From contig CAMDFN010000009.1 of NCBI GenBank assembly GCA_945897565.1, positions 21,484-85,483 on the forward strand: DNA of 64,000 nt, read 5' to 3'. Positions 1 to 64,000 of this stretch are shown one piece after another. Numbering within the stretch: position 1 is the first letter of the stretch; each line of letters starts with the position of its first letter. This DNA comes from Chryseobacterium gleum. GTDB lineage: Bacteria > Bacteroidota > Bacteroidia > Flavobacteriales_D > Crocinitomicaceae. Under the pieces are notes generated by a model. The model was not told the origin of the DNA. It searched no databases and saw only the letters and a list, made by a program, of their open reading frames with translations. A program made the translations under genes and the position numbers.

Positions 1-1
1 G

Positions 2-184
2 CGCACCGTTTGGGGCTTGGATTTAAGCGCGCTTGTATCCGCCTGGACCCAAAAAGAAAGCGCGCAAATTGCTGAATTTGCACGCTTGAATTGGTTGACT
101 ATTTCTCGTGATTATATAGTACTCACTGAAGAAGGCAAACTGCATGCAGATGGTATTGCGGCAGCGCTTTTTCGGGTAGACTAA
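2..184 (+). CDS. C-terminal fragment of HemW-like radical SAM coproporphyrinogen oxidase family protein (5' truncated by window)
   Basis: Open frame from base 2: RTVWGLDLSALVSAWTQKESAQIAEFARLNWLTISRDYIVLTEEGKLHADGIAAALFRVD*, resembling the HemN/HemW C-terminal domain (LT.EG...D.I...LF). Confidence 0.6.
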   Translation, partial: RTVWGLDLSALVSAWTQKESAQIAEFARLNWLTISRDYIVLTEEGKLHADGIAAALFRVD

Positions 185-594
185 CAGAATTCGTCGTAGG
201 CTGCCTGTAGGTTGGCGGCAATCATTTGGGCGCTTCCGCCTTCGATGTGGTGTCTTTCAAGAAAGTGAACCAACTTGCCATCTTTGAATAAGGCAATAGA
301 TGGTGACGATGGCGGATAAGGCAAGAAGTATTTTCTTGCTTGCGCCACGGCATCTTGATCTACACCCGCAAAAACAGTTGTCAGTTTGGCGGGCATTTTG
401 TCGTGTTGAATTGAGAGCTTTACACCCGGGCGCATATTGCCTGCTGCACAACCACAAACAGAGTTGACCACAACCAACATGGTGTCGGTGTTGTTAGCGA
501 CGGCAGCATCTACAGCTGCAGCATCGAGTAATTCTTCAAACCCTACTTTTGTAAGGTCTTCTTTCATGGGTTGAACGAGTTCTGCTGGATACAT
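181..594 (-). CDS. BrxA/BrxB family bacilliredoxin (YphP/YqiW family)
   Basis: 137 aa with N-SVCGCAAGNMRPG motif and YPPSSPSIALFKDGKLVHFLERHHIEG. Confidence 0.88.
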   Translation of the reverse strand: MYPAELVQPMKEDLTKVGFEELLDAAAVDAAVANNTDTMLVVVNSVCGCAAGNMRPGVKLSIQHDKMPAKLTTVFAGVDQDAVAQARKYFLPYPPSSPSIALFKDGKLVHFLERHHIEGGSAQMIAANLQAAYDEFC

Positions 595-650
595 ATCAAT
601 GGTTTTTTACAAAATTAGTGAAGTCTGCAAGATGCAGTGTCATTTAGGTG

Positions 651-1520
651 TCATTTCTCTAGGAATTCGAGTAGCACCTTTGGGGTAGGCTGTATTTGGG
701 CTTTTGGTTTTGCTATGATACCAAATGCATTTCGGAATGCAGCATTGTGGTCGCGCATGTAATTCAGATAAGCTACAAATCTTTGTGCCTCGCGGTAGTT
801 AGGCGTTTGTTCAATAATAAATAAGCTCATGTAGTCTGCGAAATAGCGATTTTGGTTTTTGAGCGCAAAGGTGAATTGTCTTTTCTTAACGGCTTTTTTG
901 AGCACATGTAAATGGGTGTCATACCGACAAAGTAAGAGCGTATTTTGAAGCTGATAAGTATCAAATGCAAGTTTGTGTTCTTTGAAGCCGCGCATGAGGT
1001 CTTTGTAGACTTTATGGAGTTGCTTGCTTGTTTCGCGTTTTCTGTAGGCGTAGGCTAGTTGTGCTTTGAGCACAGCTTCTGATTTAGCGTCAGCAGCAGC
1101 CCAGAGATATTGCTCAGAAAGGTCTTTAAAATGACTTACCTTGACAACTGAATCTGGAACATAAGACACCCCAATTGGAATAGCGGCAAATGCCGGATTG
1201 TGGTATTGAAAAGACAGGCCCTCCAAGTGCTTTAGGGCTGCAATTCCGTCGAGTATAATGAGGTCAAAGCCGGGCTCCCAGGGCTGCTTTTTGATGGCTT
1301 TGCGCATGTTGCTGGAGTTCAGATCGAGTATGGTGAGGTCTATCGAGCGGCGCTTGGCAATTTTTGTTAAAATGTTCTTTTGCGCCGCAGTCATGAAGTT
1401 TTGCGCAATTGTTAGTTGCTTATCCTTTTGGGGTGTTGCTTCTTCAAGCGCACATCCTGTGAGTAGTAAAATCAGTAAAAGGAATAAAAAGCTACGCACC
1501 TGTGAGTTTTTTGATGTCAT
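651..1520 (-). CDS. Lipoprotein resembling periplasmic extracellular solute-binding proteins
   Basis: Lipobox LLLTGCA; substrate-binding-like segments ([23 protein letters not shown]); overlaps the mutS 3' end. Confidence 0.55.
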
Positions 1521-4125
1521 TTAGTTTGAGCAGTGCTTCTACGGGCGTAAGTGAATTGATGTCTGTCGAGACGAGTTCGTCGTGAATTTGTTGCAAAACG
1601 GGGTCGTTGAGTGTAAAGAAGCTGAGTTGTACATCTTGTTCAATGGCATGGACCGCCGGCTTGCTAGACTTTACTTTGAATCCGCCACCTACATTAGCAT
1701 GGCTAGCTTCGAGGTCCTTGAGTACGCTTTCGGCGCGCTTGACTACTTGAGCAGGCATGCCGGCAAGCTTGGCCACATGAATTCCGAAGGAGTGTGCGGA
1801 GCCGCCAGCAATTAATTTGCGCAGAAAAAGTACCTGAGTACCTAATTCTTTGACACTCACATTGAAATTATGAATGCGTTCAAAACGATTGGCCATCTCG
1901 TTGAGTTCGTGGTAATGGGTAGCAAAAAGAGTCTTGGCTGTTGCCTTTGGGTTTTCGTGTAAGAATTCTGCAATTGCCCAAGCGATGGAGATGCCATCAT
2001 AGGTGCTGGTGCCTCGGCCAATTTCGTCGAGCAAAATGAGGCTGCGTTCTGAAATGTTATTGAGGATACTGGCCGTTTCATTCATTTCTACCATAAAAGT
2101 AGACTCTCCAGAAGAAATATTATCTGAGGCTCCCACGCGGGTAAAGATTTTGTCTACAACGCCAATTTGCGCGGAGTCTGCAGGCACAAAACAACCAATT
2201 TGCGCCATTAAAACAATAAGTGCAGTTTGGCGCAGGATAGCACTTTTACCGCTCATGTTGGGCCCGGTAATCATGATGATTTGTTGGGTGTTGTTGTCTA
2301 GGAAGATGTCGTTGGCAATGTAGCTGTCGCCTATGGGGAGGCGTTGCTCTATCACCGGGTGCCTACCTGCTTTGATATCTAATTCAAAACCGTCGGTGAG
2401 CGTGGGCAAACAATAATTTTGAGTGCTAGCAACTTTGGCAAAGGAGAAAAGACAATCGAGCTGCGCAAGTAGTTGTGCATTTTTTTGAATGGGGCCAATG
2501 AAGTCGGCCATGGCAAAAATGAGTTCTTGATAGATTTGCAGTTCTATTTTGAGTATTTTCTCTTCCGCACCGAGTATTTTTTGTTCGTATTCTTTGAGTT
2601 CTTCTGTGATGTAGCGTTCGGCAGATACGAGCGTTTGTTTGCGGATCCAGGTTTCTGGAACCTTGTCTTTGTGTGTGTTGCGCACCTCTATATAATACCC
2701 AAAGACGTTATTAAAAGCAATTTTTAAGCTGGAAATACCCGTTGCTTGGCTTTCTCTTTCTTGAATTTGCTCGAGGAAGTCTTTGCCGTTGGTAGAGATC
2801 GCGCGCAGTTCGTCTAGTTGTGCGTCTCGGCCTTCTTTAATAACAGGTCCTTTTCCGATTTGGACAGCCGGTTCGGCGGTGAGGTTGGTGTCGATGAGGT
2901 CAAGGAGTTGTTGGCAGGCATCTAGGTTGTTGAGGAGTGCTTGTAAACTTTGATTGGAAATTGGACCCAAAAGCTGTGCGATGGGCTGAATTTGTTGTTG
3001 TGTGCGCTTGAGGTGCTGTATTTCTCTGGGGTTGATTTTCCCGACGGCAACTTTAGAAATGAGGCGCTCGAGATCACCGATTTCGCGCAGGCGGTCGTCG
3101 AGTTCGGCGTGCAGGGCTTGCTCTTGCTTGAGGGCTGCTACAACCTGATGTCTTTCTTCAATGGGTTTGCGGTCTTTGAGCGGCAAAACCAACCAGCGTT
3201 TGAGCAAACGCCCACCCATTGGGGTTTTGGTTTTGTCGAGGACTTGTGAAAGGGTAATGGCGTTGTCGTGAGGGGAATGTATGAGCTCTAGGTTGCGCAC
3301 CGTAAAGCGGTCTAGCCACATGTAGCGGTCTGGGGCAATGCGTGAAATACTGGTAATATGACCGAGTTGTTGTTGTTGATTTTCAGATAAATAATGAAAT
3401 ACTGCGCCTGCAGCAATGACGGCGAGCTCTTGGTTGTCTAGCCCAAAGCCTTTTAGAGATTTGGTTTTGAAGTGCTTGTTGAGTTGTTCGTTGGCGAAAT
3501 CTGAACCAAAAACCCACTCTTCCAATTTGAAGTGAAAGGCATCGTTGCCAAATAGTTCGTGTACAGCACTTGTTTTGCTTTTTTGATAGATAATTTCAGA
3601 AGGCCTGAACCCACTGATGAGTTTATCTATATAGCTGGCGCTGCCTTGTGCAACCAAAAATTCGCCTGTAGAAATATCGAGGAACGCAGCGCCAATTTCG
3701 GTTTTTTCGAGGTGGAGTGCACACAAAAAGTTGTTGCTGCGTTGGTCTAGAACTTGGTCGTTGAAGGCCAAGCCGGGTGTAACGAGTTCGGTCACGCCGC
3801 GCTTGACAATCGTTTTGGTCATTTTGGGATCTTCGAGCTGATCGCAAATGGCTACGCGCTGCCCTGCCCGAACGAGCTTGGGCAAATAAGTTTCTAAAGA
3901 ATGGTGTGGAAAGCCGGCCAATTCCATGTCGGCGGCGGCGCCATTTTTTCTTTTGGTGAGGATGATGCCGAGAATGCGGCTCGCTTTAATTGCGTCTTCT
4001 CCAAAGGTTTCATAGAAATCTCCTACCCGGAATAACAACATTGCTTCTGGGTGGCGCGCCTTGATTTGATTGTATTGCTTCATCAAGGGCGTTTCGGAAC
4101 TTTTTTCTATACTTTGCTTAGACAC
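1492..4125 (-). CDS. mutS: DNA mismatch repair protein MutS
   Basis: 877 aa; [52 protein letters not shown]. Confidence 0.98.
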
Positions 4126-4214
4126 TTGTATTTTTTAGAGAAGTAAAGATAGGCCTTTTTGGCCCGCGCTTTTGGGCTATTTTTCCACAATTTTACAGTA
4201 TTTTTGAGCCATAG

Positions 4215-4757
4215 ATGTCAGCAAACTCCACCAAAAAACTCAAGTTATGGGAACTCAATCGCGTCAGCGAAGAGGCCTATCAAGTGCAGCAGAAATTTCC
4301 CTTGGTTCTGGTCTTAGATAGCATTCGTTCGCTCAACAACATCGGTGCATTTTTCAGGACTGCCGACGCCTTTAACGTAGAACAGGTTTACTTGTGCGGC
4401 ATTACCGCTCAGCCTCCTCACCGCGATATCCATAAAACGGCACTGGGTGCCACCGACACCGTGCGTTGGCAATACCGAGCGTCTTTGCTAGATGCGCTGA
4501 GCGAACTCAAAGAAAAGGGTTATGCAATTTGTGTTGTGGAGCAAGCGGTTCAAACCACTTTATTGCAAGCCATCGATCAGCTCAATGCGCCCGGCTTTGC
4601 ATTGGTTTTTGGCAACGAAGTGGACGGAGTGCAGCAAGCTGCGTTAGACACGGCAGACCACATCATTGAAATTCCGCAGTTTGGCACCAAGCATAGCCTC
4701 AACGTGAGTGTTTGTGCGGGTATTGTCCTTTGGGAATTTACCAAAAAGTATATTTAG
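4215..4757 (+). CDS. TrmH/SpoU family RNA methyltransferase
   Basis: SPOUT motifs: NNIGAFFRTADAFNVEQVYLCG, FALVFGNEVDGV, IPQFGTKHSLNVSVCAGIVLWE. Confidence 0.9.
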   Translation: MSANSTKKLKLWELNRVSEEAYQVQQKFPLVLVLDSIRSLNNIGAFFRTADAFNVEQVYLCGITAQPPHRDIHKTALGATDTVRWQYRASLLDALSELKEKGYAICVVEQAVQTTLLQAIDQLNAPGFALVFGNEVDGVQQAALDTADHIIEIPQFGTKHSLNVSVCAGIVLWEFTKKYI

Positions 4758-4800
4758 TAAAGTGTGTGCTATTTAATCCGCAATTTTACTGCGGAGTAAT

Positions 4801-6504
4801 TCAAAGCAAGCGAATAAATAACAAATCGTTCTCTTTGCTTACCGCCAACAATTGATTTTTGGTCAATGTTTTAATGGAGTTGTCCCAAAGTTTGTTGCTG
4901 ATGTCAAAATGCGTTCGGAGCTCGCTCAACAAAAGTTGTTTTTCTTGCTGCATTTTTTCAAAGATTGCCGCTTCGGTTTCGTTCAGCGCAACTTTCGGGG
5001 CCTGTACTTCAGGTCGCATCTGCGGGAAGAAAAGCACTTCTTGAATAGAAGCATTGTTGGTGAGGTACATGATGAGGCGGTCCATGCCGATGCCTAAACC
5101 GCTTGTTGGCGGCATACCATATTCGAGTGCACGCAAGAAATCTTGGTCAATGAACATCGCTTCGTCGTCGCCGCGTTCTTGCAGCTTGAGTTGTTCTTCA
5201 AAACGCTCGCGTTGGTCAATTGGGTCATTGAGCTCAGAATAAGCATTGGCTACTTCTTTACCGCAAACCATGAGTTCAAAACGTTCTGTTAAGCTTGGGT
5301 CGTCGCGGTGTACTTTACAAAGTGGCGACATCTCTTTAGGGTAGTCTGTAATGAAGGTGGGTTGAATATAATTGCCTTCACATTTTTCGCCGAACATTTC
5401 GTCGATCAGTTTGCCTTTGCCCATGGTTTCGTTCACTTCGATACCCATGCCCCTTGCGGCACTGCGCAATTCGTCTTCGGTTTTGTCAGCGATATCAAAG
5501 CCTGTGAAATCTATGATGGCTTGGCGCATAGTAAGGCGTTTGTAAGGCGCTTTAAAGTCGATGGTATGTTCGCTGAATTGGGCAATTGTGGATCCGTTTA
5601 CCGCAATAGCACAATGCTCTAAAAGTTGTTCAGTGAAGTCCATCATCCAGTTGTAGTCTTTGTAGGCTACGTAGATTTCCATAGCGGTAAACTCTGGGTT
5701 GTGGGTGCGGTCCATGCCTTCGTTGCGAAAGTTTTTGGAAAACTCATACACGCCGTCGAAGCCGCCTACGATGAGTCTTTTTAAATAGAGCTCATTGGCA
5801 ATGCGCATGTAAAGTGGAATGTCGAGCGCGTTATGATGCGTAGTAAATGGTCTTGCCGATGCACCGCCGGGAATGGCTTGCAAAACAGGCGTTTCTACCT
5901 CCATGTAGCCTGCGCGGTTAAAGAAGTCGCGCATGGCATTGAACAATTTAGTTCTCTTGATAAAAACTTCTTTGACTTGGCGGTTCACGACGAGGTCTAC
6001 ATAGCGTTGGCGGTAGCGCAACTCCGGATCTGTAAAGGCATCGTGTATCACTCCGGCCGCATCTGTTTTGGGCAGTGGTAAAGGCCGCAAAGACTTACTG
6101 AGCAACTGAAATTCATTGACGTGCACAGAGATTTCGCCAACTTGGGTTTTGAACAGGTACCCTTTGATGCCAATGAAGTCTCCGAGATCGAGGAGTTTTT
6201 TGAAAACTTCGTTGTAGAGTGTTTTGTCTTCACCAGGGCAGAGTTCGTCTCGGTTGAAATACACTTGTATGCGGCCCGAAGCATCTTGAATTTCAGCAAA
6301 GGAAGCCTTGCCCATAATGCGCTGTGAAAGCATGCGCCCAGCCAAACAAACCTGTTTTCCGTCTTCAAAATTTTGTTTGATATCCGCTGCAAATGCATCT
6401 ACCGCGTAGAGTGCTGCTGGATAAGGATCAATGCCGAGGTCGCGCAATTTTTGCAGCGATTCACGACGTAAAATTTCTTGTTCGGAAAGTTCTGGATGAC
6501 TCAT
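4801..6504 (-). CDS. lysS: Lysyl-tRNA synthetase, class II
   Basis: OB-fold plus class II motifs: YEFSKNFRNEGMDRTHNPEFTAMEIY, GMPPTSGLGIGMDRLIM; extra ~70 aa C-terminal tail. Confidence 0.97.
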   Translation of the reverse strand: MSHPELSEQEILRRESLQKLRDLGIDPYPAALYAVDAFAADIKQNFEDGKQVCLAGRMLSQRIMGKASFAEIQDASGRIQVYFNRDELCPGEDKTLYNEVFKKLLDLGDFIGIKGYLFKTQVGEISVHVNEFQLLSKSLRPLPLPKTDAAGVIHDAFTDPELRYRQRYVDLVVNRQVKEVFIKRTKLFNAMRDFFNRAGYMEVETPVLQAIPGGASARPFTTHHNALDIPLYMRIANELYLKRLIVGGFDGVYEFSKNFRNEGMDRTHNPEFTAMEIYVAYKDYNWMMDFTEQLLEHCAIAVNGSTIAQFSEHTIDFKAPYKRLTMRQAIIDFTGFDIADKTEDELRSAARGMGIEVNETMGKGKLIDEMFGEKCEGNYIQPTFITDYPKEMSPLCKVHRDDPSLTERFELMVCGKEVANAYSELNDPIDQRERFEEQLKLQERGDDEAMFIDQDFLRALEYGMPPTSGLGIGMDRLIMYLTNNASIQEVLFFPQMRPEVQAPKVALNETEAAIFEKMQQEKQLLLSELRTHFDISNKLWDNSIKTLTKNQLLAVSKENDLLFIRLL

Positions 6505-6523
6505 GAGTATACAATTGAGAACA

Positions 6524-6531
6524 CAAAGATA
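6524..6531 (-). promoter_or_regulatory. Bacteroidetes-type -7 element (TATCTTTG) upstream of lysS
   Basis: Reverse complement reads TATCTTTG, matching TAnnTTTG, ~20 nt upstream of the lysS ATG. Confidence 0.45.
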
Positions 6532-6592
6532 GCGCTAAAAAAAATTCTATACTTTGTTTGCAACGTATAGGCAGTTTTTTCGTTAGAGGATT

Positions 6593-9214
6593 ATGAAGTT
6601 TTGGTGGCGGTTTGCAAAGCGTGCGTTTTTGATTTTATTGGTCTTCATGACCACCATTTCTTTGGCACTCTATGTTTTTGAAGACCGCATCATCAAAAGA
6701 GTTGTTGAACAAGTCAATACCTATCTCAAAGAACCTGTTCAGGTTTCCCAAATCAACCTGCATTTTTGGCGTACTTTCCCCCATCTGAGCGTCTCTTTTG
6801 ACCAAGTACTCATTGCCGACCCGCTCTCTGCTAAAGACACCCTTCTACAGGCCGAACAAATCAGTTTGCGCTTCAATCCTTTTGATTTATGGAAAGGAAA
6901 TTATCAGATCGAGCAGATTTCAGGTTTCAACGGACAGCTCAATTTAAAAAACGATCAAAAAGGCCTAGCTAACTACGCTATTTTTAAGCCAACTTCCTCG
7001 CACAACACTTCTTTCAATTTAGAATTAGAATCCATCTTGCTCGAGCAATTCAAAGTTTCCTATCGCGATCAAAAAAGTGCGCAATATTACACCACCATTA
7101 TTCACAGCGCCTCCTTGTCCGGTAAATTCTCCGAGCAAACGACACAACTTATTGCAACCGGAGATGTATGGCTCAAGCAAATTAAAAAGGGTCAGGTTGT
7201 ACTGCTCAAAAACCAACCACTCGTTTTTGACCTTGCTCTTCTAGTAGACCAAAAACAAAATTTGATCAAATTACCTCAGGCGCAGATCAAAATAGCCAAC
7301 CTGCCATTTTTAATTGACGCAGAGTTCGGCCCCATCAAAAGCAGCTTAGATATTCGCAGCCAAAACTTAGCGCTTTTGGAGCTTGTCCAGACCCTACAAC
7401 CCGAATCTTTAGCCGCACTCAAGCGCATCAAAGCCAAAGGCAAGGTAGATTTTCAATTGCATTATCAATCTTTTGCAGCTCAAAAAGCGCCAGATGTAAA
7501 GGCTTATTTCAGCATCAAAGATGGCCAACTTACCGAGCCACAATTTGGAGCGCAAATTCAAGATTTACAATGTTTAGGAACCTACTCTAATTTACCCATA
7601 GACGAGCTTAAAATTGAAAAATTTGAGTTCAAGAGCAAAGGAGCGCGGTTTGCTGGCCAACTTCAATTGACGGATTTTTTATTTCCTAAATTGGCGGTGA
7701 GGGCCAATGGCAATATTCCTTTGGCATTGGTTCAGGCGCTGCACCCAATTTCGAGTGTGGAACAAGTCCAAGGCATTGCAAATGTGCGGGTTCAGGCTCA
7801 ATTAGCTCAGGATGAACAACGAAACTGGAACACGCAAACATTGAAAGGTCGGGTTGGTATCCAAGCACACCACCTACAACTCACCGACTTCAAAAAGCGT
7901 TTTCAAGGCTTAAATGCCGACATCGCTTTTGACGAGCAAGACCTCCGCATCGACCAATTAAAAGCCGCCATTGGCACCACTGATCTCGATGTAAAATTGC
8001 ACATACCAGGTTATTCTGCGCAGTTCAATTCGTCTAAACCACTACAAATAAGTGGCAATTTAAATTCCAAAAGGCTTCATTTTTCAGATTTTGACACCAA
8101 AACCACCAGTCAAAAACGCACTTGGATTTTACCCCAAAACATGTTGCTTTCTTTGCCGTGTCAAATCGATCAATTCTCCTATGAGGGTAAAGATTTCAGT
8201 GAATTGAGCGGCTCACTTTCATTGGTGCCCAATCAAATCAACATCAGTAAATTGCGCTTTAAACATGCGCAGGGCTATTGGGATGGACAACTCAAATTAA
8301 AAGAGCCTGCGCCTTCTACATTTGATATTGAAACCAAGGGCACTGCTAAAAAAGTAGAACTAGGTTATTTATTTAAGGAGTGGCATAATTTTGACCAAGC
8401 GATACTGACCGATGAACAACTGTCTGGAAAAGGGAACTTTGAATTTGATGTCCAGACTAATTACGACCTGCTCAAGGGGCTAGACGAATCGAGTTTACAG
8501 GCGCGAATTCATTGCCTCATCGATAACGGCAGGCTTTTACGCGCTCCTATATTGCAGGATTTGGCCAATAGCCTCACATTGGGTAAAGGCCGTGCAATTC
8601 TAGGCGCCAAAAACCAAGCTGCGCTGCAGCAAAAACTCAAAGACGTGCGCTTTGATCGGCTAGAAAATACATTTGTTATCGCCAAACGTCAGCTCAGTTT
8701 TGAAAAAATGCACATTGTGTCGTCGGCACTCGACCTAGATTTGGTGGGCAGTCATAGTTTTGAGCATCAAATAGATTATGCTATTGGCTTGCGCTTGCGC
8801 GACTTGTTGGTGCAAGAATCGCAAACCGAGTTTGGAGAAATCTTGGATGATGGCACAGGGGTGCGTTTGTTTGTGCGCATCAGTGGCTCGCTCGATGACC
8901 CCAAAGTAGGTTGGGACAAAAAAGGAAAAAAAGAAGCCGCGCAACAACAATTTGAACGCAGTCAGCAAGAATCAAAACAGATGCTCAAAACAACGTTTGG
9001 CCTTTATCAAAATGATCCGAGTGTGGGAACCTACCAAGAAAAAACAAGCCCGCATGAAACCATACAAGTCAAATTCAAAACAAAAGGCGAAGCGGCAAAA
9101 ACACAAGCTATTCCCCAGGCAACAGCCCCTAAAAATGGAAAACTACAGCAGAAGTTAGAGAAGTGGAAACAAGAGCAAGAGCAAACTAGTGTTGCTGTCA
9201 AGATCAAAGGATAG
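6593..9214 (+). CDS. AsmA family protein (membrane-anchored, outer-membrane biogenesis type)
   Basis: 873 aa; N-terminal TM followed by VNTYLKEPVQVSQINLHFWRTFPHLSVSFDQVLI, typical AsmA N-terminus; AsmA-like C-terminal region. Confidence 0.85.
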   Translation: MKFWWRFAKRAFLILLVFMTTISLALYVFEDRIIKRVVEQVNTYLKEPVQVSQINLHFWRTFPHLSVSFDQVLIADPLSAKDTLLQAEQISLRFNPFDLWKGNYQIEQISGFNGQLNLKNDQKGLANYAIFKPTSSHNTSFNLELESILLEQFKVSYRDQKSAQYYTTIIHSASLSGKFSEQTTQLIATGDVWLKQIKKGQVVLLKNQPLVFDLALLVDQKQNLIKLPQAQIKIANLPFLIDAEFGPIKSSLDIRSQNLALLELVQTLQPESLAALKRIKAKGKVDFQLHYQSFAAQKAPDVKAYFSIKDGQLTEPQFGAQIQDLQCLGTYSNLPIDELKIEKFEFKSKGARFAGQLQLTDFLFPKLAVRANGNIPLALVQALHPISSVEQVQGIANVRVQAQLAQDEQRNWNTQTLKGRVGIQAHHLQLTDFKKRFQGLNADIAFDEQDLRIDQLKAAIGTTDLDVKLHIPGYSAQFNSSKPLQISGNLNSKRLHFSDFDTKTTSQKRTWILPQNMLLSLPCQIDQFSYEGKDFSELSGSLSLVPNQINISKLRFKHAQGYWDGQLKLKEPAPSTFDIETKGTAKKVELGYLFKEWHNFDQAILTDEQLSGKGNFEFDVQTNYDLLKGLDESSLQARIHCLIDNGRLLRAPILQDLANSLTLGKGRAILGAKNQAALQQKLKDVRFDRLENTFVIAKRQLSFEKMHIVSSALDLDLVGSHSFEHQIDYAIGLRLRDLLVQESQTEFGEILDDGTGVRLFVRISGSLDDPKVGWDKKGKKEAAQQQFERSQQESKQMLKTTFGLYQNDPSVGTYQEKTSPHETIQVKFKTKGEAAKTQAIPQATAPKNGKLQQKLEKWKQEQEQTSVAVKIKG

Positions 9215-9216
9215 GC

Positions 9217-9732
9217 TCAGCTGCCTTTGGCTAGAATGCCGGTTGTTGAGTAGCCTTCCACAAACGGGATGGTTTGAACACTGCCACCATAAGATTTGAC
9301 AAAATCTGAACCAACAATATAGTCTTTAGCTGCAGGGTTGGTTTGTTCGGCGCTGTAGTCTGCACCCTTTAAAAGAACGTCTGGTTGGAGTGCTTCAATG
9401 AGTTCAAGTGGTGTTTGCTGCTCAAAAAGCACAACTGCATCTATGCAGCTTAATGCAGCCAAAACCATTGCTCTGGCGTTTTGTGCGTTGATGGGTCTGT
9501 TGGGCGCTTTTTCGAGTAAGCGAACAGACGCGTCGGTGTTTATGCCAACAATAAGTCGCTTGGCCGTATCTGCTGCTTGGGCTAGGTAACTCACATGACC
9601 AAGATGTAAAATATCAAAACACCCGTTGGTAAAGGCAACTTTTTGGCCTTGCAGTTCCCAAATACCTCTTTGCTTGAGGGCGTCTTCCCAGGTCAGGATT
9701 TTGTGTTGAATGTTGGTCAGGCGTTTGCTCAT
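9217..9732 (-). CDS. rfaE2: D-glycero-beta-D-manno-heptose 1-phosphate adenylyltransferase (RfaE domain II-like nucleotidyltransferase)
   Basis: 171 aa; FTNGCFDILHLGHVSYLAQA, LKGADYSAEQT..KDYIVGSDFVKSYGG, EGYSTTGIL. Confidence 0.88.
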   Translation of the reverse strand: MSKRLTNIQHKILTWEDALKQRGIWELQGQKVAFTNGCFDILHLGHVSYLAQAADTAKRLIVGINTDASVRLLEKAPNRPINAQNARAMVLAALSCIDAVVLFEQQTPLELIEALQPDVLLKGADYSAEQTNPAAKDYIVGSDFVKSYGGSVQTIPFVEGYSTTGILAKGS

Positions 9733-9740
9733 GTAAATTT

Positions 9741-10091
9741 TTACGAGAGCAAGTTAGTTTGTTCGTTCGGAAAAACCAAAGAAGGCTTAAATGTTTTGGC
9801 TTCTTCGAAGTCGAGCATGGCGTAACCTATAATAATGATGATGTCATTGATGGCTACCTTGCGCGCAGCAGGGCCATTCAGACAGATCATGCCGGTTTGG
9901 CGCTCTCCTTTGATGACGTAAGTCTCGAAACGCTCACCGTTGTTGATATTGACAATCTGAACGCGCTCACCTTCGATGAGGTTTGCGGCATCCATGAGGT
10001 CTTCATCTATGGTGATGCTCCCGATGTAGTTGAGGTCGGCTTGGGTAACGCGTACCCGATGAATTTTAGATTTGAGGATGTTGATGTACAT
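9741..10091 (-). CDS. panD: Aspartate 1-decarboxylase
   Basis: 116 aa; [51 protein letters not shown]. Confidence 0.97.
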
Positions 10092-10116
10092 AACTTATAA
10101 CGCTTTGTAGCGCGGC

Positions 10117-10124
10117 AAAATTAC
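10117..10124 (-). promoter_or_regulatory. Bacteroidetes-type -7 element (TAATTTTG) upstream of panD
   Basis: Reverse complement of CAAAATTA, ~26 nt upstream of the panD start. Confidence 0.4.
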
Positions 10125-10125
10125 A

Positions 10126-10971
10126 TCAAAGAACCGATTCACACAACATATTATCGATGAGGCGTACCTCACCGCAAAAAGCAGCCACACAACAAAGTTG
10201 TAATTGTTGCCATTCCAAGCATTTTTCTAGGGTAATAGGATCTACAATCTCGAGGTATTCTATTGCCAAACCCGCTTGTTCGATGAGCAATGTTGCTTCT
10301 TGTTTCACCTTTTCAATATCATTTTTACCGATGTTGTTCTTGACAAATGTGAGCGCTCTTGAAATGGATACGGCGTTTTGTCGTTGTGCGGCAGTCAATC
10401 TTAAGTTCCTGCTGCTCATCGCTAAACCGTCGTTTTGGCGCACGGTTTGGCAACCAATGATGTCTATTCCAAAACCGTAATAGGTATTGAGCAAACGAAT
10501 AATAGCCAATTGCTGAAAGTCTTTTTGACCAAAGTACGCCTTGTGTGGTTGAACAAGCGCAAATAAATGATGCACTATATGCACCACGCCTTCAAAATGC
10601 CCAGGTCGGTGCGCCCCCTCTAAAAGTTGCCCAATAGTACCGAGCGGCATCGGGGAAAAAGATAAATCAGCAGGATACATTTCGCTATCATCTGGCGCAA
10701 AAATCACCAAATTAGACAAATGGTTGAGCAGGGCAATATCAGCGTTAAGTGTTCTTGGATAGGCTTGTAAATCAGCATTTTGATTGAATTGCTTTGGATT
10801 TACAAAAATCGAAACAACTACCGCATCATTTTCCTGGCAGGCTTGTTCTACTAAGGATAAATGACCTTGGTGTAAAGCCCCCATGGTCGGGACAAAACCA
10901 ATTTGTTTTTGCTCCGCTCGCTGCTGCTCGCGCCAAATGAAAATTTCTTCTCGGGTAACAAAGGTCTGCAT
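10126..10971 (-). CDS. panC: Pantoate--beta-alanine ligase (pantothenate synthetase)
   Basis: 281 aa; GFVPTMGALHQGHLSLVEQA, VSIFVNPKQF, FGQKDFQQLAIIR, MSSRNLRL. Confidence 0.97.
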   Translation of the reverse strand: MQTFVTREEIFIWREQQRAEQKQIGFVPTMGALHQGHLSLVEQACQENDAVVVSIFVNPKQFNQNADLQAYPRTLNADIALLNHLSNLVIFAPDDSEMYPADLSFSPMPLGTIGQLLEGAHRPGHFEGVVHIVHHLFALVQPHKAYFGQKDFQQLAIIRLLNTYYGFGIDIIGCQTVRQNDGLAMSSRNLRLTAAQRQNAVSISRALTFVKNNIGKNDIEKVKQEATLLIEQAGLAIEYLEIVDPITLEKCLEWQQLQLCCVAAFCGEVRLIDNMLCESVL

Positions 10972-11040
10972 GGCTTCGTCTTTTATACAGTGTCAGGCGG
11001 ACAAAGCTATTGCTTTTTAGGATAGTTCATGTTTATTTCG

Positions 11041-11048
11041 TAATTTTG
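11041..11048 (+). promoter_or_regulatory. Bacteroidetes-type -7 element (TAATTTTG)
   Basis: TAATTTTG 17 nt before the ATG at 11066. Confidence 0.4.
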
Positions 11049-11065
11049 CTAGCATATTTATATAA

Positions 11066-11887
11066 ATGGAAAAGAAGAAAATACTATTTATTTCTCAAGA
11101 AATCTTTCCTTTTTTACCCAAATCTGAAATTTCTGGAAGCGCACGTCGCATTTCTCAAGCAGTTCAAGATGCTGGTAAAGAAATCCGTGTTTTTACACCT
11201 CGTTTTGGCGCAATCAACGAAAGACGCCACCAACTCCATGAAGTCATTCGCTTGTCGGGCCTCAACATCTCTATAGACGACCACGACCACCCGCTCATCA
11301 TCAAAGTTGCTTCTATTTCAGCAGCCAGAATGCAGGTTTATTTCATAGACAACGACGACTACTTCAAACGCAAAACCTGCCTTCAAGAAGAAGACGGCAA
11401 ATTCCACCCAGACAACGACGAGCGCGCGATGTTCTTTTGTCGTGGCGTCTTAGAAACCGTCAAAAAACTCGGTTGGCAGCCAGACGTCATTCATTGTCAT
11501 GGTTGGCTCACGGGCATTATGGCTTTGTATATCAAATTTATATTTAACAAGGATCCGCATTTCAAAGAAACAAAAGTGGTTTATAGCCTCTACAACGAAT
11601 CCTTTGACCAACCTTGGGACGCTCGTTTTGCCGAAAAACTAGCTTTTGATGGCTTCCCTCAAGACCTCACCGACGCACTCAAAGACACCAGCTGCGAGAA
11701 CCTCACCAAAGTGATTTTATCGCATTGTGACGGCGTCAATATTGCCAGTGAAGTTTTAGCGCCTCATTTGCAAGCGCTCTATGACGAGTCAAATATTCTT
11801 AAATTACCTTACTTTAACGAAGAGCACCAAGGCAAAGAATTGGCTGCCTTCTTTGACAAAGTAATCGACGCTAACGTCTTAGCCTAA
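11066..11887 (+). CDS. Glycogen/starch synthase N-terminal (GT5-like) domain protein, short form
   Basis: 273 aa; ILFISQEIFPFLPKSEISGSARRI, VFTPRFGAINERRHQLHEVIRLSG, PDVIHCHGWLTGIMALYIK. Confidence 0.8.
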   Translation: MEKKKILFISQEIFPFLPKSEISGSARRISQAVQDAGKEIRVFTPRFGAINERRHQLHEVIRLSGLNISIDDHDHPLIIKVASISAARMQVYFIDNDDYFKRKTCLQEEDGKFHPDNDERAMFFCRGVLETVKKLGWQPDVIHCHGWLTGIMALYIKFIFNKDPHFKETKVVYSLYNESFDQPWDARFAEKLAFDGFPQDLTDALKDTSCENLTKVILSHCDGVNIASEVLAPHLQALYDESNILKLPYFNEEHQGKELAAFFDKVIDANVLA

Positions 11888-11891
11888 GCTC

Positions 11892-13178
11892 ATGAAATCC
11901 GTAAGCGCACTTCTGCTTTTGCTGTTGGTTGCCACTGCATGCAACAAAAAAGACACCGGTTTAGGTAAAGAAATCATCGATCCAAATGCCTTACTCAACG
12001 GCATCACTACCGATACTTTTGAACTTTATACCTATTCTATTTTAGAAGATTCTACAGAAACAAAAAACGCATCTAATGTTTTGTTGGGTTCTTACATAGA
12101 CCCAAAATTTGGAAAAGTAGAAGCAGCGGTTTACACCGAATTGCGTTTGCCGGGCCTAAACCCCAATTTTGGCACTGCTTCACAAATTGTAGTTGATTCC
12201 TTTGTTTTGGCACTCGAATACGTAGGCTACTACGGTGAGCTCAGCCCGCAAACTTTTGAGGTGTATCAGCTCACTGACTCATTGCAAAATTCTTCAGAAG
12301 TCAAATACTACCAATTTTCTACCTTGTCTGCAGCCAGCACCAATTGGGTGGCCACAGGCCAAGGCACCATCACCCCTGACCCTATCAATGATGCCATAGT
12401 TGCCGGCGCTGAGGTAGATCCTCAATTGCGCATTCATCTCGACACCAACCGCGCTTGGGATTTCATCAACGAGTCTACAAACAACCCAACTACATTCGCC
12501 ACCAACGCCGCCTTCCAAGATTATTTCAAAGGCCTTAAAATTGCGGTAAACAATCCAAACCAAAGCAGCGGTAAGGGCGCTATTCTCTATTTGGACATCA
12601 ATAACAACCCAGCTTCCAAAATGACCATCTACTTCAGACTAGATGGCGTCAAGAAAACCTACGATTTCACCATCAATTCCAATTGTACCGACTTCACGCA
12701 CATTGACCACGAGCAAGCAAATACCCCTGTTGCTGCCTTGCTCGCCGATACCACACTGGGGCAAAAAGCATTTTATGCTCAAGCCAATAAAGTGCGCGCT
12801 ATGGTCAAAATACCTGGCCTAGACCAACTCCCAGACAACATCGTTATTCACCGTGCCGACCTCAGTTTACCCGTTCAGTTTCAGACCGGATACCGCTACA
12901 AACCAGGCGCGCGCATTACAGCAGCGAGCAAATTGTCTGCTACAGATATCTATTACACTTCGCTCGGCATTGCGGGTTTATATTCCGATACCAAAAAGCA
13001 ATATGATTTAGATATTCGGGCCTACCTCCAATCTTTGGTCAACGGCAAACTTGAAAATACCGGTATTGTAGTTTCGCCACTATTTTTCAGAAATTCTGCG
13101 GAGCGCATTGTCTTTAATGGCGTAGAAACCAATAACAAGAAAAAGCCCAAGCTCGTCGTTACCTATACAACTTATTAA
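11892..13178 (+). CDS. DUF4270 family lipoprotein
   Basis: 428 aa; lipobox-like VATACNK; TYSILEDSTETKNASNVLLGSYIDPKFGKVEAAVYTELRLP typical of DUF4270; upstream of glmS. Confidence 0.85.
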   Translation: MKSVSALLLLLLVATACNKKDTGLGKEIIDPNALLNGITTDTFELYTYSILEDSTETKNASNVLLGSYIDPKFGKVEAAVYTELRLPGLNPNFGTASQIVVDSFVLALEYVGYYGELSPQTFEVYQLTDSLQNSSEVKYYQFSTLSAASTNWVATGQGTITPDPINDAIVAGAEVDPQLRIHLDTNRAWDFINESTNNPTTFATNAAFQDYFKGLKIAVNNPNQSSGKGAILYLDINNNPASKMTIYFRLDGVKKTYDFTINSNCTDFTHIDHEQANTPVAALLADTTLGQKAFYAQANKVRAMVKIPGLDQLPDNIVIHRADLSLPVQFQTGYRYKPGARITAASKLSATDIYYTSLGIAGLYSDTKKQYDLDIRAYLQSLVNGKLENTGIVVSPLFFRNSAERIVFNGVETNNKKKPKLVVTYTTY

Positions 13179-13180
13179 TT

Positions 13181-15025
13181 ATGTGCGGAATCGTTGCATA
13201 CATAGGCAAAAATGAGGCCTATCCAGTGGTCATCAAAGGACTCAAAAGATTAGAATACCGAGGCTACGACAGCGCTGGTATTGCCTTGCATCAAAATGGC
13301 GCGCTCTCCATCTACAAGCGCGTCGGAAAAGTAAGCAATCTCGAAGATTTTGCCGCTACCCAAGACCTCAGCGGTCATGCTGCAATTGGCCACACCCGCT
13401 GGGCCACCCACGGAGAACCCTCCGATGTCAATTCACATCCGCACACCTCAATGGATGGCAAAATTGCGCTTATCCACAACGGCATTATCGAAAACTACGA
13501 TGTACTCAAACAAGAATTGGTCAAAAACGGCTATATTTTTAAAAGTGCAACCGACACAGAAGTAGTAGTTCATTTAGTAGACTACATTCAAAAGAAAGAA
13601 AACGTTTGGTTTGGCGAGGCTTTGCGCTTGGCATTGAACCACGTTGTAGGGGCTTACGCTATTGTAGCCATGTCTTCTGATTACCCGAATCGTTTGGTTG
13701 CTGCGCGCAAGAGCAGCCCGCTTGTAGTGGGTATCGGCAGCGATGGCGCTTATTATTGTGCCTCTGATGCCACGCCAATTGTAGAGTACACCAAAAAAGT
13801 AGTTTACCTCAACGACGAAGAAGTAGCCGTTATTGACCTAGAAAAAGGCCTCAAAATCTACGACATCGCCGACCAACAAAAAACACCATTTTTCCAAGAA
13901 CTCGAGCTCGAACTCGAGGCCCTAGAAAAAGGCGGATACGAGCATTTCATGCTCAAAGAAATCCACGAACAACCGCGTTCTATCCAAGACTGCTTCCGCG
14001 GCCGCCTCAATTCAGATGAAGCATGGGTTGCCCTCGGTGGTATCCGTGAATACGAGCAAAAAATGATTTCTGCCAACCGCCTCATTATTGTGGCCTGCGG
14101 TACTTCATGGCACGCTGGTTTGGTGGGTGAATACCTCATAGAAGACCTTGCCCGTATCAACGTAGAGGTAGAATATGCAAGTGAATTCCGTTACCGCAAT
14201 CCTATTCTTAGCGAGAACGACGTCGTTATTGCCATTTCTCAATCTGGCGAAACCGCAGACACCCTAGCAGCGCTTGAATTAGCAAAATCTAAGGGAGCCA
14301 CTATTTTGGGAATTTGCAATGTGGTTGGTTCTTCTATTGCCCGCATTACCGATGCAGGTTCTTATACGCACGCTGGCCCAGAAATTGGAGTAGCCTCAAC
14401 CAAAGCCTTTACTGCACAAGTAACGGTCCTGACTTTAATGGCACTGTCATTAGCTAAAAAGAAAGGCACTATTTCTGAGTCTAAATTCCGCCAACTTTTG
14501 GCTGAGCTCGAAGCCATTCCGGACAAAGTAAAACGCGTTCTCGAAACAGATGCTGACATTGAGAAGATCGCAGCTATCTATAAAGATGCGACCAATGCAC
14601 TTTATCTCGGACGCGGCAGTTCTTTCCCTGTTGCCCTAGAAGGCGCACTCAAACTCAAAGAAATTTCTTACATCCATGCCGAAGGCTATCCTGCTGCAGA
14701 AATGAAGCACGGTCCAATTGCCTTGATCGATGAAAACATGCCGATCATTGTCATTGCCACCCATGGAACCTCTTACGAAAAAGTCGTCTCTAACATCCAA
14801 GAGGTGAAGGCCCGCAAAGGAAAAGTCATTGCTATCGTAACCGAAGGCGACGAACAAGTCCGCAACATGGCTGACCACGTCATCGAAATCCCTGAAGTAG
14901 ACGAATTCTTGGTACCGCTATTAGCCACCATTCCCCTCCAGCTACTCTCTTACCACATCGCCGTCATGCGCGGTTGTAATGTAGACCAGCCAAGAAATTT
15001 GGCAAAAAGTGTTACGGTGGAGTAA
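13181..15025 (+). CDS. glmS: Glutamine--fructose-6-phosphate aminotransferase (isomerizing)
   Basis: 614 aa; MCGIVAYIGK N-terminal nucleophile, two SIS domains, C-terminus DQPRNLAKSVTVE. Confidence 0.99.
   Translation: MCGIVAYIGKNEAYPVVIKGLKRLEYRGYDSAGIALHQNGALSIYKRVGKVSNLEDFAATQDLSGHAAIGHTRWATHGEPSDVNSHPHTSMDGKIALIHNGIIENYDVLKQELVKNGYIFKSATDTEVVVHLVDYIQKKENVWFGEALRLALNHVVGAYAIVAMSSDYPNRLVAARKSSPLVVGIGSDGAYYCASDATPIVEYTKKVVYLNDEEVAVIDLEKGLKIYDIADQQKTPFFQELELELEALEKGGYEHFMLKEIHEQPRSIQDCFRGRLNSDEAWVALGGIREYEQKMISANRLIIVACGTSWHAGLVGEYLIEDLARINVEVEYASEFRYRNPILSENDVVIAISQSGETADTLAALELAKSKGATILGICNVVGSSIARITDAGSYTHAGPEIGVASTKAFTAQVTVLTLMALSLAKKKGTISESKFRQLLAELEAIPDKVKRVLETDADIEKIAAIYKDATNALYLGRGSSFPVALEGALKLKEISYIHAEGYPAAEMKHGPIALIDENMPIIVIATHGTSYEKVVSNIQEVKARKGKVIAIVTEGDEQVRNMADHVIEIPEVDEFLVPLLATIPLQLLSYHIAVMRGCNVDQPRNLAKSVTVE
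15013..15025 (+). repeat. Direct repeat TACGGTGGAGTAA, left copy (putative attL core within glmS 3' end)
   Basis: 13/13 identity to 18189-18201; covers the last codons and stop of glmS. Confidence 0.85.
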
Positions 15026-15363
15026 TCTGAACGGGTATTTGGTTGGTCTGTTAGTGTTTTCGATAGTTTCAGATGTTTTCTATGAGGGACGTTTTTGGAA
15101 ACAGTCCGTTTTACACCCTCATAAATCAATGGGATTTTAAGGAAAAGATGTAATTCATGAACCTTCTTATCTGTTTGATAGGATAAGGTAATGGACTGAA
15201 TAAAATGGGTTAGAACTTCCTTTTTCTGTTTGAATGAAAAGGACTTGTTTTTCGTTAACACCTTAGAAATCTCTAACATTGATTTATACCACTTATCCTT
15301 CTGATAATGAAAGGATAAAAGGTTTTTATTGTCTTCAATTTTTAGGGGTTGGCCGTTGCACAC
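15013..15363 (-). pseudogene. Serine site-specific recombinase, internal/C-terminal fragment (left part; runs through attL into antisense glmS, stop at 14950)
   Basis: KKEVLTHFIQSITLSYQTDKKVHELHLFLKIPLIYEG... resembles post-catalytic region of Bacteroidetes recombinase family proteins; then NTRSDYSTV|TLFAKFLGWSTLQPRMTAMW, which is the reverse complement of the glmS 3' end. Confidence 0.65.
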
Positions 15364-15499
15364 AGTTTTTCTGTCGGTGTCCGCCGTTATTGTACAGAAG
15401 TCGAGGAAGATAGTCGAATTAGTTAAAACGCTTGTTTTTGTATCAAATTATTGTTTACATTTGTGATATCAATATGATATCATTTAAATATTACTCATT

Positions 15500-16354
15500 A
15501 TGAAAACAGAAAAAACTATAACACCGTTAAATGGCTATTTGGTTGTCGTTATGCTATTAGTATTAGCAGCGTTAATTCTTTATGGCTTTATCTCTAATAA
15601 TATGATGTTGGGAGTTGCATCATTTCTAATATTTGTTCTTTTAACGAAGGGCTTTATTGTAGTAAGTCCGAACAGCTCAAAAGTATTATTGCTTTTCGGA
15701 GACTATAAAGGTAGTGTCAAACAAAGCGGCTTCTTTTGGATCAATCCGCTTTATAATAGCACAAGTTTGTCTTTACGAGCAAGAAACTTTGAGAGCGAAA
15801 AAATTAAGGTTAATGATAAAATGGGAAACCCAATTATGATTAGCGTTATTTTAGTTTGGAAAGTTAAAGACACATTTAAGGCTACTTTTGAAGTAGATAA
15901 TTACGAAAACTTTATAAGAATTCAAACGGATTCAGCAGTCAGGAAACTTGCGGGATCTTTTCCGTATGACCATTTTGAAGATGAGAAAGCAACAGTAACT
16001 TTAAGCACTAATTTTGATGATGTAAATAAAGCTCTTGAACACGAAGTAACTCAGCGATTAGAAATTGCAGGAATAGAAGTGGTAGAGTCGAGAATAGGAT
16101 ATTTAGCATACGCTCCTGAAATTGCACACTCAATGTTAAGGAGACAACAAGCGTCTGCTGTTGTTGCAGCCCGTCATAAAATTGTTGAAGGCGCTGTCGG
16201 CATGGTTGAAAGTGCTTTAAAACTTTTAGCAGATAAAGAAATTATTGAATTCGATGAAGATAGAAAAGCCGCAATGGTCAGCAATTTAATGGTTGTCCTT
16301 TGTGGTGATAGTGAAACGAAACCTGTAATAAATACAGGAACTTTAAATCAATAA
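15500..16354 (+). CDS. SPFH (stomatin/prohibitin/band 7) domain membrane protein
   Basis: 284 aa; two N-terminal TM stretches; GFIVVSPNSSKVLLLFGDYKGSVKQSGFFWINPLY, RRQQASAVVAARHKIVEGAVGMVESAL. Confidence 0.85.
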   Translation: MKTEKTITPLNGYLVVVMLLVLAALILYGFISNNMMLGVASFLIFVLLTKGFIVVSPNSSKVLLLFGDYKGSVKQSGFFWINPLYNSTSLSLRARNFESEKIKVNDKMGNPIMISVILVWKVKDTFKATFEVDNYENFIRIQTDSAVRKLAGSFPYDHFEDEKATVTLSTNFDDVNKALEHEVTQRLEIAGIEVVESRIGYLAYAPEIAHSMLRRQQASAVVAARHKIVEGAVGMVESALKLLADKEIIEFDEDRKAAMVSNLMVVLCGDSETKPVINTGTLNQ

Positions 16355-16357
16355 AGG

Positions 16358-16528
16358 ATGTCCGAAAAAAAGTCATTTGCATTAAGAATAGATTCAGAAA
16401 CAATGAAAGCCATTGAAAAATGGGCTGCTGATGAATTTCGTAGTGTCAATGGTCAAATTGAATGGATGCTTAATAACAGTCTTAAAGAAGCAAAAAGAAT
16501 TAAAGTAAAAACAATCCAAAAGAAATAG
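16358..16528 (+). CDS. Arc-like ribbon-helix-helix small protein (56 aa; absent from supplied ORF track)
   Basis: ATG...TAG: MSEKKSFALRIDSETMKAIEKWAADEFRSVNGQIEWMLNNSLKEAKRIKVKTIQKK; starts 4 nt after the SPFH stop codon. Confidence 0.8.
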   Translation: MSEKKSFALRIDSETMKAIEKWAADEFRSVNGQIEWMLNNSLKEAKRIKVKTIQKK

Positions 16529-16558
16529 TGTCCGAATATTTTAGGAAAGAAAAAGACT

Positions 16559-16738
16559 TTATCCTACGGAATTTTCGTCAGCGGAAAGTCCGTCCAACGG
16601 CTTACCTATAACTATTATATCGGCTTGATATTCCCTTCCAAACCTTTGATCTGAACGTTTCTTTTTGGTATATATTGACCACGTATGTTTATGAGTAAAT
16701 CGATGATTTCGTGGAGTCTTATATCCCTTATCAATGAG
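16559..16738 (-). pseudogene. Serine recombinase C-terminal fragment (distal part, separated by cassette insertion; absent from ORF track)
   Basis: Minus strand reads LIDKGYKTPRNHRFTHKHTWSIYTKKKRSDQRFGREYQADIIVIGKPLDGLSADENSVG*; continues QISDY from 17955-18200 once 16739-17954 is removed. Confidence 0.7.
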
Positions 16739-16832
16739 TTATGTACAAGAGACTGAAATCACGCTCCGGTAAAGATAAATCGGGAAACCTAAAACCCAAC
16801 TTCTGCTTAAACTAAAAAGAAAAAAAAACAAA

Positions 16833-17729
16833 ATGAAATTACTATTAAACGTTATTATCTTTTTCACACTTTTTAATTCTCAAAATAGCCAATCTCAAAC
16901 AATTGATACTTTAGTTGAGGTTGGTAATCATAAATTGCATTTCAAGATTGTTAAAGGCAATGGTATTCCTATTCTTTTTGAATCAGGTGCTGGAGATGAT
17001 GGAACTGTCTGGAATTCTATCTTGGCCCCAATTGCTGAAATAACAGGTGCAACCTTGATTACGTATGACAGAGCAGGTTTTGGAAAAAGTACAATAAATA
17101 CTTTAGAAACTGATGAATCAAAACATGGAATAATAAATAGTGTTGAAGATTTAGAAGCAGGACTTAAAATATTGGGATATGACAAAGAAATTATCCTAGT
17201 TTCTCATTCCTATGGTGGACATTTATCTACATTATATTCGGTAAGACATCCTGATCTTGTAAAATCTATTGTATTAATCGATGTTACTCACAATTTTTAT
17301 TACATGAACGATTATTTTGAAAAAGAATCAAAGAAGGAAGAAAAGCATTTACCGGAAATGAAAAAAAATAATCTTGGATTTTATTATTTGGCTTTAAATT
17401 TTTCTGAAACAAGCAACATAATGGGCAAACTTACTATTCCTCAAAATATTCCTGTAGTAGATTTTGTTAATGAGATACATTTCTTTAAAGAAAAGGACAA
17501 GGTTGAATATTGGAAGGAATGCCATAAGAAATTTGTTGAAAGTCATCCAAATAGTATTGGAATAACAGCAAGCGGATGTCATCATTATATATGGCTTGAC
17601 AATCCAAATTTAATAATTACTACTGTTTCAAATAGTTACGCTGAAACTTTAGAAGAGAAACAAAAAAATGAAGTTTATCAAAGAGCATTAAATTATGCGA
17701 TAGCATCTTTAAATAAAGTTGACAAGTAA
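16833..17729 (+). CDS. Secreted alpha/beta hydrolase
   Basis: 298 aa; signal-peptide-like N-terminus; nucleophile elbow VSHSYGGH, GNGIPILFESGAGDDGTVW, oxyanion-hole region. Confidence 0.88.
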   Translation: MKLLLNVIIFFTLFNSQNSQSQTIDTLVEVGNHKLHFKIVKGNGIPILFESGAGDDGTVWNSILAPIAEITGATLITYDRAGFGKSTINTLETDESKHGIINSVEDLEAGLKILGYDKEIILVSHSYGGHLSTLYSVRHPDLVKSIVLIDVTHNFYYMNDYFEKESKKEEKHLPEMKKNNLGFYYLALNFSETSNIMGKLTIPQNIPVVDFVNEIHFFKEKDKVEYWKECHKKFVESHPNSIGITASGCHHYIWLDNPNLIITTVSNSYAETLEEKQKNEVYQRALNYAIASLNKVDK

Positions 17730-17817
17730 CATAGAAATGAAAAACGAAATTCTCGGATATCTAAAAATTGAATTCCAGAGACAAACATATACGTCTTGCT
17801 TTGTAGGTTACTTCCGA

Positions 17818-17954
17818 AGTCTCCTGTACATAACACACGCTAGGCAAAAAAGCCGAGATTTTGGTAACGAAAAATAATTAATTGAAAAACTTAAGATTTT
17901 GGATCGCAAATAAACCTAATTTTAAAATCGGCTTCTTCGCCTAGCGCGAAACCG
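17818..17954 (+). other. attC-like recombination site (folded-hairpin architecture)
   Basis: R''-like AGTCTCCTGTACATAAC (17818-17834) pairs 16/17 with cassette start GTTATGTACAAGAGACT (16738-16754); inner arms 17838-17862 and 17924-17946 form an imperfect stem with bulge; 3-nt and 7-nt unpaired spacers; ~61-nt loop. Confidence 0.6.
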
Positions 17955-18200
17955 ATAATCACTTATCTGTTTGAAGGTCATGTTCTGATTTTCGTATAAA
18001 TCAGATATAATGGAGAATAATTCCATCTGATAATCACTGTAGTGTGATAACCACAAGTTGGAAGAGGTGATCCTTACCTCCATGGTTAAAAAATAAGATC
18101 GATTATTATTTTTACCTTTGTTAGAAGTAATATTATTACCTATGACAGTATCAGTACACGGAGTATTAACCAATGTAGAGTTTTCCTCTACGGTGGAGTA
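17955..18200 (-). pseudogene. Serine recombinase C-terminal fragment (right part, starts at attR)
   Basis: Frame YSTVEENSTLVNTPCTDTVIGNN...MEVRITSSNLWLSHYSDYQMELFSIISDLYENQNMTFKQISDY. Confidence 0.65.
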
Positions 18201-18201
18201 A
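18189..18201 (+). repeat. Direct repeat TACGGTGGAGTAA, right copy (putative attR core)
   Basis: 13/13 identity to 15013-15025. Confidence 0.85.
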
Positions 18202-18222
18202 ATTTATTTATACTTCTGCCGG

Positions 18223-18456
18223 CTATATTGCATCTAGAATACGAGCCAGCTCCCAATCTTTTTCGGTGACTACATTGCCTGCATCGTGCGTAGTCAACCG
18301 TACCTCAACTTTATTGTAAACGTTGGTCCATTCCGGATGATGGTTCAGTTTTTCAATCTCAATGCTTGCCTTTTGCATCCATTCCATTGCTTTTAGGAAA
18401 CTCGAAAATTCGAAGGTTTTATGCAATGCGTTGTTGTGTTCGGTCCAGTTGTGCAT
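18223..18456 (-). CDS. 4a-hydroxytetrahydrobiopterin dehydratase (PCD/DCoH)
   Basis: 77 aa; FLKAMEWMQKASIEIEKLNHHPEWTNVYNKVEVRLTTHDAG. Confidence 0.92.
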   Translation of the reverse strand: MHNWTEHNNALHKTFEFSSFLKAMEWMQKASIEIEKLNHHPEWTNVYNKVEVRLTTHDAGNVVTEKDWELARILDAI

Positions 18457-18475
18457 GGGCTAGGTTCGGATAGGC

Positions 18476-19996
18476 TTACTCGAAAGACACCTTATTCAAA
18501 AAGAGTACAGTACGCTTGCGTTTGACGTCGTCATCGACTTTATTTTTGATGGACTGTACGCCGTAAGACAAGAAGTATTTGTCGTACCAGAAGTAGATGT
18601 TGCTGTAGGTTCCCTTCACTTTATCGTTTTCGTTGGTGGTGTTGATCGGGTTAGAGGTTTTTTCACTAAGGATTTCGCCAGAAAAAGAAAACGACTTAGA
18701 GTAGATATTGCGGCCATCGGCATATACCAATTGAATGCTATTTTGCTCTTTTGCTGCAATGCGAATAAAGGACTTCGCCACCATAGGTTTGTACCACAAG
18801 TACATTTTGAAAACTTGGCTCCAGATGAGTTCTCCTTGTGCATTGAATTTGGCAATCATGGCGTGGGTATATTGGTAACCATCAAAAACTTGAACAGTTG
18901 TGGTAGTTGCTTTGCCGTTGACGTAGGTTGTGCGGGTTTCAGTTCTGTACGTTGGGTAATAGGCCTCGGTGATGAGTAAAAAATCGTTGTCAACAGCAAT
19001 GAGGTCGTGCATGACAAGGAGTTGATTTGCTTGAAGTTCTTTGCCTCTTTTAGCTTTGCGCTCTTTTTTGCTTTCGATGCGTTGTTGGCTTCTTTCCGGA
19101 AGAAAATCAAGGTAGTTAGGGATGTCTAAAAAATTGTAGGTATTGATGTTAGCGATGTTTCCGTCAGTGGAACTGGCAAAATAAATACCGTTGTTTGGGC
19201 CAAGTACTGTACTTCCGTAGGTACCGGCAATGGCAATTTCATTGGCGCCAACCGCACCCACTGTAATGGATTTAATAATTTTTTCGCCGCCTTCATCGAT
19301 CATTTGCGGTGCCGACATTTTACCGTCCAGATCTATGGATAATAAATAGGCAAACGAAACCATTCTGGATTTAATCACCCTAATTGAAAGATAAAATTTA
19401 TTGGCGTCTTCTAAATACTGCAGATTGATGGGTGCAGTACGGCGTTGTTTGAACCCCTCTACAAGAATTGGTGTTGCTGTAGCGGTTTGGGTTTCTAAAT
19501 CAAAATAAAGAAATGCCGCACCATTTTTGCCCTGTCCGATTGCGGCAGCTTTGTTTCCTACTACATAAAAAGAATGGATATTGTAAAAACTGGTTTTGCC
19601 ATCGAGCTCGATGTCTAAGCGTTTTGTTGTTTTGTTTTTGACATCGAATTGATAGATGTAAATTGGCAAATTGCGTTTATACGCCACATGATAAATGCTT
19701 TCTTCTCCTTCGAAAGTGGCAACAATTGGGTGCGTTGGCTCGAAGTCAATAGGATCTGTTTCGTATAATTCAAGATCGGAATTGTAGACATCGTGATGTA
19801 AGTAATAGTTACTTCTTAAGCCACCATCTTTGCTCAGGCTTCTTACCACAACGCCGTATTGGCCCATTGTATATACTTGTTCATCATAACGGCCGTCTTT
19901 GAGGTCAATTTCGACGCGTTTTTCGGTGGTTTTGAGTTGTTGCCCGAAAATAAAAGTAGTTGCTAAGACAAAAGAGAGTACAAATATTGCTTTCAT
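18476..19996 (-). CDS. Secreted protein of unknown function
   Basis: 506 aa ORF with signal peptide MKAIFVLSFVLATTFIFGQ. Confidence 0.8.
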   Translation of the reverse strand: MKAIFVLSFVLATTFIFGQQLKTTEKRVEIDLKDGRYDEQVYTMGQYGVVVRSLSKDGGLRSNYYLHHDVYNSDLELYETDPIDFEPTHPIVATFEGEESIYHVAYKRNLPIYIYQFDVKNKTTKRLDIELDGKTSFYNIHSFYVVGNKAAAIGQGKNGAAFLYFDLETQTATATPILVEGFKQRRTAPINLQYLEDANKFYLSIRVIKSRMVSFAYLLSIDLDGKMSAPQMIDEGGEKIIKSITVGAVGANEIAIAGTYGSTVLGPNNGIYFASSTDGNIANINTYNFLDIPNYLDFLPERSQQRIESKKERKAKRGKELQANQLLVMHDLIAVDNDFLLITEAYYPTYRTETRTTYVNGKATTTTVQVFDGYQYTHAMIAKFNAQGELIWSQVFKMYLWYKPMVAKSFIRIAAKEQNSIQLVYADGRNIYSKSFSFSGEILSEKTSNPINTTNENDKVKGTYSNIYFWYDKYFLSYGVQSIKNKVDDDVKRKRTVLFLNKVSFE

Positions 19997-20107
19997 AAAG
20001 AGATATTGCGCATAAATAATAGTAAAGCTAAATTACATAAAGTCTAGGTAGATACAGTATGGTATATATTCTACATTTCGTCTAAACTTTTCTTTCGGGT
20101 CTTTTGT

Positions 20108-20115
20108 TACTTTTG
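20108..20115 (+). promoter_or_regulatory. Bacteroidetes-type -7 element (TACTTTTG) 3 nt from the dxr ATG
   Basis: TACTTTTGtctATG. Confidence 0.4.
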
Positions 20116-20118
20116 TCT

Positions 20119-21279
20119 ATGCAAGAAAAGAGAGGCATTGCCATTTTAGGATCCACGGGGTCAATAGGAACGCAAGCATTAGAGGTGTTGGCGGCATATC
20201 CTGAATATTTTGACTTACAGGTCCTGACGGCTGGCAAAAATGCTGAGCTTCTTATTGAGCAAGCGCTCAAATTTCAGCCAAATTCGGTGGTCATTACCGA
20301 TGAAAGTCAGTATCAAAAGGTGAAAGATGCCCTTTGGTCTGCCGACATTCATGTGTATGCGGGTCAGGAAGCTTTGTGCCAGGTTGTAGAATCTGCTGAG
20401 GTTGATACCGTACTTACTGCTTTAGTGGGTTATGCAGGTCTCAAACCGACCATTCATGCTATTGAAGCCGGCAAAACAATTGCTTTGGCAAATAAAGAAA
20501 CACTTGTGGTGGCTGGTGAACTCATTACCAAATTAGCGCGTCAAAAAGGGGTCAGTATCTACCCTGTAGATTCTGAGCATTCTGCTATTTTTCAGTGCTT
20601 AGTGGGCGAGTTCCACAATCCAATTGAAAAAATCTACCTGACCGCATCTGGCGGGCCTTTCCGAGGGTTTTCACTCGACCAACTTCAAAAAGTGACACTT
20701 GAGCAAGCCCTCAAGCATCCGAACTGGAGCATGGGCGCCAAAATTACCATAGATTCTGCCAGCCTCATGAACAAAGGTTTGGAGGTCATAGAAGCGAAAT
20801 GGCTTTTTGGTTTGCAACCCGAGCAAATTGATGTCATTGTGCATCCGCAGTCTATCGTACACAGCTTGGTACAGTTTGAAGACGGCAGCATGAAAGCTCA
20901 AATGGGTTTGCCTGATATGAAACTTCCGATTCAGTATGCACTGACCTACCCAGCGCGTTTCAAAACCGATTTCCCGAGATTCAATTTCATGGATTATCCG
21001 CAACTCACTTTTGAGCAGCCAGACCGCGAGGTATTTAAAAATTTAGATTTGGCCTATAAAGCCATGGCAGCGCAAGGAACAGCTGCTTGTGCGCTCAATG
21101 CGGCCAATGAAGAGGCCGTAGCAGCTTACTTAGACCGCAAGATTTCCTTTTTAGAAATTGGCCAGCTCAACGAGTTTTGTATGCAAAATGTGGCCAATAT
21201 CTTGAACCCGCACTACGAAGACTATGTTGCTACAGACGCAAAAGCAAGGGCTTTTGTTCAAGAACAATTCGGCAAATAA
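20119..21279 (+). CDS. dxr: 1-deoxy-D-xylulose 5-phosphate reductoisomerase
   Basis: GIAILGSTGSIGTQALEVL, ALANKETLVVAGELI, PVDSEHSAIFQCL, LTASGGPFRG; ATG at 20119 preferred over the ORF-track start at 20104. Confidence 0.97.
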   Translation: MQEKRGIAILGSTGSIGTQALEVLAAYPEYFDLQVLTAGKNAELLIEQALKFQPNSVVITDESQYQKVKDALWSADIHVYAGQEALCQVVESAEVDTVLTALVGYAGLKPTIHAIEAGKTIALANKETLVVAGELITKLARQKGVSIYPVDSEHSAIFQCLVGEFHNPIEKIYLTASGGPFRGFSLDQLQKVTLEQALKHPNWSMGAKITIDSASLMNKGLEVIEAKWLFGLQPEQIDVIVHPQSIVHSLVQFEDGSMKAQMGLPDMKLPIQYALTYPARFKTDFPRFNFMDYPQLTFEQPDREVFKNLDLAYKAMAAQGTAACALNAANEEAVAAYLDRKISFLEIGQLNEFCMQNVANILNPHYEDYVATDAKARAFVQEQFGK

Positions 21280-21285
21280 ATACGC

Positions 21286-24200
21286 TTAAAAATTGGCGCG
21301 CAACTCCATGCCGCCTGTATGCACAGCCGCCTGACCTTGCATGAGCCGCCCACCATAATTGAGGCTCAATTGCAAATTTTTGCCAATAATTTTCTGAAAA
21401 CTGAGGTTCCAGGTCCAGTTGGTACCCGGCCGCAATCCTTCGAGCATTTCATAACCTACAGCAGAAAGCGCAGTGCCGTTGAAATCAAAATAGACGTACT
21501 TAAGCGAGCCATTGAGGCTGCCTTTTTCACTTTGATTGAATTTCCAAGTGGCCTCCAATGATTTGGACAAGGCGGTCTGACCACCTAATTGCAAATCATT
21601 TATCTTACTGCCAACACTGCCAATCAGGCTCAGCCTTACTTTAGATCCTTCTTGATAAATGAGTTGCGGTTTCAATTCTCGAAAATTGATTAGAAAATTG
21701 CGCCCGCTGGTGTAGTCTGCCAGTGCTGCATTTTGTCCTTGCAAAAGGGTAGTTTCTACAGCCAATTTGGTGTTGATGTTCAGGCGCAAATTGAGTTGGT
21801 TTTTGGTTTGGCTGCGCGCGTCGTAACCGCTGGCCAGAAGCATTTTGTTTTCTTGTTGCAACCAGCTGTATTCGGCACTAAAAACCTTGGCGTTTCGATT
21901 GAAAAACAAAGAATTAGAGAACTGTGCGTTGGCAGACTGCAGGGCCAATTCATTGATGTCTGAGGCCAACGGATTGAGCCATTGTAAAGTAGTGCCGTCT
22001 TGTAATTTGCGCTGTACGCGAATGCGCGTTTGATTGGAGAATTTAGCTAAAATCCCCAACAGCCCTTCGCGCTTGCGCCAAAGTAATTCTGGCCTCCACA
22101 GCACACTCTGATTCCATTCATTGGAAAATACAGCAGCATAACTTGCACTTGGTACAAATACACGGATATAATTGGCTTGATCCGCATAGATAGCTTGTTC
22201 AAATTCATTGAGGTCCTTGATGCCATCGGCGTTGTAGTCTATCCATGCATAAATTCCTTGTCCGTCACTGACCCGGATATACTGAAAACGGCGTTTTTGC
22301 TCCAGACCAGACCCAATTTCATAAAAAGTTGTGAGGGTCAGGGCATTTTTAAAGAAGCGTGCATTGTAATCAAAACGAGCTACCAAACTCTTTTCGGCTG
22401 TTTGGTCAATGAGTGCAGAATCGAGAATAGCCAATTGCCTTGCGCCTAAAAGAACCTGCAAGTTTTGGTTCGAACTCGGCTCCCATTTGAGTTCTAAACC
22501 TGTTGTTTTGGCTTTGGCTGCGAGCCGCAATAAGCTATCTGCGCGCCAATCATAGCGTTCGCGATAGAATAGTTTAAGGTCGAGTTTGCGGGTAGTTTGC
22601 AACTGAATAAAGGCTTGTGCATCGTAAAATTGATAGGAGTTGGGCTGCAGACTGCCATTGAACTGATTCCATTCGTGGTCATCTATATAACCAATTTTAA
22701 AGTGGCCGAGTTGCTTGTCTAGCTTGAGGCGGTGACGCACAAAATAATTTTGCGCAATTGTGGTTTGGGCGCGCAATGCAGAGGCGTCCCATTTTGCCGA
22801 CCATCCTTTTTGCTTCCAATTCCCGTCGCTAAAAAGGCGCTGTCCTGAGAACAAACTATCGATGTCTAAATGCTGCGCTACGATGTTCATTTGTCCAAAT
22901 TGGCTGTGCGCAATCCGCTGTTTTAACTCCAGTTGACGCTGTGTGCCTGCATAATTTTGGTTGCGGATGTTCCAGTCACGGTCAAACTCTACGGCTCTAA
23001 ATTGTTCTATTGGTTCAAAGTGCGCATTCAAATAAAGATATTCTAGTGAAGTTTCCAGGACGCGTTTGCTGCTGTCTTGGGTGCTTGCTTTATGAAAACG
23101 AAGTCCGCCTTTGGACGCCAACCCAAGGTTGTTTTGATCATCCAATGAGGAATATAAATTGAGGTCGTTTTCGCTGATGGCATTTTCTGAAAATAAAGAC
23201 CAGTTTGGATGCAAATCATAAGAGATGCCGGCGCTCGCCATTTGTTTGCGTTTAGGAGTCTGCACGCGTCTGATGGGTGCAAAATTACCTTGTGAGCTGC
23301 CATTTATAGGTGCAAGCCATTTGTAATAATTCCCCGCTGCACTGACGCCAGCCAAAATGTAGTCGCCCTGACCTGTTCCAACTTCGGTAAATATGCTGCG
23401 GTAATGTGCCAATTGAACATCTACGCTAAAGACGAGCACATCTTGAAAACCGAGTGTGTCAATGAGCCGGTACATATTGGTGTTTTCGAGATAAGCGCTT
23501 GAATCAAAGCCCTGCACATTAGCGGCCGTGAGGTTGTCGCCAATTTGACTGAGCTGCTGGAGTTGTTCGGTAGTGAGTATTTGCTGCAGCGCTTGGTTTT
23601 TAAGGTCTTGTTCTTGATAGACAGCCATCCAAGTTTTGAGCTGCTTGGTTTGGTAACGCGTAGTGTGTTGGAGTAAACTCCGGGCAAAATTTTGATCGGC
23701 ATATTGAAACTCTGCTACAATTCTGCTGTCTTTGGTAATGAGGTGCCTAGACGTGAAGGTGAGTTCTGCACTGGCGTAGTCTATGATGTAATCGAATTCT
23801 TGGCCCCGTTGCAGTAATTGCCCGTCGATGTAAATACGCTCGGTGCCGGCCAGTATCAAAATATAAGGTTCATTGCTGCCGCCAACAAGCCTATACGGCC
23901 CCTGCACGGCTTCGAGCCCTTGTATAATTTGTCTTTGAAACTTGCCCTTTGACAAACCTAAACTACTTTGCGTGTAGAGTTTAGCGCCATTTGTGAGCTG
24001 CCAATTGTACTGCCCTGTGATGCCTTGGGCACGTTTGCGGTAAGTCAAGAATTGTCCGTCGGGTTTGTCTAACCAGAAATCGCCGGCCGTTACTTTGAGC
24101 TGTTCGTTGTGTACTTGGATAAATACTTGATCGAACTCCCTGAGCTGATTGGTTGTGCCCGAAGCTTGAAAGGGGATATTGGCGTCTGATAGCGAGGCGG

Positions 24201-24741
24201 TGAGCATCAGACCCGGCGAAATTTGTCCGTTGAGTTGTAAGTTGAGCGCAGAATTAAGCCCAAGACTTTGGTTATTGCCAAAACCAATACCTCTGGCCAA
24301 ACTACCGCTTTTATGAATGGCATTACCGCCAAAGAGATCTTGGGCCCCGCGGGAGGTAATCTGAAATTTTTCGCGCTCTTTTTCGAGTAGGTTTTGCGGC
24401 GATATTGGCGTTATTTGGTAATGCAGAACAGTTTGGTTTTGCTCAAATGGAAAAACCAAAAAGCGCAAGTAAATAGTATCTTTTGGCTTTTTTTTCCATT
24501 GAAACGTATTGTTTCTTGGATCAAAAGAATAAGCGTTTTCTGAAATAGAAATGGTATCAGAACCATCGTTAAAGCGCGAAAAGTGAAATGACGGGGTATA
24601 AATAACGTTGCTATCTAGCACTTGCGCTAGGGTATCGGGCGTCAATGCGATGCTACGGAGATTTTGCTGCGCGAAACTACTCAGCCCGAAAAGAGTGAAT
24701 AGCGTAAATAAAACCAGGCGCAAAGTAGAGGAGCGGTTCAT
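21286..24741 (-). CDS. Large predicted outer-membrane beta-barrel protein of unknown function
   Basis: Signal peptide MNRSSTLRLVLFTLFTLFGLSSFAQ at ATG 24741; long alternating beta-rich sequence; SARGIGFGNNQSLGLNSALNLQLNGQISPGLMLTASLSDANIPF. Confidence 0.75.
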   Translation of the reverse strand: MNRSSTLRLVLFTLFTLFGLSSFAQQNLRSIALTPDTLAQVLDSNVIYTPSFHFSRFNDGSDTISISENAYSFDPRNNTFQWKKKPKDTIYLRFLVFPFEQNQTVLHYQITPISPQNLLEKEREKFQITSRGAQDLFGGNAIHKSGSLARGIGFGNNQSLGLNSALNLQLNGQISPGLMLTASLSDANIPFQASGTTNQLREFDQVFIQVHNEQLKVTAGDFWLDKPDGQFLTYRKRAQGITGQYNWQLTNGAKLYTQSSLGLSKGKFQRQIIQGLEAVQGPYRLVGGSNEPYILILAGTERIYIDGQLLQRGQEFDYIIDYASAELTFTSRHLITKDSRIVAEFQYADQNFARSLLQHTTRYQTKQLKTWMAVYQEQDLKNQALQQILTTEQLQQLSQIGDNLTAANVQGFDSSAYLENTNMYRLIDTLGFQDVLVFSVDVQLAHYRSIFTEVGTGQGDYILAGVSAAGNYYKWLAPINGSSQGNFAPIRRVQTPKRKQMASAGISYDLHPNWSLFSENAISENDLNLYSSLDDQNNLGLASKGGLRFHKASTQDSSKRVLETSLEYLYLNAHFEPIEQFRAVEFDRDWNIRNQNYAGTQRQLELKQRIAHSQFGQMNIVAQHLDIDSLFSGQRLFSDGNWKQKGWSAKWDASALRAQTTIAQNYFVRHRLKLDKQLGHFKIGYIDDHEWNQFNGSLQPNSYQFYDAQAFIQLQTTRKLDLKLFYRERYDWRADSLLRLAAKAKTTGLELKWEPSSNQNLQVLLGARQLAILDSALIDQTAEKSLVARFDYNARFFKNALTLTTFYEIGSGLEQKRRFQYIRVSDGQGIYAWIDYNADGIKDLNEFEQAIYADQANYIRVFVPSASYAAVFSNEWNQSVLWRPELLWRKREGLLGILAKFSNQTRIRVQRKLQDGTTLQWLNPLASDINELALQSANAQFSNSLFFNRNAKVFSAEYSWLQQENKMLLASGYDARSQTKNQLNLRLNINTKLAVETTLLQGQNAALADYTSGRNFLINFRELKPQLIYQEGSKVRLSLIGSVGSKINDLQLGGQTALSKSLEATWKFNQSEKGSLNGSLKYVYFDFNGTALSAVGYEMLEGLRPGTNWTWNLSFQKIIGKNLQLSLNYGGRLMQGQAAVHTGGMELRANF

Positions 24742-24785
24742 GGGCAGAGACTGCTTATTAACGTCGAAATTGCCCAGACATTGCC

Positions 24786-26054
24786 TTACTCGATGACCGA
24801 AAAACCAGTGTAGGCTTGTAAGGCCTTTGGAATTTGGATACCGTTTTCGGTTTGATGGTTTTCGAGTAAAGAAGCAAGAATACGAGGTAAGGCCAAGGCA
24901 GAGCCGTTGAGGGTATGGCAAAGCGTGGTTTTTTTGTCGTCTTTGAAGCGCAACTTCAAGCGATTCGACTGGAAGGTATCAAATCTAGATACCGAGCTCA
25001 CTTCTAGCCATTTTTCTTGTCCTGCAGAGTAGACTTCAAAATCGTAGGTCATGGCTGAGGCAAAGCCCATGTCGCCACCGCACAAACGCAAGATGCGGTA
25101 TGGCAGCTCTAGTTTGTCTAATAAGTTCTTGACGTGGTCTATCATTTCGTCGAGTGCTTTGGCGCTGTTGTCTGGGTGTTCTACCCTGACAATTTCTACT
25201 TTGTCAAATTGGTGGAGGCGATTGAGGCCGCGCACGTCTTTGCCATATGAACCCGCTTCTCGTCTAAAACAAGGCGTGTAACCACACATCTTGATGGAGA
25301 AATTGGCATCGGGTAAAATGACATCGCGGTAGATGTTGGTCAGCGGAACTTCTGCTGTAGGAATGAGGTAGAAGTCGTCTTCTTGGACGTAATACATTTG
25401 ACCTTCTTTATCGGGAAGCTGGCCTGTGCCGTAGCCGCTGGCCTCATTGACCATGTGCGGAGAGATGAATTCTTCATAACCGGCTTCAATTGCTTCATCT
25501 AGGAAAAATTGGATGAGGGCGCGCTGCAGTCTTGCGCCTTTACCGCGGTAAAAAGGAAAACCTGCACCAGTAACTTTCACGCCAAGTTCAAAATCGATGA
25601 GCTTGAATTTTTTGGCGAGATCCCAGTGAGGTTGAGCTGCAAAATTGAATTGAGGAATACTGCCCGCTTCAAAAACGTTTTGGTTGTCTTCGGCATCTCG
25701 CCCCTTAACCACTGCTTCGTTCGGAACGTTGGGCAAGGTATAAAGGTGCTTTTGGAGGATTTCTTCGAGGGTGCTGACTTGTTCTTTAAGAACAACTTCT
25801 TGGGCCTTAAGTGCACTTGTTTTTTCTTTGAGAGCAGTTGCTTCTGCTTGCTGACCAGACTTAAAGAGCTCGCCAATAGAGCGCGCAAGTTGATTCATTT
25901 CGGCAGCAACTTGATCGAGTTGTGTTTTGGCCATTCTCCAGTTTTGGTCTGTTTCGAGGATGGCATCAATTGTTGGGCTTGCATCTATATTTCTTTTGGC
26001 CAAGGCTGCAAGGATGGCTTCTTTTTCTTGACGGATGCGTTGTATTTCTAACAT
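24786..26054 (-). CDS. serS: Seryl-tRNA synthetase
   Basis: Start MLEIQRIRQEKEAI at 26054; TAEVPLTNIYRD, CFRREAGSYGKDVRGLNRLHQFDKVE, GSALALPRILASLLENHQ. Confidence 0.97.
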   Translation of the reverse strand: MLEIQRIRQEKEAILAALAKRNIDASPTIDAILETDQNWRMAKTQLDQVAAEMNQLARSIGELFKSGQQAEATALKEKTSALKAQEVVLKEQVSTLEEILQKHLYTLPNVPNEAVVKGRDAEDNQNVFEAGSIPQFNFAAQPHWDLAKKFKLIDFELGVKVTGAGFPFYRGKGARLQRALIQFFLDEAIEAGYEEFISPHMVNEASGYGTGQLPDKEGQMYYVQEDDFYLIPTAEVPLTNIYRDVILPDANFSIKMCGYTPCFRREAGSYGKDVRGLNRLHQFDKVEIVRVEHPDNSAKALDEMIDHVKNLLDKLELPYRILRLCGGDMGFASAMTYDFEVYSAGQEKWLEVSSVSRFDTFQSNRLKLRFKDDKKTTLCHTLNGSALALPRILASLLENHQTENGIQIPKALQAYTGFSVIE

Positions 26055-26168
26055 AACTACTCGATTGTAGCACAAAAGTAAGCAAATACCCTTAAAATGA
26101 CTGATGTTGTCCATACTAAGCTGTTGATTATTCCTTTCATTCGCTCGCTTTTGAGTGTAGAATTGCGC

Positions 26169-26176
26169 TAATTTTG
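26169..26176 (+). promoter_or_regulatory. Bacteroidetes-type -7 element (TAATTTTG) 4 nt from the dut ATG
   Basis: TAATTTTGgaagATG. Confidence 0.45.
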
Positions 26177-26180
26177 GAAG

Positions 26181-26624
26181 ATGAGTTTGCACGAAGTAAA
26201 AATTGTCAGCAAGAGCCACCACGAAGTCCCGGCCTATCAAACGGCAGGCGCGTCCGGTATGGATGTGCGCGCAATGCTAGAAGCCCCAATTACGTTGGCT
26301 CCAATGCAACGCGCTTTGATACCTACGGGTCTTTTTCTAGAAATGGACCATAGCCTGGAATGCCAAGTTCGGCCACGAAGTGGTTTGGCACTCAAAAAAG
26401 GGCTCACGGTCTTGAATACACCAGGCACCATAGACGCAGACTACCGCGGCGAAATTGGCGTTATTCTCGTCAACTTGTCGGCCGAAACCGTCACCCTAAC
26501 CGATGGCGAACGCATCGCTCAACTCGTTTTTTGTAAAGTAGAAAAGGTAAACCTGGTTCAAGTTCAAGAACTGAGCTCCTCGGAGCGCGGCGAAGGCGGA
26601 TTCGGCAGCACCGGCACCAAATAA
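26181..26624 (+). CDS. dut: dUTP diphosphatase
   Basis: [64 protein letters not shown]. Confidence 0.98.
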
Positions 26625-26631
26625 GAAGACC

Positions 26632-27639
26632 ATGAAAGTAATTGTCCCGATGGCGGGTCGCGGTAGCCGCCTCCGTCCGCATACCCTCACGATTCCCAAA
26701 CCACTTGTTCCGGTTGGCGGCAAGCCAATTGTGCACCGCTTGGTGGCCGATATTGCACGTGTATGTTCAGAACCCATTGAAGAAATCGCTTTTGTAGTTG
26801 GTGAATTTGGCGAAGCCGTTGAAAAAGAATTATTGGCAGTAGCCGAAAGCTTGGGTGCCAAAGGCAGTATCCACTATCAATTACAAGCACTTGGAACTGC
26901 GCATGCTGTATTGTGCGCCGCCGAAGCGCTTGATGGCCCGGTGGTGGTTGCTTTTGCCGACACACTTTTTAAGGCTGATTTTAAAATCTCTCACGAAGAC
27001 GAAGGCATCTTGTGGGTCAAACAAATTGAGGACCCTAGTGCATTTGGTGTTGTCAAGTTGAATGCAAATGGCGCAATCATCGATTTTGTCGAGAAGCCAC
27101 AAACGTTTGTTTCGGATCTAGCCATGATCGGGATTTACTATTTCAAAGATGGCGCGCGCCTCAAGCAAGAACTCCAGTATTTGATAGACCACAACGTGAT
27201 AAAAAGCGGAGAATACCAATTGCCAGACGCACTGCGTCGCCTCACAGAGGCAGGTGTAGCGTTTAAACCCGGCACTGTAGACGAATGGCTTGATTGCGGC
27301 AATAAAGAAGTCACCGTTGAAACCAACCAACGCGTGCTCGAACACGACGCCGAAGCGGGCCGTCTGCAAAATTTATCTGCTAATTTTACGGATAGCGTCA
27401 TTATTCAACCTTGTTATATCGGCCCAAATGTGCGCATCGAAAGATCTGTTGTAGGGCCGCATGTTTCTTTGGGGGAGGGCACAGTAGTTACCGATGTGCA
27501 TATCAAAAATTGCATCGTTGGCAACCAAACAATTTTGTCAAAAGTCAATCTCAGTGGCGCTATGATCGGGTCTCATGCACAATATAACGGCCGCGCAAAA
27601 GACCTCAGCCTCGGCGATTTCAGCACTGTCAATGAATAA
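26632..27639 (+). CDS. Sugar-phosphate nucleotidyltransferase
   Basis: MKVIVPMAGRGSRLRPHTLTIPKPLVPVGGKPIVHRLV plus left-handed beta-helix C-terminus. Confidence 0.92.
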   Translation: MKVIVPMAGRGSRLRPHTLTIPKPLVPVGGKPIVHRLVADIARVCSEPIEEIAFVVGEFGEAVEKELLAVAESLGAKGSIHYQLQALGTAHAVLCAAEALDGPVVVAFADTLFKADFKISHEDEGILWVKQIEDPSAFGVVKLNANGAIIDFVEKPQTFVSDLAMIGIYYFKDGARLKQELQYLIDHNVIKSGEYQLPDALRRLTEAGVAFKPGTVDEWLDCGNKEVTVETNQRVLEHDAEAGRLQNLSANFTDSVIIQPCYIGPNVRIERSVVGPHVSLGEGTVVTDVHIKNCIVGNQTILSKVNLSGAMIGSHAQYNGRAKDLSLGDFSTVNE

Positions 27640-29320
27640 GTTACTTTACGCCCTCGCGCTCGTCGCATTGGCCTCTTGTAAAATGCAAGAAGCTGCTTCT
27701 CTGCATGATCCTGCCTATATACGGCAGTTTCATAGCGGTGTGCGCAACATGCTCAACGCACAAAATGAAGAGGCAATTCAAGCTTTTAAGGCATGTTTGC
27801 AAATACAACCCAAAGACGCCGCCGTACATTACGCGCTTTTTCAGGTATACCTCAAACAAGAACGCTATCAAGAAGCTGCTTTTCATACAGAACAAGCGGC
27901 GCAACTTGATCCCAAAAACCTGCATTACAAGCGCGAGTTGGCTTTTATGTACCAACAACTTGGCCGCAATAAAGAAGCGGCAGTTGTTTTTGAAGCCTTG
28001 TTAAAAGCTGATCCAAAAAACATCGATTATTATAGTGGCGCACTGAAGAGTTATGATGCACTTCAAACACCAAGTAAGTCCCTTGCCTTGATAGAAAAAA
28101 TGGAACAGCAACTTGGCGAAAACCCCAATACGGTCCTTGAAAAGTTTCGTTTGTTACAACAAATGGGCAAGGCAAAAGAAGGCGTTGCCGTACTCGAATC
28201 GGCAAGGCTGCGCTTCCCTACTGAACCAAGTATTCTTGCCAATTTAGTTGATCATTACTTCAGAGCTCAAAATTATACAGCTGGTTTTGGTTTGCTCAAA
28301 GACCTCGTGGAGGCCGACCCTCAAAATGGTGTTGCTCTATTGATGTACGGCGAAATGCTGTACCGTTCTGGCAAAGTGGAAGAAGGAAAGAAATACTTGC
28401 ATGAAGGCATCCTCGCGCAGGGCCCGAGCCTCGATCAAAAAATGAATATTTTGATCATGTTGGTCAACGAAAAAGAACAAACTTCCTTAGACCCTACATT
28501 GGAGCCGCTTATTCAGTACATGACCCAAACGTATCCGAACGAGGCCAAAGCACATTCTATTGCTGGCGATTACTATTACGTTTCTGGCCAAATCAAAGCC
28601 GCCATTGCCAGCTATCAGCAAACGCTGCGTTGCGATCCCAACTTATTTGCCGTTTGGAGTCAGGTCATGATTTTAGAATTCGAGCAAGAATCCTGGACCA
28701 ACCTGCTCAAAGATGCTTCAAGCTGTACGGAGTTGTTTCCAAGTCAACCTCTTCCTTTCTTTTTCAAGGCCATGATGCTCAATAGAAAAAGCATATATGC
28801 CGAAGCCTTAGAAAATCTTTCCCTTGCTAAAGGTGTGTTGCTCAACGACAACGCGCTTTTAGCTGAAATCTATTTAGCCGAAGGAAGCGCTCACTTAGGT
28901 TTGCAACAACAGCCACAAGCCTTCGCCGCGTTTAAAGAAGCCTTGAGCATTAGTTCAAATGACCTCGAATTGGAATATTTACACATCTTAGCGACCTACA
29001 AAATTGAGCTCTCAAAAACTACGCAGCGCTTACAAGATCTATCGTCAAAAACTGGTGCTCAACCAAAACTTATATTTGAAGTAGCCTTTGCTGCATTTCA
29101 AACAGGCACATACCAAATTGCCCTGCAAGAATTGCAAAAAATATCAGATGTCAAGCTGCTTCAGACGGCAGCTTATCAAGAGCTCCTCGGCGATATTTAC
29201 TTTCATTTAGGTCAAGCGCAAGAAGCCAACAATTGTTGGCAGCAAGCAATCACTTTTGGAGAGGGCAGCGTTGTACTCTTCGAGAAAACCACTAAAAAAA
29301 CATATGTTCAAGTTCCATAA
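27632..29320 (+). CDS. TPR repeat lipoprotein
   Basis: Start MNKLLYALALVALASCKM at 27632; multiple TPR motifs (AVHYALFQVYLKQERYQEAAFHTEQAAQLDPKN). Confidence 0.88.
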   Translation: MNKLLYALALVALASCKMQEAASLHDPAYIRQFHSGVRNMLNAQNEEAIQAFKACLQIQPKDAAVHYALFQVYLKQERYQEAAFHTEQAAQLDPKNLHYKRELAFMYQQLGRNKEAAVVFEALLKADPKNIDYYSGALKSYDALQTPSKSLALIEKMEQQLGENPNTVLEKFRLLQQMGKAKEGVAVLESARLRFPTEPSILANLVDHYFRAQNYTAGFGLLKDLVEADPQNGVALLMYGEMLYRSGKVEEGKKYLHEGILAQGPSLDQKMNILIMLVNEKEQTSLDPTLEPLIQYMTQTYPNEAKAHSIAGDYYYVSGQIKAAIASYQQTLRCDPNLFAVWSQVMILEFEQESWTNLLKDASSCTELFPSQPLPFFFKAMMLNRKSIYAEALENLSLAKGVLLNDNALLAEIYLAEGSAHLGLQQQPQAFAAFKEALSISSNDLELEYLHILATYKIELSKTTQRLQDLSSKTGAQPKLIFEVAFAAFQTGTYQIALQELQKISDVKLLQTAAYQELLGDIYFHLGQAQEANNCWQQAITFGEGSVVLFEKTTKKTYVQVP

Positions 29321-30137
29321 ACTAGGCTATATCTGCTTTTTGTTTTTAGGTCTAACCGCTTGTAAAACGCAAGAGCTTGTCACGGAGCAAAGCGCCATTG
29401 ATAAACTTCCTAAAATCAAGGACAAAGAGTTAATAGACCGCATCGATAGCCTATCTCACATTGAGCCCAAGACCTTCTATAGCAAGCTTTCTCTCTCGTA
29501 CCGAGATTTGAGTAAGCCCACAGAGGAAAGCGAAATTTCCTTGAAAACCTCCATCAAAATTGTGAGCGATAGCGCGGTGTCTGCCATCATTACCTATGCG
29601 CGCATCCCTGTCGTTACTGCACTTGTAACCCAAGACACCCTCAGCGTTGTCAACAAACGAGACCGCTGCTATACTGTGGCGTCCTTAGATTATTTAAAAG
29701 ATTTATTTGGAGTCGATTTCTCCTATGAAAACATAGAAGAAATCATTTACGGAAAGCCTTTAGATTACCAAATCACGCAAAAGTATTTTGTCGACAATGA
29801 CCCCTTCCAATACAGTATTTCTACGCACAAAAAGCACGACCGCAAAAAACCAGACCGCAAACAACGCGATGACCTCATGATTCAATACCACCTTACCGAC
29901 GACGCCAAGGCCATAAAGCAGACTCGAATTTGGAGCGTAGAAGAATCAACAGAAGTAAGTGTGGTTTACTTAGAGCGGCAACAACTCAACGGTTTTGACT
30001 TGCCTTTGAGAGTTGAAATTAACATTCGCACGCCTAAAAAATCTTTATTGCTCACCTTAGTTTACGACCGCATAGAAGTCAATGAACCTCAAGAATTAAT
30101 CATCGTCATTCCAGAAAGCTATGAAAAATGTGATTAG
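29304..30137 (+). CDS. DUF4292 family lipoprotein
   Basis: Start MFKFHKLGYICFLFLGLTACKTQ; FYSKLSLSYRD..SEISLKTSIKIVSDSAVSAIITYARIP typical of DUF4292. Confidence 0.8.
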   Translation: MFKFHKLGYICFLFLGLTACKTQELVTEQSAIDKLPKIKDKELIDRIDSLSHIEPKTFYSKLSLSYRDLSKPTEESEISLKTSIKIVSDSAVSAIITYARIPVVTALVTQDTLSVVNKRDRCYTVASLDYLKDLFGVDFSYENIEEIIYGKPLDYQITQKYFVDNDPFQYSISTHKKHDRKKPDRKQRDDLMIQYHLTDDAKAIKQTRIWSVEESTEVSVVYLERQQLNGFDLPLRVEINIRTPKKSLLLTLVYDRIEVNEPQELIIVIPESYEKCD

Positions 30138-31431
30138 CATTGTCTTGCTATTGTGTATGGCACACCAGACCTACGCACAGCAAGATCAAAACCAGCTCAA
30201 GCGCGAACAACAAAAATTAGAGAAACGCATCTCTAATACAAAGAAGCTATTGAACAAGGTGAAGAACAATAGCCAGGCCTCACTCAATGAAATCCGCCTG
30301 ATTGAAAATCAAATCAGGAGCCGAGAAGCGTTGGTCAATCTTTTTGACAATCAAGTGCGCAGCGCCGAAATGAAAATCGTTCAAAAAAAGATGGAGATTC
30401 GGCGCTTGCGCACCAAACTCACTCAACTCAAGCAGCAATACCGCAAAATGTTTTTGTATGCCTACAAGCACCGCGGCAACTACAACAAGGTCATGTACTT
30501 ATTGGCCTCTACCGACTACAACGAAGCTTTAAGACGCAACCGCTATCTCAAAAAGGTTGCAGCTGTTCAGCAAAAACAAGCTGCACTTATCCAGCAGCAC
30601 CAACAACTCATTTTCAAAGAAATCAACCAAATCGATTCAGAAAAACTCATCAAAGAACAGGCCTTAGAAGAGAAAAAACAAGAACGACAATTGATAGAAA
30701 ATGACAAATCAAAGAAAGAAAAATCCTATCAAAAATTTAAAAAAGAGGAACAAGCACTAATTGCCCAACTCAAAGAAGACGAACGCAAGAAAATTCAGCT
30801 CAAAAAGCAGATAGATGCCGCTATTCGGGCCGATATCGCCAAAGAACAAGCCAGAGAAGCCGCCCGTCAGGCTGAATTAGCCAAGACAGCAGTTAAGCCT
30901 GTAGGCAAAACTCCTACAACCACTACCACTACAACGAGTCCGAAAGCAACCACGCCAACAGCTGCACCAAAGGTTATCGCTACGCCAATTTCTACGGAAG
31001 GCGCCGCCATTGGTAAAAGTTTTGAAACCAACCGCGGTCGTTTGCCTTGGCCAGTAGACAACGGGAGCGTGACCGAGAGATTCGGCCGCAATTACCACCC
31101 AACCCTAAGTGGCGTCGAGTGGAACAACAACGGTATTGATATTACTTGCAACAGAGGCTCTAAAGTACGCGCAGTATTTGAAGGGGAAGTGACTACTGTT
31201 TTTTCTGTGGCAGGCGCAGGAAAGGTGGTGATCATCAAGCATGGTGCCTACCGCACGGTTTATGGTAACTTAGCTGAAACCTTTGTGGGAGTAGGTTCTA
31301 AGGTATCTACCAAACAAGCAATTGGCACATTGCTCAATGATAGTGGGGTGTCTGTGTGTCACTTTGAAGTGCATCAGGTGGTTGGCGCAAGCCCCGTGAC
31401 ACTCAATCCGTCGCTTTGGATTGGGAGATAG
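30121..31431 (+). CDS. EnvC-like murein hydrolase activator / M23 family peptidoglycan DD-metalloendopeptidase
   Basis: Signal peptide, coiled-coil, C-terminal LytM domain (GIDITCNRGSKVRAVFEGEVTTVFSVAGAGKVVIIKHG). Confidence 0.92.
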   Translation: MKNVISIVLLLCMAHQTYAQQDQNQLKREQQKLEKRISNTKKLLNKVKNNSQASLNEIRLIENQIRSREALVNLFDNQVRSAEMKIVQKKMEIRRLRTKLTQLKQQYRKMFLYAYKHRGNYNKVMYLLASTDYNEALRRNRYLKKVAAVQQKQAALIQQHQQLIFKEINQIDSEKLIKEQALEEKKQERQLIENDKSKKEKSYQKFKKEEQALIAQLKEDERKKIQLKKQIDAAIRADIAKEQAREAARQAELAKTAVKPVGKTPTTTTTTTSPKATTPTAAPKVIATPISTEGAAIGKSFETNRGRLPWPVDNGSVTERFGRNYHPTLSGVEWNNNGIDITCNRGSKVRAVFEGEVTTVFSVAGAGKVVIIKHGAYRTVYGNLAETFVGVGSKVSTKQAIGTLLNDSGVSVCHFEVHQVVGASPVTLNPSLWIGR

Positions 31432-32773
31432 CACTGAGGTCACTTTCGTAAACCAACCACATCGCGCAAATTCCCCAAATAGGGACTGCCGCTTTATCTG
31501 TGTCCATGTAATTATTCAAAAAGGCATGGATAAAATAAGTGCTGAGTGCCATAATGGTACTAAGTACAAGAATGCGATCTTCTTTATTTTCCTTGGGCAA
31601 GCGATGATACAGCGTGATACCTGTGTAAAATAGCGCAAAAATGAGTGCAATCAAGCTGAGCATACCGATCAGGCCTGTTTCTGCAAGTGCACCTAAGTAT
31701 TCGCTGTGTGCGTTGCCCATGTCGCCAAAATTGGTCGATATTATGGTTAAGTTTTCAGGTCGCTGAAAAGGTGCGTATTCAAAGGCATAGGTACCGGGGC
31801 CATAACCCATTATTGGCCTTTGCTTGAACATTTCAATGGCACAACTCCAACGGTTGATGCGCTCCAAGTTAGAAGCATCTGTGGATATATTGGCCGCACT
31901 CTGCAGGCGTTCGTCAAAGGCTTCTGTAGTATGCTCGAATTTATTGCGTTCGAGTTCCATTTGAATGCGGTCCCATTGTATCAAAACAACGACCACGCCG
32001 ATACTTGCCAGAACGGCAATGGGTTTCCAAGAAACCTTGTAATAAAGCACCACAGCTACACCGATACTCCCTACCACACTCAGCCAAGCTGCCCGCGTAT
32101 AGGAAAGCACCAAGCCCACTAAAATGAGCACAATGAGCGTAATAAGGGTCATTTGCACCAGCGGATTGTGTTTTTTATAAAGGTAGAGCCCAACGGCTAA
32201 TGGCAGCACAAGTGCTACTACAGCGCCATAAATAGTGTGGTCTTTAAAGAATGGAGACATCACCCAGTGCCCTTCTTTTTCGCCAAATCCATAGAAGGAG
32301 TGATGGATGAGCGTATAGATGATCACCAGAACGGTGGCCACAATAAAGAGCCAGATGAACGCAATTCGGTTCGTGCGTTTTTGAAAAAAGTAAGTGCCAA
32401 AAAATAATATAGGCACAATAAACCAAAGCCTGGCAAGTATAAATTTAAGAGATACAACGGGCTGGCTACTTGTAATGGCTGACATAAGTAACCATAATAG
32501 ATAAATAACCATGGCCCAGATGAGTGGGCTGCGCCAAACTTGCACGGGGAGAAAACCTTTTTTGAGTTGAAAAGCGCTGAGCAAAATCATTAAGCCAAAC
32601 AACAGCGGTTCTGTCGGGACAAACAGTCCAAAGCTACTGGTGTATTCTTCGATATTGACAGATAACGGCGTGAGAAATGCCAAACTCAAAAAGAGTTTCT
32701 CTGTCTGAAAAATAGCAAAATAGATGGCGAGTAGGCCAACTGGAATCAGAGAATAAAGTATAGGGTCATCCAT
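31403..32773 (-). CDS. O-antigen ligase family membrane protein
   Basis: Polytopic; GYGPGTYAFEYAPFQ...NAHSEYLGALAETGLIGMLSLIALIFAL motif. Confidence 0.88.
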   Translation of the reverse strand: MDDPILYSLIPVGLLAIYFAIFQTEKLFLSLAFLTPLSVNIEEYTSSFGLFVPTEPLLFGLMILLSAFQLKKGFLPVQVWRSPLIWAMVIYLLWLLMSAITSSQPVVSLKFILARLWFIVPILFFGTYFFQKRTNRIAFIWLFIVATVLVIIYTLIHHSFYGFGEKEGHWVMSPFFKDHTIYGAVVALVLPLAVGLYLYKKHNPLVQMTLITLIVLILVGLVLSYTRAAWLSVVGSIGVAVVLYYKVSWKPIAVLASIGVVVVLIQWDRIQMELERNKFEHTTEAFDERLQSAANISTDASNLERINRWSCAIEMFKQRPIMGYGPGTYAFEYAPFQRPENLTIISTNFGDMGNAHSEYLGALAETGLIGMLSLIALIFALFYTGITLYHRLPKENKEDRILVLSTIMALSTYFIHAFLNNYMDTDKAAVPIWGICAMWLVYESDLSAISQSKATD

Positions 32774-32780
32774 TTGAACT

Positions 32781-33773
32781 TTATGCAGCGGTCTGTTGGA
32801 GTTCTTTGATGCGTTGACGGATCAATAAGAAAAACAGTCCGAAAAGAAAACCACCTACGGTTGCCACCAGCACAATAATCATGCGTTTAGGTTTTTCTTT
32901 GCGGTCGGCGACAACGGCTCGTTCTACCACAAATTTGTGGTTAAAGTTGGCATTGGCATCGGATTCAGCTTGCTCGTAAGAGACTTTAAAGTCTTCAATT
33001 TTGACGATTTTTTCGTTGCGTTGGTATTCCAGACCATCGTAAATAGACCCGTATTTGCTGTTGGCCTCAATTTTTCTACGAAGCTCCTCTTTTTCTTGTG
33101 GGTTTTTGGCGTCTACCAAGGCTTGATAAAGTGTTGCGCGGGTATCGTTGGGCAAAACACCTAATTCGGCGAGGTCTTCTAGGCGCTGCAGGACGGAGTC
33201 GCGCTCCTTTTCCATTTGTTGTTTTTTGCGCAGGTTGATTTGAAAGGCAGGAAGGGTGCGCTCGCGGATCATTTCGTTTTTAATCGTATCGATGAGGTCT
33301 ACGATGTCGTTGGCCATGGCGGCGGCTTGTTTGGGGTTTTCGTCTAGCACATCGATTTGAATAGAACCATAACGCGTGCGACTGAAGGTAAAATGTTGGT
33401 TATACGCCTTGTTGAGTTTGTAATATTTGTTGGGGTCTGTTTTAGAAATCTCGTAGTCTTTCATGAGGTCGTATTTCTGAACAATGCGGTCTCTGATGCG
33501 CGAAGAAGATAAAATTTGAACGAGTTGTTCCGCCTGTTCTTCTTCGCCGAAGTCCATAGCTGCAGCTTTGACATTGCGCTGTTCTGAGAAAGAAACATTG
33601 CTAGATGCCGCCGCAAAAACAATAGCTGTAGATAAATATAATGGTGTGATGATAAATGCGACGATGATAGAAATGACCGCTGCAGCACCGGTAAACAGCA
33701 GCAAAGACTTGCGCTGGTTCCAGAGAAAAATTAAAAGAGCGTTGCGTTGGTCTGTGAGGTTGTTATTTTCCAT
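32781..33773 (-). CDS. Wzz-like polysaccharide chain-length determinant protein
   Basis: Two TM flanking coiled-coil; N-terminal FIITPLYLSTAIVFA and C-terminal KPKRMIIVLVATVGGFLFGLFF. Confidence 0.85.
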   Translation of the reverse strand: MENNNLTDQRNALLIFLWNQRKSLLLFTGAAAVISIIVAFIITPLYLSTAIVFAAASSNVSFSEQRNVKAAAMDFGEEEQAEQLVQILSSSRIRDRIVQKYDLMKDYEISKTDPNKYYKLNKAYNQHFTFSRTRYGSIQIDVLDENPKQAAAMANDIVDLIDTIKNEMIRERTLPAFQINLRKKQQMEKERDSVLQRLEDLAELGVLPNDTRATLYQALVDAKNPQEKEELRRKIEANSKYGSIYDGLEYQRNEKIVKIEDFKVSYEQAESDANANFNHKFVVERAVVADRKEKPKRMIIVLVATVGGFLFGLFFLLIRQRIKELQQTAA

Positions 33774-33833
33774 ATTTGTTGCTTGCGGACAATTTTTTTT
33801 CAAAGCTATGACAATAACTCCAAAAATCCATAT

Positions 33834-35312
33834 TTATTGCGTTTTACTCCGTTTTTGAACAAGCGAAATCAGCTCCTTTACATCAATAAATTTAAAAGCC
33901 AAAAGCAAGCATATAGCTACTAAAATATCAACTAACAAGATCCAGTTCCCATACACATACCCTATCGGAGACCAATCAACAACAACATACCAAAACAACA
34001 AGACTAAAATGAGAAACGGATATCTATAAAAATGGCGATCAACAAGTGGCAAATCAAACAGGCGTTTACAGTAAATTGCTTGTGCCAGCGCAACAAGAAT
34101 TTGCGTCAAAGCTGCTACCCCTGCTGCAATAACGGCTCCGCCATTGAGCACTTTGGGAATGAAAATCAAATTCAAACTTACATTGACCAATAAACCAACA
34201 AATGAAATGATATGCAACACCTTTAATGATCCTTTTGCCGTGAGCAAGGAGCCGTAAATAAGGTTAGACGCCATTCCAAAAAAGGCGATGCTCAATAAAA
34301 ACAGAATGGTATTGCTTTGAACAGAAGTGTGTTCATAGATTTGATCCATTAAAATGCCCCCACGAACAAAACTAAAAACCATAAATGCAATACTCGACCC
34401 CAATAATAATTTACTTGCCTGTGCAACTAATGGTCCAATGGCTTGCGGGTTTTCTTTGAGCATTTTAGCAAACATTGGGAAGAGCAGCCCTGCAAAAACC
34501 ATGGCAAACATGTAAAGCGCATCAATTAAGCGATAAGCTTGCGCATAATATGCAGCTTCTTGTTGGCCTTTATCTACAGAAAAGTGAAGTAGCAAAAGCG
34601 CATCTATTCGGGTATAGAGCGTCATCAGTACAATGAGTAGTGCGAAGGGAAACGACTTTTTTACTACTGGCAAAATGGCTTTCAGGCGAGGCAATTCTAA
34701 CTCGGGTTTGAGTAGATACAAAGCCAAACCTCCAGAAACAAAAAAACTCATCGCGTAGCATGCGAATTGAAAAATACTATAGGTTTCAATATCGATGAGT
34801 TTAAATCCGTCCGGATAAATGTAAATAATGTAGCCTATTGATAAGATGAGCAAAAGCCGATCGAGGATGCTTAAAAAGGCATCTAGGCGAAAGCGTTGCA
34901 GACCGGCAAAGTAGCTCCGAAAAAAGGAGATATTGGCAATTAAAAATTGGTTGAGGCCGAGTAAAAGAACCAGTCTATATTCGGTCCAGCTGAGTGTCAC
35001 AAAAACTTTGAGAAGGCCAATACCCGCAAGATAAACGAGCATTAATAAAAAGCGCAGGCTTAGGATAGTTGAAAATAACTTTTTGGCTTCTGGTAAGTTT
35101 TGAGCGCTCAGCCTCGTGCTATAGTTATTGACGCCTAAATCAAAAACGATGGAGATGATCAAACTAAAATTGAAAAAAGCGAAGTAAATCCCGTATTGCT
35201 GCCCAACAATATTTTGTACGGCGGCATCAATTGCAAAGATGGCCACGGGCTTCACCATTAGGTTCAAGCCCAACGAAAAGAATAGATTGGAATAAAAACT
35301 GCGTTCTTTCAT
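33834..35312 (-). CDS. Oligosaccharide flippase family protein (Wzx/MATE-like)
   Basis: 492 aa, ~12-14 TM segments; VFDLGVNNYSTRLSAQN, typical flippase pattern. Confidence 0.88.
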   Translation of the reverse strand: MKERSFYSNLFFSLGLNLMVKPVAIFAIDAAVQNIVGQQYGIYFAFFNFSLIISIVFDLGVNNYSTRLSAQNLPEAKKLFSTILSLRFLLMLVYLAGIGLLKVFVTLSWTEYRLVLLLGLNQFLIANISFFRSYFAGLQRFRLDAFLSILDRLLLILSIGYIIYIYPDGFKLIDIETYSIFQFACYAMSFFVSGGLALYLLKPELELPRLKAILPVVKKSFPFALLIVLMTLYTRIDALLLLHFSVDKGQQEAAYYAQAYRLIDALYMFAMVFAGLLFPMFAKMLKENPQAIGPLVAQASKLLLGSSIAFMVFSFVRGGILMDQIYEHTSVQSNTILFLLSIAFFGMASNLIYGSLLTAKGSLKVLHIISFVGLLVNVSLNLIFIPKVLNGGAVIAAGVAALTQILVALAQAIYCKRLFDLPLVDRHFYRYPFLILVLLFWYVVVDWSPIGYVYGNWILLVDILVAICLLLAFKFIDVKELISLVQKRSKTQ

Positions 35313-35354
35313 TTGCCTGAGTAGGTCAGGCCCAAAGATAGGATTTTCTCTAAA

Positions 35355-38051
35355 CTAGCGCAGCAAATTTACGTGACCCGTCAGGACTTTACGTTCGTCT
35401 AAATCCGGATTTTTGTACAATATACGATAGGTATACATGCCGGCTGGTGCTTGGAAGGCATCAGGCCCGTAGGTGCCATCCCAGCCAACGAGCGCGTTTC
35501 GGCTTTCGAAGATGACTTCGCCCCAACGGTTGTAGACCGTGAACTCATAATTTTGTGGATCATAGCCTGAAAAGAAAACTGGGCAAAAAACTTGGTTGTT
35601 TTGATCGCCGTCTGGTGTAAAGCTGTTTGGAATGTAGAGTAGCTCGTTGTATTGATATCCAATGCTAATTGAGGTGGCGTCTGCACATTGTAAATCTGTA
35701 AGTGCAGTGAGTGTAATGGTGTAACCGTTCATGGTATTTTGAAATACGTGTGAAGGTTCAAAGTCATAGGCAAATTGCCCGTCGCCAAAATCCCAGACGT
35801 AGTTGGTTGCGCCCATAGACAAGTTGCTAAACATTACGTATTGTGCTTCTTGGGTAAATACACTGAGGGGTGATTCAAAATCTGCTACTGGGAGGTTTTC
35901 TACGTAGATGTAGGCAAGTTCCGTGTGTGTGTCGTAGCAACCAAAAGAGGTGGTAGCCGCTAAGCTTACATCAAAGGTGCCACCGTTACCAAACACAATA
36001 GTTGGCGCGTTGCCTGAGGCAGAAAGCCCATTGCTTGTAGACCAACTATAAGTGGTATTAGTGGCGTCGTCTGCTGTGAAACTTACAGCCAGTGGCGCAC
36101 AACCTTCTACTGGCGTGGCACTAAACGTAACAATTGGTAGTGGATGTACGGTGACTGTTCCGGTTGCCGGTAAACTTGGGCAATTATTTAGGGTGTAAAC
36201 AACAGTTAAGGTGGTGTCTTGAAGTGGCGTAAAGGTTTGGTTTGCACCACCTGCTATGCCATTAGGCCCCCAAGCAAAACCACCTCCGAGTAAATCAGGA
36301 GTTGCTGTAATGGTAACAGGATCTGCTTCACAGATTGTTGCACTAGTCAGTGTTACCACAGGAATAGGATTTACGGTTACTTGTGCTGTTGCCGCCGGGC
36401 TAGTACAGTTGTTGAGGGTATAGGTTACGGTATACGCTGTGTTACTTGCCGGGCTAATAGAGATGGTGTCGTTGGTCTCGGTTGTAGACCACAAATAGGC
36501 ACCGCCTGGTAAATTAGCCGATGCAATGAGGTTGATGACGTCACCAAAACACATGACGGCGTTGCTTGTTGTGGCAACTGGAATTGGATTCACCAATACA
36601 GTAGCGGTGGTGGTGTCTTGGCAACCATTGAGGTTGTAAATGACAGTATAGGTAGTGGTAGCAGCAGGGCTTACAGTAATGCTTGCGCTTGTTGCGGCTA
36701 AAGGCGCCCATGTGTAGGTGCCACCAGGTAGATCTACGTTGGTAGAGAGTGTTGTAGAGCTCCCAAAACAAATCGTGTCATTTGCGCTGGTTATTACCGG
36801 ATAAGGCTTCACGACGATTGTGCCGCTCACACTTGGGCTTACGCAACCATTTGCACTCGTGTAAACCAAACTATAGTTGGTTGTTGCTGCAGGAGTCGCA
36901 ACAAGTGTTGCTGCTGTAGAACCATTGCTCCAAAGATAGGTCCCTCCTGCACTTACATTATTGACATAAAGTGTTCCGTTAGAACCCACACAAACGGAGT
37001 CTATAGTCACTGTAGGTTGTGGTGTTGGTTCAACTGTCACGGTTACGTTGCTTGTGCCTGTGCAACCTGCTGCGGTGTAATCAACGGTATAGGTGGTGGT
37101 GGTGGTGGGTGAAACGGACAAACTTGGACCCGTGCCTAAAGGCGATCCGTTCAAGGACCAACTGTAGGTGCCGCCAGCAACAGCTGAGCTGGCCGTTAAA
37201 GTACCGCTTGCTCCAGTGCAAATAGTAATTGGGCTGGCAGTTACTGTTGGGCCTGGATTGACAGTTACGGTTGTTGTTGCATTGACCGTTCCGCAGTTTG
37301 GAACAGTAAGCGTAACGGTATAGGTTCCTGCTGCCAATAAAGTTGGGCTGGCAATTGTTGGGTTTTGTTGCGTAGATGTAAAGCTGTTTGGCCCAGCCCA
37401 TGAATATGTATAGTTGTTGCCAGTAGGGTTAGGAACAGCCCCAAAATTCAGCGTTTGCCCACTACAGATGGGGCTTGTATTGGATGCCGTTAAGGTTGGT
37501 GTTTGGCAGCAGTTGATGTACATGGAAATGCGGCCAATGTTGTAATTTACCTCAGACCAAATATTGGCCATAGCAGCGCCTGTACCTGCTGGGCAAGACT
37601 GCATACCGCTGCGTTGTAGGGTTGTGTTGAAACCGTTGATGCTGGTTACAAAGTTGGCCGGACCGTAGCTATTGATGCAATTGGCTCCTCTTGCGCCATA
37701 CACACCGATAATTTCACCTGCAGCAACAGGGATGTTACAGGCGATAACTTGTGTTGCCGGTGCATTCGAAATAGTGAACAATTGAATAAAATTGTTTGTT
37801 GTTCCGGCAAAGGCCGGTGGTGGGCCTGCTGTAAAACGCACTACGCGTATCGTTTGAGTTCCGGTTGGGGCGGCATCAGGCGGGATATACAAGCCACAAA
37901 TAGTAAAGCTCGTAGGGGCTGTGAAGTGATAGCCTCTGATCATGCTTGTGAATGTTGTTGTCTGTGTACCAACACTAATTGGGGTTCCTTGGGCATAAGA
38001 AATACCAAATACAGAGAAAAGTACGATGCTGAGTAGTAAAAGTTTTTTCAT
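35355..38051 (-). CDS. T9SS type B sorting domain (gliding motility-associated C-terminal domain) surface protein with Ig-like/PKD modules
   Basis: Signal peptide; repeated ~75 aa modules; PKD-like YVWDFGDGQFAYDFEPSHVF; C-term YIPNSFTPDGDQNNQVFCP...VYNRWGEVIFES...GWDGTY...PAGMYTYRI. Confidence 0.93.
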   Translation of the reverse strand: MKKLLLLSIVLFSVFGISYAQGTPISVGTQTTTFTSMIRGYHFTAPTSFTICGLYIPPDAAPTGTQTIRVVRFTAGPPPAFAGTTNNFIQLFTISNAPATQVIACNIPVAAGEIIGVYGARGANCINSYGPANFVTSINGFNTTLQRSGMQSCPAGTGAAMANIWSEVNYNIGRISMYINCCQTPTLTASNTSPICSGQTLNFGAVPNPTGNNYTYSWAGPNSFTSTQQNPTIASPTLLAAGTYTVTLTVPNCGTVNATTTVTVNPGPTVTASPITICTGASGTLTASSAVAGGTYSWSLNGSPLGTGPSLSVSPTTTTTYTVDYTAAGCTGTSNVTVTVEPTPQPTVTIDSVCVGSNGTLYVNNVSAGGTYLWSNGSTAATLVATPAATTNYSLVYTSANGCVSPSVSGTIVVKPYPVITSANDTICFGSSTTLSTNVDLPGGTYTWAPLAATSASITVSPAATTTYTVIYNLNGCQDTTTATVLVNPIPVATTSNAVMCFGDVINLIASANLPGGAYLWSTTETNDTISISPASNTAYTVTYTLNNCTSPAATAQVTVNPIPVVTLTSATICEADPVTITATPDLLGGGFAWGPNGIAGGANQTFTPLQDTTLTVVYTLNNCPSLPATGTVTVHPLPIVTFSATPVEGCAPLAVSFTADDATNTTYSWSTSNGLSASGNAPTIVFGNGGTFDVSLAATTSFGCYDTHTELAYIYVENLPVADFESPLSVFTQEAQYVMFSNLSMGATNYVWDFGDGQFAYDFEPSHVFQNTMNGYTITLTALTDLQCADATSISIGYQYNELLYIPNSFTPDGDQNNQVFCPVFFSGYDPQNYEFTVYNRWGEVIFESRNALVGWDGTYGPDAFQAPAGMYTYRILYKNPDLDERKVLTGHVNLLR

Positions 38052-41000
38052 TTATCGAATCAAATTTATATGACCTTTTATAGTCTGACGTTCGTCAACT
38101 GATGGCAGTTTGACAGTAATCAGATAAGTATACGTCCCAACGGGGCATGGGTTGCCTTGCATACCAAAAGAACCATCCCAACCAAATTCAGGGTTCAATG
38201 ATTCAAAAATCACTTCGCCCCAACGGTTGTAAATGAGCATTTGGTAATTGTAAGGGTCAATCCCGGATGTAAAGATAGGCAGAAAGGTCTGATTGAATTG
38301 GTCGCCGTCAGGAGTAAATGAGTTTGGAATGTAATAAACCAAGCCTGGGTCAAAGCCAATGTAAAAGCTAGCTGTATCTACACAACCAAGGTTAGAATAG
38401 GCGTAAAGCACAACAGTTGTACCTTCGTTTTCAATATTAAAGATGTGCGTTGGTGCTTCTTCACTGGAAGAGCCGCCTTCACCAAAGTTCCATTGGTAAG
38501 TTGAGGCACCTACAGAACTATTCCAGAAAGAAAGCGCTTGGCTTGGCTCTGTAAATACTTGAGATGAAGGTTCAAACGCGGCGATCGGGTAGTTATCTAC
38601 TTCAATCATGTTCGCAATAGTTGTGCTGCTGCTACAACCATTTAGGGTGGCGGTCAAGGTGACCGAGAAAGCGCCATTCACCTGAAAATCTAATGTAGTT
38701 TGGGCGCCGTTAGCGCTGAGCTGGTTACTTGTTTGCCAATTGTAGGTGGTGTTGTTGAGTACGTCTGCACTGAAATTGACGCTTAACGGAACGCAACCTT
38801 GTAGGACGTTTGCACCAAAAGTGCTTATTGGTAAAGGCAACACTATAACCGTCGCTTGAATGGTATCTGAAGAGCAACCGTTCAGTATATTGAATACTTG
38901 AATGGTTGAGTCTTGAGAAGGGGTAAAAGTATGAGAAGCAATTCCTTGCACTGCGTTTGGCCCCCAATAGTAAGTGCCAGCTGGATTGGCAACGGCTTGC
39001 ATCGTAACCGGATCACCAAAGCAAATGGTTTGGTCATTCATCGTAATGGTTGGCACCGGATTCACCGTTAAGGTGGCGTTTACAGGGAGAGATGTACAAC
39101 CAGCCAAAGTATAAGTAACACTTTGAGAAGTAGTAGATAGTGGATTCAAGGAAATGGTGTCATTGGTGCTGCCATTGGCCCAAAGGAATTGTCCGTTAGG
39201 TAAGTTGGCACTCGCTATTAATATACCCGTTTGCCCCGCACAAATAGTTGCGTTTTGGACTTGAACAACTGGCGCTGGGTTTACAAGGATTTGCGCAAAT
39301 GCCGTATCTGTACATCCGGCTAGGTTGTAAATAACAGTATATGAGTTGGTGTTCGCTGGAGTAAGGCTCAGATTGGCAAGTGTGTTCGTACTACCCACCC
39401 AAGTGTAGGTTCCACCCACAAGATTGATTTGTGTGGTTATTGTGCCGGTACTGCCTGCACAAATAGTATCGTTCACTGCAGTAATACTTGGATACGGATT
39501 GACTGTTACGGTCATTGTTGCCGTATTGGCGCAAAGACCTATACTTGGCGTAAATGTATATGTTGTAGTAGCGTTGGTGTTTGGCGCAGGGCTCCAACTT
39601 CCGTTGACACCGTTGTTAGAAGTTGTAGGTAAGTTAATGGCCCCGCCGGTGCATATCGCAGCAATTGGCGTGAAAGCAGGGTTGGTATTCACCTGACTGG
39701 TAATGATAATTGATGCTGTATCTGTACAACCATTTGCAGCAGTAACTGTCACTGTATAGGTTCCTGCGGTAGTAACTTGCAATGCCGCGTTACTTCCGAG
39801 GTTTGCTGAACCGTTAGACCATGAATAAGAAACGCCACCGCTGGCAGTCAGTGAAATACTTGTGGCATTACAATCTAAAATGGTGGTAGTGGCACCATTT
39901 GTAATAGAAGCTGTTGGCGCTACAATATTTTGAGTGATGACAATCTGCTCTGTATCTGTACAACCATTTGCAGCTGTAGCGGTAACTGTGTATGTGCCAG
40001 GTGCAGTAATAGATAATGCAGCAGCAGTTCCTACAACACTTGTTGCGTTCGACCAAGAATAACTTACTCCACCATTTGCCGTCGCGGATATGCTTGTTTG
40101 CGAACAAGTAAGAACAGTTGCGTTAGAAGCGTTAAAAATACCAGCTACAGGTGTCGTGATGTTTTGTGTAATTGTACTGTTCGCTGTTGATGTACAACCA
40201 TTTGAACTTGTTACAGTAACGGTGTAGGTACCAGGGCTGGTAACGGCAAGTATTGCCGAAGTACCAACAATGGTTGTGCCGTTAGACCAAGAGTAACTGA
40301 TGCCACCACTTGCTGTGAGGTTTATTGTTGTTGTGCTGCAAGTGAGTATGCTTGTTGCTGGGGCACTTGCAATTGCAGTTGTTGGCGCAGTAGTATTTTG
40401 ACTAACTATTGTGGATGCCGTAGCCGTACAGCCGTTGGAACCAGTTACGGTTACGGTGTAGGTTCCAGGAGTGCTGACAGAAATACTAGCTTGCGTGCCT
40501 AAGTTGGTTCCTGCAGAAATCCAGGAATAAGAACCTCCTCCTGTTGCTGTTAAGGCAATACTTGTTGTAGTACACGTCAATTCTGCTGGGTTCGGCACAC
40601 TTGAAATTGCTCCAGGTGGCGGCGTAATATTTTGTGTAATTGTAGTTGCGCTCGTACCAGTACAGCCGTTTGTGCTAGAGGTAACAGTAACGGTGTAGGT
40701 GCCAGGTGTGGTGACTGTTAAGTTTGCAGAGGTTCCAACAATGGTAGTGCCGTTAGACCACGAATAGGTGCCGCCGCCAGTTGCCGTAAGGCTGATACTC
40801 GTGAGTGCGCAGGTCAACTGCGTTGCGGATGTATTATTGGTAATTGCAGCAGATGGTGCAGTAATATTTTGTGTGATGGTGATTTGTTCGGTATCGATAC
40901 AGCCGTTTACACTTGTTGCCGTGAGTGTAAATGTCCCCGGAGAACTCGGGCTAAAAGCTGCGGCGTTTCCAACTGTTGCTGTACCGTTGCTCCAATCGTA

Positions 41001-44000
41001 GCTTACCCCTCCGGTACCCGTAAGTGAGATCGATGTTTGGGTACAAGTAAGTATGGTTGTCGCTGTGTTGTTGGTGATCACTGCTGTCGGAACCGCAATA
41101 TTTTGAGTAACTGTATAGTTGGCTGTCCCTAAACAACCGTTAGCCTCAAGAATATTTAATGTATAGGTTCCGGGTGAGTTCACCACGAGACTAGCAACGT
41201 TTCCTGCGCCTGAGATTGGCCCAGTGCTAATAACGCTGGTTCCGTTTAACCAAGTAGCGGTTCCAGTTCCGGTAGATGAAGTTCCAGTTAAGGTAAGACT
41301 AGTATTACTGCAGGTTAGTACACCGTTGGCAGTTGCGGCAATACTTACGGTTGGCGCTTGGTTATTTTGTGTAATTGTTGTTGCTGCGGTTGCCGTACAA
41401 CCGTTAACTCCTGTAACTGTTACCGTGTAAGTGCCTGGATTTGAAATGCTAATTGTTGCGCCAGCACCAATATTGCTTGTACCATTACTCCAGGCATAAC
41501 TAATGCCGCCGGTTGCCGTTAGCGAAAGTGCACTATTGGTGCAAGACAACATAGTTGTATTTGGGTTAGCAGTAATAGACGCAGTTGGGGCTGTAATATT
41601 TTGTGTAATGACAACAGAAGAGGTTGTCGCACATCCATTTGCACCAGTTACTGTAACTGTATATGTGCCTGGATTGGTAACATTCAATGTTGCTGATGTC
41701 CCGAGAATGGTGGTTCCGTTAGACCATGAATAAGTTCCTCCACCCGTTGCGGTGAGGCCAATGCTCGTTTGGGTACAAGTAAGAATGGTTGTATTGGCGC
41801 CATTTGTAATGGAAACTATAGGTGCTACAACAGTCTGGGTAATCGTTACACTTGCTGTTGCGGTACAACCATTAGCACCGGTTACAGTCACTGTATATGT
41901 GCCGGGGCTACTTACGCTAAGTGCAGCATTTGTTCCAACAACACTTGTTCCGTTTGACCAAGAATAACTTGCGCCACCCGTTGCATTTAGATTGATGGCG
42001 GTAGTAGAACAATTTAGTGTGGTTGTATTCGTCGTGTTATTGATGACCACTGTAGGGGCAACAATATCTTGTGTAATGTTTGAATTGGCAATTGCTGTGC
42101 ACCCGTTTGCACCCGTTACGTTTACTGTATAAACTCCAGGTGTAGTGACATTGATACTTGCGGTGTTGCCAAGGTTGGTTGTTCCGTTCGACCAAGAATA
42201 GGTAAGTCCTCCACTGGCAACTAAGCTGATGCTCGTAGTCGCACAAGTAAGTATGTTTGTACCGGTAGTATTATTTATGGCTGCTAGTGGAACTGAAGTA
42301 TTCTGGGTGATATTTACACTTGAAATAGCGGAACACCCGTTAGCACCTGTCACCAATAAATTATAGGTTCCTGGATTGCTAACATTTATTGTGTTGGTTG
42401 CCCCAAGGCTATTTCCATTTTGGGTCCAGGTGTAAGTGCCGTTCCCGCTAGCGGTTAAAGTAATGCTTGTGGTGGTGCAAGTGAGAATATTACCCGGCAC
42501 ACTGCTGATACTAGAAGTTGGCGCTGAGAGGTCCTCAGTAATATTGAAATTTGCCGTATTAGCGCATCCGTTCGCACCGACGACGCTTACGCTGTAATTT
42601 CCTTGCGCATTCACTAATATACTTGCGCTTGTACCGAGGATGGTACCATTAGATTCCCATTCGTAAGTGCCTCCTCCTGTAGCGGTGAGGGTAATCGAAG
42701 GAATAGTACAGTTAATAACAGAACCATTTGAAGAACTAATGTTCACAACAGGTAAGGTAATATTATCAGTAATGCTGACACTCGTTGTATTGGTACAACC
42801 GTTTGCTCCGGTTGCGGTGACGGTGTAGGTTCCGGGTGTAGTAACGCTGAGCGCTGCATTGAGGCCAACGTTTGCTGTTCCGTTGCTCCAAGAATAGGTG
42901 GTTCCACCGGTGGCGGCAAGATCAATTGATGTCGTTGTACAGGTAAGTATTGTAGTAGCACTTGAATTGGTTATGCTTACTGTTGGCGTTATGATATCTT
43001 GAGTGATAATTTGGTTCAAAGTTGAAGTACAACCATTTGCACTTGTGACTGTAACCATACATGTGCCGGGGCTTGTTACGGTTAAACTTGCACTAGTTCC
43101 GACGATTGTTGTGCCGTTACTCCAAGAGTAGGTGCCACCGCCAGTTGCTGTCAAAGTTGCGGAAGTTGTGGTACAAGTGAGTTGTGTTGTTGAGTTGCTG
43201 ATACCAACGGTTGGAGCAGTAATGTTTTGTGTAATGTTGAGACTTGAGGTTGCAGTACAGCCTGAAGCATTACTAACTGTAACGGTATAGGCCCCAGGAG
43301 CATTTACAGATAAGTTTGCGCTTGTGCCAACAATGCTAGTTCCATTCGACCAAGAATAAGTACCACCGCCAGTTGCTGTCAATGAAATACTCGTTTGGGT
43401 ACAGGTTAACTCAGTTGCGTTGCTGTTGTTGGTTATGCCTGCAACCGGAAGTGCATTTATTGTAATGGTCATTGTTGCGGTAGTAGCGCATTGACCTGCT
43501 GTAGGAGTAAAGGTATAAGTCGTTGTTTGGTTATTATTTAAGGCTGGAGACCAAGTTCCGGTTATACCGTTGTTTGAGGTTGTAGGAAGAGGTGATATAA
43601 CAGCGCCTGAACAGAAAGCAGCAACCTGAGTAAAGCTAGGCGTGGCATTGGCTGTGACAGTAACAACACCATTGACATTGCTGGTCCCATTCCAAAATCC
43701 ACCGCCTCCAGCATTGAATCCACCGTATACTGTACAGCCATTATAGGTGTAACTAAAAGCGTAATAATAAGTGCCTGGTGTCAAACCTGTTAATGTTCCG
43801 GAGTATTCGTCGTTATTTGGATTGACAGAAGAGAAAGGATTGTAGGTCGCGGCAGACCAAGCGCTTGTAGGCCATGCAGCTGGGTTGGTATTTGAAGTAG
43901 ACAAACCATAAGAGACGGTTATTCCCGCCGCTTGACCAACTGGGTTGGTTAAGCCGTTTTCAAAAACTTGACCAAAAATGGAGAGTGATTGACCCTGGCA

Positions 44001-46043
44001 AATTGTTGAGGTACCGGGCCATTGGATATTTGCCCAATCTAATGTATTTGCTAAAGTCGCAGTGCCTGTTGCGGTTCCTGCAGGGCAGCCTGGAACTGTA
44101 TAACTTACGTCGTAGGTGGTAGTAGCAGCAGGACTCACTGTGATACTGCTGGTGTTTTGCCCACCTGGAGACCAACTAAATGTGCCGCCAGTTGGACTTG
44201 CGGTAGCGTTTAGCGTGACACTTGTACCTGGACAAAAGGTAACGGGCGCAATACTCACCGTCGGGCTAGGCGCTACGGTTACAGTGCCTGAGGAACTAGC
44301 CGATGAACAGCCATTGAGTGTATATACAACGCTGTAACTTGTGGTATTTGTTGGGCTAACAGTGATTGTGTTCGATGTTTGCCCACCTGGGCTCCAGAGG
44401 TAGGTTCCGCCTGCCGCACTTGGTGTTGCCGTTAACGTAGCTGCTTGTCCAGCGCAAGTAGAAGTCGAGTTTACACTTACGGTAGGTGCGGATGCTATAG
44501 TAACGGTAACTTGGTCTTGATTGGTACAGCCGTTGGCGCTGGCTGTTAGGGTATATGTAGTTGTAGTGGTTGGGCTGGCAGTTGTTGTGAGTGTATTTGT
44601 ACTCGATAAAGTTGCCGATGGGCTCCAGGTAACTGTTGGGGTAACTGTACCCGCACAGCCTGCTATTGGCACCGCTATTGTTTGCCCGCCCGTTAAAATG
44701 GCTATTCCGCCGCTTACGGAAGTACCAGTGAGGCCGCCGCAAAGAATGTTGTAACCAGCTACATTTGAGTTGGAGGGTCCTTGCGTTTCTAAATTGAATG
44801 AAAACGGCGGGTTGGTAGGATTGCTGATCGTAATGGTATTGTTCGAACCCGCTAGATAAGGACCTCCAGAGCCAATTACGGCACCAAGGGAGTTGGTCAT
44901 CGTCCAGGTGGTTTCATCTAGATTACTACCACTAAAAATATTCACGGTGATATCGCCAGTAAAGCCACCACTTGCACTTGCGGTACCGTTAAGCGTTGTT
45001 GATCCTTGGCCAGCACACAAGGAAACATCAGGCCCAGCATTTACTGTTGGTAATGGATTGACATAAACGGTGACTTGGTCTTGAGCCGAACAAGCACCTT
45101 GTGTAGCAGTTAGCGTATAGGTGGTGGTGGTGGTGGGGCTCGCGGTCGGATTCAAGATAGTGCTTGAACTCAAAGCCGTTGCCGGACTCCAAGTATAAGT
45201 GATTGGCAAAGTGCTGGTGCCGCCGGTAGTACCGCAGTTTGCAACAGAAACAGTAGTGGAAAGGCAAGGCCCGACAGAACCAGAGGCCACGCTTGTGCCG
45301 TTACACGTAATATTGTAATTGGCGGTGTTGTCACAGATGATACCTTGGGTTTCTAGGTAAAAACTATAAGGCCCCGTACCTGGAGTGGCAATGGTAATAG
45401 TATTAGTTGATGCTAAAGCATATGGACCTCCTGAACCCACTGTAGATCCGGATGCATTGGTAAGCGTCCAAGAAACCATGTCAAGCCAACTCGCACCGCT
45501 AATAGTGACAACTATTGTGCCCCCGCTAGAACCCGTTCCGCCACCTGTTCCTGCTGTGGCAGAGCCAGATAGTTGGCCAGCTGCGCCTGCGCAGATGATC
45601 ACATCATTGCCGGCATTTACTACAGGGTTTGAGCACGGCGGCGTTGGGCAGCTAACTGAGTAGGCCATAGTGGCTGCTCCGAAAAGCGGATTACAAATAA
45701 ATTGAGAAAGTTGAATACTATATGCAGCAGTAGCGGGGCAGGTCCAGACGGCATTTGTTTGCAGCGCACATTGGTCATCCCAACCTTGGACCAGCGCAAG
45801 GGAAGAATTGTAAATGCGCAAATAGGTATCGACCGAACTAAGCCCACAGGTGGTAAAGGTATAAGTACAGCCAGCGGTACCCGTAAATGTGAAAACGGGT
45901 GCAGTTCCGGCCGGGAAGGTAGCCGTGTTTTGAACGGTACTTGTTGGCGTAATTGCGGTAGTGCTCGTGGCAGTAGTGCAGTACTGAGCTTGGGACTGAA
46001 AAACCAAGGCAAGCAAAAGCCCAATAAAGGCGATATAGCGCAT
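38052..46043 (-). CDS. Giant (2663 aa) multi-repeat T9SS type B sorting domain adhesin-like protein
   Basis: Signal peptide MRYIAFIGLLLALVFQSQAQ; 16 tandem ~78 aa modules; C-term YIPNSFTPDGDQFNQTF...IYNRWGEVIFES...GWDGSF...PVGTYTYLI. Confidence 0.93.
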   Translation of the reverse strand: MRYIAFIGLLLALVFQSQAQYCTTATSTTAITPTSTVQNTATFPAGTAPVFTFTGTAGCTYTFTTCGLSSVDTYLRIYNSSLALVQGWDDQCALQTNAVWTCPATAAYSIQLSQFICNPLFGAATMAYSVSCPTPPCSNPVVNAGNDVIICAGAAGQLSGSATAGTGGGTGSSGGTIVVTISGASWLDMVSWTLTNASGSTVGSGGPYALASTNTITIATPGTGPYSFYLETQGIICDNTANYNITCNGTSVASGSVGPCLSTTVSVANCGTTGGTSTLPITYTWSPATALSSSTILNPTASPTTTTTYTLTATQGACSAQDQVTVYVNPLPTVNAGPDVSLCAGQGSTTLNGTASASGGFTGDITVNIFSGSNLDETTWTMTNSLGAVIGSGGPYLAGSNNTITISNPTNPPFSFNLETQGPSNSNVAGYNILCGGLTGTSVSGGIAILTGGQTIAVPIAGCAGTVTPTVTWSPSATLSSTNTLTTTASPTTTTTYTLTASANGCTNQDQVTVTIASAPTVSVNSTSTCAGQAATLTATPSAAGGTYLWSPGGQTSNTITVSPTNTTSYSVVYTLNGCSSASSSGTVTVAPSPTVSIAPVTFCPGTSVTLNATASPTGGTFSWSPGGQNTSSITVSPAATTTYDVSYTVPGCPAGTATGTATLANTLDWANIQWPGTSTICQGQSLSIFGQVFENGLTNPVGQAAGITVSYGLSTSNTNPAAWPTSAWSAATYNPFSSVNPNNDEYSGTLTGLTPGTYYYAFSYTYNGCTVYGGFNAGGGGFWNGTSNVNGVVTVTANATPSFTQVAAFCSGAVISPLPTTSNNGITGTWSPALNNNQTTTYTFTPTAGQCATTATMTITINALPVAGITNNSNATELTCTQTSISLTATGGGTYSWSNGTSIVGTSANLSVNAPGAYTVTVSNASGCTATSSLNITQNITAPTVGISNSTTQLTCTTTSATLTATGGGTYSWSNGTTIVGTSASLTVTSPGTCMVTVTSANGCTSTLNQIITQDIITPTVSITNSSATTILTCTTTSIDLAATGGTTYSWSNGTANVGLNAALSVTTPGTYTVTATGANGCTNTTSVSITDNITLPVVNISSSNGSVINCTIPSITLTATGGGTYEWESNGTILGTSASILVNAQGNYSVSVVGANGCANTANFNITEDLSAPTSSISSVPGNILTCTTTSITLTASGNGTYTWTQNGNSLGATNTINVSNPGTYNLLVTGANGCSAISSVNITQNTSVPLAAINNTTGTNILTCATTSISLVASGGLTYSWSNGTTNLGNTASINVTTPGVYTVNVTGANGCTAIANSNITQDIVAPTVVINNTTNTTTLNCSTTAINLNATGGASYSWSNGTSVVGTNAALSVSSPGTYTVTVTGANGCTATASVTITQTVVAPIVSITNGANTTILTCTQTSIGLTATGGGTYSWSNGTTILGTSATLNVTNPGTYTVTVTGANGCATTSSVVITQNITAPTASITANPNTTMLSCTNSALSLTATGGISYAWSNGTSNIGAGATISISNPGTYTVTVTGVNGCTATAATTITQNNQAPTVSIAATANGVLTCSNTSLTLTGTSSTGTGTATWLNGTSVISTGPISGAGNVASLVVNSPGTYTLNILEANGCLGTANYTVTQNIAVPTAVITNNTATTILTCTQTSISLTGTGGVSYDWSNGTATVGNAAAFSPSSPGTFTLTATSVNGCIDTEQITITQNITAPSAAITNNTSATQLTCALTSISLTATGGGTYSWSNGTTIVGTSANLTVTTPGTYTVTVTSSTNGCTGTSATTITQNITPPPGAISSVPNPAELTCTTTSIALTATGGGSYSWISAGTNLGTQASISVSTPGTYTVTVTGSNGCTATASTIVSQNTTAPTTAIASAPATSILTCSTTTINLTASGGISYSWSNGTTIVGTSAILAVTSPGTYTVTVTSSNGCTSTANSTITQNITTPVAGIFNASNATVLTCSQTSISATANGGVSYSWSNATSVVGTAAALSITAPGTYTVTATAANGCTDTEQIVITQNIVAPTASITNGATTTILDCNATSISLTASGGVSYSWSNGSANLGSNAALQVTTAGTYTVTVTAANGCTDTASIIITSQVNTNPAFTPIAAICTGGAINLPTTSNNGVNGSWSPAPNTNATTTYTFTPSIGLCANTATMTVTVNPYPSITAVNDTICAGSTGTITTQINLVGGTYTWVGSTNTLANLSLTPANTNSYTVIYNLAGCTDTAFAQILVNPAPVVQVQNATICAGQTGILIASANLPNGQFLWANGSTNDTISLNPLSTTSQSVTYTLAGCTSLPVNATLTVNPVPTITMNDQTICFGDPVTMQAVANPAGTYYWGPNAVQGIASHTFTPSQDSTIQVFNILNGCSSDTIQATVIVLPLPISTFGANVLQGCVPLSVNFSADVLNNTTYNWQTSNQLSANGAQTTLDFQVNGAFSVTLTATLNGCSSSTTIANMIEVDNYPIAAFEPSSQVFTEPSQALSFWNSSVGASTYQWNFGEGGSSSEEAPTHIFNIENEGTTVVLYAYSNLGCVDTASFYIGFDPGLVYYIPNSFTPDGDQFNQTFLPIFTSGIDPYNYQMLIYNRWGEVIFESLNPEFGWDGSFGMQGNPCPVGTYTYLITVKLPSVDERQTIKGHINLIR
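39695..43440 (-). repeat. Coding tandem repeat: 16 copies of ~78 aa (about 234 bp) module
   Basis: Recurrent LTCTxTSISLTATGGGTYSWSNGTTIVGTSAxLxVTxPGTYTVTVTGANGCTATAxxxITQNITAPTxxIxN. Confidence 0.9.
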
Positions 46044-46079
46044 TTTTGAGTAGTAGTGTTTGGTTAAAATAATTTTAGC

Positions 46080-46095
46080 TTGCTAAATTTAGCAA
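46080..46095. promoter_or_regulatory. Perfect 16-bp palindrome upstream of the adhesin gene
   Basis: TTGCTAAATTTAGCAA equals its own reverse complement; 37-52 nt upstream of the ATG at 46043. Confidence 0.4.
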
Positions 46096-46134
46096 AAGCA
46101 TAACGAAATACCAACTAAAGCGTTGCCTTTTACG

Positions 46135-46163
46135 CAAATAAAAAAGGCTTCCGAAGAAGCCTT
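46135..46163 (-). terminator. Rho-independent terminator downstream of accC
   Basis: AAGGCTTC-CGAA-GAAGCCTT perfect 8-bp stem (46144-46163); followed on the minus strand by TTTTTTATTTG. Confidence 0.75.
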
Positions 46164-46166
46164 AAA

Positions 46167-47501
46167 TTAAAATTTGAAAGTGTCCATAAACTTCGTGGTG
46201 AAGTTCCCTGCATTGAAGTCGGGATTTTCCATGAGTTTTTGATGGAATGGAATGGTTGTTTTGACTCCTCCAATCACATATTCGCTAAGCGCACGCTTCA
46301 TTTTTAAGATGGCTTCTTCGCGTGTTTGTGCTACTACAATTAGTTTAGAAATCATGGAGTCGTAGTACGGTGGAATAGAATAGCCAGCGTAAACGTGAGC
46401 ATCTATGCGCACACCATGCCCGCCCGGGCAGTGGTAGTCTGTGATTTTCCCTGGACTCGGTCGAAAGTCTGCATATGGGTCTTCAGCATTGATGCGACAC
46501 TGAATAGCGTGCATGGTTGGGTAGTAATTTTTACCGGAGATTTTCTCACCAGCTGCAATTTTGATTTGCTCTTTAATGAGGTCAAAATTGATGACTTCTT
46601 CAGTAATGGTGTGCTCTACTTGAATGCGCGTATTCATCTCCATAAAGTAGAAATCGCGGTTTTTGTCGACCAAAAATTCGACGGTTCCAACGCCTTCATA
46701 ACGAACAGCTTTGGCTGCTTTAATTGCGGCCTCGCCCATTCTTTCGCGCAGTTCGTCGGTCATGAATGGCGAAGGTGTTTCTTCAACAAGTTTTTGATGG
46801 CGGCGCTGAATAGAACAATCGCGTTCAGATAGGTGACAAGCATTGCCGTATTGGTCTCCGGCAATTTGGATTTCGATGTGGCGGGGTTCTTCGATGAATT
46901 TCTCCATATAGATGCCGTCGTTGCCAAAAGCTGCTCCAGCTTCTTGACGCGCGGAATCCCAGGCTGCTTCCATTTCGTCTTTTTTCCAGACGATGCGCAT
47001 GCCTTTTCCACCACCACCTGCAGTCGCTTTTAAAATGACTGGGTATTTCACAACTTCTGCCGTTACAAAGGCATCGTCTAAATCTTTTATCAGCCCAGTA
47101 GATCCAGGAATACAAGGCACACCAGCTGCAATCATTGTAGCTTTTGCGGTGGCTTTGTCTCCCATACCTGCAATTTGCTCAGGGAGGGCACCAATGAATT
47201 TTATGCCGTTCTCCTGACAAACTTTAGAAAATTTCTCATTTTCAGACAAAAATCCATAACCCGGATGGATGGCATCGGCATTTGTAATTTCTGCAGCAGC
47301 GATAATGTTAGGGATGCTCAAATAAGACAGCGCGCTCGTTGGCGGGCCAATACATACTGCTTCGTCTGCAAAACGAACGGGCAAGCTTTCTTTGTCAGCG
47401 GTTGAATAAACGGCCACCGTCTTGATGCCCATTTCTTTACAGGTACGAATCACGCGCAGCGCAATTTCGCCGCGATTGGCAATCAATATTTTTTTAAACA
47501 T
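46167..47501 (-). CDS. accC: Acetyl-CoA carboxylase biotin carboxylase subunit
   Basis: [55 protein letters not shown]. Confidence 0.98.
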
Positions 47502-47511
47502 GTTTTAGTTT

Positions 47512-47988
47512 TTATGCTGGATCAACTAAAAATAATGGCTGATCGTAGTCCACAGGACTAGCGTTGTCTACAAGAACTTTAACAATTTTGCCGGAGATTT
47601 CTGCTTCAATTTCATTGAAAGTTTTCATGGCTTCAATGATACAAACTTTGTCTCCACTTTGGATGGTGTCACCAACATTGACAAAAGCGTCTTTATCTGG
47701 CCCAGGTGTACGGTAAAACGTACCAATCATTGGCGATTTGATAGTGATATATTTGCTGTCGTCTGCAGTGTTTGTTTCTGTGCTTGCAGGCGCAGCGCTT
47801 GTGCTTGCGAGTGCGGGTGCGGGTGCTGCAGCAATTGGTGCAGCCATCATTGGTGCCGTTTGGTACATGATTTGCTCAGACGGACTTCCTTTGATGGAGA
47901 TACGAAAACCTTCTCTTTCGATTTCAACTTTGCCGAGTCCGGATTTGGACACCAATTTGATGAGGTCTTTGATTTCTTCTAAATTCAT
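47512..47988 (-). CDS. accB: Acetyl-CoA carboxylase biotin carboxyl carrier protein
   Basis: 158 aa; Ala/Pro linker; biotinylation motif [15 protein letters not shown]. Confidence 0.96.
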
Positions 47989-48016
47989 GGTATTATTTTT
48001 TTCAAAGTTAATTTAA

Positions 48017-49006
48017 TTATGAATTGTAGGCCCATTTGAGGTAAATAGCTCCCCAAGTAAAGCCGCCGCCGAATGCAGAAAGGATGAGCACGTCGCCTTT
48101 TTTAAGCTGGCTTTCGTAATCCCATAAGCAAAGGGGCAAGGTGCCTGCAGTGGTATTGCCATAGCGCTGGATGTTGATCATGACTTTTTCTTTGGTCAAG
48201 CCCATTCGGTTTGCAGTAGCGTCAATGATGCGCAGATTGGCTTGGTGTGGAACCAACCAGCTGACGTCGTCACTAGTCAAGTTGTTGCGCTCCATAATTT
48301 CAGCAGAGACATCTGCCATATTGGTAACTGCAAACTTGAAAACAGCTTGTCCTTCTTGCTTGACATAATGCAAGCGGTTTTCAACTGTTTCAACAGATGC
48401 TGGCATAGCCGAGCCTCCGGCAGGCTGTTGTAAATACTGACGGCCTGCACCGTCGCTTTTTAAGATGAAGTCCATGACGCCATTGCCTTCTTCGTTTGGT
48501 TCGAGCAATACGGCACCAGCGCCATCGCCAAAAATAACGCAAGTAGTGCGGTCTTGGTAGTCAATAATGGAGGTCATTTTATCGACACCAATGACTAATA
48601 CTTTTTTGTGTTTACCTGACTCAATGAATTGTGAACCTGTAGATAGGGCATATAAAAATCCAGAACAAGCTGCATTGACATCAAAACTCCAGGCGTTTTT
48701 CATTCCAACTTTGTCACAAACGATATTGGCCGTGCTCGGAAAAGGGTGGTCTGGGGTTACCGTACCTACAATAACCAATTCAATATCTAGTGGGTCGATG
48801 CCTTTTTTCTCTAGTAGCGCTTTTACTGCAGCTGCAGCCATATCGGAACTTGCGCCGTCTTTCATGATGCGGCGTTCTTTGATGCCGGTGCGGCTCAGGA
48901 TCCATTCATCGGAGGTATCTACCAACTTCGCTAAATCTTCGTTTGATAGGATGTGTTCGGGCACATAGCCCTGAACAGCGGTAATAGCTGCGGTAATTTT
49001 ACCCAT
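48017..49006 (-). CDS. fabH: Beta-ketoacyl-ACP synthase III
   Basis: [58 protein letters not shown]. Confidence 0.97.
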
Positions 49007-49007
49007 G

Positions 49008-49946
49008 TTAGTTAAATGCTTCGTTAATTTTTTCTGTAAGGTTTGAACTCACTACTTCATGTGCGTGGAGCAACATATTTTTTACAGCGAGATCATTGGA
49101 GATGCCGTGACCTATTATGACGTTGCCTTTGACGCCTAGAATTGGCGTGCCGCCGTAGTTTTCGTAATTGAAGCGCTCGAAGTATGCATCTTTGATGCCG
49201 CGTTGCTTCATTAAATTATAGATGCCTTCTGCTTGCTTGAGCACGATATTACCGGTAAATCCGTCACATACAATGACATCTGCTACTCCTGTGAAGAGGT
49301 CTCGACCTTCAATGTTGCCTGTAAAGTTGAGTTCGTCGGATTCTGACAGCAATTTATAAGTAGCAATGGAGAGCAGGTTGCCTTTGGAGTCTTCTTCACC
49401 TATGTTGAGTAGCGCCACTTTTGGGTTTTCTACACCTAATACATTTGCTGCATAAACAGAACCTAATACTGCAAATTGGTAAAGTACGTCAGATTTGCAA
49501 TCTGCGTTTGAACCTACGTCAAGTAAAAGTGACTGACCGCCGTTAATGACTGGCAAGATAGAAGTAATGCAGGGGCGAATAACACCAGGAACTGTATTGA
49601 GTTTGTACATAGACCCTACAAGCATAGCGCCGGTGTTGCCATTGCTCGCAAAAACATCGATGAGCCCTTTGGCAAGCATCTCGAAACCCACAGCTATAGA
49701 GCTATTGGGTTTTTTGGGAAGTGCGCGTGTCGGATGATCGTGATAAGTAATGACGTCAGGGGCGTGTACAATTTCAAAGAGGGTAGCGCTTTGCGCACGA
49801 CTAGCTAATTCTTTTTGGATAAGGAGTTCGTCACCAAACAAAACAATAGTGACATCATTACCCAAAGCTTGTTTGGCTAATAATGCACCATCAATTGTCG
49901 CTTGCGGCGCGAAATCACCACCTGAGACATCAAGCCCAATCTTCAT
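49008..49946 (-). CDS. plsX: Phosphate acyltransferase PlsX
   Basis: [55 protein letters not shown]. Confidence 0.97.
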
Positions 49947-49962
49947 GGGAGAAAATTAGAGC

Positions 49963-50169
49963 TTACTGAACCTCCTCTACGGAGTCAGTTGTTTTCTCAG
50001 CTACAACTTTTCCTTTGTAGTAAAGTTTGCCTTCATGCCAGTGAGCATGGTGAAACAAGTGTGGTTGTCCTGTTGTAGGGCAAGTAGCTACATTGCTTGC
50101 AGTCGCTTTCTTGTGCGTTCTACGTTTGTCACGACGTGTGGTCGATATTCTGCGTTTAGGATGCGCCAT
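49963..50169 (-). CDS. rpmF: 50S ribosomal protein bL32
   Basis: [56 protein letters not shown]. Confidence 0.95.
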
Positions 50170-50189
50170 TTTTGTTAATTTATGTCAAT

Positions 50190-50702
50190 TTAATTTAAAT
50201 TCTTAAGTGCAGACCACCGAGGGTCTATGTCGTTTTCATTAGGTTTTGAATCTGAAGAAGGTTGTTGGTATTTTTCAATTAATTCCACCATTTCTTCATT
50301 GCATTCGCCTTCTTCGTGCACCATTTTGGCGGGTAAAGAAAGACTGATAAGCTCATACAAAGGTTGAGTGAGGTCAATTTGATAGCTTTCAGGCGCAATT
50401 ACGATGAGGTTTTCGTCATCGGATTCTTCCTCTCCAAATGTGTAGTAAAGGGTGAATTCTCCGTCGATTTCCTCCGTAAGGGGCTCCGTACAGCGATCGC
50501 AATCGGTAAAGATGAAACCTACTACACCCAAATTGGCGATGAGCATGGTTTCTTTCTTTTCTAACTCGAGGTAGGCAGTGAGCCGACCGTTTTCGATGAG
50601 CGAATAAGGCAATGATTCAAAGAACGATTTGTCAATGTCAAATTCAAACTCGTGGAGCCCTAGCTTTAAGCCTACAAAGGTAATTGCGATTGGACTTTCC
50701 AT
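50190..50702 (-). CDS. DUF177 (YceD-like) protein
   Basis: Between rpmF and pdxA; FTDCDRCTEPLTEEIDGEFTLYYTFGEE and C-terminal DPRWSALKNL. Confidence 0.88.
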   Translation of the reverse strand: MESPIAITFVGLKLGLHEFEFDIDKSFFESLPYSLIENGRLTAYLELEKKETMLIANLGVVGFIFTDCDRCTEPLTEEIDGEFTLYYTFGEEESDDENLIVIAPESYQIDLTQPLYELISLSLPAKMVHEEGECNEEMVELIEKYQQPSSDSKPNENDIDPRWSALKNLN

Positions 50703-50780
50703 GCTGAATAATTCACTGATGAAAACGAAAGGGCAAAATTAAGGATTTATTTTGGATTTTTAAAATGAGTCGGTACGTTC

Positions 50781-51887
50781 TTATTCCTTCTTTGTTTTTT
50801 CATCCTTAGAAATGGCCAATGGATTGGCATGCATTTCTTTGAAAACCTTTCTTTTGCGATAGATATCTACGGCTAAAAAGATGGCACTGCGCAGGCTTTG
50901 TTCGTCGGCAAGCATTTTGCCAGCGATATCAAAAGCGGTGCCGTGGTCTGGGCTTGTACGCACAATGGGCAGGCCAGCAGTAAAGTTCACGCCGTCGTCA
51001 AAACAAAGGGCTTTGAAGGCAGCTAAACCTTGGTCGTGGTACATAGCCAGTACGCCGTCAAATTGTTGGCGTAGTGGTGAACCAAAGAAACCATCTGCCG
51101 GGTAGGGCCCAAATGCCAAAATACCTTGTTGCTTTGCTGCTTGAATAGCTGGAATAATAGTTTGTTGTTCTTCTTCTCCAATTTTGCCATTTTCACCGGC
51201 GTGTGGATTGAGTCCGAACACGGCTATTCTTGGTCTGATGAGCCCGAAATCTTTTTTGAGACTTTGCTCAAAAGCTTCAATTTTGGACACAATGAGGTCT
51301 TTTTGTAACTGACTTGAAATGTCTTTGATTGGAATGTGGGTGGTAACAAGGGCTACGCGCAGGTTGCCAGATACGAGTACCATAAGCGCTTCTTTGGCGC
51401 CAGACATTTCGGCGAGGTATTCGGTGTGGCCAGGAAAGTTGAAGCCTGCTTTGGCTACATTTTCTTTGGAGAATGGAGCGGTCACGAGTACGTCAATTTT
51501 GCCCTCGGCAAGATCTTTAGTTGCGGCTTCAAGTGACAAAAGCGCGTATTTTCCGCCATCGGCATTAGACACGCCGGGTTCAATCAGTACTTCGTCTTGC
51601 CAAACATTGATGATGTTCACCTTTTTGGGGTTGATTTCAGCCGCGCTTTTACAACTTGTATAGCTGAACTCGTGCAAGTCGAGTTGTTTTTTGTAGTGCG
51701 CTATGACTTTATTGGAGCCGTAAACCACAGGAATAATATCCGTTAAAATACGGCTGTCGTGCAAGGCTTTAACGATGATCTCGGGGCCAATCCCATTGAG
51801 ATCACCTATGGTAATACCGACTTTGATCAAGACTTTATTGACTTGCTCTTTGTCCTTTACCTCTTTTTCTTTGGTTTCTTTTTCCAT
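50781..51887 (-). CDS. pdxA: 4-hydroxythreonine-4-phosphate dehydrogenase
   Basis: VGITIGDLNGIGPEIIVKAL, FPGHTEYLAE, LNPHAGENGKIGEEE, MYHDQGLAAFK. Confidence 0.96.
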   Translation of the reverse strand: MEKETKEKEVKDKEQVNKVLIKVGITIGDLNGIGPEIIVKALHDSRILTDIIPVVYGSNKVIAHYKKQLDLHEFSYTSCKSAAEINPKKVNIINVWQDEVLIEPGVSNADGGKYALLSLEAATKDLAEGKIDVLVTAPFSKENVAKAGFNFPGHTEYLAEMSGAKEALMVLVSGNLRVALVTTHIPIKDISSQLQKDLIVSKIEAFEQSLKKDFGLIRPRIAVFGLNPHAGENGKIGEEEQQTIIPAIQAAKQQGILAFGPYPADGFFGSPLRQQFDGVLAMYHDQGLAAFKALCFDDGVNFTAGLPIVRTSPDHGTAFDIAGKMLADEQSLRSAIFLAVDIYRKRKVFKEMHANPLAISKDEKTKKE

Positions 51888-53221
51888 TAAATATTGTTCG
51901 TTTTAAGAAAGTGGTAAAGCAAACGAATTCCGGCGCCGGTTGCGCCTTCTCCTTTATAGTTTTCTTGTGTATCTAGCCAAGCTGGCCCTGCGATATCCAT
52001 GTGGATATAAGGCGCTTCTACGAAGTGCTCGAGGAATTTACCGGCTGAAATCATGCCGGCGTTGGGGCCACCAATATTTTTGAGGTCGGCAATTTTGGAT
52101 TTCATGTGTTTTTTGTAGTCGTCCCAGAAAGGGAAACGAACCACGCGCTCATGAACTGCATTGGCGCTTTTCTCGAGGTTGTCAAAGATGCTGTCGGCGG
52201 CATTACCCATAATGATACTTGCTTCTGTGCCAATTGCACGAAGTGCCGCGCCAGTAAGGGTTGCTGCATCAATAACAAGTGCTGGCTTGAATTTTTTGGA
52301 GTAAGCCAATGCGTCGGCGAGAATCATGCGGCCTTCGGCATCGGTATTGAGCACCTCTACTGTAGTGCCGTCAAACATTGTAATGACATCTCCTGGCGCA
52401 TAGGCATTGCCCCCCGGGCGATTGTCTGTGGCTGGTAAAAGCGCTACAATGTGAACTGGTAATTTTTGCAAAGCAGCTAAATAAACAACAGCCGCCATGG
52501 TTGCCGCGCCAGCCATATCGCTTTTCATGGTATCCATGCTTCCTGGAGTTGGCTTTAAGCTCAGCCCACCGGTATCGTAGACCACGCCTTTTCCGACCAA
52601 AACTATTGGCTGTTTGTTCTTGGCATTCTTTGGTTTGTATTCTGCAATGGTGAAGGTCGGCGGGTCAATGGAGCCTTTATTGACAGCGAGTAAACCACCC
52701 ATTTTAAGGGTTTCTATTTGTGTTTCTTCGAGTACTTTGACATCAAAGTTGGCTTCTTTACCCATTTCAACAACAGCTGCGGCAAGTTGCTCTGCATTGA
52801 GATGTGACACAGGGGTATTGACTAAATCTCTGGCCTTGAACACGGCTTTGGCCATGTGTTGGAGTTCGGTAATTTGTGCTGCAGCAATTTCAGCCTTGAT
52901 GACCACTTCAGTGAATTTGGCCACCTCAGGTTTACTGAAGTGCTTTGTAAAGCGGTAGCTCGAAAGCAAAAGCCCTTCTAGCAAAGCGTAGGCTTCTTCT
53001 GGCGCTCCGTTTTCGAGTAAAAGAGTTGGTTGGGCGTCGTGTAAATGCTTTTCAATGGCATGGGCGTGTATGCGAATTTGTTCTAAATCTTGCCCCTCTT
53101 GGATTTGAAAAGCAAAGCCTTCTTGGGTCTTGAAATAGTCAAATTCTTTGCCAGCGTCTGTTTTTGGCACAAAGCAAACGCTTGCCTTTGGTGTACTTTT
53201 TGATTTTTTAGTCAGAACTAA
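51887..53221 (-). CDS. Leucyl aminopeptidase family (M17) metallopeptidase
   Basis: GKGVVYDTGGLSLKPTPGSMDTMKSDMAGAATMAA, NTDAEGRMILADAL; start MLVLTKKSKSTPKAS at 53221. Confidence 0.93.
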   Translation of the reverse strand, partial: LVLTKKSKSTPKASVCFVPKTDAGKEFDYFKTQEGFAFQIQEGQDLEQIRIHAHAIEKHLHDAQPTLLLENGAPEEAYALLEGLLLSSYRFTKHFSKPEVAKFTEVVIKAEIAAAQITELQHMAKAVFKARDLVNTPVSHLNAEQLAAAVVEMGKEANFDVKVLEETQIETLKMGGLLAVNKGSIDPPTFTIAEYKPKNAKNKQPIVLVGKGVVYDTGGLSLKPTPGSMDTMKSDMAGAATMAAVVYLAALQKLPVHIVALLPATDNRPGGNAYAPGDVITMFDGTTVEVLNTDAEGRMILADALAYSKKFKPALVIDAATLTGAALRAIGTEASIIMGNAADSIFDNLEKSANAVHERVVRFPFWDDYKKHMKSKIADLKNIGGPNAGMISAGKFLEHFVEAPYIHMDIAGPAWLDTQENYKGEGATGAGIRLLYHFLKTNNI

Positions 53222-53269
53222 CATCTTGTTGATTTTGTACAAAGTTAAAAAGAATGAAGCTGCAGGCCC

Positions 53270-54289
53270 TTAAAATAATTCGCTGCTATGTGCATTTAAA
53301 AATTTATCGATCAAGCGCGGTATGGGGTGGTCTTGTAGTGCGGCCAAATCCAGAAATATGTATTGGGTTTGGGGCCAGTCTTGAGGCACTTCTTTTACAA
53401 AATAGGCTTCTATTTTTTGATGCGTCAGGAGATGTTGAAATTTTGCCCCAACGACATATTTGCCTTCCAAAAAGGCCAGCATATGCTCCTGACTATCAAA
53501 TTCTTGGAGCGGAAATTCGTATAAGCCTTCCCAAATATCTTTAGGGCCTCTCTTGGAAAAAGCCAATTGTTGTTTTGCATTGGCCATGAGGTGATATACA
53601 AAATATCTTTTCCTGACCTTTACCTTTTTTATTTTGATGGGAAGTTGAGCTACTTGAGCTGTTTGGTGCGCCATGCAAGTGGTCAGAACCGGGCAAATGG
53701 CACAATTCGGCGAAACGGGTTTGCACTGTAAGGCGCCAAACTCCATGATCGCTTGGTTGTGCAACGCGGGGTTGTGCGCATCGAGCAGCTCGTTGGCTAA
53801 CGCTTCAAATTGGCGCTGACCTTCGGGTGAATTGATCGCTAAGTCAATGCCAAAATACCGACTCAAGACCCGAAATACATTGCCATCCACTACAGCGTGA
53901 GGTAAATTGAAGGCAAACGATGCAATGGCCGCCGCCGTGTAAGGCCCCACGCCTTTTAACTTTAATAAATCTTGATGTGACTTTGGAAATGCGCCATTGT
54001 ACTCAAGGGTAATTTGTTGGGCAGTTGCATGTAAATTACGCCCCCTACTGTAGTACCCGAGCCCTTGCCATAAATTGAGTACTTCTTGTTGGGATGCTTT
54101 TGCCAAGTCCTGAACGGTCGGGAAAGCATGGGTAAATTTGAGGTAATACGGCAAGCCTTGATCAACGCGTGTTTGCTGCAAAATAATTTCGCTCAACCAG
54201 ATGAAGTAGGGGTCTTGGGTGTGCCTCCAAGGTAAGTCTCTTTGCTGCACTTTATACCAGTCTTGAAGCGCTTGCCGAAGTGCATTCAT
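53270..54289 (-). CDS. mutY: A/G-specific adenine glycosylase
   Basis: LPWRHTQDPYFIWLSEIILQQTRVDQ, LKGVGPYTAAAIASFAF, Fe-S cluster CKPVSPNCAICPVLTTC. Confidence 0.96.
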   Translation of the reverse strand: MNALRQALQDWYKVQQRDLPWRHTQDPYFIWLSEIILQQTRVDQGLPYYLKFTHAFPTVQDLAKASQQEVLNLWQGLGYYSRGRNLHATAQQITLEYNGAFPKSHQDLLKLKGVGPYTAAAIASFAFNLPHAVVDGNVFRVLSRYFGIDLAINSPEGQRQFEALANELLDAHNPALHNQAIMEFGALQCKPVSPNCAICPVLTTCMAHQTAQVAQLPIKIKKVKVRKRYFVYHLMANAKQQLAFSKRGPKDIWEGLYEFPLQEFDSQEHMLAFLEGKYVVGAKFQHLLTHQKIEAYFVKEVPQDWPQTQYIFLDLAALQDHPIPRLIDKFLNAHSSELF

Positions 54290-54388
54290 AATTTATTTTA
54301 GAAATTTTGTCCGAAAATTACGCATATATACTTTGTGTGGAGTATTTTTGCCCCCGCATTTAATCACCTAATCAATTAATTCAGAGAT

Positions 54389-54679
54389 ATGACAAAAGCG
54401 GATATTGTTGCAAATATTGCAGATGAAACCGGATTGGAAAGAGCAGAAGCACTTCGTGCAGTAGAAGCTTTTATGAACAACATCAGAGCTTCTATGGCAG
54501 CTGGTAAGAACGTTTACCTACGTGGGTTTGGAAGTTTTGTGGTCAAGGAGCGCGCTCAAAAAACAGGACGCAACATCTCTAAGAACACAACCATCATCAT
54601 TCCAGCACACAACATCCCTTCTTTCAAGCCGTCTAAAACCTTTGTGGACGAGGTGAAGAACAAGGTTAAAGTGAAATAA
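54389..54679 (+). CDS. HU family DNA-binding protein
   Basis: 96 aa; MTKADIVANIADETGLERAEALRAVEAFMNNIR...GKNVYLRGFGSFVVKERAQKTGRN. Confidence 0.96.
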   Translation: MTKADIVANIADETGLERAEALRAVEAFMNNIRASMAAGKNVYLRGFGSFVVKERAQKTGRNISKNTTIIIPAHNIPSFKPSKTFVDEVKNKVKVK

Positions 54680-54705
54680 GGTTTCTTTTTTTCTGAAATT
54701 TGTAT

Positions 54706-54713
54706 TACCTTTG
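54706..54713 (+). promoter_or_regulatory. Bacteroidetes-type -7 element (TACCTTTG) upstream of the 30-aa basic ORF
   Basis: TACCTTTGCA, strong TAnnTTTG match. Confidence 0.5.
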
Positions 54714-54744
54714 CACTCCCTTTGTAGGGGGTGCATTTTTATTT
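54713..54744 (+). terminator. Terminator-like hairpin with U-rich tract between HU gene and the 30-aa ORF
   Basis: GCACTCCC-TTTGTA-GGGGGTGC (one G.U pair) followed by ATTTTTATTT. Confidence 0.65.
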
Positions 54745-54777
54745 GTAACAAAGTACTAAACATATAACCTTCTCATT

Positions 54778-54870
54778 ATGCCAAGCGGTAAAAAAAGAAA
54801 AAGACATAAAATGGCGACGCACAAGCGTAAAAAAAGACTTAGAAAAAATCGCCACAAGAAGAAGAAATAA
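54778..54870 (+). CDS. 30-aa highly basic AURKAIP1/COX24-domain-like (mS38-like) small protein; absent from ORF track
   Basis: ATG...TAA: MPSGKKRKRHKMATHKRKKRLRKNRHKKKK; located between HU and rng. Confidence 0.8.
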   Translation: MPSGKKRKRHKMATHKRKKRLRKNRHKKKK

Positions 54871-54953
54871 CCCTTCTTTCTTTCATGTAAACGCATAGAG
54901 AGCTCATTGATCATTCTTTGAGCTTTCATTGTTTCACCTAAAAACAATTTCAA

Positions 54954-56501
54954 GTGAATTTAGAACTCGTTGTAGACGCCCGTTCAAACGGCGTCTGGAT
55001 AGCATTGCTCCGCGACGGGAAGTTAATTGAGTTGCACGAAGATCGCGGCAACACAGACTTCTCTGTAGGCGACATCTATCTCGGACGGGTACGTCGTGTT
55101 GCTAATGGCCTTAACGCGGCTTTTGTTGATGTCGGATATGAAAAAGATGCTTTTTTGCATTACCACGACCTCGGCCCACAATACGTATCTTTTTCAAAGT
55201 ACGTAAAGGAAAGCATCAACGGAAAGCAAAATGTTGCAGACCTCCAATACTTCAAACTAGAAAAAGAAATCACAAAAGAAGGCAAAGTATCCAATACGCT
55301 ATCTTCTTCTCAAGCCATCCTTGTTCAGGTAGCTAAAGAACCGATTTCTCAAAAAGGCCCACGCTTGAGCTCCGAAGTGACGCTCGCTGGCCGCTATCTA
55401 GTACTCGTACCCTTTTCAGAGAAAATATCTGTGAGTCAAAAAATCAAAGACAGCGCCGAAAAGGAGCGTCTTAAAGAACTCATGGACCGCATCAAGCCCA
55501 AGAATTTTGGTGTCATTATTCGTACCGTTGCAGAAAAAAAATCGACCGCCGACCTCGAGGCCGACCTCAACAGCCTACTCGAAAAATGGCGCACCCTCCA
55601 CGCCAATCTTAAAGGTGCACAGCCACCAAGACGCGTACTCGGAGAACTCAACACTACCAATTCCATTTTGCGAGATTTGCTCAATGGCAACTTTACCAAT
55701 ATACACGTCAACGACGAAACAATGGCCCTTCAAATGAAGGAATACATTTCTGAAATTGCACCAGGTCGCGAAAAAATCGTGCGTCACTATGACAACCGTA
55801 TTGGTATTTTTGAACGCTTCGGTATCGACAAACAGATCAAAACGTTATTTGGTAAAAAAGTACCGTTGCCAAGTGGAGGTTACCTCATTATTGAGCACAC
55901 CGAAGCGATGCACGTCATCGACGTCAATAGCGGCAACCGCAAAGGTGCCGATGGCCAAGAATCCAACGCACTCGCTACCAACATTGAAGCAGCTGAAGAA
56001 GTTGCACGCGTGTTGCAACTACGCGACATGGGCGGCATCATCTGCGTCGATTTCATCGACATGCACGAGCGTGAAAACAACAAGATTCTTTTTGACAAAA
56101 TGAAGGAGGTCATGAAATCAGACCGTGCCAAGCACAACATGATTCCACCCTCTAAATTTGGCATCATCGAGATCACCCGCCAACGCGTTCGTCCCGAAAC
56201 GGATATCCAAACGCACGAATCTTGCCCAACCTGTAACGGAACCGGCGAAGTTCAGGCCAGTATCCTTTTTGCTGAAGAAATCGAAAACAACTTGGCTTAC
56301 ATGCTCAATGACCGCGGCATGCGCGGCATTACCTTGCTGGTACATCCTTATCTAGAGGCCTTTTTCAAAAACGGTCTTTGGAGCCGACAGTTGCAGTGGT
56401 TATTCAAATTCAAAACCTGGATTCCCGTCCGTGGGGTAACTGCCAATCACTTATTGCAGTACACTTTCGTCGACAAAGAGAACAACGAAATACCAATCTA
56501 A
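54954..56501 (+). CDS. rng: Ribonuclease E/G family protein (GTG start)
   Basis: GDIYLGRVRRVANGLNAAFVDVGYEKDAFLH, IDVNSGNR, GGIICVDFIDM, SCPTCNGTG. Confidence 0.96.
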   Translation: MNLELVVDARSNGVWIALLRDGKLIELHEDRGNTDFSVGDIYLGRVRRVANGLNAAFVDVGYEKDAFLHYHDLGPQYVSFSKYVKESINGKQNVADLQYFKLEKEITKEGKVSNTLSSSQAILVQVAKEPISQKGPRLSSEVTLAGRYLVLVPFSEKISVSQKIKDSAEKERLKELMDRIKPKNFGVIIRTVAEKKSTADLEADLNSLLEKWRTLHANLKGAQPPRRVLGELNTTNSILRDLLNGNFTNIHVNDETMALQMKEYISEIAPGREKIVRHYDNRIGIFERFGIDKQIKTLFGKKVPLPSGGYLIIEHTEAMHVIDVNSGNRKGADGQESNALATNIEAAEEVARVLQLRDMGGIICVDFIDMHERENNKILFDKMKEVMKSDRAKHNMIPPSKFGIIEITRQRVRPETDIQTHESCPTCNGTGEVQASILFAEEIENNLAYMLNDRGMRGITLLVHPYLEAFFKNGLWSRQLQWLFKFKTWIPVRGVTANHLLQYTFVDKENNEIPI

Positions 56502-56969
56502 ATGTCTGCGCCTCGTGCCTACGACCTCACACAAATGCTTCAGAAATCTGAGGCATTTTGTGCTTATCAGGAGCGCTGTAGTTTTGAAGTCATCGAAAAG
56601 CTCAAGCGCATGGGTGCCGAAAACGGCGAAATATTGCAAGTGCTCAGCTCGCTCCTAGACAACAAATTTCTAGACGACGAACGCTTTGCAATTGCATATG
56701 CCGTCGGCAAACTGCGCATCAAGCATTGGGGTGTCAATAAGATCAAGCAGGGCTTGAAACTCAAAAAACTAGACTCCTCCCTGATTGAAAAAGCCATGGA
56801 AGCATTGTATAAAGAAGATTATACTGGAATTCTCCAAGAGGTAGCCACTAGAAAATGGCAAGAATTGGCCAAAGAAAAAGACCCCTGGATGCGCAAGCAA
56901 AAGCTGTATCGCTTCTTGGCATCCAGGGGTTTTAATTACGACGAATTTTCAGATCTGAAATTCGGATAA
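56502..56969 (+). CDS. recX: Regulatory protein RecX
   Basis: 155 aa; FLDDERFAIAYAVGKLRIKHWGVNKIKQGLKLKKL, KLYRFLASRGFNYDE. Confidence 0.9.
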   Translation: MSAPRAYDLTQMLQKSEAFCAYQERCSFEVIEKLKRMGAENGEILQVLSSLLDNKFLDDERFAIAYAVGKLRIKHWGVNKIKQGLKLKKLDSSLIEKAMEALYKEDYTGILQEVATRKWQELAKEKDPWMRKQKLYRFLASRGFNYDEFSDLKFG

Positions 56970-56981
56970 AACTGTTGATTT

Positions 56982-57449
56982 TTAGTTTGGCTTAATGAGC
57001 GTTCCAGCTCCGGTAGTCCAGTTGGCAGGGCCGCCAGCTTCATAACCTTTAGAACCTATTTGAACGAGATTCATTTTGCCATCGCTGAGTTTTTCTGGTT
57101 TTACGAACCAACAAGTTGGGTAGCCACGAACAGCAAATTGTTGTTGGAGGGCGCGGTTTTGTGTTTTGATGGCTTCAGTTTGTGGTTTAGAACGCGGGAA
57201 GTCGAGTTCAACAAGCACTACATTTTCTTTGGCCCATGCTTCAAATTCAGGGGTCTTGAATACTTCGTTTTGAAGGCGAACACACCATCCACACCAGTCA
57301 GAACCTGTGAAAAACAACATCATTGGTTTGTTTTCTTTCTTAGCGATAGCCGTAGCTTCGTTCATGTCGGTGTACCAAGTAAGGGTTGCTTTTTGAGCAA
57401 AACTCAATTGAGCCACAACAAGCATTGTAAATAGAGCAATTGTTTTCAT
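56982..57449 (-). CDS. Secreted thioredoxin family protein
   Basis: Signal peptide; KPMMLFFTGSDWCGWCVRLQNEVF. Confidence 0.9.
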   Translation of the reverse strand: MKTIALFTMLVVAQLSFAQKATLTWYTDMNEATAIAKKENKPMMLFFTGSDWCGWCVRLQNEVFKTPEFEAWAKENVVLVELDFPRSKPQTEAIKTQNRALQQQFAVRGYPTCWFVKPEKLSDGKMNLVQIGSKGYEAGGPANWTTGAGTLIKPN

Positions 57450-57562
57450 GTGATTTTTTTTCTAAAGTTAACGATTTATGGCCAATTGACAAAAACCGTG
57501 CAAAACTTCTCTGCGTACGAGTGTGGTCAATTTTTTATATATTCGTTATCAAATTGCTAACC

Positions 57563-60007
57563 ATGAAACTACCTTTACTCGTTCTATTTTCTGTACTCAA
57601 CCTTTTGATATTTGCACAGTTACCCACCCAAACCGTTCGCGGTAAAGTGTTTGACAGCGAAACAAACTTCCCCTTAACTGGCGCAAAAGTTCTCATTGAA
57701 GTCAATGGCCAAAAATACATGGCTGCAGCAGGCACCGATGGAACGTTTTCAATTGCTAAAGTTCCAGTAGGTAAGCACCAATTGAATGCATCTGCACCTT
57801 TTTATGACCTCAGAACAATGACTATTGAGGTGAGTTCAGGTAGAGAACTCATCGTTCAAATTCCCTTGCAAGAAAAAGTTTCGCAGCAACAAGACGTTCG
57901 TGTTGTAGGCCGCAAACAAGGAGAGGTACTCAACGAAATGGCAGTGCTCTCTGCACAACAATTCAGCGTAGAAGAAACCAATCGCTATCCAGGTTCGCGC
58001 ATGGACCCCGCACGCATGGCATCCAACTTTGCCGGTGTAAACGGCGCCGATGACTCTCGCAATGATATTGTGGTGCGCGGCAACTCTCCGCTTGGTGTCA
58101 TTTACCGCGTAGAAGGAATCGACATCCCTAATCCGAACCACTTTGCCATTTCCGGAACCTCAGGTGGCCCTGTTTCGCTATTGAACAACAAAATCTTAGG
58201 CAATTCTGACTTCTTTATGAGTGCCTTCCCGGCCGAATACGGCAACAGCTTGTCTGGCGTATTCGACCTCAAACTCAGAAGTGGCAACAGCAACCAGCAC
58301 GAATTCACCGGTCAGTTTGGTTTACTCGGCACAGAATTTTTGGCAGAAGGCCCCTTGAGTAAAGACAGCAAGTCCAGTTATTTGGTCATGGGGCGCTACT
58401 CTACCCTTACTATTTTCCAAAAACTCAATATCAATTTGGGTACCGATGCCATTCCAAAATATTTCGACGGCGCCTTTAAATTCAACTGGATGCTCAAAAA
58501 TGGTGGTCAGTTGTCTTTCTTTGGCATGGGCGGTAACTCAGACATCGCTATAGAAATATCTGGTTTCAAAGAATATACAGAAGACCTATACGGCGAAGGA
58601 GACCGCGACCAATATTTCGGCACCAGCATGATCACTTCAGGGCTGAATTACAAAAAGAGTCTCAATGAAAAGACCTTTATTTCTTCAACTTTGGCGTATA
58701 GTCAAGAGGTTCAGCAAACCGACCACAACTACTTGCGCAATCGCCGCTTAGACACACTGACACAAGAAATTACTTTCGATACGCTTTACCCAATGATGGC
58801 CTACGATTTTAAAGTGCAAAAAATCAGTGGCTATACAGCTATCAATCACAAGTTCAATAAGCAACATTTATTGAAGGCTGGCCTGAGCTTTGACTTGATT
58901 TCAATGAATTTCCTTGATTCCTGTTTGTATGACCTCGATGTGCCCGATAATTATCAAGTGCGCTGGAACTACCAAGGAACAGCAGCGCTCATTCAGCCGT
59001 TTGTGCAGTGGAAATGGCGCATTTCTGACCACATGGATTTCACGGCCGGGGTTCACGCGCAGTATTTCACGCTCACCAATAGCATCAGTCCGTTTGAGCC
59101 ACGTGTGGGTTGGAAATACCGCATGAATAACGGTCAGGCTATTTCTGCTGGTGGCGGTTTGCACAGCATGATTCAACCATACTATACTTATGCCTATAAA
59201 GTGCTTCCGGGCGTTTCAAATCCGAATAGCAATATCAACATGGATTTTTCGCGCAGTGCGCACTCCGGAATTGGTTACGAGAAATCATTCAACAAAGGCT
59301 TCAACATCAAAACCGAAGCGTACTATCAATACCTTTATAATATTCCGGTCACGGTGGCGCCATCTTCTTTCTCGATGATCAATGTGGGCAGTGGCTTCTC
59401 TCGCTTGTTTGTAGACCAACTCCAGAATACCGGCGATGGCTACAACTATGGCTTGGAGCTCACCGTTCAGAAATATTTCGACAAAACGTTCTTCTTTTTG
59501 TTCTCCGGAACAGTCTACAACTCTCAATACCGCGGTTCTGACCTCGTGTGGCGCAATACATCTTATAATGGAAACTACGTCGTCAATTTCTTAGGCGGCA
59601 AAGAATTCAAAGTAGGAGAGCGCAGCATCATTGGCATCGGTGGAAAAGTCACCGCAGCGGGCGGCAAGCGCTATGGATTGGTAGACGTCGCAACTTCCAC
59701 TGCAATGAAAGAAATCATCTTCCAAGACTCCATGTTCAATGACTTGCAGTTCAGAGATTATTTCCGTGCCGACCTCAAGATTTCTTGGCGCAAGAATGCA
59801 GACCGCGTTACGCATGAGTTCGGTTTAGATTTAGTGAACATTCTCGGAACAAAGAATTTATTGACACTTGCTTACCGTCCGCCGCTTACAGCTCAAGATT
59901 TTACAGCGCAACAAAACGGTACTTTCTTACCGTATTCAGAAAAAACCCAATTGGGCTTCTTCCCAATTTTCTATTATAAAATTGACTTTAGAGCTGCGCG
60001 CAAATAG
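57563..60007 (+). CDS. TonB-dependent receptor with carboxypeptidase-regulatory-like N-terminal domain
   Basis: Signal peptide MKLPLLVLFSVLNLLIFAQ (start at 57563); VRGKVFDSETNFPLTGAKV; plug domain DIVVRGNSPLGVIYRVEGIDIPNPNHF; beta-barrel. Confidence 0.92.
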   Translation: MKLPLLVLFSVLNLLIFAQLPTQTVRGKVFDSETNFPLTGAKVLIEVNGQKYMAAAGTDGTFSIAKVPVGKHQLNASAPFYDLRTMTIEVSSGRELIVQIPLQEKVSQQQDVRVVGRKQGEVLNEMAVLSAQQFSVEETNRYPGSRMDPARMASNFAGVNGADDSRNDIVVRGNSPLGVIYRVEGIDIPNPNHFAISGTSGGPVSLLNNKILGNSDFFMSAFPAEYGNSLSGVFDLKLRSGNSNQHEFTGQFGLLGTEFLAEGPLSKDSKSSYLVMGRYSTLTIFQKLNINLGTDAIPKYFDGAFKFNWMLKNGGQLSFFGMGGNSDIAIEISGFKEYTEDLYGEGDRDQYFGTSMITSGLNYKKSLNEKTFISSTLAYSQEVQQTDHNYLRNRRLDTLTQEITFDTLYPMMAYDFKVQKISGYTAINHKFNKQHLLKAGLSFDLISMNFLDSCLYDLDVPDNYQVRWNYQGTAALIQPFVQWKWRISDHMDFTAGVHAQYFTLTNSISPFEPRVGWKYRMNNGQAISAGGGLHSMIQPYYTYAYKVLPGVSNPNSNINMDFSRSAHSGIGYEKSFNKGFNIKTEAYYQYLYNIPVTVAPSSFSMINVGSGFSRLFVDQLQNTGDGYNYGLELTVQKYFDKTFFFLFSGTVYNSQYRGSDLVWRNTSYNGNYVVNFLGGKEFKVGERSIIGIGGKVTAAGGKRYGLVDVATSTAMKEIIFQDSMFNDLQFRDYFRADLKISWRKNADRVTHEFGLDLVNILGTKNLLTLAYRPPLTAQDFTAQQNGTFLPYSEKTQLGFFPIFYYKIDFRAARK

Positions 60008-60010
60008 ATC

Positions 60011-60709
60011 TTGAAAGCAAAAGAGCTCGGCATTCTCATCGATAAGCAAGCTTACTCGGAGAGCAGTATTATATTGCATTTTTATACACTTGAGCGCGGC
60101 TTTCAGTCTTTTATTTTCAAAGGCGCGCTCAAGAAACGCAAGGCGCTCAATCAGTTGGGTTTGTATGAACTCAGTTATTTCAAGCGCCCTGAGTCTGAGC
60201 TCGGCATCATTAACCAGCTCGATTTTGCCTGGACGCCTCTCGCCTTGTTTGAGCATCCTCAAAAGGTGCTGTTGGTTTTTTTCATGACAGATATCTTTCA
60301 GCAAACTTTGCGGTATCAGGGTGCCGACGCACAGCTTTTTTATTTCATCAGAGATCAGCTATTAAAGCTAGAAACTGCAACCCACACCCGAGACTTCCCC
60401 GTGACTTTTCTGGCTCAGTACCTCATGATTTTAGGTTATACTCCACTCATAGACGAGGATGGCTTTAGTATTTTTGACATGAATACCGGACGTTTTAGTC
60501 ATGCGCTTGGCGATAACTCAAATTGCATCCAAGACAAAACAATGCTCGCTTATTTAGTAGCTCAGTTTTGGCCACAAGAGGGCCTTGAATTTCCAGGAGT
60601 GTTGCACAAAGAAGGTTTGCGTGTCTTGATCCAGTATGCTTCAATTCACTTGGCCAATTTCAATATAGACAAGACCCTAGAAATCTTGCACGACACCCTC
60701 TACGATTAA
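60011..60709 (+). CDS. recO: DNA repair protein RecO (TTG start)
   Basis: 232 aa; KAKELGILIDKQAYSESSIILHFYTLERGFQSFIFKGALKKRKAL. Confidence 0.92.
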   Translation: MKAKELGILIDKQAYSESSIILHFYTLERGFQSFIFKGALKKRKALNQLGLYELSYFKRPESELGIINQLDFAWTPLALFEHPQKVLLVFFMTDIFQQTLRYQGADAQLFYFIRDQLLKLETATHTRDFPVTFLAQYLMILGYTPLIDEDGFSIFDMNTGRFSHALGDNSNCIQDKTMLAYLVAQFWPQEGLEFPGVLHKEGLRVLIQYASIHLANFNIDKTLEILHDTLYD

Positions 60710-61149
60710 CGTTTTCTGGCAAAGAAATCTTTGAGTAACTGACTGCATTCGGCTTCCATGACGCCATTTTCTACGAGTGTGGCCGGATGATACAAGCTGA
60801 TGCCCGTAGCACTTGCGCCGCGTTTGGCATCGCGCGCTGCAAAAACGACGCGGTCTATCTGAGACCAATACAAAGCACCCGCACACATACAGCAGGGCTC
60901 TAAGGTCACGAACAGCGTACATTCTTTAAGGTATTTAGCGCCTAAATATTGCGCCGCAGCGGTGATCGCTTGTATTTCGGCATGGGCAGTAACGTCGGTG
61001 AGTTGTTCCGTTAAGTTGTGCCCGCGCGCAATAATATGATTTTTGCAAACAATGACGGCCCCAACCGGCACTTCGTCTGCGTTAAAAGCTTTTTGAGCCT
61101 CTAAAAAGGCTTGCCTCATGAAATATTCGTCGTTGAAAGGGCTCAGCAT
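60706..61149 (-). CDS. tadA: tRNA-specific adenosine deaminase
   Basis: DEVPVGAVIV, THAEIQAI-like TAHAEIQAITAA, LEPCCMCAGAL. Confidence 0.93.
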   Translation of the reverse strand: MLSPFNDEYFMRQAFLEAQKAFNADEVPVGAVIVCKNHIIARGHNLTEQLTDVTAHAEIQAITAAAQYLGAKYLKECTLFVTLEPCCMCAGALYWSQIDRVVFAARDAKRGASATGISLYHPATLVENGVMEAECSQLLKDFFARKR

Positions 61150-61185
61150 AGCACAAGATTACAAACTTTCTCTTAATTTTCGGCC

Positions 61186-61725
61186 ATGAATCTTTTAGAC
61201 CTCTTTCTTTTTGCGCCGTTGGCTTATGGCGCCTATAAAGGATACAAGCGCGGCCTTATTATGTCGTTGTTCATGTTATTGGCTATTGTAGTTGGTTTGT
61301 ATGCTGCTTTTCAGCTCACCGATGTTGTCGTGGAATGGGGCATCAAGAACTTACATTGGGAAAAAACCACCCTCATGCCGCTCAGTTTTGTCGTCCTATT
61401 TTTAGGAATTGGCGCGGGTATTTACTTTGCTGGCAAACTTCTAGAAACCGCTTTAAAGGTTGTAAAGCTTTCCATTCTCAATAACCTAGCCGGAGCGCTG
61501 TTGGGCATCTTGCAATGGATGTATTTAGTCGGCACAATTCTCCTTTTTGTACTGTCCAATGACCGCAAACAAAAACTCATCAGTTCGCAAACGCGTAACG
61601 CCTCCATAGCAATTCCGTTCTACACCGGGATGCTTCAAAACACCTTGCCAAAAGCAAGTGAAACCATTCTTTTTGAATCCTATTTAGAACAAGCAAAAGA
61701 TAAAATCGGCTATGAAAAAGAATAA
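61186..61725 (+). CDS. CvpA family membrane protein
   Basis: 179 aa; MNLLDLFLFAPLAYGAYKGYKRGLIMSLFMLLAIVVGLYAAF; adjacent TM helices. Confidence 0.88.
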   Translation: MNLLDLFLFAPLAYGAYKGYKRGLIMSLFMLLAIVVGLYAAFQLTDVVVEWGIKNLHWEKTTLMPLSFVVLFLGIGAGIYFAGKLLETALKVVKLSILNNLAGALLGILQWMYLVGTILLFVLSNDRKQKLISSQTRNASIAIPFYTGMLQNTLPKASETILFESYLEQAKDKIGYEKE

Positions 61726-62254
61726 CATCAAATTAATCTTATTTGGATTTTTCTTGACCTACGTTACAACGGCACTTGCCGTGTATCCCAATCTATTTTA
61801 TCCACCCAAGAAAACCACGCTAAAATCTGGTACTTACCTCGGTTTACAAAGTGGGCGTTTCTATGCGCTAGAGTATGGTTGGGAGCTGCAAAGAAAAACC
61901 CGTGAAGATCTCGTTCATTCAAATACAACTGCCGTACATCATGGTTTCAACGCATCGTTTGACTTTTCGCGTTTGAATCCTATTTTGGGTTATGACATCG
62001 GTTTTTGGAGCCGCACTGGCAATTTTGACCTCACATACGGGCTCAGCGCCGCTGTGCGCACCGACTTGAAGCAGTTGCGTTTTGGGGTTTGCCCAAGTGT
62101 AGGCATCAAAGTTTGGCAGCTGCATGTACAAACAGGCATGTATTTGCTCGCTCCATTTTATGCGCTAGACAACACCTCTTTCAATTCAAATACTTTTTTT
62201 ATCTCCGCCCGCTTTTTGTTGGTAAAGCATAAAAAAACAAAAGGGGCCAATTAG
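61712..62254 (+). CDS. Hypothetical secreted/outer-membrane protein
   Basis: 180 aa ORF with N-terminal hydrophobic segment, overlaps the preceding CvpA gene end. Confidence 0.65.
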   Translation: MKKNNIKLILFGFFLTYVTTALAVYPNLFYPPKKTTLKSGTYLGLQSGRFYALEYGWELQRKTREDLVHSNTTAVHHGFNASFDFSRLNPILGYDIGFWSRTGNFDLTYGLSAAVRTDLKQLRFGVCPSVGIKVWQLHVQTGMYLLAPFYALDNTSFNSNTFFISARFLLVKHKKTKGAN

Positions 62255-62263
62255 ACCCCTTTT
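62239..62263. terminator. Bidirectional rho-independent terminator between convergent genes
   Basis: AAAAGGGG-CCAATTAGA-CCCCTTTT stem with T-rich 3' flank on both strands. Confidence 0.7.
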
Positions 62264-62284
62264 TGAATATAAGTGCAATAAAGC

Positions 62285-63832
62285 TTATAAATCGAACTTG
62301 ATGCCTTGTGCAAGTGGCAAGGAATCAGAATAGTTGATGGTGTTGGTCTGACGACGCATATACACTTTCCAAGCATCTGAACCAGACTCGCGGCCACCAC
62401 CTGTTTCTTTTTCACCGCCGAATGCACCACCAATTTCTGCACCAGAAGTACCGATATTGACATTCGCAATTCCGCAGTCTGAACCCGGAGCGCTTAAGAA
62501 GGCTTCAGATTCTTTGAGGTCGTTGGTCATGATCGCAGAAGAGAGCCCTTGTGGCACGCCATTTTGGATGGCAATAGCTTCATGCACATCGCCCGTATAT
62601 TTCATGACATAAAGAATCGGCGCAAAAGTTTCGTGCTGTACTATGGCGAAATGATTTTCTGCTTCAATAATGCAAGGTTTTACATAACAACCCGACTCAT
62701 AGCCAGGGCCGCTCAATACGCCTCCTTCTACCAATACTTTTGCACCTTCTTTTTGCGCGGCATCAATGGCATGGAGGTAATTATTGACCGCATCTTGATC
62801 GATCAGCGGACCCACGTGGTTGTTTTGATCAAGTGGATTGCCAATGCTCAATTGCTTGTATGCAGAGGTAAGGGCTTCGGTTACTTTATCGTAGATAGAA
62901 GCGTGGATGATGAGGCGGCGCGTAGAAGTACAACGCTGACCTGCCGTACCAACAGCGCCAAATACAGCACCTGGTACAACCATTTTGAGGTCGGCACTTG
63001 GCGCAATGATGATGGCGTTGTTGCCTCCTAACTCTAATAAAGAACGGCCCAAGCGCTGCCCAACTGCTGCACCAACTGATTTGCCCATGCGGGTAGAACC
63101 TGTTGCAGAAATTAAAGGTACGCGGGTATCGTTGGCCATAAGTTTACCGATTTCGCCGTCGCCGATCACCAAACCAGATACGCCTTCAGGCACGCCATTA
63201 GCAGCAAAAACTTCTTCGGTAATGCGTTGGCAAGCAATAGCGGTAAGTGGTGTTTTTTCGGATGGTTTCCAAACGCAGACGTCGCCACAAACCCAAGCAA
63301 GGGCGGTGTTCCAGTTCCAAACGGCAACCGGGAAGTTGAATGCAGAGATGATACCCACAATACCGAGCGGATGATACTGCTCATACATGCGGTGACCAGG
63401 GCGCTCTGAGTGCATGGTAAGGCCATAAAGTTGGCGTGAAAGCCCAACTGCGAAGTCGCAGATGTCGATCATTTCTTGTACTTCGCCTAAACCTTCTTGC
63501 AAAGATTTCCCCATTTCGTAAGAAACGAGTTTGCCAAGTGGTTCTTTATAAAAGCGAATGCGCTCAGCCAACTGACGTACAATTTCACCGCGTTTAGGAG
63601 CGGGAACTTTGCGCCATTCAACAAATGCAGCTTGTGCTTTTTCGATGACTTGATTGTATTCTGCGGCATTGGCCATAGTAACGTTGGCAATAACTTGCGC
63701 ATCTACCGGTGAAACGGAGGCTAAGTTAGCCCCTGAGGTGGCAAGCCATTGGGCCCCTGTGGAGGCGCCGCTATTGTTTTCTTGGATGCCAAATTGGCCC
63801 AAGATGTCTTTGATTTCTGCTTGGAGTGACAT
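62285..63832 (-). CDS. Aldehyde dehydrogenase family protein (ALDH7/aminoadipate-semialdehyde dehydrogenase-like)
   Basis: ISATGSTRMGKSVG, LELGGNNAIIIAPSADL, GQRCTSTRRLIIH, HETFAPILYV. Confidence 0.93.
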   Translation of the reverse strand: MSLQAEIKDILGQFGIQENNSGASTGAQWLATSGANLASVSPVDAQVIANVTMANAAEYNQVIEKAQAAFVEWRKVPAPKRGEIVRQLAERIRFYKEPLGKLVSYEMGKSLQEGLGEVQEMIDICDFAVGLSRQLYGLTMHSERPGHRMYEQYHPLGIVGIISAFNFPVAVWNWNTALAWVCGDVCVWKPSEKTPLTAIACQRITEEVFAANGVPEGVSGLVIGDGEIGKLMANDTRVPLISATGSTRMGKSVGAAVGQRLGRSLLELGGNNAIIIAPSADLKMVVPGAVFGAVGTAGQRCTSTRRLIIHASIYDKVTEALTSAYKQLSIGNPLDQNNHVGPLIDQDAVNNYLHAIDAAQKEGAKVLVEGGVLSGPGYESGCYVKPCIIEAENHFAIVQHETFAPILYVMKYTGDVHEAIAIQNGVPQGLSSAIMTNDLKESEAFLSAPGSDCGIANVNIGTSGAEIGGAFGGEKETGGGRESGSDAWKVYMRRQTNTINYSDSLPLAQGIKFDL

Positions 63833-63850
63833 ATTGTGTTGATTTTAGGG

Positions 63851-63858
63851 CAAAGGTA
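63851..63858 (-). promoter_or_regulatory. Bacteroidetes-type -7 element (TACCTTTG) upstream of the ALDH gene
   Basis: Reverse complement of CAAAGGTA, ~19 nt upstream of the ATG at 63832. Confidence 0.45.
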
Positions 63859-63874
63859 GGGAATTTTTATTGTG

Positions 63875-63882
63875 TAACTTTG
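63875..63882 (+). promoter_or_regulatory. Bacteroidetes-type -7 element (TAACTTTG) 4 nt from the mnmE ATG
   Basis: TAACTTTGtcacATG. Confidence 0.45.
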
Positions 63883-63886
63883 TCAC

Positions 63887-64000
63887 ATGAATGACCTTTC
63901 TCACGATCCTATTTGCGCGCTTGCAACCGCCAACGGCACTGGCGCAATTGCCGTTATTCGCGTGTCGGGCACCGGCGCAAAAGCACTCGTTTCAAAGACA
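63887..64000 (+). CDS. mnmE: tRNA modification GTPase MnmE, N-terminal fragment (truncated by window)
   Basis: MNDLSHDPICALATANGTGAIAVIRVSGTGAKALVSKT. Confidence 0.93.
   Translation, partial: MNDLSHDPICALATANGTGAIAVIRVSGTGAKALVSKT

Follow-up and report, generated by a model that had tools for sequence, protein, structure and literature searches.

Integrons are defined by an integrase with I2, which is held to be essential and necessary for the use of hairpin attC sites (PMC9668308, PMC4792948). In canonical integrons, such as those of IntI1 and VchIntIA and the sedentary chromosomal integrons, an integrase gene lies beside attI with a unidirectional array of mostly single-gene cassettes, and each attC is a hairpin with R and L stems that is crossed over after the G of G↓TT (the arrow marks the crossover throughout). 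Surveys have reported almost no integrons in Bacteroidetes, and IntegronFinder 2.0 names one complete example from this group, that of Salinibacter ruber (PMC9024848).

Solitary attC sites without an integrase and insertions into attG sites have been described for canonical IntI, which puts cassettes into secondary GWT-type attG sites according to the passage of PMC12901181 that cites Loot et al. 2024. The locus described here, in a 64 kb stretch of DNA (the window), shares with these cases a single cassette, a single attC, no nearby integrase and a scarless GWT-type site, and differs from them in that its cassette type and probable enzyme are those of Bacteroidota. We consider it very probable that the insert at 16739-17954 is an integron-type cassette of a Bacteroidota integron-like system, with an integrase lacking I2, placed at a secondary, non-attI site. 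An earlier note, made from the sequence of the window, had also read the insert as an integron-type cassette; this is upheld overall, with the refinement that the system lies outside the canonical integrons. Stray cassettes at secondary sites were already known and, as far as the literature searched shows, it is the lineage that is new.

A scarless insert in a recombinase fragment at glmS

The insert is real and scarless, far beyond chance. Read directly on the plus strand, the left flank passes into the start of the insert as ...CTTATCAATGAG↓TTATGTACAAG... and the end of the insert into the right flank as ...CGCGAAACCG↓ATAATCACTTATC..., and excision of 16739-17954 rejoins ATGAG↓ATAATC. The left flank, ending ATCAATGAG, and the right flank, starting ATAATCACTTATC, then join into a minus-strand reading frame, restored as ...QISDY↓LIDKGYKTPRNHRFTHKHTWSIYTKKKRSD, just as the earlier note had claimed. 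The uninterrupted allele, which that note had proposed searching for, is present in one genome of the same genus (G198, locus L062; 83% over 371 nt) and one of the same family (G122, locus L063; 79% over 259 nt, gap-free). Both alignments cross the junction ungapped, the sole gap in the former being one 9-nt indel far from the junction. The ends of the insert can be placed only to within one G, which is what cleavage after G would produce. The insertion target is ATCAATGAG↓ATAATC, i.e. G↓AT, within the chromosomal stretch ATCAATGAGATAATC; together with the single complete cassette, the scarless insertion and the empty site in two relatives, this bears out the proposal of a secondary GWT-type site.

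The earlier note had placed the insert inside a recombinase gene, which holds with one correction: the host gene is itself a fragment, matching the serine-recombinase domain PF07508 (E=2.9e-4), in an element at glmS that had already decayed. This ~3.2-kb element is delimited by 13-bp direct repeats of the glmS end, which have exactly two copies in the window against 0 expected, and carries SPFH and Arc-like genes and recombinase remnants, among which the open reading frame entering the antisense of glmS is probably the remnant of a recombinase C-terminus. Parts of the same element family are also held by L062 and L063. The SPFH/Arc segment was considered as a second nested cassette and rejected: since no attC lies there and L063 has another gene at that place, it is taken as cargo of the glmS element. 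Its genes point in the same direction as the hydrolase gene and lie 0.3 kb upstream of it, so that the hydrolase gene could possibly be expressed by read-through. The features of the locus, and those of a further contig of the same genome that is discussed below, are collected in Table 1.

Table 1. Features of the insert, its surroundings and contig C46 (positions are those of the window unless prefixed L061)
Feature	Position	Strand	Basis
Insert, with crossovers at 16738/16739 and 17954/17955	16739..17954	+	
Cassette gene, secreted-type alpha/beta hydrolase, 298 aa	16833..17729	+	PF00561, E=5.7e-14
Cassette 5' arm, with the G of the other end GTTATGTACAaGAGACT; completes the R' arm once circular	16739..16755	+	inverted repeat
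R'' arm, ..CTCCTGTACATAAC, pairing with the start of its own cassette	17818..17834	+	inverted repeat, fold, pairing
attC-like site, R'' ACATAAC ... crossover G at 17954	17828..17960	+	covariance models R1, R2
L'' arm, CGCTAGGC	17838..17845	+	covarying stem
L' arm, GCCTAGCG	17939..17946	+	covarying stem
5' part of the interrupted PF07508 (serine-recombinase) fragment, ...MTFKQISDY	17955..18173	-	Pfam; homologues L062, L063
3' part of the interrupted fragment, LIDKGYKTPRNHRF...	16559..16738	-	frame restoration; Pfam; L062, L063
First copy of the direct repeat TACGGTGGAGTAA, at the stop of glmS; left boundary of the element	15013..15025	+	repeat count
Second repeat copy, right border of the enclosing element	18189..18201	+	repeat count
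SPFH/Band_7 protein gene, cargo of the glmS element, co-directional with the cassette gene	15500..16354	+	PF01145, E=5.9e-24
Small Arc-like DNA-binding protein gene	16358..16528	+	PF03869, E=0.0018, below cut-off
ORF entering the antisense of glmS	14950..15363	-	ORF list; no family match
C46 recombinase	L061:3242-4081	same as C46 attC sites	
ParDE-like cassette with attC	L061:4811-4941 (attC)	same as recombinase	covariance model
Second cassette with attC	L061:5646-5723 (attC)	same as recombinase	covariance model

Cassette anatomy and the attC-like hairpin

The anatomy of the insert supports a gene cassette, in which one alpha/beta-hydrolase gene is followed by an attC-like hairpin. The site scores 147 bits with R1 (by construction) and 133 bits with R2, the two covariance models introduced below, and is the only R2 site in the window. 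Its ACATAAC differs at one position from the canonical R'' motif RYYYAAC (the R' consensus being GTTRRRY). The 5' arm at 16735-16754 is 90% complementary to an internal stretch at 17818-17837, and 17838-17856 is 89% complementary to 17928-17946. The start of the insert therefore pairs with a stretch ~120 nt inside the 3' end and not with the end itself, an arrangement proper to a cassette whose mobile form is a circle. When the ends are joined (...GAAACCG↓TTATGTACAAGAGACT), the outer arm pairs at 16/17 bases, with A at 16748 in the 5' arm unpaired, and the circular form folds into an outer stem, an asymmetric spacer, an L stem and a variable loop. The fold of this circularised site has z=-6.2 against dinucleotide shuffles, with 0/200 shuffles as good, so the reconstructed circle that the earlier note had singled out for an attC search does contain an attC-type hairpin. 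An Rfam scan of the window gave no match and no attC family, and a search of plasmid DNA returned chance matches only.

Inverted repeats in a discrete, scarless-looking insert could also belong to an IS, a MITE-like element or a transposon remnant with a chance hydrolase and hairpin. The ends of the insert are not those of an IS or transposon, however: the insert has no transposase and no target duplication, its arms do not both lie at the termini, the partner on the 3' side sitting inside as described above, and homologous sites stand at each gene boundary of unidirectional arrays with a complementarity particular to each cassette. Such an element is extremely improbable as the source of the insert.

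A family of sites in Bacteroidota

A search of 240 genomes of the family with the window site recovered dozens of homologues, the best of which start at TAAC and stop at about GTTA, with several homologous sites 1-2 kb apart within one contig. Covariance model R1, made from 21 aligned sites and trained only on relatives of the window site, found attC-like sites in 78/240 of these genomes. Model R2, made from 42 sites, had matches in 89/393 Bacteroidota genomes and 51/180 genera and in 0/16 named genomes from other phyla, and three named Bacteroidota in the same control run gave 16, 14 and 2 sites.

The attC is an imperfect palindrome in which hairpin structure is kept above sequence. The consensus structure was written by hand and then tested by counting: in the 42-site alignment, 18/21 pairs have changed on both sides, with 88.9% paired, and these compensatory changes give a covariation of 0.364 against 0.130 when shuffled and <=0.093 when slid. 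That alignment was fitted to structure, and a more conservative estimate comes from the independent count on alignment A2, whose covariation score was reached in 1/500 shuffles. RNAalifold, applied to the raw alignment, recovered three pairs only. The motif GTTA...TAAC is kept across sites and the next three bases are free to vary.

Compared with canonical attC sites, those of Bacteroidota have a longer outer stem of ~14-16 bp, and their L stem carries symmetric mismatches rather than one-sided (extrahelical) bulges, one-sided columns being filled in 2% of the 42 sites. Symmetric mismatches would suit an enzyme that lacks the domain in which bulged bases are accommodated (PMC4792948). In alignment A3, the symmetric L-stem mismatches recur at columns 16/181, 19/178 and 22/174, three apart and mostly with A opposite C.

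Cassette arrays

The homologous sites stand at every gene boundary of unidirectional arrays, and the genes between them are unrelated; all sites lie on one strand in 22/22 multi-site loci. The earlier note had suggested looking for the cassette in arrays elsewhere, and arrays of homologous sites were found, but the hydrolase cassette itself was found in none of them, and its sole relative in the family (58%, G023) has no attC nearby. In cassettes that lie between two sites, the start is complementary to the R'' arm of that cassette and not to the arms of others: at positions 5-10, 4.37 of 6 bases match against 1.95 for mismatched cassettes, and the match is perfect in 20/60 array cassettes against 0.5%. 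Furthermore, the base 10 nt past the crossover is A and is never paired in 46/46 cassettes with clear ends, which were chosen without using the position of this A. It is a further difference from canonical attC sites, and the same unpaired A is present in the window cassette (GTTATGTACAaGAGACT vs GTTATGTACAgGAGACT). Many arrays have no integrase within the stretch fetched. Arrays from two genera (L223 and L230) share the near-palindromic target at which they end, TTAGACAG...TGACGTCAAACTGTCTAAAAACC, and this may be a favoured insertion site.

The array-associated integrase and its attI-like site

None of the genes in the 240 family genomes exceeds the IntI cut-off (TIGR02249). Forty of the best sub-threshold matches were taken regardless of attC and their surroundings fetched, and the sites around these recombinases lay downstream on the same strand in 24/24 cases, as did those found with R1 at E<=0.05 (12/12). 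Contig ends occur within 2 kb downstream of the gene in 22/40 cases and upstream in 5/40, an excess in keeping with assemblies that break at repeat arrays. Among 84,980 named genomes, a scan yielded 80 relatives; of the 46 sites near these, 43 follow the gene on its own strand, as in Arundinibacter roseus, Flavobacterium enshiense and Algoriphagus ornithinivorans, and two complete genomes (L239 and L242) have an integrase followed by an array. Beside 17 integrases, conservation extends to TATAAGTAAG↓TT and gives way to variable sequence beyond it, with AG↓TT in 17/17, and this conserved stretch has the form of an attI-like site with insertion fixed at G↓TT. From this association we infer that the array-associated integrase itself carries out the recombination.

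The integrase can be aligned with VchIntIA apart from ~41 residues around I2, so that query residues 180-202 span 179-243 of 2a3v, and it differs from canonical integrases in lacking this I2-bearing insert. The spacing from KG..R to HxLRH is 65-66 (few values 64-70) in the measured array-type integrases against 107 in IntI1, and the score is ~210 bits against an IntI cut-off of 265 and 507 for IntI1. The predicted fold of a related integrase has as its best solved match the integron integrase VchIntIA (2a3v). In a quick tree the array enzymes stand apart from IntI1 and IntI2; its deep forks are weak and therefore no ancestry is drawn. The Bacteroidota gene reads towards the cassettes, which is a difference from canonical integrons and is shared with the chromosomal integrons of Treponema (PMC3607928), the comparison with these being one of gene direction. 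In length and in the absence of I2, the enzymes also resemble XerA and archaeal Xer-like recombinases (NF040815), and some members pass the NF040815 cut-off. XerA resolves dimers, and no cassette arrays are known to be associated with it.

A cassette of a canonical integron could in principle have been inserted by an integrase with I2 that has since been lost, and the G↓AT target is in keeping with the GWT-type attG sites used by IntI (as given in the passage of PMC12901181 on Loot et al. 2024). This is very improbable given the result with the IntI cut-off in the 240 family genomes, the likeness of the attC to Bacteroidota arrays in sequence, long outer stem and unpaired A, and the 0 sites that the covariance model finds in a class 1 integron region.

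Some integrases of the family are longer (L180:9119-10858 and L096:8980-10407) and carry an extension at the N-terminus with a match to the HARP domain (PF07443), above cut-off in one protein, that of L180, where no attC was found; as a guess, such an extension might sense folded DNA. In L061 and L057, tandem ORF6N-domain genes (L061:2734-3237 and L057:10566-12094) immediately precede the integrase and are directed towards it.

An integrase and array in the same genome

The earlier note saw no integron integrase in the window and proposed acquisition in trans. The window indeed holds none, but an integron-like integrase is present on contig C46 (L061) of the same genome, so that an outside source is not needed. 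This contig carries, in order, the recombinase, an attI-like site (GGGTATAAGGTAG↓TT), a ParDE-like cassette with its attC, a second cassette with its attC and the start of a third, which recurs in an array of another genus (L048). The cassette starts match the R'' arms (GTTATGTGGG/CCCACATAAC; GTTATAGGGCaTTTAA). With a length of 5.9 kb and a draft genome as its source, C46 could have been binned wrongly. Against this, its integrase shares 78% identity with one from the same genus, and its attI sequence recurs in another genome of that genus (G157), where it heads an array.

Proposed mechanism of insertion

In the mechanism that we propose, a tyrosine recombinase that has an IntI/Xer fold and lacks I2 would excise cassettes as circles, in which the attC hairpin would form because the first ~16 bases of the cassette pair with its own R'' arm. 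The enzyme would join the folded attC, cut after G (G↓TT), to the attI beside its own gene (TATAAGTAAG↓TT). On rare occasions a chromosomal look-alike of attI would be used, here ATCAATGAG↓ATAATC in the decaying recombinase fragment at glmS. By eye, the target ATCAATGAG↓ATA and the attI TATAAGTAAG↓TTA are alike at 8/12 positions. Most likely, then, an excised cassette was joined through its folded attC to the chromosomal G↓AT by an IntI-like enzyme from this lineage. The C46 integrase would be the agent and the recombination single-stranded; these points, together with the source of the cassette and the direction of its transfer, we infer from the arrangement of the sequences.

The same cassette might instead have been inserted by chromosomal XerC/XerD or another tyrosine recombinase. 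Xer enzymes are without I2, the genome of the window encodes three more proteins with PF00589, and in the case of the CTX phage XerC is able to use a folded site. The attI-like junction and the arrays are nevertheless tied to the IntI-like gene and the target resembles that attI in the by-eye comparison above, which leaves a Xer-type agent improbable.

A probable separate integron lineage in Bacteroidota

It is likely, on present evidence, that Bacteroidota carry a widespread and separate integron lineage, in which a folded attC would be recombined without I2 by means of a long outer stem, an invariant unpaired A, symmetric mismatches and perhaps a HARP-like module in the longer enzymes, with stray cassettes such as that in the window showing insertion at chromosomal look-alikes. 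No description of a phylum-wide system with integrases lacking I2 was found in the literature searched, a search that was incomplete and hence no proof of priority. If the system functions in line with its anatomy, the capture of cassette genes would be common in a major phylum and would have been missed by detection that requires I2, and it would offer a natural test of how folded single-stranded DNA is handled by a tyrosine recombinase without I2. The system may also be mobile, as suggested by its setting on a Chryseobacterium oryzae plasmid (L236), which carries an integrase of the family at 14794-15837 and an attC-like site at 28804-28997, with IS91-type transposase and tyrosine recombinase pairs as neighbours.
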